Source: Arbacia lixula (lineage: Eukaryota; Echinodermata; Echinoidea; Arbacioida; Arbaciidae). From it: a DNA stretch of 64,000 nt. The number at the start of each line of letters is the position of its first letter. The first letter of the stretch is position 1. This document shows, in pieces, positions 1 through 64,000 of the stretch. Position numbers and translations under genes: made by a program. Where the stretch lies: contig OZ022589.1 in NCBI GenBank assembly GCA_963669155.1, positions 10,942,465 to 11,006,464 of the forward strand, in the 5' to 3' direction. The notes below the pieces were generated by a model, which did not search any database, had not been told where the DNA came from, and saw nothing but the letters and a program-made list of their open reading frames with translations.

Positions 1-115
1 ATGAAATGCGATTATGTAAGATATTCTTGTTCTTTTGAGGTATTGGACGTTAATCTACATGTTTTGGAATCGACAAGAAAAACAAAATGTGCGCAAAATG
101 TGGTCGCCCCATCAT

Positions 116-540
116 ACAAAGGACTGTAGTGTAGGACGTTATAACCACTGAGATTGCAGCTAGTTCCTCTGAATGCCCTTCCCTAGAATAAAGAATTCCC
201 TGAATGAGACTGTTATTCCTGGCTAGTGTTTACTCTGTGCGTGCATGCATATCGCATGTAAGCGCGGTAAAAAGTTTGCACGAGGCAGAGTTCATTTACG
301 TTCCCGATCTTTGTCTTTAGGTTTAAAAAATCAGTCTCTGTACAAAAGGCTGTAGTGTAGGATGTTATAACCGCTGAGATTGCAGCCGGTTCCTCTGAAT
401 GCCCCACCCTAGAATAAAGAATTCCCTGAATGAACTGTTATTCCTGGCAAGTGTTTACTCTGTGCGTGCATGCATATCCCGTGTAAGCGCGGTAAAAAGT
501 TTGCCAGAGGCAGAGTACATTTACGTTCCCTATCTTTGTC
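116..540. repeat. Two-copy direct tandem repeat, about 200 bp per copy
   Basis: The segment at about 116-315 recurs at about 343-540 with few differences and a spacing near 226 bp. Both copies contain GATTGCAGC, AGAATAAAGAATTCCCTGAATGA, GTGTTTACTCTGTGCGTGCATG and GCGCGGTAAAAAGTTTGC-like words. It lies upstream of the first visible GARS1 exon, so probably in an intron or 5' flank. The short ORFs seen in it are accidental. No mobile-element ends were recognised. Confidence 0.8.
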
Positions 541-733
541 CATTGCAAGCATATCACAAATTCCCTTCTCAAACTGCATGATGAGCAGTGCTTTTTAATG
601 TTCTTTATCTTATATTATAAGACTAGACCCTAATTAATTTTCAGTTAGACGTTCATCGAGCTCTATTAAACTTGTTTGTATGAAGACGGCTGTTCCTTTC
701 TTTGAACATATCAATGAGTGTAAATCACACTTT

Positions 734-1008
734 ACACTACAGCTCAAAGGAATTGGCATAGGGAAAGGGAAAGGGAAGGAGCCGCAGGTTTAAACCGCGA
801 TATATTTTGTCCTGCAGTTCAGCATGAAACGTTATGCTGTAGAATAAAACACATCATGTTACATGCTGAACTAGACAAAATATACTGCGGTTTAAAACTG
901 CTTAAAAGCATCATGTTTCATGCTGAGCAGAGCTAGACAAAATATACCACGGTTTAAAACTGCGGCTCCTTCCCTTTCTCTATACCAATTCCTTTGAGCT
1001 GGAGTGTA
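734..1008. mobile_element. MITE family A, copy 1 (TA-flanked, long inverted repeats)
   Basis: The two ends are inverted copies: CACTACAGCTCAAAGGAATT at the left and a matching AATTCCTTTGAGCTGGAGTG at the right, each followed inward by purine-rich GGGAAAGGGAAA and by a GCCGCAGGTTTAAACCGCG-like block. A TA dinucleotide sits just outside each end, as expected for Tc1/mariner-type insertion. No coding capacity. Four more copies occur in the window, at about 35.8, 52.7, 55.3 and 56.7 kb. Confidence 0.8.
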
Positions 1009-1177
1009 TGCACATTTCAGGATATCTTGGAATGCTATCTGACTGAAAAGATATTCATTTTACTGGTCTTAAAGATTGAAAACTTACTCAAGAGTCTAGA
1101 TTTTGCTTGAATGAAATTAGCCCCTAGATTTAGGTATTTTACATACTTCACTTAAAAAAAGTGTTTCTTCAATGAAT

Positions 1178-1635
1178 TTACAGGGATGGTCCACCCCAAA
1201 ATTAAATTGATTTATGTTTTACTAAAGCAGAAATATAAAAGAAACATATTAGTGAAGATTTGACTAAAGTTGGTCAAAACATAAGATAGTTACGATTGTT
1301 TAAAGTTTTGATTTTGTGATGTTGCAGGCGAGGTACTCTTCCATATGTTTTTCCATAAATTGTTTATTTTTCTGTATAAAATGCTTATTAAAAAAAATGT
1401 TTATAAATTGCTTCTTGGTGAAATAGTAAATATCGTTTTGAGAAAATGGACATTTAACAAAAAATTGTACACAACATGGGAGAGGACCTCGCATGTGACG
1501 TCGAGAAATAAAAAAAATCTAATAACTTTCTTTTCCTTTGACAGATTTTCGTTAAACCTTCACTGATATGTTTTTTTTTTCATGTTTCTGCTTTTATTAA
1601 AACTGACTTAACTTCAGGGTTGCCTATCCCTTTAA
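1178..1635. mobile_element. TTAA-type MITE, family E1 copy 1
   Basis: Left end AGGGATGGTCCACCCCAAAAT and right end CTATCCCTTTAA are inverted versions of each other. Inside, AAAGCAGAAATATAAAAGAAAC on the left is mirrored by TTTCATGTTTCTGCTTTTAT on the right. It ends 25 bp before the first visible GARS1 exon. It resembles the element at 9094-9568 end to end. The ORFs inside are not genes. Confidence 0.7.
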
Positions 1636-1659
1636 ACATGACTCTATGTCTTGATGCAG

Positions 1660-4600
1660 GGAGACATTGTGCGGAAGATGAAGGCAGATGGTATCCCTGA
1701 CATTGACATCAAGAGGGCTGTGGTGGAACTCAAGGCTCGGAAGAAAGCATTGGAGGACAAGGTAGGAAGGGGGGGGGGGGGGTAATGTGAGCAGGAGAGG
1801 TGAGGGGAAAGAGGAGGAGGATATGGTAAGGGTGAGGAGGAGGAGAAGGTGAGGGGAATGAGGTGGAGAAGGTTAGGGGAAGGAGGAGACGGTGAGGTGG
1901 AAGATAAGAAGGTGAGGAGGAGGAGGAGAATGTAAGGGGAAGGAGGAGAAAATGAGGGTGAGGAGGTGGAGAAGGTTAGGGGAATGAGGTGGAGAAGGTG
2001 AGGGGAAGGAGGAGACGGTAAGGTGGAGGATAAGAAGGTGAGGAGGAGGAGGAGAATGTAAGGGGAAGGAGGAGAAAATGAGGGTGAGGAGGTGGAGAAG
2101 GTTAGGGGAAGGAGGAGGTGGGGGAGGATGTAAGGGGAAGGAGGTGGAGGAGGAGAAGGTGAGGGTAAGGAAGAGAAGGTGAGGGTTAGGAGGAGAAGGT
2201 GAGGGGAATGAGGTGGAGAAGGTGAGGGGAAGGCGGAGAAGCTGTGGGTGAGGAGGAGAAGGTGAGGGGGGAGGAGAAGTTGAGGGGAGGAGGAGAAGGT
2301 GAGGAGGAGGAGGAGAAGGTGAGGAGAAGGGGTAGAAAATGGTGAGGGGAAGGAGATGAAGGTGAGGTGGAGGAGGAGAATGTGAGGGGAAGGAGGAGAA
2401 AATGGTGAGGAGAAAGGAAAGTGTGAGCAGGTCAGTTAGAGGGAGGAGAAACCAGGAAGAGGAAAAGGGGAAGAAAGAAGTGGATGAAGAAAAAAAGGCA
2501 AATGAATTAAGTCATTCAAATTATAAATAGAAGTTATCTTGGGGATGTGATATTGTTGAGCAAGAAAGTTTACTTTGCAATCGAACAGGAAGTCTGGAAA
2601 GGCCAGAAAGTCTCATTTGCAGAAGAGCTTGGCATGTGACCAGTGGAAATTAGGACAATCCTTTAATTCTTCTGGTGGCACGGTTGCATTTATACACCAG
2701 TAAAACTAATAGGTCCCATAGAAGGAGAACAGCAGGCTCCCGAATTCTAGTGAGGATAAATTATTAAGCACACATAACCTCATGTACTGACTTGAAAATG
2801 CACACAAAAAGCACTGTTTGTCAAAACCTTCATTCCCCTCTAAGGTGATCTATTCCTAATAATATATCTTGTTTATCTGTCCGTGTCTCTGTAGGAACTT
2901 GCCTTGACTTCTAAAGGGCTGAAGTTTGACCGATCAAAAATGGAGGACACCCTGAAGAGGAGATTCTTCTATGACCAGTCGTACGCTATTTATGGAGGTA
3001 AGTTTTGCTTAATGTTACAGTGTATCAGAATGTCCAGTCTGGAATAATTCCTCTGACTGATTAAAGTATGCTTTATATTTGGATGTTGTAAAAAGATTGT
3101 ACTTAATATATTTGCAAATACAGTAAAACTTATGTAAGGGACCTCCTCTACTAATAGACTACCAGCTCATAGAGACCACAGTTTGTGTTTATGCTGAGAT
3201 TGGTTTCTCATTGAAAACTGTATTAAAGTAACCTGCACGTAAAGGCCACCTAAAAAAAGATCACATTTATTGTCTCCTTTGAGTGAACTTAATGTACAGT
3301 TTTCACTGTATTCAATTTGGGAGTATAAATCAAGTTAACATAGTTTCATTAGTGAAGTGAGGGCACTCTGGTATACTATAGTGCTGAGAGATCTTGACTC
3401 TTGCAGAAAGATCCTGGTTTTAAGCCCAGCCCAGTGTGTACTGTACGTCCTTGGACAAGGTGTTTTGCTCATGTTTGTCCCTCTCAACCCAGGTTTTGTA
3501 GACAGGTACCTGGCAGGAATAAAATTTTCCTGATCTTATTAGATCAACTAACTGCTAGACCTGCATACTTGGCGGCTTGGCTAAAGCCGGGTTAATAATC
3601 AAGCACTTTGGGTAATACTTGTACTAGGAAAGCGATACGTAAAAGCTGATTATTATTATTATTAATATTGTTATTCATTTTGTGAATTCTGGAAGGTGTG
3701 AGTGGTCTGTACGACTATGGGCCGACTGGCTGTGCCATGAAGGCCAATCTGATCAACATCTGGAGGAACCACTTCATCATTGAGGAGAGCATGCTGGAGG
3801 TCGACAGCGCCATGCTGGCCCCTGACACCGTCTTCAAGTAGGTTCTGGCTTTGTGGGGTTTTTTTTGTCAGTCCTGAGACTGAATGAGAGAGATGTTACA
3901 ATTATAGCCCTGGGGGGTGTTTCACCAAGTTGTTCTTAAGCTAAGAATGACTTTTCGCACGACTGGTGACACTTTCTTCTGCTAAATCCGATTCTCAATC
4001 TCCCATCAGGTAAGGTTGAAATCTGATCTTTCTTGTAAATTAAAATTCCTGTTGCTAACAAGTGTCTGAATACAATGATTATGGTTTGTCAAATTTGATT
4101 AGGATTTCTTGGAAATTAACTTCTACTAGATCTATAAAAGACAGGAACAAATTCTCATTTAGCACAAGGAAAAAGGAAGGTTTTACCAGCCGTGCGTAAA
4201 GGCGTTCTTAACTTAAGAAAAGCTTGGTGAAACACCCCCCAGATCGCTGGATACAAGAATGTTTCTTGCACACATATGTGCACCACCTCCATTCCCCAGC
4301 GAGTATTTCTTGCGCGCTGAATGAAATTGGCGCTGGGCCAAGATCAATCACATAATTGGCCACCTCCTATTACATACCCATTTATACTCCTGGGTGGAGA
4401 GCAGCAGTGTGGATAAAGTATCTTGGTGAAAGACACAAGTGCCATGGGTGGGCTTGAACCTTGAGATCTTCAGTCACAGCTCACAACCACTATACCATGA
4501 CACCTCCACAAGCCTGTGCTTCATGCAATTTATTAGTTATTTATTTATTTTTTTTTACAAAATGTGATTTTGTGTGAAAAAGGGGTTACACCCCTTTGAT

Positions 4601-7600
4601 TACTGCAAGCCCACTTATATTTTCTGTTCCATTGACTTTGCCACCAGGGCATCTGGGCACGTTGAGCGGTTTGCAGACTTCATGGTGAAAGACGGCAAGA
4701 CTGGGGAGTGCTTCCGAGCTGATCATCTTCTCGCTTGTGAGTTCTCTCATTCATCCATTCATTCATTTATTGATTTATTCATTCATTCATTTATTTATTT
4801 ATTTATTCATTCATTCATTCACGCATTTATTTATTCATTTATCAACACAATCATATATTCATTTATCTATTAATTTATTCATATATTCATTTATTCATTC
4901 TTTCATCTATTTCATCATTATTTTGTTTATTAGTCCGTTCATCCTATCAATCATTCATCAATACATTCATCAATTCATCAAAATTCTCATCATCCATCCA
5001 TTCATTCATTCATTCATTCATTCATCAATTTTTTCATCCTTTTATTCATTTATTCATTCATCTAATCTAATTAAATTGATCAATGATTCAGCACATGTTT
5101 TCATTTGTGCATGTATTCTAATACATACATGTAGGACCATTTTTTGTTAATATACATTTGTAGTGAAATCATTCCATACATTTTTTTCCCCTTTGCTTAT
5201 CGAGCATTTAGTGATAGCTTACTCAATACAGGAGGTCGAAAGCAGTTCTTCAGTGATTTTCTTTTAACATGAATTAGTCAATGATTTCCATTATATGCTG
5301 TATTCTTATTTCTTTCTCTTACTACATATGGTAGCATATCTAGAGAAACTTAGTGCGGACAAGAAGGCGACAGAAGAACAACGGAAGGAGTACCAGATGA
5401 CCATTGCCCAGCTAGACAACTATGGCAAGGCGGAGCTGACAGAACTCTTCAAGAAGTACAAAGTGCTGTCACCAACCACCAACAACGAACTCTCGGACCC
5501 CATGGAGTTCAACCTCATGTTTGCCACCGCCATCGGTCCTTCTGGAAACATGCCCGGGTGAGAAGGAAAGAATGTTAAGAGAGAGATAGGAAGAGAGGGG
5601 GGAAGGGAGGGAGAAAAGAGAGAAAGGGAGAGAGGGAGGGAGGGAGGGAAAGAAAAAGAAAGATAGAGAGGGGGAGAGAAAAGAAATATAGAGAGGGAGA
5701 GAGAGAGGTTCTGGGTAGATATGGTAGCATTTATCAGAAAAATTGACCACATGTACCATACAAGTCATTCTTGAGCTTTGGTCTGCAGCCGTTTTTTAAA
5801 GACATTATTATATTTTTGTCCTTCCCTCTTGCAGCTACCTGCGACCAGAGACTGCCCAGGGTATTTTTGTCAACTTCAAGCGGCTTCTGGAGTTCAACCA
5901 GGGTCGCCTGCCCTTTGCCGCTGCTCAAATTGGCAACGCATTCCGCAACGAGATCTCTCCTAGAGCCGGACTCATCCGAGTAAGGTATGTAATGCACATG
6001 ACTATACGACACTGTGTTTAATGCTATTATGTTTTTGGATTGTCTATCTCTCCACAGATCTATCTCCAGACCATTTATTTCAAGCTTGATACCTGCATGT
6101 CATTCATGGAATCAACAATCTGTAGACTTGGGGTCAAATTTGACTGAAGACAATGATCAAAGGTCAATCATGTGTGCCCAAAATGGCAACAAATGTATTT
6201 TTTCACTATAAGTAGGAATCAATTGATTTATCTAACCAAATGCAGTGCATGTATCAACAAAGAAGGGATTTTTTTTATCACTTTCACAGGGAGTTTACTA
6301 TGTGTGAGATAGAGCACTTCATTGACCCGAGCAACAAGGACCATCATAAGTTTGACACGGTAGCAAATCTGGCCCTCCCTCTGTTCCCTGTTGACCGCCA
6401 GGTGGCCGGACTATCGCCCATCACAATGACCATCGGGGAGGCCGTCGAAAAGGTAAGAGGTCGGGGCCCAGTGGCCATCCCATAGTCCATCTTCATGTGT
6501 GATAAAAGGCAGGGTGTCCCACTTGCAAAAGTCATGAAACTCAGCAGGACTCGTCAGTTTACCAAATGATAACGTGTATGAAATCGTACAGTCATAGCGT
6601 TATGAACATTGTCAGGAAACGGGATGAACTATCCTTGTTTACATTTGAAACGCAGCGAGCATAGTCTACATTCATAATCGTATTGTCCCCGTCAGCACAC
6701 AATGTGGGCATTTCTCCCATTGAACGCATGCACCGTGGAGCAGACCGGTGTGGACCATAGCGCACAGCGGTCTCCCGTCTATCAATGAGAGTCGCCATAT
6801 AAACACTCCTCAAGGGAGTTAAGAAACCAGGGGCCATTTTCATGAAACTTTACTAAGCCTAGTTAGTTACTAAAGTGCATGGAAATGCATGCATTGTGGT
6901 AACCAACTAGGCTAGTAAGCTTTCATGAATATGGCCTCTGGTCTTTATATACAGTTCACTTTGATATATGTTTCATTGAGAAGCAGTTTTCAAGGGAAAC
7001 AAGTGATATGGTGTTGTGTTAACGTAGTGCTGCGTGTCGGGATCAACTATAAAGGGTATAGTTCTGCTTAATTCTGAGTTGAGGAAGGACTAGTGGATTA
7101 GAAGTGCATTACGGGTTGTAGCACATTTAGTACTCAAATAACTCAAATGATGAGTAACTCTCTGTGATAAATCTTTCTATATCTCTCTAATGAATCTGTC
7201 TATGTCTGATTCAAGCTCTCTGACCTCTCTGAATATATACTGTTTCTTTTAAAATATACAAGTGAACAATTAAAGTTAAATTCATAAAGAAGACCAGTTT
7301 CTTGGATGGATGATGTCTCATACATATTCCACAGAAAATGGATGTTAACTACGTCACAGTTCCTGAATTCTAGTAAGTGTCATTCAGGGACTTGCCCCAT
7401 AAAACTTGAGGGTCAGCTTTAACCTTGAGAGCAATTAGGCTTCTGGAAAGTGGTCATAAACGTGGAAACATGATTTGGGCGGGGAAGTGGTTAAAGAACT
7501 TACTCAGTATGTGTATATCACGCAACAATAGGCAGGTGGTCGCAGGGTTCATTGTACTATCATGCTCAATTCCCTCCCTCCCCACGCCCAGGGCTTGATC

Positions 7601-8229
7601 AAGAGCCGCGTGCTGGGCTACTTCATTGGCCGCACCTTCCAGTACCTGACCAAGGTGGGCGTCGACCCAAAGCAACTGCGCTTCCGCCAGCACATGTTCA
7701 ACGAGATGGCCCACTACGCCTGCGACTGCTGGGATGCCGAGACCAAGACCTCATACGTAAGAACTAGTGGGGGGGAAACAAATGTCTCCAGGCGATTTGT
7801 TCAGGGTCTGGTGTCATGAAAGTAACTCATTGATTTTCATATTTTCCCATGAAATGCAGTGTACTGCACTGAGTGTGCAACATCATTTTTTTATTGCACA
7901 CTTTGTTGTACTCCATACACTGCACCAAGAAAGATGCACATCATGTGATGCATTTTGACCAATCACGATGCCTTAAAAAGCATAGGTAATTTTATAGCGA
8001 TTCATTGTCCTTCCCAGGAAATGTTTTTCCCATGGTTGATACACGTATACTTAGATAGTATATTACATACATGTAATATAAACATATATACCTTGCACAG
8101 TCTAGTGTGTTAACATTCCCAAAAGTGGAAATTATTGCTTTTACAGGGACACTTTCATTATTATTATTAGTAGTAGTAGTATTTATTTATTTTTTTACTT
8201 ATTCATTTATTTATTTATCTATTTATGTA

Positions 8230-8321
<92 letters not shown>

Positions 8322-11300
8322 CATTAATCTTCTTCTTATTTTTTTTTTTTTTTTTGGGGGGGGGGGGGGGCTTCTTTCTGCATTATGGGGACTACAATAT
8401 TTTAGCCCCTATAATTCTTTTTTTACTAGTGAGGATAGACAGGCACTATGTCATTGCTTATCGCAGTATATGTACTTCATCTTTCATAACGATGTGATAT
8501 TTGTTGCTGGTCTTATATTCAGGGATGGGTGGAGTGCGTTGGCAATGCAGACAGATCATGCTTTGATCTTGCCCAGCACGCCAAGCACAGCAAGGTCCCC
8601 ATGGTGGCTGAAAAGAGACTACCAGAACCTATATCCTTTGATTCATCTTGCATTCTTGAGTTTTCTTCGAGAGCTGCACCAGGTAGATGTGTTTTATCGA
8701 TGAACATGTCATTCTTGAGCTTAGATTTTACTTCATATGCTTGGGGGAAGCTCATAGTTTAATGAAGGTCCTGTTGTAGCAATTTATTATTGAAGATTAT
8801 TATTATTATTATTCTTAACCCATAATGCTAATGTAGTCTAGTAGTACAGACCCGCTCGAATGATAACATGCCAATTGACTATTTAATACATTTATATCGC
8901 AATAATCGTGTTGCTTCATAGCAAAATAACTACTTTTCCTCTTGAAACATCATAGTTTTTCTATACAAATACAATTATAGGTTATTAAACTTATTCTCTG
9001 CATTATTAGTATAGATATATGAAAATGCATATTTTAAGACTACATATTTATAACACACAGTCAATGAGAGACCACACACAGTTCGCTCCCTCTTTAAAGG
9101 GATAGTCCATCGTGAAATTATTTTGTTTTCAATAAATGGAGACACATGAAAGAAACACATAAGTGAAGGTTTGATGAAAATCCATCAAAGGATAAGAGAA
9201 TTATGATTTGTTAAAATTCTAATTTATGTGCGAGGTGCTCTCCCATATGTTGTCCACAACTTTTTTGCTGTGTGCATTTACTCAAAAAGATAAGCATCCT
9301 TTTACCAGTGAATTTGGTACATCATTAGAAATATGTTATTACATACATACCTGTAGGAAAAAAAATCTTTACATTGTCAAAAGCAGAAAAAGAGCAATTT
9401 ATGGAATTATTTTGTACTCAACACGTGACATCACAAAATTGAAATTTCAAAAGATCCCAACTTTCTTATCCTTTGATGGATTTTGCGTCAAACCTTCACT
9501 ATTATGTTTCTTTCATGTTTCTGCTTTTATTGAAACAAACTTATTTGCAGGGTGAGCTATTCCTTTAAAGGAAAATTATTTAGGAAAGAAGGTTATTCTC
9601 CAGTTCTTTGATGAAGCGTATCCTTGAATGAAGGTTGTGCCTGAGCATGTTTATTATGAGACGTCTATTCCTTGACTGAGTGCTCCTCACAAGACGGTGG
9701 ATGTGGTGGAGGCGGCCCCGGTGAAGAGCGTCTTGGGAAAGGCCTTCAAGAAAGATGCCAAGATGATCATGGAGCACCTGGGTCAGCTAGACTCCTCCCA
9801 GCTGACGGAGCTTGAGGGGACACTGAGCGGGGCCAGGTTAGGAGTAGGGGAACTCCCCTGTCTCTCTTTCACTCTCTTTCTCTCCCTCTCCTATTCTCGC
9901 TCTCTTTATATATCTGTTGCTTGCTCACTCTATCTACACTGTATATCTCTTTCTGTCTCTCTCTTGTCCCTTGTCACATTAGTACTTTCTATCTATCTCT
10001 CTCTATCTCTGTCTCTCTCCCTCTCTTACTCTCGCTCTCTATATACCTCTTTTGCTTGCTCACTCCCTCCGTCTCTTTCTCTCTTTCTCTTGTCTCTCTG
10101 TCTGTCTTATTGGCACTTCCATCTATCTATCTATCTCTATCTCTGTCTTTCTCCCTCTCTTAGTTTTGCTCTATTTATCTTTCTTGCTCACTCACTCATC
10201 TATCTATCTCTGTCTTTGTCTCACTTTCTCTGTCTATCTTTCTGTCTTATTGGGGCTTTTTATGTATCTCTTTCTATCCCTGTCTCCTCATATTCTAGCT
10301 CTTTATCTCTCTTGCTGACTGGCTCTATTTCTCATTCTTTTTTCTCTCTCTCTCGTTCTCTTTTGCTCTCCCTTTCAAATCGCACATTCTGCATGACCAT
10401 TGCACATACTGAAGCAATTCTTTATGGCATCCTCTGAGTGTAGTCATGTGTACGTTACTGTGTGTTGCTCAGCATAGGTTTCAGTGTGGTGTATTAACTG
10501 AATAGGTAACTTCGTGATCACAAAACAATACAATGCTTTCGTAAAAAATCACACTGCCTACTAGTATACTGACAAGAGATGCACTATAGCTAGCTAACGG
10601 CGCATACAGTACTTATGGGCCACCCATATGAAGCGGAGCCTATGTGTGCAGCGCAGGATAGGACTATGCAATAAGCAACATTTTGCAGTGTATAAGTAAA
10701 AACGTCATTGTAAGAAATAAGCTTGATTTAAAAGGACGTGAAATTTACTACGTTTTCAGTAGCTTGAAGGCAACATTCTGCATGCTCATTGTGGAGTGTT
10801 TCTTCTTTGTGACTTGAGATTGAAATGTTGGATGTTATTTCATTGTCCGCAGTGAGGCCGACATAGAGGTGAACGGAAAGACCTTCAAGCTGACCCCTGA
10901 CATGCTCAAGGTCAACAGGTTCCAGAAGACCGTTCATGGTAAGACCTTCCACTCCCTCAAGATTTTGTAACACATTTGGCAAGAAACACATTTGTTTTCC
11001 ACTTAATTTTCAACAAACAAAAATACCTTCTACTTTTTTTTCTGACTTGTTTTCCATTCATTTACAGGATGGAGCACGCTATCCTTACTACTGGGTGTAT
11101 GCCTGCAATTTCTTTGTAAAAATGAAATTACCCCAGAAAGCCCTTTCACTAAAATCTAGCAGAATGGTTCTTACGGTAGACTACTCATGAATATTAATGA
11201 GTTGGATTAAATGAGACTCTTCATTCTTTGTTTCCATGTTGTCGTGTCTTGACCCGTGAACTAGAAATAGCTTATGTGGGTAAGTCGCTGCCCGGGAAAC

Positions 11301-14300
11301 AGTAGATTGGAGGGTCAAATCCCGTCCGGTTCCAAGATTTTTTTCTGACTAGTTTTTCGTTCATTTACAGGATGGAGCATTTGGATGTTTGCCAAAGAGG
11401 TGTGAAATCTTGCAATGATTTGGGTGCCATGTCAGAATGAACAGGCAAAATGTTGAGGGGGGGGGGGGGGGGGAGCGGCTACTATTGCCCCCCTCCCCCC
11501 CCCCCCCCCAGATTAATTAGGATTAGCCCTCTCTGTAAACAGTGAGCCCCATATTAAAAACATGTCAGTTTTTTGTCTATGGGACTGTCTCTGGGTAGGT
11601 TTAGGGAATGCACAGTCAGTACTTCACATTGTGACTGATGAGTAGAACTAATGGATACCATTTATCTTGTTTCGCAGTTGAAGAGTTCACTCCCAGTGTG
11701 ATCGAGCCTTCCTTTGGCATTGGTCGCATCCTCTACACCATACTGGAGCACAACTTCAAAGTCCGGGAGAGCGATGAGCAAAGAACGGTAAGATGCCCTC
11801 CAAATACTAACCGCTCATTTTCGCGCGATATTGATTGATTTTCACAGAGCAAACGCGAATCAAAAACCATCCTGCTTTCTTGAGCAGGCTAGACGCGCAA
11901 GTCTATGAGGGATTCAGGACTTTGTATTATTGGCATTGAAACTCATGCGCGTGTTGCATGCTGTTAAGCATTACACAGCCATTGGCCTTTTTTGTGGCGT
12001 TACCTGTTCATGATAATGCTTTGTTCCGGGCTTTATTGATGATTTTAATGCATAGGATGGATCTTTTTGTAGTGACAAGTATTTCTCGAAAAACGAATAT
12101 GTTGTAGATATACTTCTTTTTTTTTTTACTGTGACAGGGCTTACAGAGCAGTTGTGTTTTTAAAAGATTTTGTATTTGTCTGAAAATGTTGCCATAAATA
12201 GGATTGAAATGTGTTAAATGTGTTACAAAAAATGTATTTTTGTAATGATTCTTGTCATGATCACAATTTTAATTTTTGTGTGCGTCTGTAGTATTTCAGC
12301 CTTCCGCCCATCATCGCTCCCTACAAGTGCTGTGTGCTTCCCCTGAGCAGCAATAAAGAGTTTGACCAACTCGTTCAAGACTTGGGTAAGAAGTCTGCAA
12401 CACCAAAGCTCACGGCCCTCTCATACAAAGTGTTGCCATTGATCTGAAAGTTCAATCCTCTATCTTCTGTGTACAGAGTTATGGTTGATATCAATTGCAA
12501 GTCAAGTAATGATCAATTGCAATTCTTGATACGACACGGTCCTGGACTTATCGTCCAGTTGCTGTAACAAGGATCAATCCTTGCATGTATTTGTCAGAGG
12601 TTAAAGGGAATGTTCTGGAAAGACAAAAAGCCTTAAAACATGGTGATCGTTAGCAATCTTCTTGCCAGTGGTCTTAAATTCATGTATTGTCCATTTTAGA
12701 AACTTACTGAAAGTTATTTGCACTCAAATGATTCACATTTGGAGTAATTTTCAGTAAGTTTCTAAAATGGACAATACATGAATTTAAGACCATTAGCAAG
12801 AAGGCTACTTACGATAACCTTTTGAAGGTTTTCTTTTTGCCTTCCCAGTATAGTATATTCCCTTTAAAGAAAATCCAGTTGATGTCACAAAGATCAATGA
12901 TTATAATCAGATGTAAATTTTCCAGCCATTGGAAAAAGAAATATTATTAGGGATTATTGCAATACTTAATGGTTTATGTGTGAGGTTGGAGGCATACCAG
13001 TAAACTTTCACAGTCAAACTTCTCTAGTTTTGTTTTGCTTACAATAGCTTCCAAATACTGCATCAGTACTAAATATGCATGATATAGTACCATACAGCAC
13101 AAGTATAGTACAGTTGATTGCTTGAATAGTTTTCCTGTCTCTCTCTCCGATCCCATTCGCTTTCCTCCCTCGCAGCAAAGTCCTTGACTGAAGCTAGTGT
13201 CTTGCACAGGGTGTACAGTTGTTTATGATACAGTATCATAAAACACAGATATATTTTAAATTATTTCAACATTCTTTCTGTCTTTCTTTTCCAACCCCAT
13301 CCCTCCGCCCCCTCGCAGCAACGTCCTTGGCTGAAGCGAATGTCTCGCACAAGGTGGACAGTCATTGTATAAAACACAGATATATTGTAGATTATTTTAA
13401 TATTCTTTCTCTCCTTCTGAACCTCATCCCTCCCTCTCCCCACTCGCAGCAAAATCCTTAGCTGAAGCGAGCATCTCGCACAAGGTAGATAGCAGCTCGG
13501 GGTCGATAGGCCGGCGCTATGCTAGGACGGATGAGATCGCTGTGCCATTCTGCGTGACGGTGGACTTTGACTCCTTGAAGGAGCCACACACAGTCACCCT
13601 GAGGGACAGGGACTCGCTGGAACAAGTCAGAGCTCCGGTAAGTACAACCTCCAGGGGTAGTTTGACCTCGTAGGAACCACTTGCATATCTGTCATTTGAT
13701 TGCTAGTTTTTGTCTCAGCTGAACAAAGTTTGGCAGAGACCTAGTAATCACTTTTCTTGTCAGTCTGTTGGTCTGTTACAAAAATGTTAAAAGTTTTTGT
13801 TTAACTTGCTCTGATTTCTTTATTTCTGCATCAATTGTGATCACACTTGGTACAAATGATCCTTGGATAATACCACATGTGTCGCCATGAGAATGATGGG
13901 GTCAAAGGTCATTTAGGGGTCAAAAGGTCAAATGATATGAGGCCATGTGCATCATTTTTCTCAAAGTTTTCGTTTGACTAGCTCTCATTTTTTTATTTCT
14001 GCATCAATTGTGATCACACTTGGTACAAATGATCCTTGAGTAATACCACATGTGTCTTCATGAGGTTGATGGGGTCAAAGGTGATCTCGGCACTAGTTTA
14101 AATATTTGAAAAAAAAATAGCACTGTTTATTAATTGCGAAATCAGGCGAGACACGTGGTTCTTGAACTACCTTGTTTTGTACAGGGCCCCTTATATTCAA
14201 GGGATAGTCCACCCTGAAATTAAGTTGGTTTTAATCAAAGCAGAATTATGAAAGAAACACTGGAGTGAATGTTTGATGAAAATCTGTCAAAGGATAATAA

Positions 14301-16054
14301 AGTTATGATAATTTGAAATGTCAATTTTGTGACATGTTTTAGGTGCTCTCACATATGTTGTGTATTGTATGATTCCATAAATTGCTGTGTTTTTATGAAG
14401 GAATGATTTTTTTTCCAGAGGTTTGTGTGTAAAAACGTGTTTCTAATGATACTCCAAAGCTTGTTGTTACCGGAGGTATAAGAAGTATAAGTAAGGAAGT
14501 ATAAGAACTTATTGGAACAAGTCAGAACACCATTGGGTTAAACTTAAAGGGGTAGTTTGACCTCATGGGAAGTAATAATTTAAGTAGGAAAATTAGAAAA
14601 AAATAATTTAGTTCGAGAAAAATCTGAAGAGTTCATTTGTAATAAGGAAGCCATGGATGTATTTAAGGTTGACTACTCCTGAAATTGTCAACATGTCATA
14701 TGTAAGCAACAAACATAGGGATCTTTTATGGCCTTGTATGCCAACCACCTTTTCCTCAAGTACACATACCAAACACAGGTGAAAAATTTTGGTTGCCTAA
14801 AATATTACTTTCCATGTCATACTTGGCACTTAATACTTATTAAAAAACAATAATGCACTGCTGTTTTTTCCCTTTTTGTCTCGCCCACCCACCGGAGGTG
14901 AAGGCGAGACTAAGGGATCCAAATGGCGTCCGTCCGTCGTCCGTCCGTCGTCCGTCGTCCGTCACAAATGTTAAAGTTTACCTGCAAGACTCTCTTATGA
15001 TCCATAACTTGGCAACTGTTACAGCAATGGCAGCCACACTTAGTTGATAGAAGCACTAGGGGTATCTTCATGTTATTGTGCTGTAAGAGGTCACATGATA
15101 AGGTCAAAGGTCATTTGAGGTCATACATTAAAGTTTACTTGCAAGACTCTTGGTGAAGGCTTCCTAACTTGTGCACAGAATTGTGTGAGCATGTGTGAGC
15201 ATTACTGATGTAGATTTAGGCAAACATTACTCATGCACATTTATGCAAATTTATTCAAAGTCACTATTTTGCACCTGATTTTGATGTTGTCTGTTTAAAG
15301 TTGCTTATTTGTTTGCTTCAGTTTTTCACAGTTTTATTCCATCTCAAAAAAGGGGGAAGGTGGGGGAGGGGGAGTAGATAGAGGAAGTAGCATTGCGTGA
15401 AATAGCCCTTCTCATTTACAGGTTATCAAGTCTCCAAAAAAATTATTCTACTTTGTTCACTTTACATGCATGCCTTATTACAATCATAATGTTCAGCATT
15501 ATTCATGTCTGTTGACAAACTTTCTTATATAAACGTATCAATTTTAGAAACTTTATTCCATGTTCAGTTTTCAACTGCAGCACTAATTTTAACCTTTTTA
15601 CATTTCTATGCCCCCCAGAGACAAAGTTTACTTCGCCTCTATTGTGCAACTGATTATCATCCTGTTTTGTCTTTGTCTATTCTAATGGAACTTGGTGGAG
15701 GCTTTTTATTCCATCTCAAAGAAGGGGGAAGGTGGGGGAGGGGGAGTAGATAGAGGAAGTAGCATTGCGTGAAATAGCCCTTCTCATTTATGGAATGTTA
15801 CATTCTATGGCAGATATTTCACAATCAGCCAGGGATACAATTCTTTTGCGTAGCAACGGAGATCGCGATATTTCTGGTTATTTTCGCAAGTGGGCGAGAC
15901 ACAATATTGCTAATGCCTTGTTTTCTGTTCTTTTCTTTCTAAATAGGTGTCAGACGTGACTGCCGTGATCCGTGACCTGTCCAGCGACAAGATCCAATGG
16001 GCGGACGTCCTGAACAAGTACCCCAAGTTTGCCGGCCAGGAGAAGGAGCAATGA
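1660..16054 (+). CDS. GARS1: Glycyl-tRNA synthetase (class II), 5' end outside window
   Basis: Joins glycine to tRNA-Gly in the cytosol and, in animals, usually also in mitochondria. Exons: 1660-1761, 2895-2997, 3696-3837, 4648-4736, 5335-5557, 5835-5984, 6290-6452, 7592-7756, 8523-8630, 9691-9836, 10853-10938, 11678-11787, 12292-12385, 13450-13637, 15947-16054. They sum to 1977 nt and stay in frame: 658 residues plus TGA. Residues 1-45 are the WHEP domain ([20 protein letters not shown]). The catalytic core follows, with [27 protein letters not shown], motif 2 ([15 protein letters not shown], about 256-270) and motif 3 ([11 protein letters not shown], about 502-512). The anticodon-binding domain is about 530-658. 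The missing N-terminus should hold the start and any mitochondrial targeting peptide. The family is usually about 685 residues in the cytosolic form. All introns are GT-AG except 8631-9690, which is AT-AC. The match to human GARS1 as I remember it runs the whole length, so the call is secure. Confidence 0.97.
1765..2440. repeat. Polypurine minisatellite in GARS1 intron
   Basis: About 675 bases of almost pure purine on the + strand, built from irregular units such as GGAGAAGGTGAGGGGAA. It begins right at the donor of the WHEP exon with a run of G. Longer units recur, for example GAGGTGGAGAAGGTTAGGGG and GGAGGAGGAGAATGTAAGGG. It is probably variable in length between individuals. Confidence 0.85.
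3370..3660 (+). mobile_element. tRNA-derived SINE with ATT tail
   Basis: The head has tRNA-like A- and B-box character (CTGGTTTTAAGCCCAGCCC as a degraded B box). The body contains CCTTGGACAAGGTGTTTTGC, TGTCCCTCTCAACCCAGG and GTACCTGGCAGGAATAAAA. The 3' end has TAATAATCAAGCACTTTG and GAAAGCGATACGTAAAAGCTG followed by (ATT)n. The layout is that of a tRNA-SINE with a microsatellite tail. The element ends about 35 bases before the acceptor of the exon at 3696. Confidence 0.75.
3911..4242. mobile_element. MITE family C, copy 1
   Basis: GGGGGGTGTTTCACCAAGTTG at the left end is mirrored at the right end by GCTTGGTGAAACACCCCCC. The inner arms read CTTAAGCTAAGAATGAC and GTTCTTAACTTAAGAA. It is longer than the two other copies (23.05 and 32.97 kb) because of unique sequence in the middle. 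It lies in the GARS1 intron after 3837. Confidence 0.8.
4255..4505 (-). mobile_element. tRNA-derived SINE, reverse orientation
   Basis: On the - strand the head reads GGTGTCATGGTATAGTGGTT (A-box type), then AAGGTTCAAGCCCACCCATG (B-box type), then GTGTCTTTCACCAAGATACT and a CCACCCAGGAGTATAAATGG body. This is the usual arrangement of a tRNA-derived SINE. It lies directly against the MITE ending at 4242, so the intron between 3837 and 4648 is mostly mobile DNA. Confidence 0.75.
4742..5060. repeat. ATTC/ATTT tetranucleotide tract
   Basis: About 320 bases of (TTCA)n and (TTTA)n units with interruptions, starting 5 bases after the donor at 4736. The overlapping ORFs rich in I, H, S and F are products of this repeat. 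Confidence 0.9.
5560..5710. repeat. GA-rich polypurine tract in GARS1 intron
   Basis: About 150 bases of GAGAGAGGGAGG-type units immediately after the donor at 5557. Simple repeat; the antisense S/L/P-rich ORFs in it are artefacts. Confidence 0.85.
6828..6941. mobile_element. Small palindromic element, family H copy 1
   Basis: CCAGGGGCCATTTTCATGAAA at the left and TTTCATGAATATGGCCTCTGG at the right form inverted arms. Inside them TTACTAAGCCTAGTTAG pairs with CTAACTAGGC-like sequence. About 114 bp. Related copies are at 20853-20966 and 32251-32363. Confidence 0.75.
8231..8370. repeat. (ATT)n microsatellite followed by T and G homopolymers
   Basis: About 29 ATT units run to about 8321, followed by a TCTTCTTCTT stretch, a run of T to 8355 and a run of about 15 G to 8370. 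It is in the GARS1 intron before the exon at 8523. The L- and I-rich ORFs here are repeat products. Confidence 0.95.
8631..9690 (+). other. U12-type AT-AC intron of GARS1
   Basis: The 5' end reads ATATCCTTT, the classic U12 donor of the AT-AC subtype. The 3' end reads CTCCTCAC, so the intron ends in AC. A perfect U12 branch-site motif TTCCTTGAC lies at 9668-9676, with its adenosine at 9675, 15 bases from the intron end. Using these ends joins ..RLPEP to KTVDVV.., which matches the human protein EPKTVNVV as I remember it and keeps the frame. No GT donor near 8630 gives that junction; the GT at 8683-8684 would add about 18 unrelated residues and break the frame. The intron contains a MITE (9094-9568). 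Confidence 0.93.
9094..9568. mobile_element. TTAA-type MITE, family E1 copy 2
   Basis: It has TTAA at both edges (9094-9097 and 9565-9568). The ends AGGGATAGTCCATCGTGAAAT and GGGTGAGCTATTCCT are inverted versions. Inside, CATGAAAGAAACACATAAGTG on the left is mirrored by CTATTATGTTTCTTTCATG on the right. It is about 475 bp, noncoding, and sits inside the U12 intron. It resembles 1178-1635; a partial third relative begins near 14199. Confidence 0.75.
9860..10375. repeat. Long imperfect CT-rich tract in GARS1 intron
   Basis: More than 500 bases of CTCTCT, TATCTATC and CTTGCTCACTC units, nearly all pyrimidine on the + strand. It starts about 20 bases after the donor at 9836. Several blocks recur with a period of roughly 150-170 bases (CTCTCTTACTCTCGCTC, TTTGCTTGCTCACTC, TGTCTTATTGGCACTT). 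ORFs rich in S and L here are artefacts. Confidence 0.9.
11258..11345 (+). mobile_element. tRNA-like fragment (degraded SINE head)
   Basis: ATAGCTTATGTGGGTAAGTC resembles a tRNA A-box arm and GAGGGTCAAATCCCGTCCGG resembles a B-box arm. They are spaced as in a tRNA (about 40 bases apart), with a GCTGCCCGGGAAACAGTAG anticodon-arm-like block between. The acceptor stem does not pair convincingly, so I read it as the head of an old tRNA-derived SINE, not a working tRNA gene. Confidence 0.55.
11457..11510. repeat. G tract facing a C tract
   Basis: About 17 G (11457-11473), a 14-base spacer, then about 22 bases of nearly pure C. The two runs can pair as a hairpin, or the G run could form a quadruplex. 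It lies in the intron before the exon at 11678. Confidence 0.85.
12601..12867. mobile_element. TTAA-type MITE, family E2 copy 1
   Basis: TTAA occurs at both edges (12601-12604, 12864-12867). The outer arms AGGGAATGTTCTGGAAAGAC and CTTCCCAGTATAGTATATTCCCT are inverted copies. The inner arms form a near-perfect palindrome: TAAATTCATGTATTGTCCAT pairs with ATGGACAATACATGAATTTA. Noncoding; a second copy is at 16641-16874. Confidence 0.82.
13130..13500 (+). repeat. Three tandem copies of a GARS1 intron-exon junction
   Basis: The acceptor plus about 45 bases of the exon beginning at 13450 occurs twice more just upstream, with acceptor AG at 13174-13175 and 13317-13318 (spacings 143 and 131). All three have a pyrimidine-rich stretch, CTCGCAG, then a version of the codons for [11 protein letters not shown]. 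Copies 1 and 2 lose similarity soon after and lack the rest of the exon. Only the third continues into the conserved [16 protein letters not shown]. The intervening TAAAACACAGATATATT is also repeated. See findings. Confidence 0.88.
13660..14160. repeat. Diverged repeat with GGTCAAAGGTCA motifs
   Basis: Two internal blocks of about 170 bases share TCATTTTTTTATTTCTGCATC-type sequence, TTGTGATCACACTTGGTAC, AAATGATCCTTG and AATACCACATGTGTC. Between them lies GGGGTCAAAGGTCATTTAGG. The right end AGGCGAGACACGTGG resembles the right end of the element at 14876-15903, so this is probably an older relative. Confidence 0.6.
14199..14570. mobile_element. Partial TTAA-type MITE, related to family E1
   Basis: AAGGGATAGTCCACCCTGAAAT, then AAGCAGAATTATGAAAGAAACAC and a TGTTTGATGAAAATCTGTCAAAGG block, match the left halves of 1178-1635 and 9094-9568. 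No clean right end was found. TTAAAGGGGTAGTTTGACCTC at about 14550 may be a separate element end, since the same word occurs at about 13655. Treated as a fragment. Confidence 0.5.
14876..15903. mobile_element. 1.0-kb nonautonomous element with TGTCTCGCCCAC ends
   Basis: The left end TTGTCTCGCCCACCCACCGG and the right end AAGTGGGCGAGACAC are inverted over about 12 bases. The left part has a GTCCGTCCGTC tract and AGGTCAAAGGTCATTTGAGG. It contains an internal direct duplication of about 87 bp (15332-15418 and 15704-15790), almost identical, including GGGGGAAGGTGGGGGAGGGG and GAAGTAGCATTGCGTGAAAT. It ends 43 bases before the last GARS1 exon. No coding capacity seen. Confidence 0.65.
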
Positions 16055-17160
16055 TGGGGGTGTTCTGCCATTAACCCAATGTGTGCCAAACAACCTTTGC
16101 TCTATGCAGGGGATGTCTATGCATTATGTAATGTGCAATAATGCACCAACGGCTCATATTGGGTTAACTCTTTTGTGTCACATGTAACTCTATTCCTTAG
16201 TAATACACTTAAATCCCAGAGGTTTATTTGGCTTACAAAGGGTTAAATGGGAACATAACCTGTATTTCAATTAGATAAGAAATATTAAACATGTGAATTT
16301 GTAAACCTTTGAGGATAAAAAGACACATGGTGAAATATCTAAAAACCCATTGGAGTTTGATGCGAGGATAAATGCTGTCCATTTGGTTCGTTAATGTGCC
16401 AGATACCTTGACAGATTTAAAGGAATTGTTAAGAATTTAGTTAAGATTCTCATGTAGATAGGCCTGCCCTATAGATCTTGCATGTTTACCATAATATAAA
16501 GGAAAAATCATTATACAATGTATTTATATCATCCTTATCCATAGAAATTAACTTTTAACTCTTTCTGTGCCATTGATGTTGTTTTGCACAATAATGCGCA
16601 CTACTCCCATACAGCCGCAGGTAATGCAGCACACTGAGGGTTATAGGGAATATCCTGTACTGGGGAGACAAAAGCCTTCAAAAGGGTGATCGTGAGCAAT
16701 CTTCTTATCAATAGTCTTAAATTTGTGTATTGTCCATTTTAGAAACTTGCTGAAAGCTAGTTGCCCTCAAATGATCCACATTTGGAGTAATTAGTGATTA
16801 AATCACAATTCTCAAAATGTTTGGGCGCTGTTTGAATGCTTTTTGTCTTCCCAGTGCAGTATATTCCCTTTTAAAAACTGGTAAATGACACTGCCACATT
16901 TGGCATTCCATAGACATGTATGAGTTGAGGATAACAATGCCACAAGTGGCATTCCATACATTTACAAGTGTAAAATCAGGATATAACTTGCCAGATGGAA
17001 TGCTGCTTTACATCGCTTTGAGGATATTATGGGTGGAACATGTGAGAGAGGGTTTAGTGAGGTAATACTTCAAACCTGCTAGGAAGAATTAACTCTCAGA
17101 TTACTCTAGGTGCATTATTTAATTTAAATGTGTAATAAGTCAATGTGCTCCTCAAGGCTT
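16055..17160 (+). other. GARS1 3' flank / probable 3' UTR
   Basis: No coding signal follows the stop. The sequence is AT-rich with a family E2 MITE inside (16641-16874). The nearest plausible polyadenylation hexamer on the + strand is AATAAA near 17255 (GCAATAAAGTC). It lies inside another MITE, so the true transcript end is uncertain. Confidence 0.4.
16641..16874. mobile_element. TTAA-type MITE, family E2 copy 2
   Basis: The edges are TTAT (16641) and TTAA (16871-16874); the ends AGGGAATATCCTGTACTGGG and CCAGTGCAGTATATTCCCT are inverted. Its internal sequence (AAAGGGTGATCGTGAGCAATC, TGTATTGTCCATTTTAGAAAC) matches 12601-12867. Confidence 0.8.
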
Positions 17161-17173
17161 GGTATCAAGATTG

Positions 17174-17600
17174 TTAAAGGGTTACTAATTTAAAAAAATA
17201 AGTTCTTATGCAAAATTATTCACTAAAAATTAAATTCACATTTGTTTGCAGCAATAAAGTCTTGTTTGGACGAAAATTTGAAAAAGCGCACACCTCCAAG
17301 TGACGTCAGAGGAGTCAAATGCCATAAAAGACTCCGCTGTTAAATGTAGATTGTCGGAAGTCAACAATAGACCATTTTCGTAACATATTCACAACTTTCC
17401 CCATAACTGTGTAGTAACACGTTATTGGCTTCACCTGTATCTTGTCATTCAGATTCAATGGATGGCATGCACTTTGAATCTATAAGTTGTTACTACTCGG
17501 ACATGAGGTTTTATTGCGGCACACAAATATGAAATTTGTTTTTAGAGAATTTTACATAGATTAGTGGGAACTTATTTTTCTAATTTTAGTAACCCTTTAA
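17174..17600. mobile_element. TTAA-type MITE, family E3
   Basis: Perfect TTAA at both edges (17174-17177, 17597-17600). Arms AGGGTTACTAATTTAAAAAA and TTTCTAATTTTAGTAACCCT are inverted copies over about 30 bases. A segment at about 17363-17510 matches the family I elements at 21.36, 60.15 and 61.23 kb, which suggests that one inserted into this one. Confidence 0.78.
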
Positions 17601-18040
17601 CAGTGGAAGTGGTGAATCTATTTAAATATGTAGTGTTGTCATTTCTATTGTTACGTAAGTTTCTGGTTCTACACAACATTGCTGAATTGAGAGTTTCACT
17701 GGTATGACATTGTCTAGCAGGCTAGTATCAGGCACTCTCATTAAGTTGTCTTGACAATAGGCTCATATGACATCACACTTTGGTACTCTTTTATGATGGA
17801 AGCAGCTAACTTTTTTGTGTGCCACGTGTGACCTCTGACACAAATAACACACATGAATCCCATAGACAGCAACATAAAGAGATAAGAATGTTCAAGTGAA
17901 AGCTGTACATGTGTAGACAAAGACCACCTGTCTATAAAGACCATGTTTTCTCTTGAAACCTGTAAAAAAAAGTAGCCTGCACGTTAGGGCATCTGCTTAT
18001 AAAGATTGTGTTTTTCGTCTTCCTTGAACTGTCTGTAAAT

Positions 18041-18480
18041 GGGTGTCTACAGTAAAGGGATATTTTTGGGCACAACTGGATCATTTGAAATTTAAACCAC
18101 CTTGCACCACCAAAATATGACAGAGTGTTGAATTAATTTCCTCCAAAATAACTTCAGCTAAAATCCTGCGCTGAATGTTCATTTATTATATATTTCTAAA
18201 CTAAGCCTGTACAAATTTGCCATAGCACGTTGGCAATGGGACAGGAGAGTGTGTCACAAACTCGTCTGTCCCGTTACCAACGTGCTATGGCAAATTTGTA
18301 CAGGGCAAATTTTCTGAAGCGTACAAAACCTTATAAAGTGCAAAACAATACATTTCTTTGATATTTTATTATTATTGGCTGGTTTATTTAAGAGACAAAA
18401 ATAATTAAAATATAAGAGATTTATGCAAATGTTACAGTAAATGTAACACAAATGTACCCCATTACTGTAGACAGGTCCAA
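18041..18480. mobile_element. MITE family B, copy 1
   Basis: GGGTGTCTACAGTAAAGGGAT at the left is mirrored by CCATTACTGTAGACAGGTCC at the right. The middle is a strong palindrome: TACAAATTTGCCATAGCACG pairs with CGTGCTATGGCAAATTTGTA. About 440 bp; a copy of the same length is at 53141-53577. Confidence 0.82.
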
Positions 18481-18860
18481 ATACAGTTTTCACTGTACAA
18501 GGCCTTCATACTTTTGTCTTGGAAATGTCACCTGTAAAAAGCTGAACAGACTGAGGATTCTGTTGAACGATCAGAGAAGCAGGATCCCATTTAAGAATTA
18601 TTTTAAGTATGAACATCTTTATATTCAGTGACATGCTCAAAGCATGTCTCCATCAATATTATGTATACACTATGCACATAGACCTATTTAAATGTCAAAA
18701 TCATGACCAAGAGCATTGAGAAATTCTCCCTTGTGACTTGAATTGCTATGGATAAATGCATCAAATTATTGCAGGTCTCAAATGTACAACAAAGCTTGTG
18801 GGGCTCTATGAGAATATTCGTTTTGATAAAATTGTCATGTAATCTAGATACACGATTACA

Positions 18861-18996
18861 GGGCCATGTTGCATATAAATTTTCAATTATTGTAACTTAC
18901 TATCAATGGTAACTACGATGGCAACAGCCAATGCGCTCTTGTAGTTACCATTGATGGTAAGTTACAATAATTGAAAATCTATGTGCAACATGGTCC
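18861..18996. mobile_element. Palindromic element, family D copy 1
   Basis: GGGCCATGTTGCATATAAAT with TTCAATTATTGTAACTTACT is mirrored by TAAGTTACAATAATTGAAAA with CTATGTGCAACATGGTCC. The two arms meet near 18928. About 136 bp; a second copy is at 37416-37570. Confidence 0.82.
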
Positions 18997-20190
18997 GGAT
19001 GATGGAAAAAGTGGGAGATTTTGAGGAATATCATATTTTTTGTGTTCCAGTTAAGCTTGTCTGCCATTTTGTTTGTTTCTGTAAGTATATGGATTCCTTT
19101 CTTTGCATATTAATCATGACAAATAAAGAAATGTCTTTATTAAACTTTCTGTTTCTGTATATTAGTGTATACGTTTGTGTTAGAATATGTGTGTGCATGG
19201 AGGTTTGGGTGGTGCGTGTTGCTTTTTTCAAAGTTAACTTAAACAAGTTCAGAAATGAAGTACACCTCAGAATTATTCCAATCATATCAATAAACAAAAT
19301 CTTTAATAGTTTCCACTCTACTTGTACATGTACAAAATACTCTAGTTTGAGGTTCATATTTACACTATACATGTCCCAGAGATTAAGTGCTGTATAAGTT
19401 TTCGATCTAATGAACTATAAGTTACTACAAGATAGTACTATACATGTTAAAAATTATACATGTATGATAACCGTGCCCTTGCAATGCATTATGAACTTTA
19501 ACTCACTGCACAAATTAACACATTCTTTTTGTTACATAGGCGAGTGCTATGCATTGCACAGACATTTTGCTTTTGATAACTAAAACATTTTGTCAAATAC
19601 TAAAATGAAGGACTTCCATTCTGTCTGCTAACTTATTGGACAAAAGAGATATCCAGAAGCTAAAATATGTTGCAAAATCATTAACATATATCCAGTTCGG
19701 ACTAGAGAAGTTGAAATAGATTATGAATATTGAGGAGTAGTAGACATTAATAGCAGCATTTCTTTATGAGAATGGAAGATGAAAACCAATTGTACAAACG
19801 AAAGAGATTGAGGTAAACAGAGAGAAGGTACACGTAGGTGAAAAACATTTGCAGAAAACGGTTCAAATATAAAACGTGTACATGTAGAAGTACTGAGTAG
19901 TCCTCAGCAAAGTAATATCATTGGCTGGTAAATAAATTGTCTGAATACCGACATCGCGAAAAGCGTGAACAAAAATATTCCACATGAACCAAATTTCCTG
20001 GAAATGAAGATTAATCTATTTCAGATGTTACCGTCTAGTATTTTTAAAGAGCAAGAAGAAAATGCAATACTGATATCATCTTTGTTTTGCTGTTACTCTC
20101 TGTAAATAAGATCAATTTGTTAGATCAATTTGTATTTCTAATATGAGCATGTACAAAAGTGTGACATTTTTTCTGACTCACCCTGTAGTT

Positions 20191-20347
20191 ACTAGGCTGT
20201 GGAGTGCATTAACACAAATGAGTCTGTTTAGTCATAACAACTATGTCTGGTAACACAGACTACACCCTACCCCTACTTGCTGGCACACGGGGTAGGGTGT
20301 AGTCTTAATTGATAGACTCGGTTGTGATCATGCACTCCATAGCCTAG
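20191..20347. mobile_element. Fold-back element, single copy in window
   Basis: ACTAGGCTGTGGAGTGCATTA is mirrored by GCATGCACTCCATAGCCTAG. The inner arms CAGACTACACCCTACCCC and GGGGTAGGGTGTAGTCTTA also pair. About 157 bp with an almost complete snap-back structure. Family unknown. Confidence 0.72.
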
Positions 20348-20852
20348 AACTTATGCTTATTACTACAGAGAGAAACATCAAAACAAAGATTTTATAATCT
20401 GTCTCTCTAACCCTCCAATTCTCTAAAAACATGTACAGTACTATTGAGAAAACTATCCCTGTGCCTCAAGTAATTTTTTTTTTTTTTACAGAAATAAACA
20501 TACACAGTACCTGATAATACCTGATAGCATATGGGTTTCAGGCAACTCTATAAATGAGGGGACCAGTTTGAACAAAAACCGGTGTTCCTTTTATCATATG
20601 AGGAGCTTTGTTTGGAGCTTTTGAATATCTTCCTCTGCAAAAAAAAAAAAATGGAATCTCAAACTGGTACTTTACGGAATTGCCATTCTGAAAAGTGTAC
20701 ATTTTCATCAGCAAAATCTTCACTTGCACTATACTCTTTCAAATTGTCATGAGTAATACAATGAACCAAGTAAAGATGGAGGTAGAATACAAAGAAAAGT
20801 ACTGAACTCTTGTGATAAAAACAATTGAGAGGAAATATATTGGTACTATGTT

Positions 20853-20966
20853 CCAGGGGCCATTTTAACAAAAGCTTACTAACCCAGTTACTTGCTAAAT
20901 GTGCGTGAAGATGAATGTACTTTAGCACGTCACTAGGTTTGATAAGGTTTCATAAACATGCCCCTG
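20853..20966. mobile_element. Small palindromic element, family H copy 2
   Basis: CCAGGGGCCATTTTAACAAAAG faces CATAAACATGCCCCTG. The inner TTACTAACCCAGTTACTTGC and CACTAGGTTTGATAAGG correspond to the arms of 6828-6941. More diverged than the other two copies. Confidence 0.6.
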
Positions 20967-21355
20967 CATTCTATTTTTCCTCTCTCTTTCAGAGGGAATG
21001 AAGGTAAGAAATCAAGCAAAGGGAGTTTGATCACTGAATAATTTCAAATTTATCACTTTTCTTACATTTCTTGGTGAACTTAAGAAGTGACACAAGTGAA
21101 TGTAGTCACAAGTAAATCACGAGATTCCCATAGAGCTATATTTCATTTGGCACACATGAGTTGAAAAGTCAAACCTTATCCCTTGTGATTTTGAAATATG
21201 TCATGAAATCTCACATAAATCATGAAAAATGTGTGAAAATGTAACAAAAACTGAGACTTGTGCTATCTCGTACAAAAATGGGCTCAGAGCAATTTAGCTC
21301 CTTTTAGGTAAAAAGGCGCCCTTGCATAGAAAACTGCATATCCTCTCTAATACCT

Positions 21356-21580
21356 AGTAAGCCATTTTCGCCATGTATTCATGACTTTTCCCCTATCTGC
21401 GTTGTAACGCATTACATCCATCTGTATTTTGTAAATCAGTTTCAATGAGTGGAACACACAATGAGTCTATCAGTCGTTGCTACTCGGACAAGCCTCAGGC
21501 AAGCTTTGGGGTTACCATTAGGAATGCATTGTTTGAAAGACGCCCTCATAACTTGTGTGCATAATGAAAATGGTTTATTG
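21356..21580. mobile_element. MITE family I, copy at 21.4 kb
   Basis: AGTAAGCCATTTTCGCCATG on the left is mirrored by ATAATGAAAATGGTTTATTG on the right. The body shares CAGTCGTTGCTACTCGGACA and GCATTACATCCATCTGTATT with the segments at 17.36 and 60.15 kb, and CCTCAGGCAAGCTTT with 61.23 kb. About 225 bp. Confidence 0.68.
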
Positions 21581-22296
21581 GTGGTGCTCAAAATATGTCA
21601 ATGATTTTACACAGGAACTTCATATCTTAACCATGTATCGATATGATCATATTACAAAGTAACAATACTGTTTGTGTTGTAGTATCAAAACTGTATCGGG
21701 ACCACATGTACCAACAGTAGTTAACACTAGAATATAATTACTTGCCAAAAGCCCATAACATACACAAAACAATATGCACATCCAATTTCCAAAAGAAAGC
21801 AATTAAGACAAGAGACTTTCTTGTACATGAACAAAATGTATCTTTCACTTGCATTAGCATCGGTGCAACACCACATCGTGTTAGATATCGTGAATATCTC
21901 TCGCAAGATTCATTTTTTTTCTCCAGCTTTTGTCTGCATTAAGGGAATGCTGGATGCAATCTTTGAGAAAACCAAGAACCCAAATTTGAGTGATTTGTCA
22001 CTTGCTTCCTTTTGTCAAAGTAGGGCACTCATGTCGACTAAGCACTTCAATCACAAAAGGTCTGAACACGTAGCCTATGCACCCTGTCATTTCCCCTCTG
22101 TATGAGAGGAAGATAGGGGGAAGGAGTTAGGCAAGTATCAGAACTGGCTTGTGGTTGTGTCAGTGCGTTAAAATAAGCAGACCCCAAATCCTGGGACCAA
22201 GGCTGGCAGATGTGTTTTACTCTATAACTTCTTCTTCAAATAATCCATTCTCTTATAGAATATGAATGACTTCAAATCATGCATGGAGGGAGAGAA

Positions 22297-22498
22297 GGAC
22301 ATTATACAAATATACCAAGCTGTGCGATTGTAAAGTGGAAATTATCTATCTGAGGAGGGAGTGGCATAGAATTATTTTTTCTGAGGGGCGAAGCCCCCGA
22401 GGAAAAAATAGTAACTTATGCCAGTCCCTCCGAAGATGGATAATTTTCGATATACTTTCGAACTCAATGCTTGGTATAGTTGTTTTATATCCCTTTTG
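22297..22498. repeat. 200-bp imperfect palindrome with GC-rich centre
   Basis: GGACATTATACAAATATACC pairs with GGTATAGTTGTTTTATATCC at the outer ends. GAAATTATCTATCTGAGGAG pairs with CTCCGAAGATGGATAATTTTC, and GGAGTGGCATAG with TTATGCCAGTCCC. The centre is TTTTTTCTGAGGGG, CGAA, GCCCCCGAGGAAAAAA. Most of the 200 bases can fold into a single hairpin. Only one copy was seen here, with no clear target duplication. Confidence 0.75.
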
Positions 22499-22616
22499 TA
22501 AAATAATAACAGAACAAAAATAGTCGCCTTTTTTCTCTGTCTCGATATCGGTTCATCCCAGGTAAATGCGCAACACGCCGCGCACTGCATTCACTGCGCA
22601 CTAATTTACGCTTGCT

Positions 22617-22755
22617 CAGGAAAAGAGCATGCGCAGTAGTCCCAAGGAAGAAAATAGTAAATAGAGCATGCGCAGTCCTCCCCAGGAAAAAAAAGTGAAA
22701 ACTATCCGGAGCTCTTCGAGCATCAATTGACCAATCACGTTCCTATATAACACTG
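22617..22755 (+). promoter_or_regulatory. Promoter-like motif cluster (NRF1-like pair, CCAAT, TATA)
   Basis: GAGCATGCGCAGT occurs twice (about 22626 and 22662), matching the NRF1 core GCATGCGCA. It is followed by GACCAATCAC (a CCAAT box, about 22729) and CTATATAAC (TATA-like, about 22744). Spacing between CCAAT and TATA is about 15 bases. No ORF or conserved gene is visible downstream on the + strand before the DBF4 3' end, so what it would drive is unknown. Motif-only evidence. Confidence 0.35.
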
Positions 22756-23049
22756 TCTATGTTAGCTTCTTGAATACAATCATCTTTCTTAGAATGAACA
22801 TTCCATCACTTACAATCTTGTGCAATACATCATAAGAACACAACTATAACATTCTGTATTGCTCAACTAGTAACTCCTAACAAATAGCTTTGCTGTATCG
22901 AACAAGAGCGGTCAAAATAGTCTTGAGGCCTGACTTTAATTCTGCTAAGAACTGTTTAACTTTAGGGAAGCTGCTATGAAACTCATTGAAACCCTCTGAA
23001 ACAACCTGTTTCCTTTCACAAGTCTGAAAAGGCAGGATAATATCCTGTA

Positions 23050-23232
23050 GGGTGTGTCACCAAGCTGTTCGTAAGTTACGAACGACTTTACGAGCGACTG
23101 GTGATCCCTTCTTGTGTTAAATCAGATTCTCAATGAACAAAGAGTGGTATCGCATTTAGCACAAGAAGGGATCACCAGTCGTTCGTAAAGTCGTTCGTAA
23201 CTTATGAACAGCTTGGTGAAACACCCGCCAGG
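23050..23232. mobile_element. MITE family C, copy 2
   Basis: GGGTGTGTCACCAAGCTGTT and AACAGCTTGGTGAAACACCC form the ends. Nearly the whole of each 80-base arm pairs, including GTAAGTTACGAACGACTTTA, and the arms enclose ATTCTCAATGAACAAAG. Almost identical to 32969-33140, so both copies are fairly young. Confidence 0.85.
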
Positions 23233-23508
23233 TCAGAACAAGCAGTATAATCATGATGGTTTATACGTATGTAATAGGTACATCTCTTGCGCTGAGATGT
23301 AAACAGTTAAGAAGTGGGGCGCTCTAGATGTGATAACACAATTTATTTTTAATTTCCAGGCCTTTTTTCAATATATGACAGAGTTAAAGGAAAAGGTCAA
23401 AGAATTTAAATCTCACATATGTACTTCCTAAAGGGACATGCTGTTTGTACTGTAGTATCAGCATTCTTGCTTCACTGATATGCATGTTTCAGGTGCTTAC
23501 ATTTTTTT

Positions 23509-23514
23509 TTTATT
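23509..23514 (-). terminator. Candidate poly(A) signal of DBF4
   Basis: AATAAA on the - strand about 190 bases past the DBF4 stop codon. It is the nearest canonical hexamer on that strand that I noticed; its use is inferred. Confidence 0.4.
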
Positions 23515-23701
23515 TTGGTTTCCACAAAAAAGTACTGAACAGGGAATGAATACCAGGAAAAAAACTAATTAACTCCACTGATGTTCACAAGCCCATGAAC
23601 ACAGAGAAGGAAAACTTCATGCAATGAATATAAAAAACACAGAGAAAGGTTATAAATACACAAAGAGTGCACAGTTTAAAAAAATGTGAGATTAGGTGAG
23701 T

Positions 23702-26700
23702 CTACAAAAAGAAGTCTAAAGACATATCCAGAATGTCACTGTCAATCTCAGGGCTGCTGGCTTGTACTCTCACATTTCTCCTGCCTTCCCTGGCTTGATC
23801 GACCTCTGCACACTGTCTTGCTTTTGCCTTGACCGGTGTCCGGTTTGCCTTTGCCTTGACCGGCGGTGACTGGTCCGTCTTTCTGCTCTGGGAGGTCCGC
23901 CGCTTTGACAGAGAGAGGCGACGGGGTTTGGCGCTCCTGCGTTTGCATGAGGACGGTGGCGTCTGGGTGCATTGGTCGAGTACCGCTCTCCTGGTTGTAC
24001 CGCCCGGGATCGGGCTGATGACAAGTTCATCGTCATCCTCGTCCTCGTCGAGCACGCTGTCGTCGTCGTGGAACTCGTAGATGCGCAGTAACGCTTCGTG
24101 GGGGATGCTGAGGTTGAGGGCAAGCAAAGACCGGGGCACTCGCTTCCTGCAGCAGTGCCGCCGCACCGCCGATGGCTGCAGGATGTGGAGAGAGAAGTGA
24201 GGTTTCTTAAACGTAAAGAAGGTCGGTGACAGCCCCGCTTTGAGCTCATTCAGGAACGTCAGAAAGTGCGAGGTCTTGTTCGGAGAGTGCGAAAGGGAGC
24301 GGGATCGCTTGCGAGGCGACGAGATGTTGATCCGCTTGACTTTGCCTCTCATGAAGAGGGACTTTCTGGATGAGGACGACTTAAGTCCAAATGGGAGCAG
24401 GTCGCTCCTGTGGCTGGGGCGGATGGGGGAGGATTGCACATCACGATGACCTAAACATGGCAGAGATAGGTGACGCTGCCTGAAACGCTTTCTCTTCACA
24501 CGATGCTTCACTGGGGAAAATATGCTCCCTTTCTGGACGGGGCTTGAAAACTTAGGGAAGACCACTTCAGATTCAGAGTCATCGTGCACATAATTATTCA
24601 CAATCTCTTTCTGTTCTTCCAATGGTGTTCCTGGAGGCAAGACAATGTGCGGGACTCTTGGACTTCTACTGGGGCTGTTCATCAGATTCCGTTTGACCCG
24701 CTTTGGAGTGCTTACCATCAAACTATCTGTGTTTTTAGCTGGAGAATTCAAAAGTTGGTTCGTTGAAAGTTCTCTCAAGGCATGTTTGGGTGACCCAGCA
24801 GTACCCTGTTTCTCCACAATAGCAACTTGTTTCCTTGAATCAGACACGCCCATATTTCTTCGCTTCTTGGCAGGGGAGGAGCACATCCTTGAGTAAGAAA
24901 TGTCAGACCGTGGAGTTGATCGTGTCACTGGACGCATTTCGGGCAAGTTGATTCTGGTGCTACGCCGTCTTGTGGAAGACCTGGCCTCACCTTTCAAATC
25001 CTCAGCATTATTGGACAGTCCATTTTCACCGAACACAGGCACATTCTCATCATCGGACAGCTGCTCCACACCAAAATCTTCCACCGGTGGACACAGGAGG
25101 TTCAGACTGTCCTTGACAGTGCCGAAGACAGTCTTGTGAAAGTTGGGTGACGGGAGCGTGCTGAGTTCTGACTCTCTCCGTTTCTTAATCTCCAGCTGTG
25201 TGTCCAGCTTCCTCATGAAGCCGGAGACCTGCTCCTCCCACTCAGAGCCCTCCGAGGGGAAGTCGTCCACCTTCTGGAGAACCAGGCCGATGGTAAACTC
25301 CCCGAAGCTCCCCGTCGAGCTCTGGTCATCGTCATTGTTTACATTGTTGTCAGGGACGGGGTCAGAGGACGGCAGGCAGTACACACTGAGTGCTGCTTTC
25401 TCCAGATCCTCCTGACACAGCAGCCGTGATCGTTCCGCAGTCTCGTTGATCTCCTCCTGCGAGAATCCAAGGAAACTGGACTCCTCTACTCCAAGGTCAC
25501 TCCTGAATACCAGCTCTAAGGATTGCTGCTCCTGCACCTTCAGGCTGCTCTCTCCATCTTTATGAAGCTCTGTCGGCTCTGGAACAACCCTTTCATTCCT
25601 ACTGCTTTCAACAGTCTCATTTCTAGCATTTGCTGCACCTAAAGGGACTATACTATCATTTCCAGGTTCTGCATTCAGCATAGGTGTTGTATTTTCTGTA
25701 TTACTTGGAGGACCTCCACTAACATGATCATCCTCTTGCTGCTGTTGGTTCACAGAGGAAGACTTAAGTGGAACCTGTTTCGCACTGGACCTCTTTTTCC
25801 TGCTCCGAGGATGGGCCAGCTGAAAATCCGATTCAGAGTTGTTCCCCTCTGTGGCTACATCCTGAGAAGAACTGACCTTACTTCTAGAGGACACTCTACG
25901 TTTGGTACCCACTGAGTCCTCGTGGTTTTCACTTTCGTTGTTCGCATCGGTAGCACCATTCCCTCTCTTTGATGAATCTTTGGCCGAGGCGGATGCAGGG
26001 GTCTTCTGCGGCTGGAAGTCGTCACTTGATGGGTTGTCTGGTGTCGATGGCACCCGAGGCTGTGGATCCCTGATACGGGGACTACCACCCATCTGAGGGG
26101 CTTCCTGTTGAGCACTGCTATTGTCCACAGCCACGCTGCTGCCCCTCACTTTACGGGGTGGCGCTTCTCCGTGGCTTCTCCGAGACTTCCTTTTGTGGCG
26201 AAACAAATTCCTACCACTTGCGCTGCCTCTCGTACACAATGACTTCCCCACAGCTCCTTCAAGATGTATGGGATCGCCAGTGAATACATCATCATCTTCC
26301 ATCGCTTCAAGACTCACCCTCTGCTTCTTACTCTTTCTCCCCAGTTGCTGAACCTCTGGGCTGCTGACCACCTCAGATCCACGCTTGCCCGGTCTGTCAT
26401 GCCCATCTATACCACTCTCTTGTGCCACATTTGCTGCAGTAACACCGGCAGTCTCCAGATTTACCCTTTCAGTAAGTCCTGCATCATTTTGGAGAACATC
26501 CCCAGATGGTGGCAGACTATCTACCAGTACTGGGGGAGTTGTCTCAGGAGGGCACGTGTCCCCTGCTAAGTCTTCCCTTCGCACCCGTGTAATCATGACC
26601 TCTTCACCACAACCCTCCTGCGTGATGAGCTCCCCTTCACCTGCAATTCCCCTCAGAATCACCCCCTCATGTTGAGGCTCCTGTCCATCTCTCCCACCCA

Positions 26701-29700
26701 CATCGTCTCGCCTTACAGCCTCGGAGGATTTAGGCACATTCCTTGAATCTACAACTTTTGGGGAGAGACTCTTCCTTCCTCCGCTCCTCCTTTTCTTGCC
26801 CTTCGTTCTTGACCGCACTCCATCCGTCGGACTGCTCTGCTTGGAAGGACCAGCTGAAATGTCTGGTGAGGCAAGACCAGCATGGCTCTCACCATTCACC
26901 AAGACATCATCACCACCACCTAGTCTTTCTGCCAGCCCATGAATCCTCACTTCTCCTGCTTCTTCCACATGACTGGCCCTTCCTCCATCATCTTCACCAT
27001 TTTGAGGCCTCTCGGAGCTTTTCCGATGACCTTTTCGCCTCCTTGAATCCTTCAAGCTAGTGTCCTCTGGTGCAGCTGCCGTCTCAAGACTCCTGGCAAA
27101 ACTTCGCTTCCTGGATGGACTCATAGTCATTCCTTTCTTTACGGCTTTCTTTGCTCGCCGAATTGATAAGGGTGTTGTGGGCTCTGTCAGCAGAACGACG
27201 GCATCTTCATTGTCAGAATGCTCCGAGCTGCAAGAATACAAAACAGACACAACAGGTAATTGTTAATCACTGCCCTAAGAGAATAATCACAAAAAAATAT
27301 TAAATGTTGATACCAAGCTTAAATCATTTTCATTTTAGATGATTTTCACAACAGGACATAAAATGAAGGTCGCGTGAATAGATGAGCGACACTCTACTGT
27401 GCACGGTAACAGACCTCACTTCAGTTCTGATTAAGAGCAGGGTGAAAACCCAGTGGAGTTGACAGATAGCCTATACTGGAAAAGTGATGCTGACCCCTCG
27501 TGGTTCACCCCAGAAGGATGTTCAGCCAATAAACAGACAAAGAATAAGTCATTGAAAGGTGTGCCATGATTGCCCGTCTGTGTTGTAGTTTTAGTTGCCC
27601 AAAAGGAGATTTGCATTATATTTAACATTTTGATATAACAAATTGTTGACTATATTGTCTATTATCTCAGCTGGTCATCATTTTTTATGCCTCCGCCATG
27701 AAGTGGCCGGAGGCATTATGTTTTCGGGTTGTCCGTCCGTCCGTCCGTCCGTCCGTCCGTCCGTAAGTCCGTCCGTCCGTCCATCCCGAATCCGTTTAGG
27801 CAATATCTTGAGAACCGTAAAGCAGATTTGCTTCAAACTTGGTACATGTATGTATTGCATGAAACTAATGAAGTGTGTAAAATTGGGGTCAAATCTGATT
27901 GAGGTCAAAGGTCAAAGGTCAATGAACTTTGTAAAAATTGCCCAAAATTGACCTTTTTCACAATAAATCCAAATCCAAGGATGCAATTCTCATTAAACAT
28001 GGTGCAAAGATGGATCACTACTTGGGAATTGACTGGTGACATTTTTGGTAAAATACCTGAAAGGTCAGAGGTCAAAGGCCAATGAAATTTGTGAAAAATT
28101 GCCAAAAATTGACCTTTTTCACAATAAATCCAAATCCAAGGAGGCAATTCTCATTAAACATGGTGCAAAGATAGATCACTACTTGGGAATAGACTGGTGA
28201 CTTATTTGGTAAAATTCCTGAAAGTTCAGAGGTCAAAGGTCGATGAACTTTGCCAAACTTGGTTAGAAATTGCCCCAAACTTAAAGTTTTCACAATAAAT
28301 CCAAATCCAATGGTGCAATTACAACCAAATATAGTGAAACGATGGATCACTACTTGGGGGTAGACTGGGGTCATTGTTGGTGAAATTGCTGGAAGTTCAG
28401 GTCAAAGGTCAATGAACTTTGCAAAAATTGATATTTTTCACAATAAACCCAAATCCAAATCCAATGGCGCAATTATAACCAAACATGGTACAGAGATGTA
28501 TCACTTCATGGAGGTAGACTGGTGAAAGTTTGGGTAAAACTCCTGAGAGTTCAAAGGTCAAAGGTTAATGACCTTTGCCAAAAATTAGCTAAAAATTGCC
28601 CCCAAAGTGATAATTTTTAAAATATATCCAAATCCAATGGTGCAACACCAACCAGATGGATCACTGCTTGGGGGTAGACTGATGATATTTTTGGTAAAAT
28701 TTCTCAAAGGTCAGAGATCAAAGGTCAATGAACTTTTTCAAAATTGGCTAAAAATTGCCCCCAAATAGATATTTTTCACATTGAATCCAATACTAATGAT
28801 TCAATTCAAACCAAGCATAGTACAGAGATTTATCACATCATGGAGGTAGACTGGTGAAGTTTGGGTAAAATTCCTGAAAGGTCAAAGGTCAATGAACTTC
28901 ACCCAAAATTGGATAATTTTAAACAAACTTGATACAAGGATGGATTTAGACAGACTGGTTAGATTGGAAGTCAAAGAAGTAAGAGGTCAAAAATCAATGA
29001 ACATTGCCAAACTTGGCTAAACTTGGAAAAACAGAATGTGATATTTTCATTTCACATAGGAGCAGTGGTAGATTGCCCACCAAACAAACATATTTTCTGA
29101 GAATAGCAAAGAGGCGGAGGCGTATTTATCGACTGCGCGGCAGTCGAATTGCTCTACTTTTTATGTATTTTTGTTTTGTGTGTGTGTTTTGTGTTTGTAT
29201 AAGTTCTTCTTTGATGTATTTCTAAAGTATGTATTTTGATGTAATTTGTGTACATTGGTTCTTCTTACTGCCGGTCATTTGTACTATAGACTGTATATTT
29301 AATGTGTATTAAACCTTATGTTAAAGGATATCACACTTCACAAGCCATCAGCTTTCTGGTGATACCATGAATTCATTGATCATGAAAATTATTTATTTTG
29401 TTTGTTAACTTAATAAAGAACTAAAAAAATTAAAGTCAATGACTCACTCTTCCTGCAGGCTGCTGGACAGGCTGGTGGTGGGTGGGTCTATGTTGCGGAA
29501 GCGCACACAGTCCTCCAGGAACTTCACCAAGTTGGGACCCTCAGCAATCATGGAGTCCAGGTGGCTGTAGCTGTTCTTCTCCCCGACCAACTGCCGGTGC
29601 TGCTCTGTTTGTAGATGCTGCAAAAGTTTGGAGAGAGTGAATTGCCAGTGAGACTTCATATTGGATGGCTATATTGATTGTTGATAGGGTGATGAAGGAA

Positions 29701-32700
29701 ACTTGTTTTAATAATGACCCTTCTCAACTTCCTCACTGAGGATGTCTTGGTGATCTGCATCAGAGTATGCGAGGAGAACAGCATCATCTGCATATCTCAA
29801 GTTCTTGTAAATGGAGCCACCCATCTTTATTCCTGTCTGTTCTCAATATTGGACGATAATATTGATGGTTAAAAGGGTGACGAGGGCAAGTTGTTTGAAT
29901 AATGACCCTTATCCTCAACTATAGTACTTCCTTGAGAATGTCTTGGGGATCTGCCTCAGAGTTTGAGAGGAGAACAGTATCGTCTGTGTATCTCAGGTTG
30001 CTGTAAAGGGAGCCACCTATCTGTATTCCTATGTCTATTCTCAAGCCCGTATAAATGCATTCTGTGTTGAGGCTATCGAGTCAGGATAACAGCACACTAC
30101 CTTGGCGCACTCACCCCTTTTGATCTTGATTTCGGGCGACAGATATAAATACCCCTAGTAATAAACAGGTTAGCACTTCATGGTTACCATCGTTACACAC
30201 CTTTTCTAGACTGCTGTACTTGACGCTGCAGAACTCGCAGAAGCCCTTCTTGGTGATGGCCTTAGCCTTGGCTGCAGTGGCCTCTCTCTGCTTGGCTGCC
30301 TTGCTGATGGCCTTCTTCCCTAGAGACTGGCTCCTCGACAGCTCCTTGTGTCTGTACAAACACAGAAATCATCATGATAACATTACCAATAATACTAATA
30401 CTGATGATAATAATACTACAGTTGGACAGTTGAGACCAGAGGGGGTTGCCTTAGCCAAATAATCTGGGGCTAAGATCGCCAGTAAGAACAGAAACGAAAA
30501 ATAGTACGGGGCTAAGGAAATGCGGTGTCAGCTCACAAGGCTGAGACGCTGTGACCAATCAGATAATGCCCAACAGGCGAGTGACCTTGATGTGGAGTAG
30601 TAAAGAGACTATGTGCAAGACGTACACTCATATATATTCATGAGCTGTCAAAAACATCTGGCTAACGATTTCAAGTAAGAACAGCGGGGATTTCCTTAGT
30701 CGGGATTGAGAAACATTACGGGGCTAAGAAATGCCAGTGTGAAAAGCTTCAAAAAATAGTCTGGGGCTAAGGATAGTCCAGGGCTAAGAAAACCGAATGA
30801 GAAATGGGTAGATGGAGAATTGTGTGAATGTGCTCCCACCTGATGTCAGGGGTTCTTTGGCTGGGCTCAAGCCTATCCTGGGTCCTCTCCGCACCCTGCA
30901 TCACGCTCTCGTTGCGCGTCTTCGGGTCGTAGGGACACGACCCCACCCTGGTGTCTAACAAGACCCTGGGCCAGGCCGAGAACTCCTTGCTGATTGGACG
31001 GAAGCGTCTGTGGAATAATGAGTCCACACATTAATCCCTTTGTGCGCCAAGTAAAATGCTGTTCTATGGGATTCATGTGTATTTAACACAGTATGTGGCA
31101 GACAAAATGGCACTCTATGGTATGCACGTATTACTTGTGAATAAATACACATGTGACACACAAAGTGTTAACCTTTGTTTCAATTGCCCAAATGGTGTCA
31201 TGGTACAAATAACATAACTCAAAGTGTTAACCTTTGTTTCAATTGCCCAAATGGTGTCATGGTACAAATAACTAATTTTATCGTGAAATAAATCTTACAT
31301 TTCATAAAATATCTATCTTAATTATCTTACATGATAGCAGGCAAAATGTTTAAAATAACAAGCTTTACTTGTCTTGTTCAATAAAACACAGATTTGATAT
31401 AGGGACTTAAGCCTCCTAGAGGTTGAATCCAAACCACACCTCTGAATGCGTTCTACTGTGTTACTGCATCTACATGAAAATGATAAAAGAAGCCTTTTCC
31501 ATATCGCTATTTTAACTGATATTAATCAATTTCATAGAAATACAGAAAAAATCCTACCTTGACACATCTTCTGCTTTGAGGTAGGGTTTGGTCAGTTGCC
31601 TCTCTGTATAAGGAAGATACCACAGAATACAAGAACAGTTAGATAGCATGCACAAAGAATATGCCCACAGCAACGATGAAGTAGAGGCACCAAATGAACG
31701 AAACATACACAATTCAAGTAAGGAGTGAAACTGAGTTTAACCCTTTGTGTGCCGTGTGTGACTGTATTCACAATTAATGCACACAAATCCCATAGAGAAA
31801 CATTTAATTTGGCACCCAAAAGATTTATGCTACTCAAATGAAAGCTGGCTAAAAACTGAGTCAGCATAAGGATATTTACAAGAATGCAGACCAAGGGATG
31901 GTCAGTGGTGTAGCAATGATTAGATACACCAGGTGGCCGAAATCTTATCAAGATCTATACTGGGTGGTCAGCCTGCTAACTAGACCCTGGTTGGTCCTTA
32001 TGGCCTGGCCATGTGTTGCCCTCCCAGTCCCCTTCTCCATACAAGATAAGAGGGACTGGTCAATACATTACAAAAGATAGTTAGATATTTTAAGCAAACT
32101 TCAAGTTGGAGCAAGATTCTTGATAATCTATACAGGATTCCCATGTCAAATGTATGGGAGAGGGCAACATACATTATATCTTTTAGAAATTTAATAATAA
32201 CAATACATTCATGTTCCATTTAACCAACATGCTCTAGACATTCTAGACATCAGGGGCCATATTCATGAAACCTTACTAAGAATAGTTAGTTGCTAAAATA
32301 CATTTATCTGCATGCATTGGTAGAGACTAACAAGGCTAGTAAGCTTTCATGAATATGGCCCCAGTACCGTAATATATATGATTACAAGCTCAAATTAAGT
32401 CCAGATATCAAAACACTTATATTTTGGTTTCAGGATAGCAGCAAATTCTGGTTGACTTTTTTACCTTTTGCTTTCACAGACTTCTCCTTGCTGCTTTTCT
32501 TCTGCAGAAATGAAGAAAAAAATGAAGCAGTGATGAGTTCTGACATGTATATGAAGTGTACAAACCATATATTTCGCGGAGGGTTTATTTTCGCGAATTT
32601 CGCGAGTCGGGCGCTAGTTGCATATTTAACAACATGCGAAAACACATATACAACGTGCACGAGCACATGTACTAATAGTACTTGGTACTCCATGATCGTG

Positions 32701-35700
32701 AATTTAACCACTCTCAAAAATTGTTGGAAAGGCCCGATTCGCGAAAAATTAGACTCGCGAAATATGTGGCGTATACAGTACTGCATAATGGTTCAAAGTG
32801 TCAGTCTCCCTGATATTTCAATCCAACACTCCTTATCCTGCAAACATGAACATAGAGAAAATGGGTAAAACACACTTTTTACAATTCATTAATGTAATAT
32901 GTCTTGATTATTTTCCTATCACCAGTATCACATGTTTAATATTGTTATACTGCAGGACCCTAAATCAGTGGGGTGTTTCACCAAGCTGTTCATAAGTTAC
33001 GAACGACTGGTGATCCCTTCTTGTGCTAAATCAGATTCTCAATGAACAAAGTGTGGTATCGCATTTAGCACAAGAAGGGATCACCAGTCGTTCGTAAAGT
33101 CGTTCTTATCTTACAAACAGCTTGGTGAAACACCCCCCAGGCAGGTAGCATGTGACAATGATAAATTGTTCAAATCAAACAATCTCCAAACGACAATTCT
33201 CCCATGATTACAGCCTGTAATCAGTAGCACTTTACTACCTCTTACCTTGAAGAGAAATTAGGAAATATTGTTGGAATAACCATCAATCTCTTGCAACCTT
33301 ATCAAAGTTTTGTTGCAACACATCATATTCTATTACCGCATATGCATATCAATCATTCATACCTTGTCATTTCCGCTCAGTTTCAGCTTCGCCTTCTCCC
33401 GCGTGAGGAACTTCACAAGGACTAACAGCAGGTCACAGGTCAAGGAAAGCCCAATAATATTGACACTTAATGTGCCACTTGTGAATCATTTCACCAACAC
33501 CATCGTACGAATTCATATTGCTGCATGCAATTTATTCTCACTATTGTCACATTCCTTAATCATATCACTAGTAATCCTTCATGTTAATGATTTGATATAT
33601 CACTACTCTCCAAACTACTTCATAGCAAGTTGTATGATGAGAGTTTGTATATTTGGTGTAGAGAGCATCGTTGTTATTTAATATCTTTGTTCCATAATCA
33701 TATTTTGTGTCATCTTTTTTGTTAATCCAAAGACAGCGTGTGTGGGTCCACTTGCCCTCAGGCGACAGTGAATGACTTCACAATTGTGAACCCTGACCCT
33801 TCTGTCATCTCTATTCTATTGTATTGTGTCCTTTGTTTTGTCATCTGTGTATTTTCTTGTTATGATGTTGTTTTATATATATATATACATATATATATAC
33901 ATATATACTATATTGAACATATTTTCTTTGTATATTTGTTTACTAAAGGATACCATCCAGGTGCTTGATGGGAAGTCTGAGCCGCCTCGCATTGGTCAGA
34001 ACATCCGTGCTGCCATAGTTCTATAAATATAGAAGAAAAAGGCGGGGGAACATGAAAATTATTCAAGTGTGCATTCCTCTGTAATATTGATAAATTAAAA
34101 GAAAGTGCACGCTATTCAGCGCCAATTCTGTCATCCTGAAAGAAAGGTATAATATTAAACATTAAACAAAGCTTCTGTTTATTTGTTTCATTGTGATAAC
34201 ATATATTTATACATGGCACCTATCAATAAAGCAATGAGAAAGATAAAACAAATGATATAAACTTTACCTGTGATTTTGTTGCTTTTTGGACGATGGCCTT
34301 CCCCCTTGTTACCTGTTTATGATTGAAGAAAGACAAGGAATTTGCATAAAAAACAACACTTTCCAAGTGTTTCTGCAAATACTGGTGGAGAGGAATGCAA
34401 AATAGCAAGCCTCCGCCAGTTTTTATTTATTTTTTGTTCGCTTATACTTCACCTTCACTGGTTTAAGTTCAGTGCAAGCACAAGGCCTGTAATAATCTTC
34501 AGGATTGAAAGACACAGGTCTACTTTAACCCTAATCAGGCCAGCGCATATGTCATGTGTCATATGTCATATGACGTATATGAAATAGCAGATTTTAAATA
34601 TTAATTGAAATATATTCCGCCTACACTAAAACACATTGGGGTGAAAGATAAATGTTAGAGGGAAGATTCAATCTGGTAGGTTGCGATCAATATAAACTGG
34701 GTTAGTAATATGTGGGCGAGGGAGAAGAGGGGTCCTATGGCATATATACCAGTCACCCAAGACAATGAAACCTTCCCATCACTGGACATAGAAGGGGTAG
34801 GCAGAAAGTGCGAGGATGGGAAATACTGTTAGAAACAACAACATGAAATCAATGATGGAATGGGACATAAGTAAGGGATTAAGGGGAGTGAAAGGGTAGA
34901 AAGGGTAGAAGATAGGGGGTTGAAAAGGGGGTTGAAAGGGTAGAAGATAACTCACAATACTTGAGGAGTCCGGTATTGCATTGCTAGGAGAGTCTGTTGC
35001 TCCTTGTGTTCCCCTGGAAAAGAGCAAATCAAAAAAGACGTAATCTAAGGGCATTTTCATGGCAACTGACTTTCCACGGCACAATTTTACACACCTTCCA
35101 ATGTGTGTATCTCTCTTGTTACAAATAATGGAGTTTGTTATTGATACAGTCAATAAAGTTAACCTTAGTGTATTAATTGATATGAAGATTTTCAATGCGA
35201 CATGCAATTTTAGGGTATTCAGTAAAATTGAAATACCTCATGTTCCTTATTGGAAAGAGTGATGAGTTCAATGTGTAAATATACCTTTGTTACTAGCTTA
35301 AGATATGTCAAAATATTAAAAGATTTGTTATTGTATTTTGAGGGCCATGATAGTTTTTTCATGACCATGTTGGTAACTGACATTATGGTAACTGACGTTA
35401 CACTTACTTTTCTCGTTTGATTACGCAGACAGCCATGGTTAGTTATCACTTTGTAAGATCTCAAATCCCAGACTTATCAAAATTAATAAAATCCAACTGA
35501 AAAAACTTCAAAAGAATTGGTAATGGAAAAGATTTTCCCATGTAATTGAATGTTGGTTATATGTTGTCCCAAATATACCATTTTATGTGCTATTCATATA
35601 CTCATTAACAGAAACGACACAGAAAGAAATAAAGGTGGTAAATGGTAGCCTTATAGTTCCTGCATAATTCCTGATGCAATGAACTTTGAAAACAAAATAA

Positions 35701-38314
35701 GTTTTGAAGTAGATCCGTTTGAAAAATGAGAGGGATGAGTTGTGTCTATGCACCTCACAGCCTAGTACCTACACTACAGCTCAAAGGAATTGGCATAGGG
35801 AAAGGGAAAGGGAAAAAAGGGAAGGACTCGCAGTTTTAAACCGCGTTTTATTTTGTCCAGCATGAAACATGATGCTTTTTAGGCTAATGCACCTTGCTTC
35901 AAGCTGAACTGGACAAAATATACCGCGGTTTAAAACTGTGGCTCCTTCCCTTTCTTCCCTTTCGCTTTCCCTGTGCCAATTCCTTTGAGCTGTTGTGTAC
36001 ATGTGTAGGCTGAGTAAAAACCAGTTTAAGGTTGAGAACATCAAGTTTTTGACACTCACTCTTTACTCTGATGGAAGGGGCTGGGAGTGGATACAGCTGG
36101 ACTGGTGCCAGAATGGGGAAGTCCCTTCTGGTCTCGCAGGGGATTCTGGGGGTCCTTAGGGTCCACCCGGTCCGAGATGACACAGGTCACATCCTTGGAA
36201 AGGAACTCATCCACAACCTGAAGAAGAAAGGTATAACTCTGTTGTTACCATCGGCATGAACATGTGTAGTAAGCCAATCTGGTTTTCAATATATTTTTTT
36301 TATATGAAGTGCCGCATTGATAATAGAGACAGATGCATCAAATGGAATAGCATACATTTCTGCACAAGATGAATCCTTTTGTCCATAAATGACGTGTAAT
36401 CAGCGTTGTGTTGATTTTTCAAAGTGACATAAATATGAAAGAATATCTGAATCTTCAAACTTAAGTTTCTTAAATCACACTTTTGCTCTTCAATTTCGCA
36501 CAACTATTGATCTAAATTAAATTTGTTCATATAATTGTGAATGAACAATGGATTGTGCATTCAATCAAACATGAATATCTTTTATATATTTATTAAAAAG
36601 CTCTGTACAGTTAACATTCTCATCGGATACCACAATGAAACGGGACACAATAAGGCAAGTTTTCTGGGAGTACACTCACCCCTCCCAGTTCTGTGATGTC
36701 AGCTTTCAGTCTGGCAAGTTGCAGCTTGTGTCTGGGACCCGTCAGCTCCATATAGAACCTCTTCCCTTCCAGGGGCTTCTTAGCCGGGAAGTCCAGCTTC
36801 CTTGCACGGCTTGGTAGATCTTGAGACACAATTTGACAACATCAATCTCCGATGTCTTTTACATAAAGAACACTAGGTATTTAGAAAACCCAGGTAATAT
36901 TCTTTGCCTCCTTTGGGATCCATCAAAATAATGTTATTAATGAATTACTTTGCATTTGCCATGCTCTATTCTAATGGCGAATAAAGATTCCACATTTATT
37001 TAATAAAACGAGGAACATTAAAACTCGCTTAAAATCTTATAACCTTCAAAATACTACACGAATATATCAAATAAATAAACAGAAAGAGCGAGTGGAAACC
37101 TGATTAATAATGAAATCAACAAACAGAACTGAATAACAATTCATCTCATCTACTCTATTCTTTCATGATAGTTGTCGCAGCATTTCCTCCCATGATTCCA
37201 CCCATGTTCTGGCCAGGGATAACCAACTCTTAACAGTGTTAATTTAATCCATACAATTTCATGTTTTAGCTATTTATCAAAATACAAGTAGGTCTTGTAG
37301 GTACATATCACACAATAGCATTGTAGCAGGACAGCAGTTTAACCCTCCAATAAGAATGTAGAAATGCGGTGATATGCATTACATCGGTATGTGGTTTATT
37401 TTTGTGTTTCAGCAGCTGGGCCATGTTGCATATTTTCAATTATTGTAACTTACCATCAAAAGTAACTACCATGGCAACTGCCTATGAGCTCTCATTATTG
37501 CACCTGTTTCCATGGTAGTTACCACTGATGGTAAGCTACGGTAATTGAAAACCTATGCAACATGGACCAGGATAGGGCAATTCTCCTATTCTGCAACATC
37601 ATGCACAAATTAGCCCTTTTTTGCTGAAAAATCAAGATACACAAAACCATTCCTAGCAACAGCTACAGGTTTAACCAAGTCAGCTTTGAGAATATACATG
37701 AAGGCAATAAGTGTGAATGGATTCCACCCCTGTTTGACAAGAAGCTGTGGTACAGGAAGAGAACCAGTTGAATGAGGAAGAAGTAATAAATACTAATGTA
37801 TTATTTTTCCAAGGTATGAACTAATATTAAAAATCTTTGCAATCATATTCCCAAATTTTCAACATGTGATAAATGTACTGTAATATTCCAATGTTCAGTT
37901 ATGATTCAAAGTTTATTTGAAGGTAAAGAAATGGGCACTAATGCACTTTGGTATCCCACTAATTTTATGAATTTTAACCTAATCCTAACCCTGAGCCTAA
38001 CCCTAACTCTAATTCTAATTCTAATTCTAACTCTAAACCTAACCCTGATCCTAACCCTAAACAAATATTTCGCGATGTAATTCGTCCAAAAAAGTGATTT
38101 CTAGGTCACTTTCTGCCAACGACAATCAGTACTGCAGTACTGTGGGATACCAAAGGGATACCAAAGTGCAGTAGCACCAAGAAATGTTTTCATATTGATC
38201 AAATGGTTTCAATGGGAACTCACCTTTATTTGCATCATTACTAGGACCTGGAGTTGTGGCTTGTTGATTGGGGGGAGTTTTGGTTCGCGTCTTCCTAACT
38301 CTTGGTGCTGACAT
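23702..38314 (-). CDS. DBF4: DBF4 homologue, regulatory subunit of CDC7 kinase (DDK)
   Basis: DBF4 binds and activates CDC7, which phosphorylates the MCM2-7 helicase to fire replication origins in the nucleus. Coding exons in reading order: 38314-38224, 36819-36680, 36217-36060, 35013-34956, 34312-34268, 34020-33954, 33421-33363, 32501-32465, 31603-31558, 31007-30840, 30351-30201, 29617-29448, 27227-23702. They total 4716 nt: 1571 residues plus stop. Motif N (BRCT-like) is about 45-98, with KRFYMELTG, ITELGG and DEFLSKDVTCVIS. The segment around 150-215 (TRGKAIVQKATKS, DVLTNARRLRLPIKHLD) matches the human SRGKLLVEKAI and NALSWGVKILHIDD regions. Motif M is about 223-255 (KPYLKAEDVSRRFRPISKEF). 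Motif C is the zinc finger C328-x2-C331-x9-H341-x5-H347, split by an intron. The last exon is long, charged and rich in S/T-P sites, with FLGF as in human DBF4. Human DBF4 is 674 residues, so the tail is about twice as long. All introns are GT-AG. Confidence 0.95.
27686..29156 (+). mobile_element. Repeat element Y, copy 1 (1.47 kb, tandem-repeat body)
   Basis: It starts TATGCCTCCGCCATGAAGTGG, where GCCTCCGCCA and TGGCCGGAGGC form a hairpin, and continues into a GTCCGTCCGTCC tract. It ends GGCGGAGGCGTATTTATCGA, CTGCGCGGCAGTCGAATTGC, whose TCGACTGC and GCAGTCGA form a second hairpin. TATGCCTCCGCC and GGCGGAGGCGTA also serve as inverted ends. Between them are six or seven diverged units of about 150-190 bases, each with AGGTCAAAGGTCAATGA, CACAATAAATCCAAATCCAA, a CAAACATGGT-type block and GTAGACTGGTGA. 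It sits in the last DBF4 intron. A reverse-orientation copy is at 46250-47530. Confidence 0.8.
29669..30042 (-). mobile_element. Two tandem fragments of a LINE reverse transcriptase
   Basis: On the - strand, 29669-29850 and 29860-30042 are diverged copies of the same 185-base piece. Each contains the catalytic YxDD region of a non-LTR reverse transcriptase: GGSIYKNLRYADDAVLLAYS in the copy nearer 29.8 kb and GGSLYSNLRYTDDTVLL in the one nearer 29.97 kb, followed by a D..D..QDIL stretch. Too short to place in a clade. They lie in the DBF4 intron between 29617 and 30201. Confidence 0.72.
31162..31271. repeat. Perfect 59-bp tandem duplication
   Basis: AAAGTGTTAACCTTTGTTTC through GGTGTCATGGTACAAATAAC occurs twice without visible change, period 59. 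It lies in the DBF4 intron between 31007 and 31558. The identity suggests a recent event or an assembly duplicate. Confidence 0.9.
32251..32363. mobile_element. Small palindromic element, family H copy 3
   Basis: CAGGGGCCATATTCATGAAAC faces GCTTTCATGAATATGGCCCC. The inner TTACTAAGAATAGTTAGTTG is mirrored by CTAACAAGGCTAGTAAG. Best preserved of the three copies. Confidence 0.78.
32969..33140. mobile_element. MITE family C, copy 3
   Basis: GGGGTGTTTCACCAAGCTGTT and CAGCTTGGTGAAACACCCCCC form the ends, with ATTCTCAATGAACAAAG at the centre. Nearly identical to 23050-23232 apart from a short difference in the left arm. In the DBF4 intron between 32501 and 33363. Confidence 0.85.
35770..35999. mobile_element. 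MITE family A, copy 2
   Basis: TA-flanked inverted ends: CACTACAGCTCAAAGGAATT on the left, AATTCCTTTGAGCTGTTGTG on the right. The inner arms carry GGGAAAGGGAAA, CAGTTTTAAACCGCG and a GTCCAGCATGAAACATGATG centre. In the DBF4 intron between 35013 and 36060. Confidence 0.87.
37416..37570. mobile_element. Palindromic element, family D copy 2
   Basis: CTGGGCCATGTTGCATATTT is mirrored by CCTATGCAACATGGACCAG, with inner AATTATTGTAACTTACCATC facing GATGGTAAGCTACGGTAATT. The edges CTGG and CCAG are visible here, so this copy defines the family ends better than the one at 18.9 kb. Confidence 0.8.
37940..38169. mobile_element. Inverted-repeat element carrying telomere-like repeats
   Basis: ATGCACTTTGGTATCCCAC at the left is mirrored by GTGGGATACCAAAGGGATACC and CAAAGTGCA at the right. 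Between them, 37974-38060, are about 14 units of CCTAAC/CTAACC and variants (TCTAAT), i.e. degenerate TTAGGG repeats read on the - strand. It sits in the first coding intron of DBF4, about 55 bases from the end of the first coding exon. Confidence 0.7.
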
Positions 38315-39180
38315 TCTGCCTCCCTCTCCCTTGCGTGCGGTTCCTTACCACCTTCACTTAGCACACAGAGGATTTCTCAATTCCCTCAACTACCTCTGTA
38401 TTTCGTGCTCACTCTATAGAAGGCCTTGATCGGCGTCTATCTTATGCTGCTTAAAGTCATCTGGGCAAAATTCCTGCAAGAGATGTGAGGAACACATGAA
38501 TAAGTCAATTTCAATGGCAATGTGATCCCTGTGTATGGTTGGGTATAATTACTGTTGTGGCAGCATAAAAGTCTAGACTTGAGTCGTCACAATCAAAGAT
38601 GATTTGCCCAGATCAACTCAGTCATAATCTAGATTCTAATTTCTAATACTATTTAATCATACAAATCCAAAACCTTGACTGAGGAAGAATGTTGAATTGG
38701 GGCTTGTACTGGGGGTTGCATGCACAGATGAGGGGACAGGTATGAGTTTGAAACAGGAATTGTAATTGTATTGCATACATTGCATGGCATTACTTAAGCA
38801 CAGTTTCGCGTTGGCTACCGTACGTATAATCGTAATTCGTATTCGTACCGGTACGAAAGTCCACAGGCACAAGGCATAACATTCACACGCACTACACGGC
38901 ACACACACGAAGTTAAATCCAGGGCTCAACTCGGGTATCCTTTTCCCTCGTTTTCATGAACTGAATTGCGTAACTTCACACGCATGTATCTGACACAAAA
39001 CACATTAACAAGCTCCGCTATTCACTTACCGTTTCACTGACAAAAACAAATGAAATTTCATCTATATTGCCTTCATACCATCTTGCTGTGTTCCCTTTAC
39101 CGTCTTTAAAATACTACGCCACACGGAACCGTGTACGAAGCCATTTTCGTTCACACAAAACAAATCCATGCCTGGGTGGT
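38315..39180 (-). other. DBF4 5' UTR exons (two, predicted)
   Basis: On the - strand, CTCTTGCAG ends at 38474, giving an acceptor for a UTR segment 38473-38315 that runs into the ATG. Upstream, GAAACG followed by GTAAGTGAATAG gives a strong donor at 39029-39028, so a first noncoding exon probably ends at 39030 and starts near 39.15-39.18 kb. The intron between 39029 and 38474 holds nothing recognisable. The first coding codons are MSAPRVRKTRTK. Confidence 0.55.
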
Positions 39181-39200
39181 CACGTGACAGAGAGGCGGGA
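39179..39200 (-). promoter_or_regulatory. Probable DBF4 promoter motifs (E-box palindrome, E2F-like)
   Basis: GTCACGTGAC (39179-39188) is a perfect palindromic E-box of the USF/MITF type. GGCGGGA (39194-39200) is an E2F-type core. Both lie just upstream of the inferred first exon of DBF4. E2F control of DBF4 is expected for a gene induced at G1/S. A TATATAA on the + strand at about 39251 has no recognisable gene after it. Confidence 0.4.
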
Positions 39201-39435
39201 CTCTACGTCGAGGAGACGTACAGCGTACAAATCAATCGGTTTTTAATAGTGTATATAACACGTCCGAGTGGTCACTGATCAAAATATTAGTGTAATCGAC
39301 TTGGTACAACTTCCCCGTGATAAAGCTCTACCGGATTTGCAACTGAAAATATTTGATGAAGCGAGTTGGAATAGTATATTTCTGTGGACGAGGGATGAGC
39401 TATTTTTTTTCTCTCACATCTTCCTGCCTCGTACT

Positions 39436-39699
39436 AACCCCCCCCCCCCCCCTCTTTTGTACCTTGGTGGGGGGAAGGGGGGGGATTTAAAGTTGTGTAA
39501 AGACGAGACAAATGTTATTATCCAAAGGATAACACTTATGCATATTAGTATACGTTTCATCTACACATCCGATGGGTTTCCTCCTTTCTCCACTCGCAAA
39601 CATATCCCCTCTCTCTCGATCTCTCTCTCTCTCATTCTCGATCCCCCCCCCCCTCTCTCTCATAAGACCTCTGTTTCTCTTTCTCCCCCCCCCCCCTCA

Positions 39700-39760
<61 letters not shown>

Positions 39761-39890
39761 GCCCTCCGTTTCTCTTTCTTTCTCTCTCTCATAAACCTTC
39801 CGTTTCTCTCTCTCTCTCTCATGTAGGCCCTCCGTCTCTCTTTCTGTTAATCTGCCTCCCCCTCTCCCTCTCTCTCCCACTCTCTCATAA
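39436..39890. repeat. C/G homopolymer pair and CT-rich tract
   Basis: A run of about 15 C at 39440-39455 faces GGTGGGGGGAAGGGGGGGG at about 39468. From 39600 to 39890 the sequence is (CT)n with C runs. ORFs rich in S, L and P here are products of the repeat. Confidence 0.9.
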
Positions 39891-40887
39891 GCCATACACA
39901 TAATTAATAGCTAATTTCTCTTTCTCACGCTATTGCTTTGCTAGTCTTGTCTCTCAGTCCCCTTCCCACACTCCCTGTGCCTCCTGCTGTTCTCTTTCAT
40001 ATTCTACTCGGTTTTTTTTTTTACTTTTTTTTAACTAGTATAATGCTAATTCAATTATATCTCCCTCTCTCATCTTTCTTTCCATCTATCTCTTATGTCT
40101 ACTTATTTCCACTTCTCTTTGGAGTCTACATTTCTATAAACAAAAAAGGACTGTTAAATATTCTTTGAAATACAAATTACAAGAAATCGTGGATATAATA
40201 ATTTATCAAAATACAAATTACAGGAAATCAATGATATTATAATTTACATTTATTCTTTAATTGCATATATTTTCACTTTTGACATTGAGCATTTCTTCCC
40301 TGCAGTCATATGCACATATGCCTATACAATTTTTAATGAGGACAAACGTAAAATTCAGGAACACAAATCAAAACAAGATTATTGCATATTGCATATTGCA
40401 CAGAATGTTTACAACTCACATAAAAGAATATATCAAAAAATAAACTAACTATTACACAAAATTATCATGGCAATAAAGATTTTGGTTAAGTTCATCTTGC
40501 CACACTGATTTGCGTAATACTCAAGCTCTTGTGCAGTTGTGATAGCACATACCTCAAGATGTAAATAGATTGTTCACAGAAGTCTTGCTTAGCCTTAGCC
40601 TAATAATTATTAGTATTACTACTGAAACTGGGACTGAATTTTCCATTATGAAATTATAAATTACCTGAAAACCTTTTGAGTATAGTTCAGTAACTTCAAA
40701 TCATGTTTGCAACAGGCAGTTTGCCCTCTGCACTACATGTATATGTTTCAAATGCGACAGTAACGTTTAAAGGACAAGGTGTATTTTTTGTACGTTGGGA
40801 TAATACCATCTCTTGAGATATTTTGTGTAATTGTATGGCTGTGACCACTGTAAAACTTAAGACCTGATGGAGGTGACATAGTGACAT

Positions 40888-42500
40888 TCTTGCGTGAAAA
40901 AAACCTCAGAAGAAGACCGTGTATACGTTCAAGAACTCCGTCAAGAAGGCCCTGACTGGCTTGCTCCCAGGCAAGGCAAGATCAGTGCTAGTCTTGCAGA
41001 TGTAAAAAGTTTGCGGGACCGGTCAGAAGGGAAGTCACTAATCAAAAGGATCCATATGGATTTTACCCAGCCACTTTAAGCGTCAACCTCTTCAAAGCAG
41101 TACGGGCGGAGGGAGAGCATACGAGTTTACGGCATCCCTGAGACTGCGAATAAGGACACGATTGACAAGATAGTTGCGATGGCGATGGCTGGGAGGATGA
41201 TAGTCAACCTTAGCAGAGCTGACATCAGTGTCAGTCACAGGATGTCATCTGGGCGTGGACCACAGCAGGGTGGAGAGAAAGTTCGTCCCATCATCACCAC
41301 GTTTGTTAGGAGGGAGAAGAAGGTGGAGATCATGAGGAGCAAGCGCCATCTCCGGGAGCAGCCGAACATGGAGTCTGTTTTCATCCAGGAAGATCTTACA
41401 CCGCTCCGTGCAAAAATGTTGCTAGCGATCAAGAAGGATGAGAGAGTGGAGAAAGCATGGACAGTCGACGGGAAGATTAACTGCGTTATCAACCAAGGGG
41501 GTAAGGAGCTGAAGGTCGTCGTTGACACTCCAAATGATCTTTTCTGACTCGGCTGGGACGAATCAAAAATGAAGGAGTCTGGGAGTACATGAAGAACTTT
41601 GATATAATTTGTCTTACTGAAACTAAAACAGATGCTATTAATGGAAGTTTGATACCCAAACACTTTACGTATCTTTACAAAGAAAAGTTAAAACAAAGTA
41701 AATCTATGTACGGTGGAATTCATGGTATTGGTGTCTTAATTAGAGGACAAATATTGAATTATGTGTCAGTTTTAAGAAATGGAATATCAGAAACAGTGTT
41801 TTGGATAAAGATCAGTGAAAAAGCTTTTGGATTTTCATTTATCTTAGGTATCGTTTATATTCCCCCAGAACATTCTAATTATTATAATGAATCTATGTTT
41901 GATGACATTGCTGCTGATTTGATAATGTTTAAGAACGTGCATAATTTACGGTTTTGCCTTTTAGGAGATTTCAATGCTAGAACTGGGTGTGAAAGTGAAT
42001 TAGTGGAAGATGTTGATTTAATCGATCGTTCTAATATGTATTTTATAGATAAATCTGATAGCGTTATGTCTGAACTCCATTTTCTACCATATAATTCAGG
42101 TTCGGTAAAAATGAATAAAGATCGACAACACAGTTAACAACAACGGCAAGAAATTTCTTGAAATGTGTAGGGGCTTTAACTTTATTATTGCTAATGGCCG
42201 TGTTGGAGCTGATAGACACAATGGTAATTTCACATGTGCTATAATGCAAGTTCTATCGATTATTGTGTTGCGACACAAGAATTATTTGATTTTTTCATGG
42301 ACTTCTTTGTAGATGAATTTGACCCTCTTCTCTCTGACAAACACAATCCCATCATTCTGAAATTAACGGATGTGTGTTAGAGTACATATGAGAAGAATTT
42401 TCATCACAGCAATGATCACACATGTACTTCAAAATCTGTAAGACTTAAATGGAACGTGAATTCCGCGAACCAGTTTATGGAAAATATAGACCACTTAAGG
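40888..42500 (+). mobile_element. 5' half of a LINE: ORF1 end, endonuclease, no RT
   Basis: An ORF1-type RNA-binding protein is read from about 41097 to 41547, with SVSHRMSS, RPIITTFVRREKKVEIMRSK, SVFIQEDLTPLRAKML and WTVDGKINCVI, typical of LINE ORF1 proteins. An apurinic-type endonuclease starts about 41552, with FDIICLTETKTD, GIVYIPPEHSNYYN and LLGDFNARTG. Its 3' part shifts frame after 42110 and ends near 42380 with the FDPLLSDKHNPIILKL motif. Reverse transcriptase does not follow; similarity stops near 42500. The style is CR1/Jockey-like, but no clade is claimed. Confidence 0.78.
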
Positions 42501-42509
42501 CCGGATGCA

Positions 42510-43840
42510 AGCTAACATACACCAATCATTGTCTCAGGGCAACCAGCATCACAACACTCGATGCCTGTGGATACGAGGCTCCATCCAGAGTGTCAGTGGG
42601 CACAAATCTGCAGATTCGTTGAGGCACTATTCTAAAACAAGTCAAATAAAACTGAAAAAAAATGTCTGAATCGTTGGCCACTTGCCTACACTCAGATGTC
42701 AACAAGGACAATAATAACAAGAACCAGGAGCTGGGCGACCAGGAATCTACATGTAGGCCTCGTACTAGTAGTAGCGTGGCCACCACAGAATGCCCCTCCA
42801 GATCCAGTGCCATAGCAACGACGAGTAACTTTAGTCAAGAAACTGTAGCATATGGGTATAACTCCGAGTACGAGTGCGATATCCGGCAGGATAACATCGA
42901 ATGTACACGCGATGTCACCCCCCCCCCCCCCCCCCCGCTATCTATGCCCCCAATTTTATACAAATTGATGTAGTACATAATGATATGGTGAATTTATTTT
43001 CATGTAAAATACATATTCAGCCCAAGATCCAATTAGTTTAAAAAATATGTTAAAAAATCAGAAATACATCAGATTATCTATTTCTCCTTTTTTTCTTGTT
43101 CAGTTCATGTCAGGTAACCGACAAAGTCTTAGAGAGAAGAGGAGGGTGAACTACAGGGCCCTTGCTCTTGGCCAACTAGAACCAGGTGAGAAACAATCGG
43201 GAGCAAAACAAACTACAACAGCAAGTGGTATGGCTTGGCCAAAGGAAAAATTGTGGAAGGTATGAGTTACCAATTTAAAAGGTTTCTGGTGATAAACAAT
43301 TGGTAAAAGTTCACTACATCAATTGGCCATCAAAGTACGATGAATGGTTGAAGCATCTGATGTTGTAGAAAAGACTGCTGAAATTGAGACAGAAGATGCT
43401 TTCTCATTATTTGTGCATACTACCAAAGTAAGGATCAAAGAAGAACTACATTGTGGTCGACAGAATGACCAAAATATTCAAATAATTGTTCCTTTACAGA
43501 AGTCAACATTTTACAAATTTAAGAAACATGGAGTTGTATCCTAAAAATCACACACACGCACTGTGTACAAGACAGAGAACGAAGCATCATTGGACCCGAT
43601 TCTTGGAAAGTTATGAAATAGGCGCGTTGTGAATAAACACCAAGATTTTGCATTCGTCCACATACCAACGCCTCGTTTCTGGCTACGCGAGAAGAGACCC
43701 CTAGGGGAAAGTGGGGCATAACGGACCCTGGGGGCAAAACGGAACTTTGAAATTAGCATATGTTAAAAAAAGCCGCCCTCTGTGCGAATTCGTTGAAAAA
43801 GGGAAGATGAAACTTCAGCACTGAAACTTGGACGTCATAG
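42510..43840. other. Unassigned sequence inside the transposon block
   Basis: Only short ORFs (for example 42662-42973, 43047-43265, 43344-43544) and a run of about 19 C at 42918-42936. Probably further degraded transposon sequence leading into the pogo-like fragment, but no motif was recognised. Confidence 0.4.
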
Positions 43841-43842
43841 AC

Positions 43843-44775
43843 CTTGCCAGAAACAATGGTGTTGTAATGCTGTGTCTGCCTCCCCATTGCTCTCACAGAA
43901 TGCAGCCACTTGATGTGAGCTTCATGAAGCCACTGATGTCAACATACTACGACCAAGAACTGGAAAATGGTTGAGAAACAATCCAGATTGAGTTGTCACG
44001 TCCTTCCAGGTTGCAGAGTTGTTTGGCAATTCATACATGAGGGCAGCAAACTACCCAGGTGGCAGCTAGTGGGATCCGCAAAACAGGGATATATCCTACC
44101 AACAGAGATGTCTTCCTCCCTCATGAATTCCTAGCGGCAGATGTGACAGATCTTCCCATGGATGACAGAGACAACAAAGAACACGGTGAATCAGGAGTTG
44201 AAGTAGCTGCTCCAGGTTGTGAGGATAAGGTTGAGCTATAAAAGGCTCCAAAACGGCTCCAAAACGGCTCAAAAACGGCTCCAAATCTGCTTGCCATTCT
44301 AACAACTCCTGATACTGATAACGGTAATGCAGGTCTCTCAACTTCTCGGTAACAATCACCATTTGTCATTTCCCCACCTCCTAAAGCTAGTACTCCCTCC
44401 AGGACCAACAGATCGAATGCACGACGTGGCAAAGCTGTGGTCCTAACAGAAAGTCCTTACAAGTCTGAACTTATCCTCTAAAAGACAACTTGGGCAAAGG
44501 GAAATTCAGGAAAAGCACGCACATGCAACAAGCGATCTTCTGATGTCCAGCCTCAAACCGGTGGGAAAAGAAAGCGCAAGACAGAACAACCAGTAGCAGA
44601 GAATGACACTTCATCCAGTGAAGATGATGATGCCTAGTGTATCTACTGCAGTGAACTGTGGAGTGCAGGCAAGGATGGCATAAGTGCTCACTCTGTTTTG
44701 GATGGGCACATGAAGCTTGCGCGGGAAAAGAGGGTGATTCTGATGAAGCATTCGTTTGTGATCTCTGCTCCTAAA
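43843..44775 (+). pseudogene. Pogo/Tigger-like (DDE_1) transposase remnant
   Basis: 43843-43974 encodes NNGVVMLCLPPHCSHRMQPL and DVSFMKPLMSTYYDQ, the hallmark region after the second catalytic D of pogo/Jerky-type transposases, and then reaches a stop. 44059-44241 encodes SGIRKTGIYPTNRDVFLPHE in another frame, matching the family's KTGI(Y/F)P block. Near 44638 a CxxC piece (CIYCSELWSA) and a later CDLC resemble the PHD-like finger found at the C-terminus of some of these proteins. Frames change at least twice, so it is dead. A short tandem repeat of AACGGCTCCAAA occurs at 44250-44285. Confidence 0.7.
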
Positions 44776-45086
44776 AAAAAAAAACTTCATTAAAATCAGG
44801 ACTAGATATGACACAAGGTAGACATCAGTGTCAGTTTACATGACTTTTCATTGTCACTTTGGTGATAGAAAAAATATGTTTTCCAAAGGTTTTCATTACA
44901 GTGGTTTTCAAAGAATGGGCCTAGCAGTTGGTTTCAACCTAATAGTAGTCTTATCCCAACACATATTTGCCCCAGATTCAAGTCATGAACACAGACATGT
45001 GTTGTTGTTCTTAAGTTTCCCAGTTATTTTTTAAAAATATTTATTGGTTGGATTTGTTGGATCTGAAGCTACTGTAACACCAAGAA

Positions 45087-45590
45087 GTGAAGTTTGACTC
45101 TCTAGAGTTTTTCACCAAGAAATTCCCTTGTTTGTTGGGTGATGGTGATGTTGATCAAGACAGTCTTGAGAGTGAATTTGCTCACTACCAAGCAGACACC
45201 TCCACGGATACCATTGCTACTGAGACAACAAGAGTGGATGAGAAGTGGCATAAGATTTCGCAACTCACAGATCCTTGCACTGGTGCTAAGATGTACCCCT
45301 CTTTGACTAAAGTAATGAAGGGAATCTTGGTCATCCCTCATTCCAATGCATCATGTGAGCGGGCATTCAGTGTTGTACGGAAGAATCACACCGAATTTCG
45401 TCCAAATTTGAGTGTCAAAACCCTGGAAGCACTCTTGATTGAAAAACTAGCTCATAGCACCCCCTGCTTTCAGAGGGAATGCAACAAGGACATAGTCAGC
45501 AGGGCTAAAAAAGTCACACAGAGTTTCCCCGTGTTCAGGACACCGAAGTTACTCTGCACATATTATCACACAAGTGGAAACATTCAATAG
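45087..45590 (+). pseudogene. hAT-like transposase C-terminal (dimerisation) fragment
   Basis: The 167-residue ORF contains YPSLTKVMKGILVIPHSNAS, then CERAFSVVRKNHTEFRP and LSVKTLEALLIEKL. This is the C-terminal dimerisation region of hAT transposases, in which the S.N..ER.FS pattern is diagnostic. The N-terminal BED finger and the catalytic core were not found upstream, so this is a remnant. Confidence 0.78.
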
Positions 45591-46089
45591 GATCGTGGAG
45601 GTCATAAGTGGTAATCCAGTCCATTTGAAAAGATAAGAGATCTTCACAGCTGATTGGGCATCAAATGGCACATTTCTAGGGCCTGATTGGTTCTTTCGCA
45701 TAGTCAGTGCAGCAGGAGATTATGCTTACATGTATGTTGTAAAGAGCACTAGACAGATATGGATACGTAAAAGAAGGTGCCTGAAACAGCATGCTGTAAA
45801 CGCAGAAACAAAGCAAATGGAAAAAAAAAACAAATCCATCATGGACACCTGCTTGTTTTCCGTTTGAATTGAAAGTTTGAACTAGGGAAAGTAGGAGTCG
45901 CTGTATGAAGAATAGGTTGGTTATCTTTGACTTGCAAGTAATTCAAGTACACATTTGTACCCATTTATGTGGTTGTTTACCTTATCAAACTTTCAAATTC
46001 ATATTTAAATAAACTTTTCCAGATATATCTGAGTTCAAATGTGGAGTGTACAATGGTGTAGCTCACACTGGTGTTCAAACTATGAAATG

Positions 46090-46182
46090 TATTTTTCATG
46101 TTTGTATCATATTTTACTATGTATGTAAATGTTTTTTATGTTGATGGAAATGAATAAAGTTCAATCAATCAATCAATCAATC
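46090..46182 (+). mobile_element. LINE-like 3' tail
   Basis: TTGATGGAAATGAATAAAGTTC is followed by (AATC)n (ATCAATCAATCAATCAATC). AATAAA with a short-unit tail at the 3' end is typical of non-LTR retrotransposons. It may be the far end of the LINE whose 5' half lies at 40.9-42.5 kb, with DNA transposons in between, or a separate 5'-truncated insertion. Confidence 0.5.
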
Positions 46183-49100
46183 ATCAGCTGTGAAGGATAA
46201 ATTAAAGGATGAGCTTGATATGCTTGAAAAGATGGATGTACTAGTAACTAGAGCAATTCGACTGCCCCGCAGTCGATAAATATGCCTCCGCCTCTTTGCT
46301 ATTCTCAGAAAATGTGCATGTTTGGTGGGCAATGTACCATTGCTCCTATGTGAAATGAAAATATCGCATTCTGTTTTTTCAAGTTTAGCCAAGTTTGGCA
46401 ATGTTCATTGACTTTTGACCTCTTACTTCTTTGACTTCCAATCTAACCAGTCTGTCTAAATCCATCCTTGTATCAAGTTTGTTTAAAATTAGCCAATTTT
46501 GGGTGAAGTTCATTGACCTTTGACCTTTCAGGAATTTTACCCAAACTTCACCAGTCTACCGCCATGAAATGATTCATCTCTGTACTATCTTTGGTTTGAA
46601 TTGAATCATTAGTATTGGATTCCATGTGAAAAATATCTATTTGGGGGCAATTTTTAGCCAATTTTGGCAAAGTTCATTCACCTTGGATCCCTGACCTTTG
46701 AGAAATTTCACCAAAAATGTCATCAGTCTAGTAGTGATCCATCTTTGCACCATGTTTGGTTGGTATTGCTCCATTGGATTTGGATATATTTTGAAAATTA
46801 TCACTTTGGGGGCAATTTTTAGCTAATTTTTGGCAAAGTTCATTGACCTTTGAACTCTCAGGAGTTTTACCCAAACTTTCACCAGTCTACCTCCATGAAG
46901 TGATACATCTCTGTATCATATTTGGTTAGAATTGTGCCATTGGATTTGGATTTAGGTTTATTGTGAAAAATATCAATTTTGCAAAGTTCATTGACCTTTG
47001 ACCTCTGACCTTCCAGCAATTTCACCAACAATGTCACCAGTCTATCCCCAAGTAGCAATCTATCTTTGTACCATGTTTAATGAGAATTGCATCCTTGGAT
47101 TTGGATTTATTGTGAAAAAAGGTCAATCTTTGGCCAATTTTCACAAATTTCATTGACCTTTGACCTCTGACCTTTCAGGAATGTTACTAAAAATGTCACC
47201 AGTCTATCCCCAAGTAGTGATACATCTTTGTACCATGTTTAATGAGAATTGCATCATTGGATTTAGATTAATTGCGGAAAAGGTCATTTTTGGGCAATTT
47301 TTACAAAGTTCATTACCCTTCGACCTTTGACCTCAATCAGATTTGACCCCAATTTTATACACTTCATTAGTTATATGCAATACATACATGTACCAAGTTT
47401 GAAGCAAATCTGCTTAACGGTTCTCAAGATATTGCCTAAACGGATTCGGGACGGACGGACGGACGGACGGACGGACGGACGGACAACCCGAAAACATAAT
47501 GCCTCCGGCCACTTCGTGGCGGAGGCATAAAAATCACAGAACCTACTGATTGGGTGTACACACTAGTAGTAGAAGAGAAGCCAAATGGCAAAGTTAGGGT
47601 GTGCATTGATCCGCAGCATGTGAACAAAGCCCTAAAAAAGGGTTCATTACCTCCTCCCAACAATTGAAGATGTGTTGCCACAATTGAGTAATGTCAAGGT
47701 TTTTAGTAAGGCAGACTGCAGCAAAGGTTTTCTTCAGTGTGTGCTAGATGAGGAATCGCCCATGTTGACGACAGTACAAACACTATGGGGATGCATGAGA
47801 TGGAAGCGAATGCCCTTTGGTATCAGTCCAGCTCCAGAGCTGTTTCATCAGAAACTTGAAGGACTAGAGGGTGCTGTCTACGCTGGAAGACGCGAACGCG
47901 AACCATGACGCGAGTGGGATCAATCGGAAGTCGCCGATGGCGTGTTATGTCGTCGATGGGAATCGGACGACGGGAAGACCATCCGAAAGCAAATAATTAT
48001 GCCAGAAAAGCTCCATAAGGATGCTATGCGAGATGTGCATTATGGCCCTTTAGGTGCACACCTTGGGCTGAGAAAAACACTGGCGAAAATGAAACTTTGG
48101 TTCTACTGTAGATGCACATTCTTTTCTTAGGACATGTGACATGTGTGCGAAAAGGAAGTCTCCTCTGAGGCAACGACAGGCGCCACTACAACAGAGTAGG
48201 GTGGGTGTCCCAATGGAAAGAATCGCGCAGGATTTGATGGAACCATTGCCGAAGACAGAGTCAGGCAACAGATGGATTCTGGTGGTAGGGGATTACCACA
48301 CAAAATGGGTCGAGGCCTATGCATTGCCTGATGCAAGGGCCGAGACTGTGGCAAGGAAATTTGTTGAGGAATTCATCAGCCGCTTCGGTGTACCAAATAA
48401 AATCCATTCCGATCAGGGTTCAAATTTTGAATCACACTTGTTTGCTGAAGTGTGTGTACTGCTCAGAGTGACCAAAACGAGAATTACTCCTTACAATCCA
48501 AAATCAGATGGCAAATATGCTCATGCTTGGCCGAGAGACAAAACTGCCGGTTGACCTCACAACACAAACCATAGAGGATAAAGAGTTAGACAATGAGGAC
48601 TATGCCTAGAAATTAAGAACCAAGATCAAAAAAGCTCATCAAAGAGCTCAGGCATGTACAGGAAAAGTTGCCGTCCATCAGAAACGAAACAACAGGAAAG
48701 CACGATCTCATGGATTGCGAAAAGGAATGTTCGTCTGGATGCGTGATCCGTCTTAACAAAAGGGCCTCTCACCCAAACTCCAACTACACTGGAAAGGACC
48801 ATTCCTGATAATTACTGAATTATCAGATGTTATTTTCCGACTTCAAGCAAGCCCCCGTTCAAAACCCATAGTTGTACATGCAGATCGACTAAAACCCTAT
48901 GAAGGGGAGGAGGTACACAAGTGGACTTGGGAACCACCATAAACAGTGAAAGATGTTACTCATACTCAAGAATTGCTTCTTGATCAAATCAGTGATGATG
49001 TGGAAGAAACAAATCAAGCTGCTGAATAAGATTCTGAATTGTCGCAAGATGAGGTGGCTGGACAAAATGATAACTCGATGGTCATACAACCACATGCTAG

Positions 49101-49230
49101 CAGTGATCACAAATTGGACAATCCCTCTCAAGTGTCCCATTCAAGTGACAAAAATGAAAGTAATTCAAAAAGAAATCCGCCAAAACGAACTAGGCATAGA
49201 CCAAAGTACCTAGAAGATTATCATCTGATC
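46183..49230 (+). mobile_element. Ty3/Gypsy-type LTR retrotransposon fossil (pol region)
   Basis: Parts recognised in order: the start of a reverse transcriptase (46183-46249); after an inserted repeat, more reverse transcriptase (about 47540-47880); an integrase zinc-binding region (about 47960-48110); an integrase core (about 48140-48530); and an integrase C-terminal region ending near 49225. RNase H and gag were not recognised, nor were two LTRs. The element is broken, with roughly half a dozen breaks in the pol reading frame plus the 1.28-kb insertion. Moderately old: the domains are still readable by eye. Confidence 0.82.
46250..47530 (-). mobile_element. Repeat element Y, copy 2, inserted in the Gypsy fossil
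   Basis: Reverse-orientation copy of 27686-29156, about 1.28 kb. The edges AGAGCAATTCGACTGC (46250) and GTGGCGGAGGCATA (47530) match the ends of copy 1. The body has the same TGACCTTTGACCT-bearing units but fewer of them. Reverse transcriptase coding flanks it on both sides, so it inserted into the retrotransposon and is younger than it. Confidence 0.82.
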
Positions 49231-49276
49231 TGTAATTCGTTAATTATAAAAAAAACCTAAGATTACATCATATGGC

Positions 49277-50152
49277 ATGAGCATTGGTGCTCTTCAGTGT
49301 GATTATCTCCGTTATTTTGCTATACAGATGACTGACAAGCTGCAACATACCTATGTGTGTAGGCGATGCAATGAGGACTTTGAGAAGGAGGGAGATCTCA
49401 ACCAGCATCTACCACGAGAGAACCGCATAAACCGGGGGCACATTTATGCTTGTCGCAAATGCAGCTACACAACCCATCGTAACTTCAACCTCAGGCGTCA
49501 TCTGGTTTTAATGCATAACAGGAATGACATCAGGGCAGTCAAACACCAGGAAAGACGTACCCCACACCGTGATGAGGTCCCTCCCAAGTCTTCTACCAGT
49601 GCGCCGGTTTCTGCTGAACCATCCACTAACACGGCCGTTACCAAAGAGGCATTTCCTGTGCGGATCTGCACACAAACGTCTCCAAAGCCATCAACCATCA
49701 CAAGCCCTGCACTTTCGCTCTCGGCATCCCCAAACCCGGCCTTTCACCATGTCCAGCCCTCCGACCCCACTCTCTGGAAAGCCTCTGGAAAGCATCAGAA
49801 TGCCATGATAGTTTCCACCAGCAGCAGCAGCGAGTCAGAAGCTGACGCAAATCTGACCACCGCCCCACAACAACCGGAACCAAACACTACCCAGCATCAA
49901 CCTCAGCCAACCCAGCATGCAGGTACAGCTAGCGACAAGATCCTGGCTACTGCCATCAAGAAGAAGACAACAAGGGTTGTATTGAGAGCTTGTGCCAAAG
50001 CAGTTCGCCAAAAATTCCTTGTATTGCTGACAATACGTAAACAGGTGGGTTGGTTTCATACACTATATGTTTGTTTCAAGAACAGGACAAAAACTGGAAT
50101 TTTCATATATATATATACCAGATACATATTTAAAGGTATGTTTTGTTTATGA
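49277..50152 (+). CDS. Two-finger C2H2 protein ORF, origin unclear
   Basis: 291-residue open frame. Two C2H2 fingers lie near residues 25-80: YVCRRCNEDFEKEGDLNQH with a loose end, and YACRKCSYTTHRNFNLRRHL followed by H. After them is a low-complexity S/T/P/Q region (residues 95-215), then a basic segment (KKKTTRVVLRACAKAVRQKF). CAG/GTGGGT at about 50044 could be a splice donor, in which case the last 35 residues are intron. It begins 50 bases after the end of the Gypsy pol region, on the same strand. It could be an accessory ORF of a retroelement or a host gene exon. I do not recognise an orthologue. Confidence 0.45.
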   Translation: MSIGALQCDYLRYFAIQMTDKLQHTYVCRRCNEDFEKEGDLNQHLPRENRINRGHIYACRKCSYTTHRNFNLRRHLVLMHNRNDIRAVKHQERRTPHRDEVPPKSSTSAPVSAEPSTNTAVTKEAFPVRICTQTSPKPSTITSPALSLSASPNPAFHHVQPSDPTLWKASGKHQNAMIVSTSSSSESEADANLTTAPQQPEPNTTQHQPQPTQHAGTASDKILATAIKKKTTRVVLRACAKAVRQKFLVLLTIRKQVGWFHTLYVCFKNRTKTGIFIYIYTRYIFKGMFCL

Positions 50153-51240
50153 TTACCTTGTAAACTTTCAGTACGGTGTTGTTGGACTTGGAAATGGTCA
50201 CTTGTATATAGATTCCAACATTGTGCTTCCTAGTGATTTATGACAGATTGTAAAGTCTGTTTTGAGGTATGTCTTTCTTTCCCCTGCGCTACCTTCCTTT
50301 TCTGTCATCTGTCACTTTTGCTTTCTCTTTTTCAGTTATATCTATTCCTTCTCAGCTAGCCATATCTAGCCTTTGCCTCATGCTTTGCTTCTTCTCTTAG
50401 GCTATCTTTGCTCATTTTATCCGATATCTTTCTTGTTCAGTACCACCTGACAGTTGTGCATGTACAGTATATTAATGCCATATGATCTTGTACTCGGTAT
50501 AATTATAATTTGTGATATTACAAATAGTGTGTTTACGGCAGCTTCCTCAGGTATTCAATGATTCTCAGAAGTTTGCATTCACATTCCTATATTTTATGCA
50601 ATCCGTACAGGGTGTTTAGGAAAAGGCACATTGCCGTATATATACATTATACAGTATCCTGAAGTTGTGCCAAAGAAACATATTGCCAAACGTGTGTTAA
50701 GAAATATTTTTATATATGCTATACGATGATATATCTTCTGATTGTTAAAGCTAATACCTTGTCATAGCTATTGGTGCTACATTACGGTTTGTAAATAGGT
50801 TTTTACTTAATTTGTTTAAAAAAATTGTTCATTCTCAATTTTGTTGAGTTTCAGATCCATTTGAGACTGGGACGTTTCAATCTTGGTAGAGGGAAATGTA
50901 ACAAAACTGTGATTCAGGCAATAGGGTCTAGTCTAGCAAGTCTACCTATTCCTCTCCTACTCCAGCTGTCCGTCTGTATTTCCCTTGCGAGTGATATGTG
51001 CATGTATACAGTGCCTGCTCATTGTTGATAGTCGATCCAAATATGAGCATGGCATGAGTGAGTGAACATAGTTGAGGTGCCTGCCAGCCATAAACTTTGG
51101 CTAGTAACCCGAGTGTGTGGGTAACAACACACGAAACTTTAACAGTGAAGTCAATTTGTTACAATATCTGCTATATGTGATAGGGAGAATTGGAGTATCA
51201 GTGTGTGCATTTAAGTTGCTATCTGTAGAAAGCCAACGCA
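50153..51240. other. Noncoding stretch after the C2H2 ORF
   Basis: AT-rich with a CT-rich patch at 50280-50400. No domain, splice-supported exon or element end was recognised. ORF 50825-51028 has no protein-like features. Confidence 0.5.
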
Positions 51241-51299
51241 TTATGGTTCCACCATGTCTGCCTTCGCTACTTTTACGACTGAATGGTACCACGTACCAA

Positions 51300-51640
51300 G
51301 TAACTATCCGTAGCTTGAGTGGGATCATGAGTGTGGTCAAAACCCATTGTCTTCAGAGCCAAAAGAACCTAGAGTGGTATTTTAAAAGCGGCCAGCCATT
51401 GGTAATTCATGTATTCGTGAGCACCTGTTAGTTATTTTGAGATAGCCGAGTGAGGCACCCTGCCCCACTGAGCCAAGTAAGATGACATGGACACTTCCTT
51501 TCCAGAATATCAAATGACTTCCCTCAGACATTTGGAGCTTCAGAGGTTTTTTTTTTTCTTCAGAATACCACCTGTGGTTCTCTTGGTCCTTTGGACAATA
51601 GGTTTTGACTACACTTCCCACTCCAGTTGTTTGCAGAATA
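51300..51640. repeat. Inverted repeat of unknown family
   Basis: Left arm CTTGAGTGGGATCATGAGTG, then GGTCAAAACCCATTGTC and AGTGGTATT (about 51313-51382). Right arm ACCACCTGTGGTTCTCTTGG, then TGGACAATAGGTTTTGAC and ACTTCCCACTCCAG (about 51565-51626). The arms pair at roughly 75 percent. The middle is unique. Probably an old MITE ending some 80 bases from the EEP gene stop. Confidence 0.55.
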
Positions 51641-51711
51641 CGACCCCTAGGACCTTTTGGTATGAGCTACAAGATCTTTCCATCATTAGGCCCCGATGCT
51701 CTCATCATACA

Positions 51712-54700
51712 TCATGACTGGAAGGCAAACTTAGCCTTCAAGAGGAGGTGGTCCGAGGGGAATGTCTGGTTGGGACACGCCCAGAACGGGGCGATGAGGC
51801 TCTGGTCAACGACCCCCTCCACACCCAGGCACAGCAGGGTCCCAGAGGAGAACCAGATGTAGTCCAGGGTCCGCACTCCGGAGGGAGGGGGCAGGGAGGC
51901 GTTTAGGGCTGGGTCCATGACGGCTGCAGGGAAGTGTCTTGGAGTGGCATTGGAACCTGAAGACTGTGTCAAAGAAGAAAGAAAGAGATAATACAATGGA
52001 CGTCCCATCTCAAAGCCATGTGTGCAATAACTAGTGACCTCAATATTCATTATTATACTTGGAATATATTGCATACGTCATGCTTTACAGGGTATACAAA
52101 AAAATGAATAAAAGATGTGTGCAATAAACGCTTTACAAATTGGTCATGTGAATCCAAAGACAGTGTTTGTGTGTGTAGAGTGAAAGAGATAGAAAGAACA
52201 AATAGGTCTCTTCACATAAACGAAATGTGAAATAAAAGCTAAATGAATTACAAAAGTGTCTGATATTGATGGGGGAAGTGGTGAACTGCATTGATATGTT
52301 GATGGAAGAGAGAGGATGATTTAATAGGACTCTTCAGTAAATGACTACACCAGAACAAAGTGTGACGTCATATGAGCATATTGTCAGGACAACTGGTTCT
52401 TAGCTATGTGGGAAGAGCAAACTGCCCTGATACCATAGCATAGACTCTCCTTTTGCTAGACATTGTCATGCTAAACAATGTCCTACCAGTGCCATTCTCA
52501 CATGAGTAATGCTGTTTAGAACCAGAAACCTGCATATTACAGAATATGATGATATCACCTTGGTGATCTATAACACAAATTACATAACTAAAATCCAAAG
52601 TATGTGTTTATGATTGTACAGTCAAAGAGAAAGACAGAAAGAGAAACTGGATCTCTTCATCAACTGACTACACCTCATAGAGATACACTCCAGCTCAAAG
52701 GAATTGGCATAGGGAAAGGGAAAGGGAAGAAAGGGAAGGAACCGCAGTTTTAAACCACAGTACATTTTGTCCAGTTCAGCATGAAACACAATGCTTTAGC
52801 CTAAAATGCATCATGTTTCATGCTGGACTGGACAAAATATCTACCTTCAATATATTATTTACTTCATTCAGCACACTATGATGATGTAAGAAACATGACC
52901 AACATGCAACAGTTTTTTAAGAGTATGAATGAAAACATGGACAAATATGGACAATACAAACAGTAGTGATACGTACCTCTTCTTGTAACAGGCCATTGAG
53001 TTTATTGTGACTGCTATAAGCTTCCAGCCAGATGGGTGCATAATCATCTGTGTAGTTTGTGTAGGGTGGTTCTTCCCCCTTTCATGAATGAAAGACACAA
53101 TAATAAAGAGGAATACAATCCTGATAATGGGTTGAATGGAATTGGGTCTGTCTACAGTAAAGGGATATTTTTTGGCACAACTGAATCATTTGACCACCTT
53201 GCCCAACCAAAATATGACAGAGCGTTGAATTGATTTCCTCTAAAATAACTTCAGCTCAAATCCTGCTCTGATGTTCATTATATATTTCTAAACTAAGCCT
53301 GTACATATTTGCTATATCACAGTGCTAACAGGACGGATGAGTGTGTTACAAACTCGTCTGTCCCGTGACCGACGCGCTGTGGCAAATTTGTACAGGGCAA
53401 ATTTTCTGAAGGATACAAAACCTTGAAAAGTGCAAATCAATACATTTTTTTGATATTTCATTATTATTGGCTGACTTATTGAAGAGACAAAAGAAAAATA
53501 ATTTGAATTTAAGAGATTTATGCAAATGTTAAAGTGAATTTAACAGACATATACCCATTACTGTAGACAGACCCAATTATAGTTGAAAAATCAAGACTGA
53601 TGGCTAAACCTTGAGATAAATGAGGCACATCACAAGGAATTTATTTAGGTTGAAACATGTTTCATAAATTGCTCTCCTGTAAACTTATTCTGTAAAAGGA
53701 AGGTTGGCAAGTGATGCTACGGTATTATCTTGTTTATGCATGGTACTAAAAAAAATGAAAAATCTGTATAATATGTCATATTGTAACCAATGATCGGGAT
53801 TTATTCCTAGCAATTATGACCTTTCAAACCCTTTGCCAGGCTCCTCTCAATACTTATTCAACAGTAACATCTTGGCTTCCCTTATGCTTCGATGCGCCCA
53901 AGAGAGATGAGTGAGATTGCAGTACGCACTTTCAAGAAGATAGATATTTCACTATTGTTTCAGTGGTAAGTGAAGGATAATGCATGAAAATGGTCATTTG
54001 GGGTTCTGTAGCTACTCCTAACATCACTGAGGAAATCGGGTACACAGACCTTCCTCCTAAAACCTATTTGCGTCCAATACATTACAAATAGACACAATTA
54101 CATGTTTGAAAGAGAAGAAAGAACACATTAGGATAATACCAGTAGGCTTACTTGAATTGTTGAATATGAGCTCTTCAGGGAAGAGAATGAGTGTTGAAAC
54201 CAATTAGGAAGAACATCCACCAGGCAAATTTCCTGGAAAAGACAAAAGAGAAGATAAAAGAAAAATACAAAGATAATTTGAGAGACGTATAGTACATTGC
54301 AGACCCCCAAAACACTAACAGACTTTGCATATGGATATAAGACTTACAGCTGTAAACAAACTCTCACACTTACCTACCAGATTATACGACAAAGAAGTAC
54401 AAAAAGGAAAGATGAATATACAGGAATGAACAAATCAAATATAATGATACAACTTACCTGCTCAGTCCTAATGCCATGAAACCAGAGTGGGAACTCTTGA
54501 GATGCTGTTTATTGAGGTCATCATGGCAACAATAGATTAATCAATATACATGAATGGCTGAATGAATGGTTCGTCAAAGTAACAACCCATTGATCAATAT
54601 ACATGAATAAGTGAACGAATCGTCTCACCTGCTCAGTCCCAACACCTTCGCATTGGAGAGGGAAATCCCTGAGATGCTGCTTGCTCCGGTCGTCAAGGCA

Positions 54701-57700
54701 ACCGTCTCTGATGAGCTGGTAGCCAGGCATGGAGGGCTGGTGGTTGAAGTCTCCACAGAGGATGCAGGCAGCGCCCGGCTCAGAGATCTCAGCGAGTCTG
54801 CGGATGGCGAAGGCAGCCTGGGTAATGGACAGTCACAAGATAAAGGATAATTGTTGTGAGCAATAGAACTTTCTTTTTATTTCATTTACAGGGTAAAGCA
54901 CGCTGTCTTTACAAATGACTGGATGCCTAAAATTTCTGGGAAAAAACGTACTTGAATTAAGATGTTTTAGGTAGGTTTCAGTAGGTTTCTTATTCATAAA
55001 TAAGAGTCTTAAAATAGTGAAATTTTTGTTAGTAAAAGTGTAAAATTTATTGTAGAATGGTGCATTTTCACTTGTGAACTTTTCCCTCAGCACCATCTAT
55101 CACCATTCTTAGCTCATATCATTGTTTAATTTCCCTCAAGCAAAAGCTAATAGCAGTCTTATGCAAGTGAAGTGCACTGGAATAGGCATATATGAAGTCA
55201 TCTGATCTGTTTTCCTTTTCATCCCATCAGTGTGTCAATTATCAGGATACAATTCAACCGCGTGCTCCCAACGGTGACAATCTTTTGTAATAATTAATTT
55301 GATAAAGCGGTATTGCGATACAACTGCCACATTCGGAGGACCTACACTACAGCTCAAAGGAATTGGAATAGGGAAAGGGAAAGGGAAGAAAGGGAAGGAG
55401 CCGCAGTTTTAAACCGCGATATATTTTGCCGAGTTCAACATGAAACATGATGCTTTTTAGGCTAAACCATCATGTTCACCATGCTGAACTGGACAAAATA
55501 TACTGAGGTTTTAAACTGCGGCTCCTTCCCTTTCTTCCCTTTCCCTTTCCCTATGACAATTCCTTTGAGCTGTAGTGTACTTGTGGTTTGATATTTTAGT
55601 CCTAGTGTTCCAACCCTTGACTTGTATTAAAGGAACTTCTTATGTTCATATTCTCAGTCACGAACCTGTACGGTGTTGAGGTCGGGCACGATACGGGTCT
55701 GCCACACCAGATGGACGTTCGCAATTGTCAGAGGGCGCCCTGTCTTTCGGCACTGAAACATGGTCAGCAGCATAGGTGTCTCGTACTCTGCACGTTTCTG
55801 TATGGCCTCCCTCACATTCTCATCTACCTGCTCTTTCTTCAGTGCCTAGATATTTAACAGCAATAACAATTCATCATTCTGTTTTTTTTCTTTATGAGGG
55901 TTCAGCAGTAATTTAGCTATAAACTAGGATATTTTACAAAGATATTATAAGATGCGCTGAAGATTCTCTGCAATCTGATTCGTTAATTACAGTGCATTTT
56001 TTTTACTGGCAGCACGCAATATCGCGATACCAAGAATTAATATTATCGATACCGACGCTAATGGCAGCACCCACGAATCTCGAGAAGCTTCGATAAAGTT
56101 AGGTGAAGAATTGAAACAATTTTTGGACGGTACAGACATTGTCAATAAGTACAAATTTACCCCAAAGCATCAAACACTCATGGTAGTTCTAAACATAAAG
56201 ACTCTATTTCTCCACTATTTGGACACTTGTCAATGAAAAAGTAAACAATTTTAGTCTTGGCAGATTTTCCAATCATTGATGATGAAGATGGATCCCTACA
56301 ATCTGATTGGTCAATCTGCGCCTCGTGGGTTAAACCATTCCAAATTTAAACTTGTGCATTCAATTCTTACCAATCCATTCATGCCTGTGCATCATTTGTG
56401 ACCTGATTTATGATTAAGGTATCTCACAACAATTATTCCCGGTACCACTTGAAAAGCAGACCACTGCAGTTGTTGATGTGGTAAGTACAGTGCATAGAGC
56501 ATTACAATAGCGCAGAATCATATAACACGGTTTTCACCAGTCATTTTGTTTGTAGTTGTGCAATAGACCTTTCAACTTTGAGGGCGTTTTTTCAGATAAT
56601 TATGGGAGATGAAATCGCTATCTAGCCCCTGCAGAGACTACTTTTCAACTTAATAATATCATACACTCCAGCTCAAAGGAATTGGCATAGGGAGAGGGAA
56701 TGGGAAGAAAGGGAAGGAGCCGCAGTTGTAAACCGCGGTATATTTTTTCCAGTTCAGCTTGAAACATGATGCTTTTTAGGCTTAAGTATCGTGTTTCAAG
56801 CTGAACTGGACAAAATATACTGCAATTTAAAACTGCAGCTCCTTCCCTTTCCCTTTCCCTATGCCAATTCCTTTGAGCTGTAGTGTAGGTTAAGCACACT
56901 TGATCATTTACAAAATATGAAAAATATCATTATTTTTACAGGAACATAATTTTCTTTCAGGGTACTTAAATACCTTGAGCTTCAGACATGTATCATTTTC
57001 TCTGCTGCCATCAACCCCCAGCAAAATGGGATATCAGTAACTTACATCAACGATCAAATCCTTGAAGTGCGCCCCCTCTAGTTTCTGCAGCTCCAGGCGG
57101 CTGGAGCGGTAGAACGTAGCCACTCCCTCCTGGATTCCTAGCGCTTTCTGGAAGAAGACACCGCTGAAGCCCTTCTGCCGAAACTCGGGAAGAAGAGTCT
57201 CATGGTAGTACATAGTCTCCACCTTCAAAGAATAAAATGGACAGTGTACTGTATAACAAAACTATTTTTTGCAAACATATATTATCGTAAATGAAGGAGT
57301 TGCAGACATTTTCGCAGGTTGTTGTTTTAACGCATGATACCCAGTGTTTGCGCTACATAATGCTTGCACTGCTCCTAGGCCTTTTATGATATATGTACTC
57401 ATGCAAATGGAAGAAAACAAGCGGCACTTGTACATTGTTATCGCAACGCACGATAGTGCACAGCATGCTATGCTAGCTAGGTAGCGTGCAACGGTACACA
57501 GCTCGTAGTATACCAGTATGCTGTACCTCTACCCCATCGTGAGATCGATTGCGCTGTTACATTTAGGAAACAAAATTAATTACATGTGTCCACACAGATA
57601 AAATACAAGCAGGTCCAATATCAAATTAAATGAATAGGGCCTACTGTGGCCAACAACACATAGGTGCCCTAGGGTTAGTATTTTAGGAGTTTGGAGTCAA

Positions 57701-58102
57701 TGTCTGCCTTTATAATCTCTCAGTACCATAGGTGCAGGAAATGTGTGATTAGTCAATTGGCTTATCTTCGCTTGGTACGGATTTAAACAGGGTAATTTGT
57801 ACCTCTTGGAAACAGAAAATATCTGCATTGTCATGGTAACAGATCTCTTCCATCAGCTGCGGGTGTCTTTCCAGCGTCTCTCGTGATCCCGTCGGGCAGA
57901 AAGGGTATCCCCTGGGCTTGATATGAATGGATGCAAGGATGTTATAGGAAACCACCGTGATGCAGTCGTCCCCTTTCACTGACGCAACGCCCCCTCCCTC
58001 ATCATCAAGCTGTTTCTCCCCCAAAGAAGAAGATGCTGTGATCCAATTCCGCTGTATGTGTGCATGGGTGGACAGGGTAGATTTGGATTCGGATGCAGAC
58101 AT
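51712..58102 (-). CDS. EEP-superfamily nuclease, CCR4/nocturnin/Angel type
   Basis: Predicted Mg-dependent phosphodiesterase of the exonuclease III fold; relatives remove poly(A) tails or other RNA 3' ends. Coding exons: 58102-57803, 57222-57046, 55845-55666, 54817-54629, 54232-54152, 53078-52977, 51963-51712. All seven are multiples of three (1281 nt): 426 residues plus TGA. Catalytic motifs: SYN54IL, FQE100V, NVH204L, GD242FN244H, LDYIWFSS (376-383) and PSD414H415. EPPYTNYTDDY (about 312-322) and FPSDHLLL at the end are typical of the CCR4/nocturnin/Angel branch. There are no leucine-rich repeats as in CNOT6, and no clear targeting peptide. The start is MSASESKS, the first ATG after the acceptor at 58126. 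It does not clearly match one named vertebrate protein (CNOT6, NOCT, ANGEL, PDE12), so no symbol is given. All introns are GT-AG, phase 0. Confidence 0.9.
52684..52843. mobile_element. MITE family A, copy 3 (right end lost)
   Basis: TACACTCCAGCTCAAAGGAATT begins the left arm, with GGGAAAGGGAAG, CGCAGTTTTAAACCACAG and GTCCAGTTCAGCATGAAAC following. The right arm begins at GCTGGACTGGACAAAATAT and then stops near 52843, lacking the purine-pyrimidine end. It lies in the EEP gene intron between 51963 and 52977. Confidence 0.82.
53141..53577. mobile_element. MITE family B, copy 2
   Basis: ATTGGGTCTGTCTACAGTAA at the left is mirrored by TTACTGTAGACAGACCCAAT at the right: a 20-base perfect inverted repeat, better than in copy 1 (18041-18480). 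The same central palindrome is present around a GACGGATGAGTGTGTTACAAAC loop. It begins 63 bases upstream (in gene sense) of the exon 53078-52977. Confidence 0.87.
54460..54710 (-). repeat. Tandem partial copy of an EEP gene exon
   Basis: 54465-54540 is a diverged copy of 54629-54708, the 3' half of exon 4 plus its donor. In gene sense both contain AAGCAGCATCTCA-like sequence and end at GAGCAG followed by GTGAG (true exon) or GTAAG (copy). Flanking ATCAATATACATGAAT is also repeated. In the true frame the copy would encode NKQHLKSSHSGFMALGL instead of SKQHLRDFPLQCEGVGTEQ. It has no acceptor of its own, so it is probably inert. Period about 160 bases. Confidence 0.75.
55343..55579. mobile_element. 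MITE family A, copy 4
   Basis: Full element with TA at both edges: CACTACAGCTCAAAGGAATT on the left, AATTCCTTTGAGCTGTAGTG on the right. The two 20-base ends are perfect inverted copies. In the EEP gene intron between 54817 and 55666. Confidence 0.9.
56662..56887. mobile_element. MITE family A, copy 5
   Basis: TACACTCCAGCTCAAAGGAA on the left and TTCCTTTGAGCTGTAGTGTA on the right, with GTCCAGTTCAGCTTGAAACATG-type arms meeting in the centre. In the EEP gene intron between 55845 and 57046. Confidence 0.9.
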
Positions 58103-58900
58103 TCTCGACGTACATGTAGTTTCATCTGCAGAAAAACAACCATGAATCAATTAAACATTGTGCGATATAAACAGTGAATGCCCTGCCCGTCTTAACTAGA
58201 TCACTAATTTTGACACAGAAAAGCAAACTGGACATACACCTTGAGGTAAAAAATGCCTAGCTGTCATGGTTCCTGAACTAAAAAAAAAAAGTAAAAGTGG
58301 ATAATGACTCATTAAGTAAAGTTTTGTGATTTCGACCTTGCCATTATTTCCCAAGGCTAACCAAACTAAATGGGTGTTGCATTTTTCAATGGCTGGATGT
58401 AGATATGACCCCGATCCAAAGGCTAGGCTCAGGGTAGACAGGAATAATGGATTATACATGCAGTGCAGAAGCCAGACTCGTCTGATTGTGAACAATATAT
58501 GCAGCAGGGTCCCAGCTGTTCCAGCATTATGAGGTCAGAGTTGTCATAGCTTGGAGAATGACTTCAGTATTAACCATCGTAACGGATTTCTCTGCTTTAT
58601 CATCGTTTCGAGAAACGCGCCCCAGCAATCTGCATATACCAGGCAGCGCATCCCTAGTATAGTAGTAGTACGAGGAATTAGAACCCCACGTCTTTCGCCA
58701 GTGCAGTGCCCGGCACCCACGGCCAAACGAGCCGCCGCCGTCCGCTGAAGAAATGAGAAGTCCCGACTCGTCTTAATCTTAACTGCCTCGGCCTCGGTTC
58801 GGATATTTAAAGTCATATCTTTACGCATTTAGAATATCAGGCAGTCAACGGTACGAGAATCTTACTTAATACTGGCAAATCATTACCTGGGCGCCAAACA
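58103..58900 (-). other. EEP gene 5' UTR and probable promoter side
   Basis: TTTTTCTGCAG on the - strand gives an acceptor at 58126, so 58125-58103 is 5' UTR joined to an upstream exon. A possible donor GCGCCCAG/GTAATGA lies near 58888-58886, which would place the first exon just above 58.9 kb; this is tentative. The GC-richer patch 58590-58800 fits a promoter or first intron. Confidence 0.35.
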
Positions 58901-59329
58901 TTCCGAAGGACAGTTTAAAACATCTTCTCGACCACAGAAATAGAAAGACGTCTTTCTGTTTCTGTATTCTCGACAGGCGTCTGGGATGGTATCTGATCAT
59001 CTGACATCAGCGTGATACGTGACATCGCGAATATCGACATGCAATAATCGTATATTGCCGGTTTTCACCGACCTCTACGGCGTGCTGTAAGTATGCGTTT
59101 CATTGCAGTCCGTACCACTGATCAGTGGTCCGTACGGCATGTACGGGTAGCGGACTATGCAGACAGCGGTACGGTATAGGCCGTGAAAAGAACCCCGTCC
59201 AAAACCTTTTAGGAATCTAGCGATCGCTATAATAGTGGTGTAATAAGTGTTTCGTACAACCCAATATAAGCCTTGCACAGGTGTTTTGCACAGTTTCAGT
59301 AATTGTAAAGCTAATGTAAACATCATGTA

Positions 59330-59470
59330 TCCTTTAGAATTTATAAGTCTTTCTGTTTATATGTATCTTGTGTGATGTCACATACTTTATTTGTATCAAT
59401 GTAAACCAGTGAAAATGAAATTTCTAATTGGACATTAAATTGCAATATCAATATCAATATCAATAATTCC
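59330..59470. repeat. Possible retroelement 3' end with (TATCAA)n
   Basis: TGTATCAATGTAAACCAGTG and AATTGGACATTAAATTGC are followed by (AATATC)4. A short-unit tail after an AT-rich 3' end resembles the 3' end of a LINE or SINE. No coding part was recognised next to it. Confidence 0.35.
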
Positions 59471-60149
59471 TCTTACAGTCAGTTTCCAGTTCTTATATTG
59501 AGAGGGAAGTACATAAGAGCCACACTGTGTTTAATTCGGAAAAGCAACTCTTGAAAGGCACTAGTCCTAGCTATCTCTCATGCTAGGAAAGAAGATCAGT
59601 CAGAAGGAGTCTGTGACAGTAGACTGTTAACATTGCTTTCACACAATCATAATTACACGAAATAGAGAACCGAAACCGAAGTGTTGTCGTCATATCCATT
59701 GTATTACAGGTCTCTGGTTCTAAACAACATCACTCGAAAGAGGTTGACTGATCGTACACTGTCTTGTGGGCTATTGTCTTAGGCGCTCTTTATTAAGATA
59801 TCCCGCTGTGATCACCACTGCATGCTCTAAGGTGTTAGAACTAGAGTCGACACGATCAAGTTTATTCCTACACCAGTCGCGTTCATTGATAGCACAATAG
59901 AATATTTTGACGCGTTTGGTTCTTTAATCGAGGGAGGTCCGCCGCCAAATTTTGGATGCATTTAGAGGAATATATATTCTGTATTATATTTTTTATAAAC
60001 TAACTGTCGAAAACATGTCGATTTCATTTCATATCATTTCCTTACAAATATCTTGTAAATCGTTTATTGAGTATTTCACCTTTTAGGGAAACAACCTCGA
60101 TTTCATGTGCGGAGATGTCCGAAGAAGTTACGGACCAAATTATTTCTAC

Positions 60150-60372
60150 AATAGACCTTTTTCGTTAAGTATGCACATTTTATTCACGCCGTTCAAACAA
60201 TACGTTACCAATGGGAACCCAAAAGCTTGTCCGAGGTTTGTCCGAGTAGCAACAACTAATAGATTCAAAGTGCATTCCATCCATTGAATTTGAATGACAA
60301 GATACAGGTGAATGCAATAACGCGTTACTACGCAGTTGGGAAGTTGTGAATACATTACGAAAATGGTCTATT
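60150..60372. mobile_element. MITE family I, complete copy
   Basis: AATAGACCTTTTTCGTTAAG at the left is mirrored by CATTACGAAAATGGTCTATT at the right. The body includes GTCCGAGTAGCAACAACTAA, GATTCAAAGTGCATTCCATC and AACGCGTTACTACGCAG, the reverse of the corresponding words at 17.36 kb. About 223 bp. Confidence 0.78.
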
Positions 60373-61227
60373 CTATCAAAATTTCCCTTCGCTCACCCCA
60401 ATCTAAGTTCCAGCGTGTATAATAAGATCAGCTATGAACTTCCAGCGAAGGCTGAACGGTTGACATATTTCTCATACCAGATTTTCTTTTGTTATTCAGA
60501 GGAAAGCACTGCCTAATTTGCAATACAGCGTAGCTGTTTGAAACACCTGAATGTCTTGAATTTTTATGAGGCGGCGGTCATCATAGATCAAAGGAAGTCG
60601 ATCTATACGAGCGCAGTCCATTCATGATTATGTCCATGCTCTCCCCATCCACAGCTTCAACTGTGGTAGTTAACCAAGAGAGAAAGCAAATTGCAAAGAG
60701 AAAGAGATAAAGTGTTTTGACCAATACAGGAGATCTATTATTGTCGAATTAAAGATCTGTTTATCATCTTTAGATTAACGAATCGTAATTTATCTGGGGA
60801 TTAGAAAATCGTTATCATCTATGAAATGACAAATCCTATTGTATTTTTGCACTAAAGATTTTGTTTGCCATTGTTTGTGGTACTGTCGTCGCAATTTCGT
60901 ACCTTGCACAGATACGAAATAATAATGTTTCGTTTTATTTTGTTGTCTGCATTAATATTGGGTCGACGCAATGGACATTTTGTCGGCTGAAATACATTAA
61001 GTTTGTCGGCACAGGAGACGCTATTGAGGATGTGTTTATGGAGATTGAGTGCACGGGGGAAAGTTTGTCGGAGCATCTGAATTATTTGCGACAAACACTA
61101 GACGTCCCTTGCGCCAACAGGCCGTAGCCAGCCATCCATTGTACCGGTGTTTTTGATCTTCATATTACCGATTCTTAGTATGTTGTTCATTGCAATGTGA
61201 TAGACGGAACTGAGAGTTGTACAATTA

Positions 61228-61458
61228 TAGGCCGGTTTACTTAATGTAAAATTTACGGATGTTTCTCCCCTCGGGGCCTAATAACGAGTTATTCCATTAA
61301 CCTGTGCCTATAACAATGGTATTTCAGTACTTGGAATCCACTTTGCATACATTTGTTGTTGCTATGTCTGGCAAACCTCAGGCAAGCTTTCCGGTTGTCA
61401 AGGGCAACCTTTGTTAAACTTGTATGCATAACATTTGAATATTAGGAAACCGGTCTAT
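61228..61458. mobile_element. MITE family I, diverged copy
   Basis: TAGGCCGGTTTACTTAATG faces AATATTAGGAAACCGGTCTA. It shares TTGTTGCTATG, CCTCAGGCAAGCTTTCCGG and CTTGTATGCATAA with the copy at 21356-21580. Confidence 0.62.
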
Positions 61459-61675
61459 CTAATGAACATAAATTGTAGGGCTTGTAATGATTGCATTCAG
61501 ATGTGGGGTTAGCGATATAGTCGTGTTGATTTTACTCAACATTTACTTGGATCATGTGGATGAGGTTGAATTGTACATGTATCTGGTTTATGTCAATCAG
61601 AGATTGAATTGGATGTCAGAGGTAGGTTAATCATTTGCTTAAGTTGAAACAAGAGTTATTATTTGACAGAGAGGA

Positions 61676-61709
61676 TGTGAGAGAGAGAGAGAGAGAGGGG
61701 GGGGGGGAT

Positions 61710-61767
<58 letters not shown>

Positions 61768-61786
61768 GGGGGGGGGGGGGGGGGGC
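61676..61786. repeat. (GA)n with G homopolymers
   Basis: Two (GA)n runs separated by a run of 10 G and followed by about 20 G. Confidence 0.95.
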
Positions 61787-62411
61787 AAGAGAGCAAACAT
61801 GAACTACAAGATTGTATAGCTTTCTTCCTGCCTATATAAGAATGCTTTTAGTCCTTAACATCTATCTAATACATCTATATCTATCTTCTTGTATCGTATA
61901 ATATATTATCACATATTATGTGAATATAGTCGTAATCAATGATATAACGGTATATTCATACCTGCTACATATAAAATATGGCTTCAAATACATGTATAAG
62001 CCTACCCCGCAATAACAACACAGAAGACAACCCATTTTTTATGAAACAAATAGCACAAGTTATTGTTTAATTTTCATAGGTTCTGGTAAAAGGTGAAATT
62101 GTTCGTCTATACCATTCATCCAGAAGAATGAAGGACGTACATGTATAAATGAAACTGCGGAAAACGGTTATTAAGAGATAATTCAACCGTAATGACAATC
62201 GGTTATCATATACAAACAAATAGAATAGAATGAATAAGGCCTTCGCCCCCCCCCCCCCCCCCTTCGCGACCCCTTCAAATGATGGAGCCACCACTGACCG
62301 TATTTCACGTAGACGGACTAGAAATAACGACCTTATAATATACACGTAGTAGGATTAGAAGCTATGGGAGGAAATGGAGAGAGCGGTGTTAAGATTGGCA
62401 AGGTTCAGGAA

Positions 62412-62416
<5 letters not shown>

Positions 62417-62472
<56 letters not shown>
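62417..62472. repeat. (GA)n microsatellite
   Basis: About 28 uninterrupted GA units, followed by GA-rich sequence to about 62540. A run of about 16 C at 62247-62262 lies nearby. Confidence 0.95.
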
Positions 62473-62475
<3 letters not shown>

Positions 62476-62549
62476 GAAAGGGAGAGAAGGAGAAAGGGAA
62501 CACGGTAAAGGGGAAGTGTACTAGAGAGGGGGTATAGAGAAAGAATAAT

Positions 62550-64000
62550 GTCAACTTAATATATTAAATAAGAGAATACTGAAAACACGACAGAGATTAA
62601 CACAAACACATACGGGTCCATTATTCTAGAACGTTCAAATATTGAGCCCATTAACTATTGGAGCTTTGAACCATGCAATGCTTACCTTAAATAGCAAACA
62701 TCAAATAACTCTAATTAATCGTGATTACACATAATAATCGTCAACAAAATAATGACATTACATTTCACAAAAAAAATAGAATGCATTCTTTAGTTGCAGT
62801 TTCCATCGATCGCACGACCTGAATATTATTATACGGTAAACATCGTAGGCAAATACCAGTTTCCTCTTTATTTCGAAAATTAAAATGACAACAACAAAAC
62901 AGTTGGACATGCAGATTCAGCATATATATCGTATGTATACGCAAAGTTAAGGCACAGTAGCAAAATAAGAATGTTGGGGAAATCACCACATTAAGCTTTC
63001 AACAAATTAGAAACTTGACATTATTCAAATATTGAAATTGAAATAATTGTCACATTCAAAATGATCATATTAACGATAATTATGAAGTTATTTTATATTC
63101 TTGCATAATACAATCTACGGTTTTACAATGTACATTCGCGTCGTTGTTTTGTACATGCAGCACACGTTAATTGTAGTAGGTTCTACAATAATTTAATAAA
63201 CATTCATTTTCTTTGGTTCTACAACATTAGTATCATTTTGGTCCTATAGTACACATTCCTTGTCTCTGGTGCACTAGGAGAATAAACTAATTTCTGGTTC
63301 TGTAGCAGTACACACGGTCTTGTTCCCGTTGGTACTACATGTATAGAAGTTTGTTCGATGCTTATGGGGTCTCTGCATATAGGTATACAATGGAAAACAT
63401 CTCGCCAAGTCTTGTGTTCCTGCTTTCAAAACCGAAGCATTCCTATATTACCACACACCGTTAATACCCTCGGTACAGCTCCATATCAAGAATAGCTTAT
63501 TTTCTTGCCTATGGGACTGAGAGAGTTAACCCTCTCAGTACCAAGCAGTAACAGCCCCTTCACATAACAACTCAATATCTATCCTATGGGACTGAGCGAG
63601 TTAACCCCTTGTCTGCCATGTGTGGATTTGTCCATCAGTAATACAGGTACATGTACATACGAATTCCAGGGAAGCACTCGTTATTCCGAACGTTACGCCA
63701 CAAATGCTCGGATTAACGAACCTTTTTTGTTTTCGGACTTACGAGCGTCGAGGTTTAGGTAATTTACGTGTTTCGGAATTACGAACCTTCGGAGTATCGA
63801 GCTATAACCGAATTCCATAGAGCAGAAGGGGAGAGCGGGGCAAATACGGACATAAAATTTCAAACTTCTGTGTTAGCACAACGAGTATGCAGTCCCATCA
63901 TGCAACGTTGCCAGAACTGGCATAATTATGCTTTCTGGCATAATTTGGACACTTTCAGCATAATTCACTATGCCGGCATAATTTTGGCATAATTCAGCTT
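62550..64000. other. Noncoding end of window with short repeats
   Basis: No gene recognised. CCTATGGGACTGAGAGAGTTAACCC at 63510 recurs at about 63583 with one difference. At 63912-63998 the words GGCATAATT and GCATAATT recur at least six times within 90 bases, possibly the start of a satellite continuing past the window. Confidence 0.5.

Follow-up and report, generated by a model that had tools for sequence, protein, structure and literature searches.

The 64-kb window, that is, the whole stretch of 64,000 nucleotides that was analyzed, contains a gene for glycine-tRNA ligase (GARS) that could be traced from 2895 to 16054 (+). It comprises an exon at 2895-2997, read by eye, followed by 13 exons from 3696 to the stop codon at 16054, whose positions were set by eye and then verified by translation (the AG before 3696 ends at 3695). 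Translation revealed the last exon (15947-16054, +), which fell outside the 556-residue query used against the PDB; searched alone against Pfam, it gave no match. Further along the gene, in 13160-13500 (+), there is a 131-bp tandem repeat (1.9 copies at 13238-13486 according to TRF, with a further copy seen by eye near 13175) that duplicates the 3′ splice site of the GARS exon at 13450 along with ~35 bases from the start of that exon, and its copies upstream of 13450 are possible decoy acceptors.

The exon boundaries that matter here were defined by translation and protein match. The upstream exon (8523-8630, +) ends in phase 0 with the residues AEKRLPEP, and the downstream exon (9691-9836, +) begins with KTVDVV. 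A 556-aa piece obtained by joining 12 of the GARS exons matched PDB chains of glycine-tRNA ligase, which we take to be human, over residues 2-555 (best E 9.4e-254), and the 8630/9691 join, in phase 0, was gap-free at the junction against the PDB chain VAEKPLKEPKTVNVV. Judged by protein homology only, therefore, the intron sits at a real exon-exon junction.

The intron delimited in this way, on the basis of motifs, reading frame and an enumeration of splice pairs described below, spans 1060 bp (8631-9690, +). Scoring relied on the customary consensus strings for the minor donor, the minor branch site (in the degenerate form TTCCTTRAC) and the major class. The intron opens at 8631-8639 (+) with ATATCCTTT, which agrees with the minor-class 5′ splice site at 9/9 consensus positions, and carries at 9668-9676 (+) the branch-point motif TTCCTTGAC, again with 9/9 positions matched and with the branch A at 9675. 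Its 3′ terminus at 9690 reads ...CTCCTCAC, the final AC occupying 9689-9690 (+), as read from the sequence, so that 15 nt separate the branch A from the intron end. The initial annotation had claimed this donor at the intron start, a perfect branch motif 15 bases from the end and an AC terminus, and each of them was found exactly. A passage of PMC2831892 quotes ATATCCTT and TCCTTAAC, together with an AC end, for U12-type AT-AC introns; the GARS intron has a 5′ site that fits ATATCCTT(T), a TCCTTRAC-like motif near its 3′ end and AC as its last dinucleotide. Also within the intron, at 9618-9626 (+) and 41 bases before the branch motif, lies GTATCCTTG, which matches the minor-class donor at 8/9 positions and is probably a chance decoy donor.

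Taken alone, neither motif is rare: the window holds two matches to the minor donor motif (0.91 expected in 64 kb) and two to the branch motif (0.66 expected). Chance was modeled with 200 first-order Markov simulations of the 64-kb window, both strands being counted together. Simulated windows contained, on average, 0.095 perfect donors with a perfect branch motif at most 5 kb downstream, and 0.055 when an AC 5-17 nt past the branch motif was also required, while the window itself contains two perfect donor/branch pairs within 5 kb, one on each strand. Moreover, the chance of finding the donor 9-mer at any one fixed position is ~8e-6 and, since the donor position of the GARS intron is fixed by protein homology, the placement of its motifs goes beyond chance. 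The gene itself provided an internal control, in which 12 introns were scored (the one between 2997 and 3696 was left out). The intron at 8631-9690 showed 9/9 matches to the minor donor, 2/6 to the major donor and 9/9 to the branch consensus. The other 11 are all GT-AG, with 2-5/9 minor-donor matches, 4-6/6 major-donor matches and best branch matches of 5-7/9 and, from these features, look major-type.

The intron also houses a 479-bp inverted-repeat, MITE-like element (9092-9570, +), whose arms (9092-9230 and 9432-9570) are 139 nt long each and 81% complementary. Two relatives are present in the window, at 1177-1636 and 14196-14458, and the likeness among them (69-82% over the aligned pieces) suggests an old family. 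The long arms and the two related copies fit the description of MITEs as inverted repeats occurring in several copies. The ends of the element, read by eye, are TTTAAA-like, with no clear target-site duplication settled from them, and the stop-to-stop frames over it reach up to 110 aa (9223-9555). Its 3′ end, at 9570, is placed 97 bases before the branch motif. The initial annotation had a MITE inserted into the intron without disturbing its signals; it is real as an inverted-repeat element, donor and branch motif are both intact, and the insertion is presumably particular to the source lineage.

Considering these data together, we conclude that 8631-9690 is very probably (roughly 0.96) a U12-type AT-AC intron of GARS, which would be removed by the minor spliceosome and into which an inverted-repeat element would have inserted. 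The motifs, their spacing, the frame and the protein match are direct observations; the splicing of the transcript at 8630/9691 and the intervention of the minor spliceosome are predicted from them. Following the pairing steps generally accepted for this machinery, U11 and then U6atac would pair with AUAUCCUUU, whereas U12 would pair with UUCCUUGAC, leaving the A as the branch point, and CCT would be joined to AAG to yield ...EP-KTV.... The element would have landed between the splice signals, leaving both intact. The assignment to the minor (U12) class of AT-AC introns in GARS1 made in the initial annotation thus appears sound, in that the defining sequence features are present and the protein is matched through the junction. 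Among the features that point against it are phase 0, given as the disfavored phase among U12 introns in a passage of PMC7367187, and the branch distance of 15 nt, slightly above the optimum of 11-13 nt quoted in a passage of PMC3584512.

Among the alternatives, the least improbable is that this is a U2-type AT-AC intron, excised by the major spliceosome. Such introns have a precedent in the 85 “major AT-AC introns or related subtypes” mentioned for human cells in a passage of PMC8280824. However, the GARS donor fits the major consensus at 2/6 positions as against 9/9 for the minor one, and a perfect branch motif lies close to the intron end, all of which makes removal by the major spliceosome very unlikely.

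Another possibility is that the true intron uses a nearby GT-AG pair, the AT-AC signals being unused or the product of chance. All splice pairs combining a donor from 8560-8799 with an acceptor from 9600-9759 were enumerated, and those that remained in frame, introduced no stop and retained the downstream VKSVLGK amounted to 10 GT-AG, 15 GC-AG and 16 AT-AC pairs. There are thus ten in-frame GT-AG pairs within range, for instance 8660/9680, a pair that would place extra residues between EP and KTV, and a good-looking GT donor exists at 8683 (CAG|GTAGAT), though outside the in-frame pairs. However, the donor context at 8660 is poor (tga|GTTTTC), and none of the 10 enumerated GT-AG pairs produced EP|KTV, since every one of them either deletes residues that the PDB chains contain or inserts residues that they lack. 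The use of a GT-AG pair is, hence, slightly less credible still. The contention that only a non-GT-AG intron restores the conserved EP-KTV junction in phase 0 agrees with both this enumeration and the gap-free PDB alignment. The identical mRNA can be obtained only from 8631-9690 (AT-AC) or from its one-base slide, 8632-9691 (TA-CA), as A stands at both 8631 and 9691, whereas 8630 and 9690 carry different bases, as do 8632 and 9692. This slide was counted against the AT-AC assignment; to our knowledge, TA-CA introns form no known class. In practice, a gene finder limited to GT-AG introns would mis-model GARS at 8631-9690.

One feature of the U12-type intron is odd, and it concerns the likeness between its donor and the inserted element. 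The arms of the element contain TTATCCTTTGAT, which resembles the minor donor. Across the window, TATCCTTTGAT is confined to the donor (8632-8642, +) and the two arms (9467-9477, +, and 9194-9184, −). When the donor 20-mer was compared with the element, 16/20 positions matched, while six other NTATCCTTT 20-mers located outside the elements gave 11-13 matches. A likeness of 16/20 was reached by 2/2000 simulated elements and by 0/1944 random 20-mers from the window (1944 of 2000 were kept, those within or close to the three copies of the element being excluded). This likeness is most likely a coincidence. That the 5′ end of the U12-type intron derives from the inverted-repeat family, so that its minor donor would be recent and transposon-made, is favored by the 16/20 match, rare among simulated elements and random 20-mers, and by the restriction of TATCCTTTGAT to the donor and the two arms, but the functional motif itself accounts for 8 of the 16 matches, the likeness spans only ~20 bases, the comparison was picked after the likeness had been noticed and the mammalian GARS U12 intron, if at the same position, indicates an old origin, which makes this the least probable of the alternatives. 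It is compatible with the U12-type reading, from which it departs only regarding the age of the intron. It is also conceivable, but very doubtful, that a transposon family with TTATCCTTTGAY in its arms, one base away from a perfect minor donor, scatters near-ready minor 5′ sites, and that an exact 11-nt complement of the real donor, present in the copy inside this intron, could mask it and slow splicing. When the RNA of 8601-9720 was folded, the donor had no partner inside the element with a pairing probability above 0.3, whereas exon bases 9695-9704 did exceed that value; masking of the donor by the element, therefore, receives no support from this fold.

The window contains a second perfect minor-class intron, in this case GT-AG, of 532 bp on the opposite strand (33953-33422, −). 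Its donor is GTATCCTTT and its branch motif TTCCTTGAC, whose branch A lies 18 nt before the intron end. The joined flanking exons maintain the open frame NYGSTDVLTNARRLRLPIKHLD|VLVKFLTREKAKLKLSGNDK and had no match in Pfam. Two candidate exons on the same strand (30351-30201 and 29617-29509, −) encode a DBF zinc finger (PF07535, E 2.7e-15), which suggests that the gene holding this intron is probably DBF4; the literature search combining “U12-type intron” and “DBF4” yielded, in the texts it covered, nothing linking the two. An open frame of 1186 aa at 23702-27262 (−), without matches in Pfam or the PDB at E up to 1, is perhaps a large last exon of this DBF4-like gene. Elsewhere, open frames at 45078-48554 (+) resemble, by eye and from their translations, the end of a hAT-type transposase and the reverse transcriptase and integrase of a retroelement. 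An Rfam search over the 64-kb window at the gathering threshold produced no matches.

As for known systems, mouse Gars is one of five U12-intron genes taken from the U12 database in a passage of PMC3695530, and abnormal processing of U12 introns in RNPC3 patients is described as striking for HARS and GARS (HARS1/GARS1) in a passage of PMC7612377. Set against this, four minor-intron papers, which are not gene lists, make no mention of GARS in their main text. The intron at 8631-9690 thus belongs to the same class, and lies in the same gene, as the mammalian GARS/GARS1 U12-type intron reported in those passages (PMC3695530, PMC7612377). The match is known at the gene level, and the two introns would be orthologous. 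The protein and the structure of the gene suggest an animal source and, with mouse and human as precedents, a conserved minor intron of GARS in a further animal would be no surprise. With U12-type AT-AC introns in general, a subtype representing 24% of minor introns according to a passage of PMC8280824, it shares the donor, the AC end, the branch motif and a short branch distance, and it differs from U12 introns at large in its disfavored phase 0. At one position of the branch motif, where the passage of PMC2831892 quotes A, the GARS intron has G (TCCTTGAC for TCCTTAAC); a passage of PMC7367187 shows the TCCTTGAC core in a U12-type intron of soybean. Since both the intron class and its presence in GARS are already in print, this intron is ordinary; its value is practical only and it opens no new question. 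The GARS case contributes one further genome in which a housekeeping tRNA-synthetase gene carries a minor intron.
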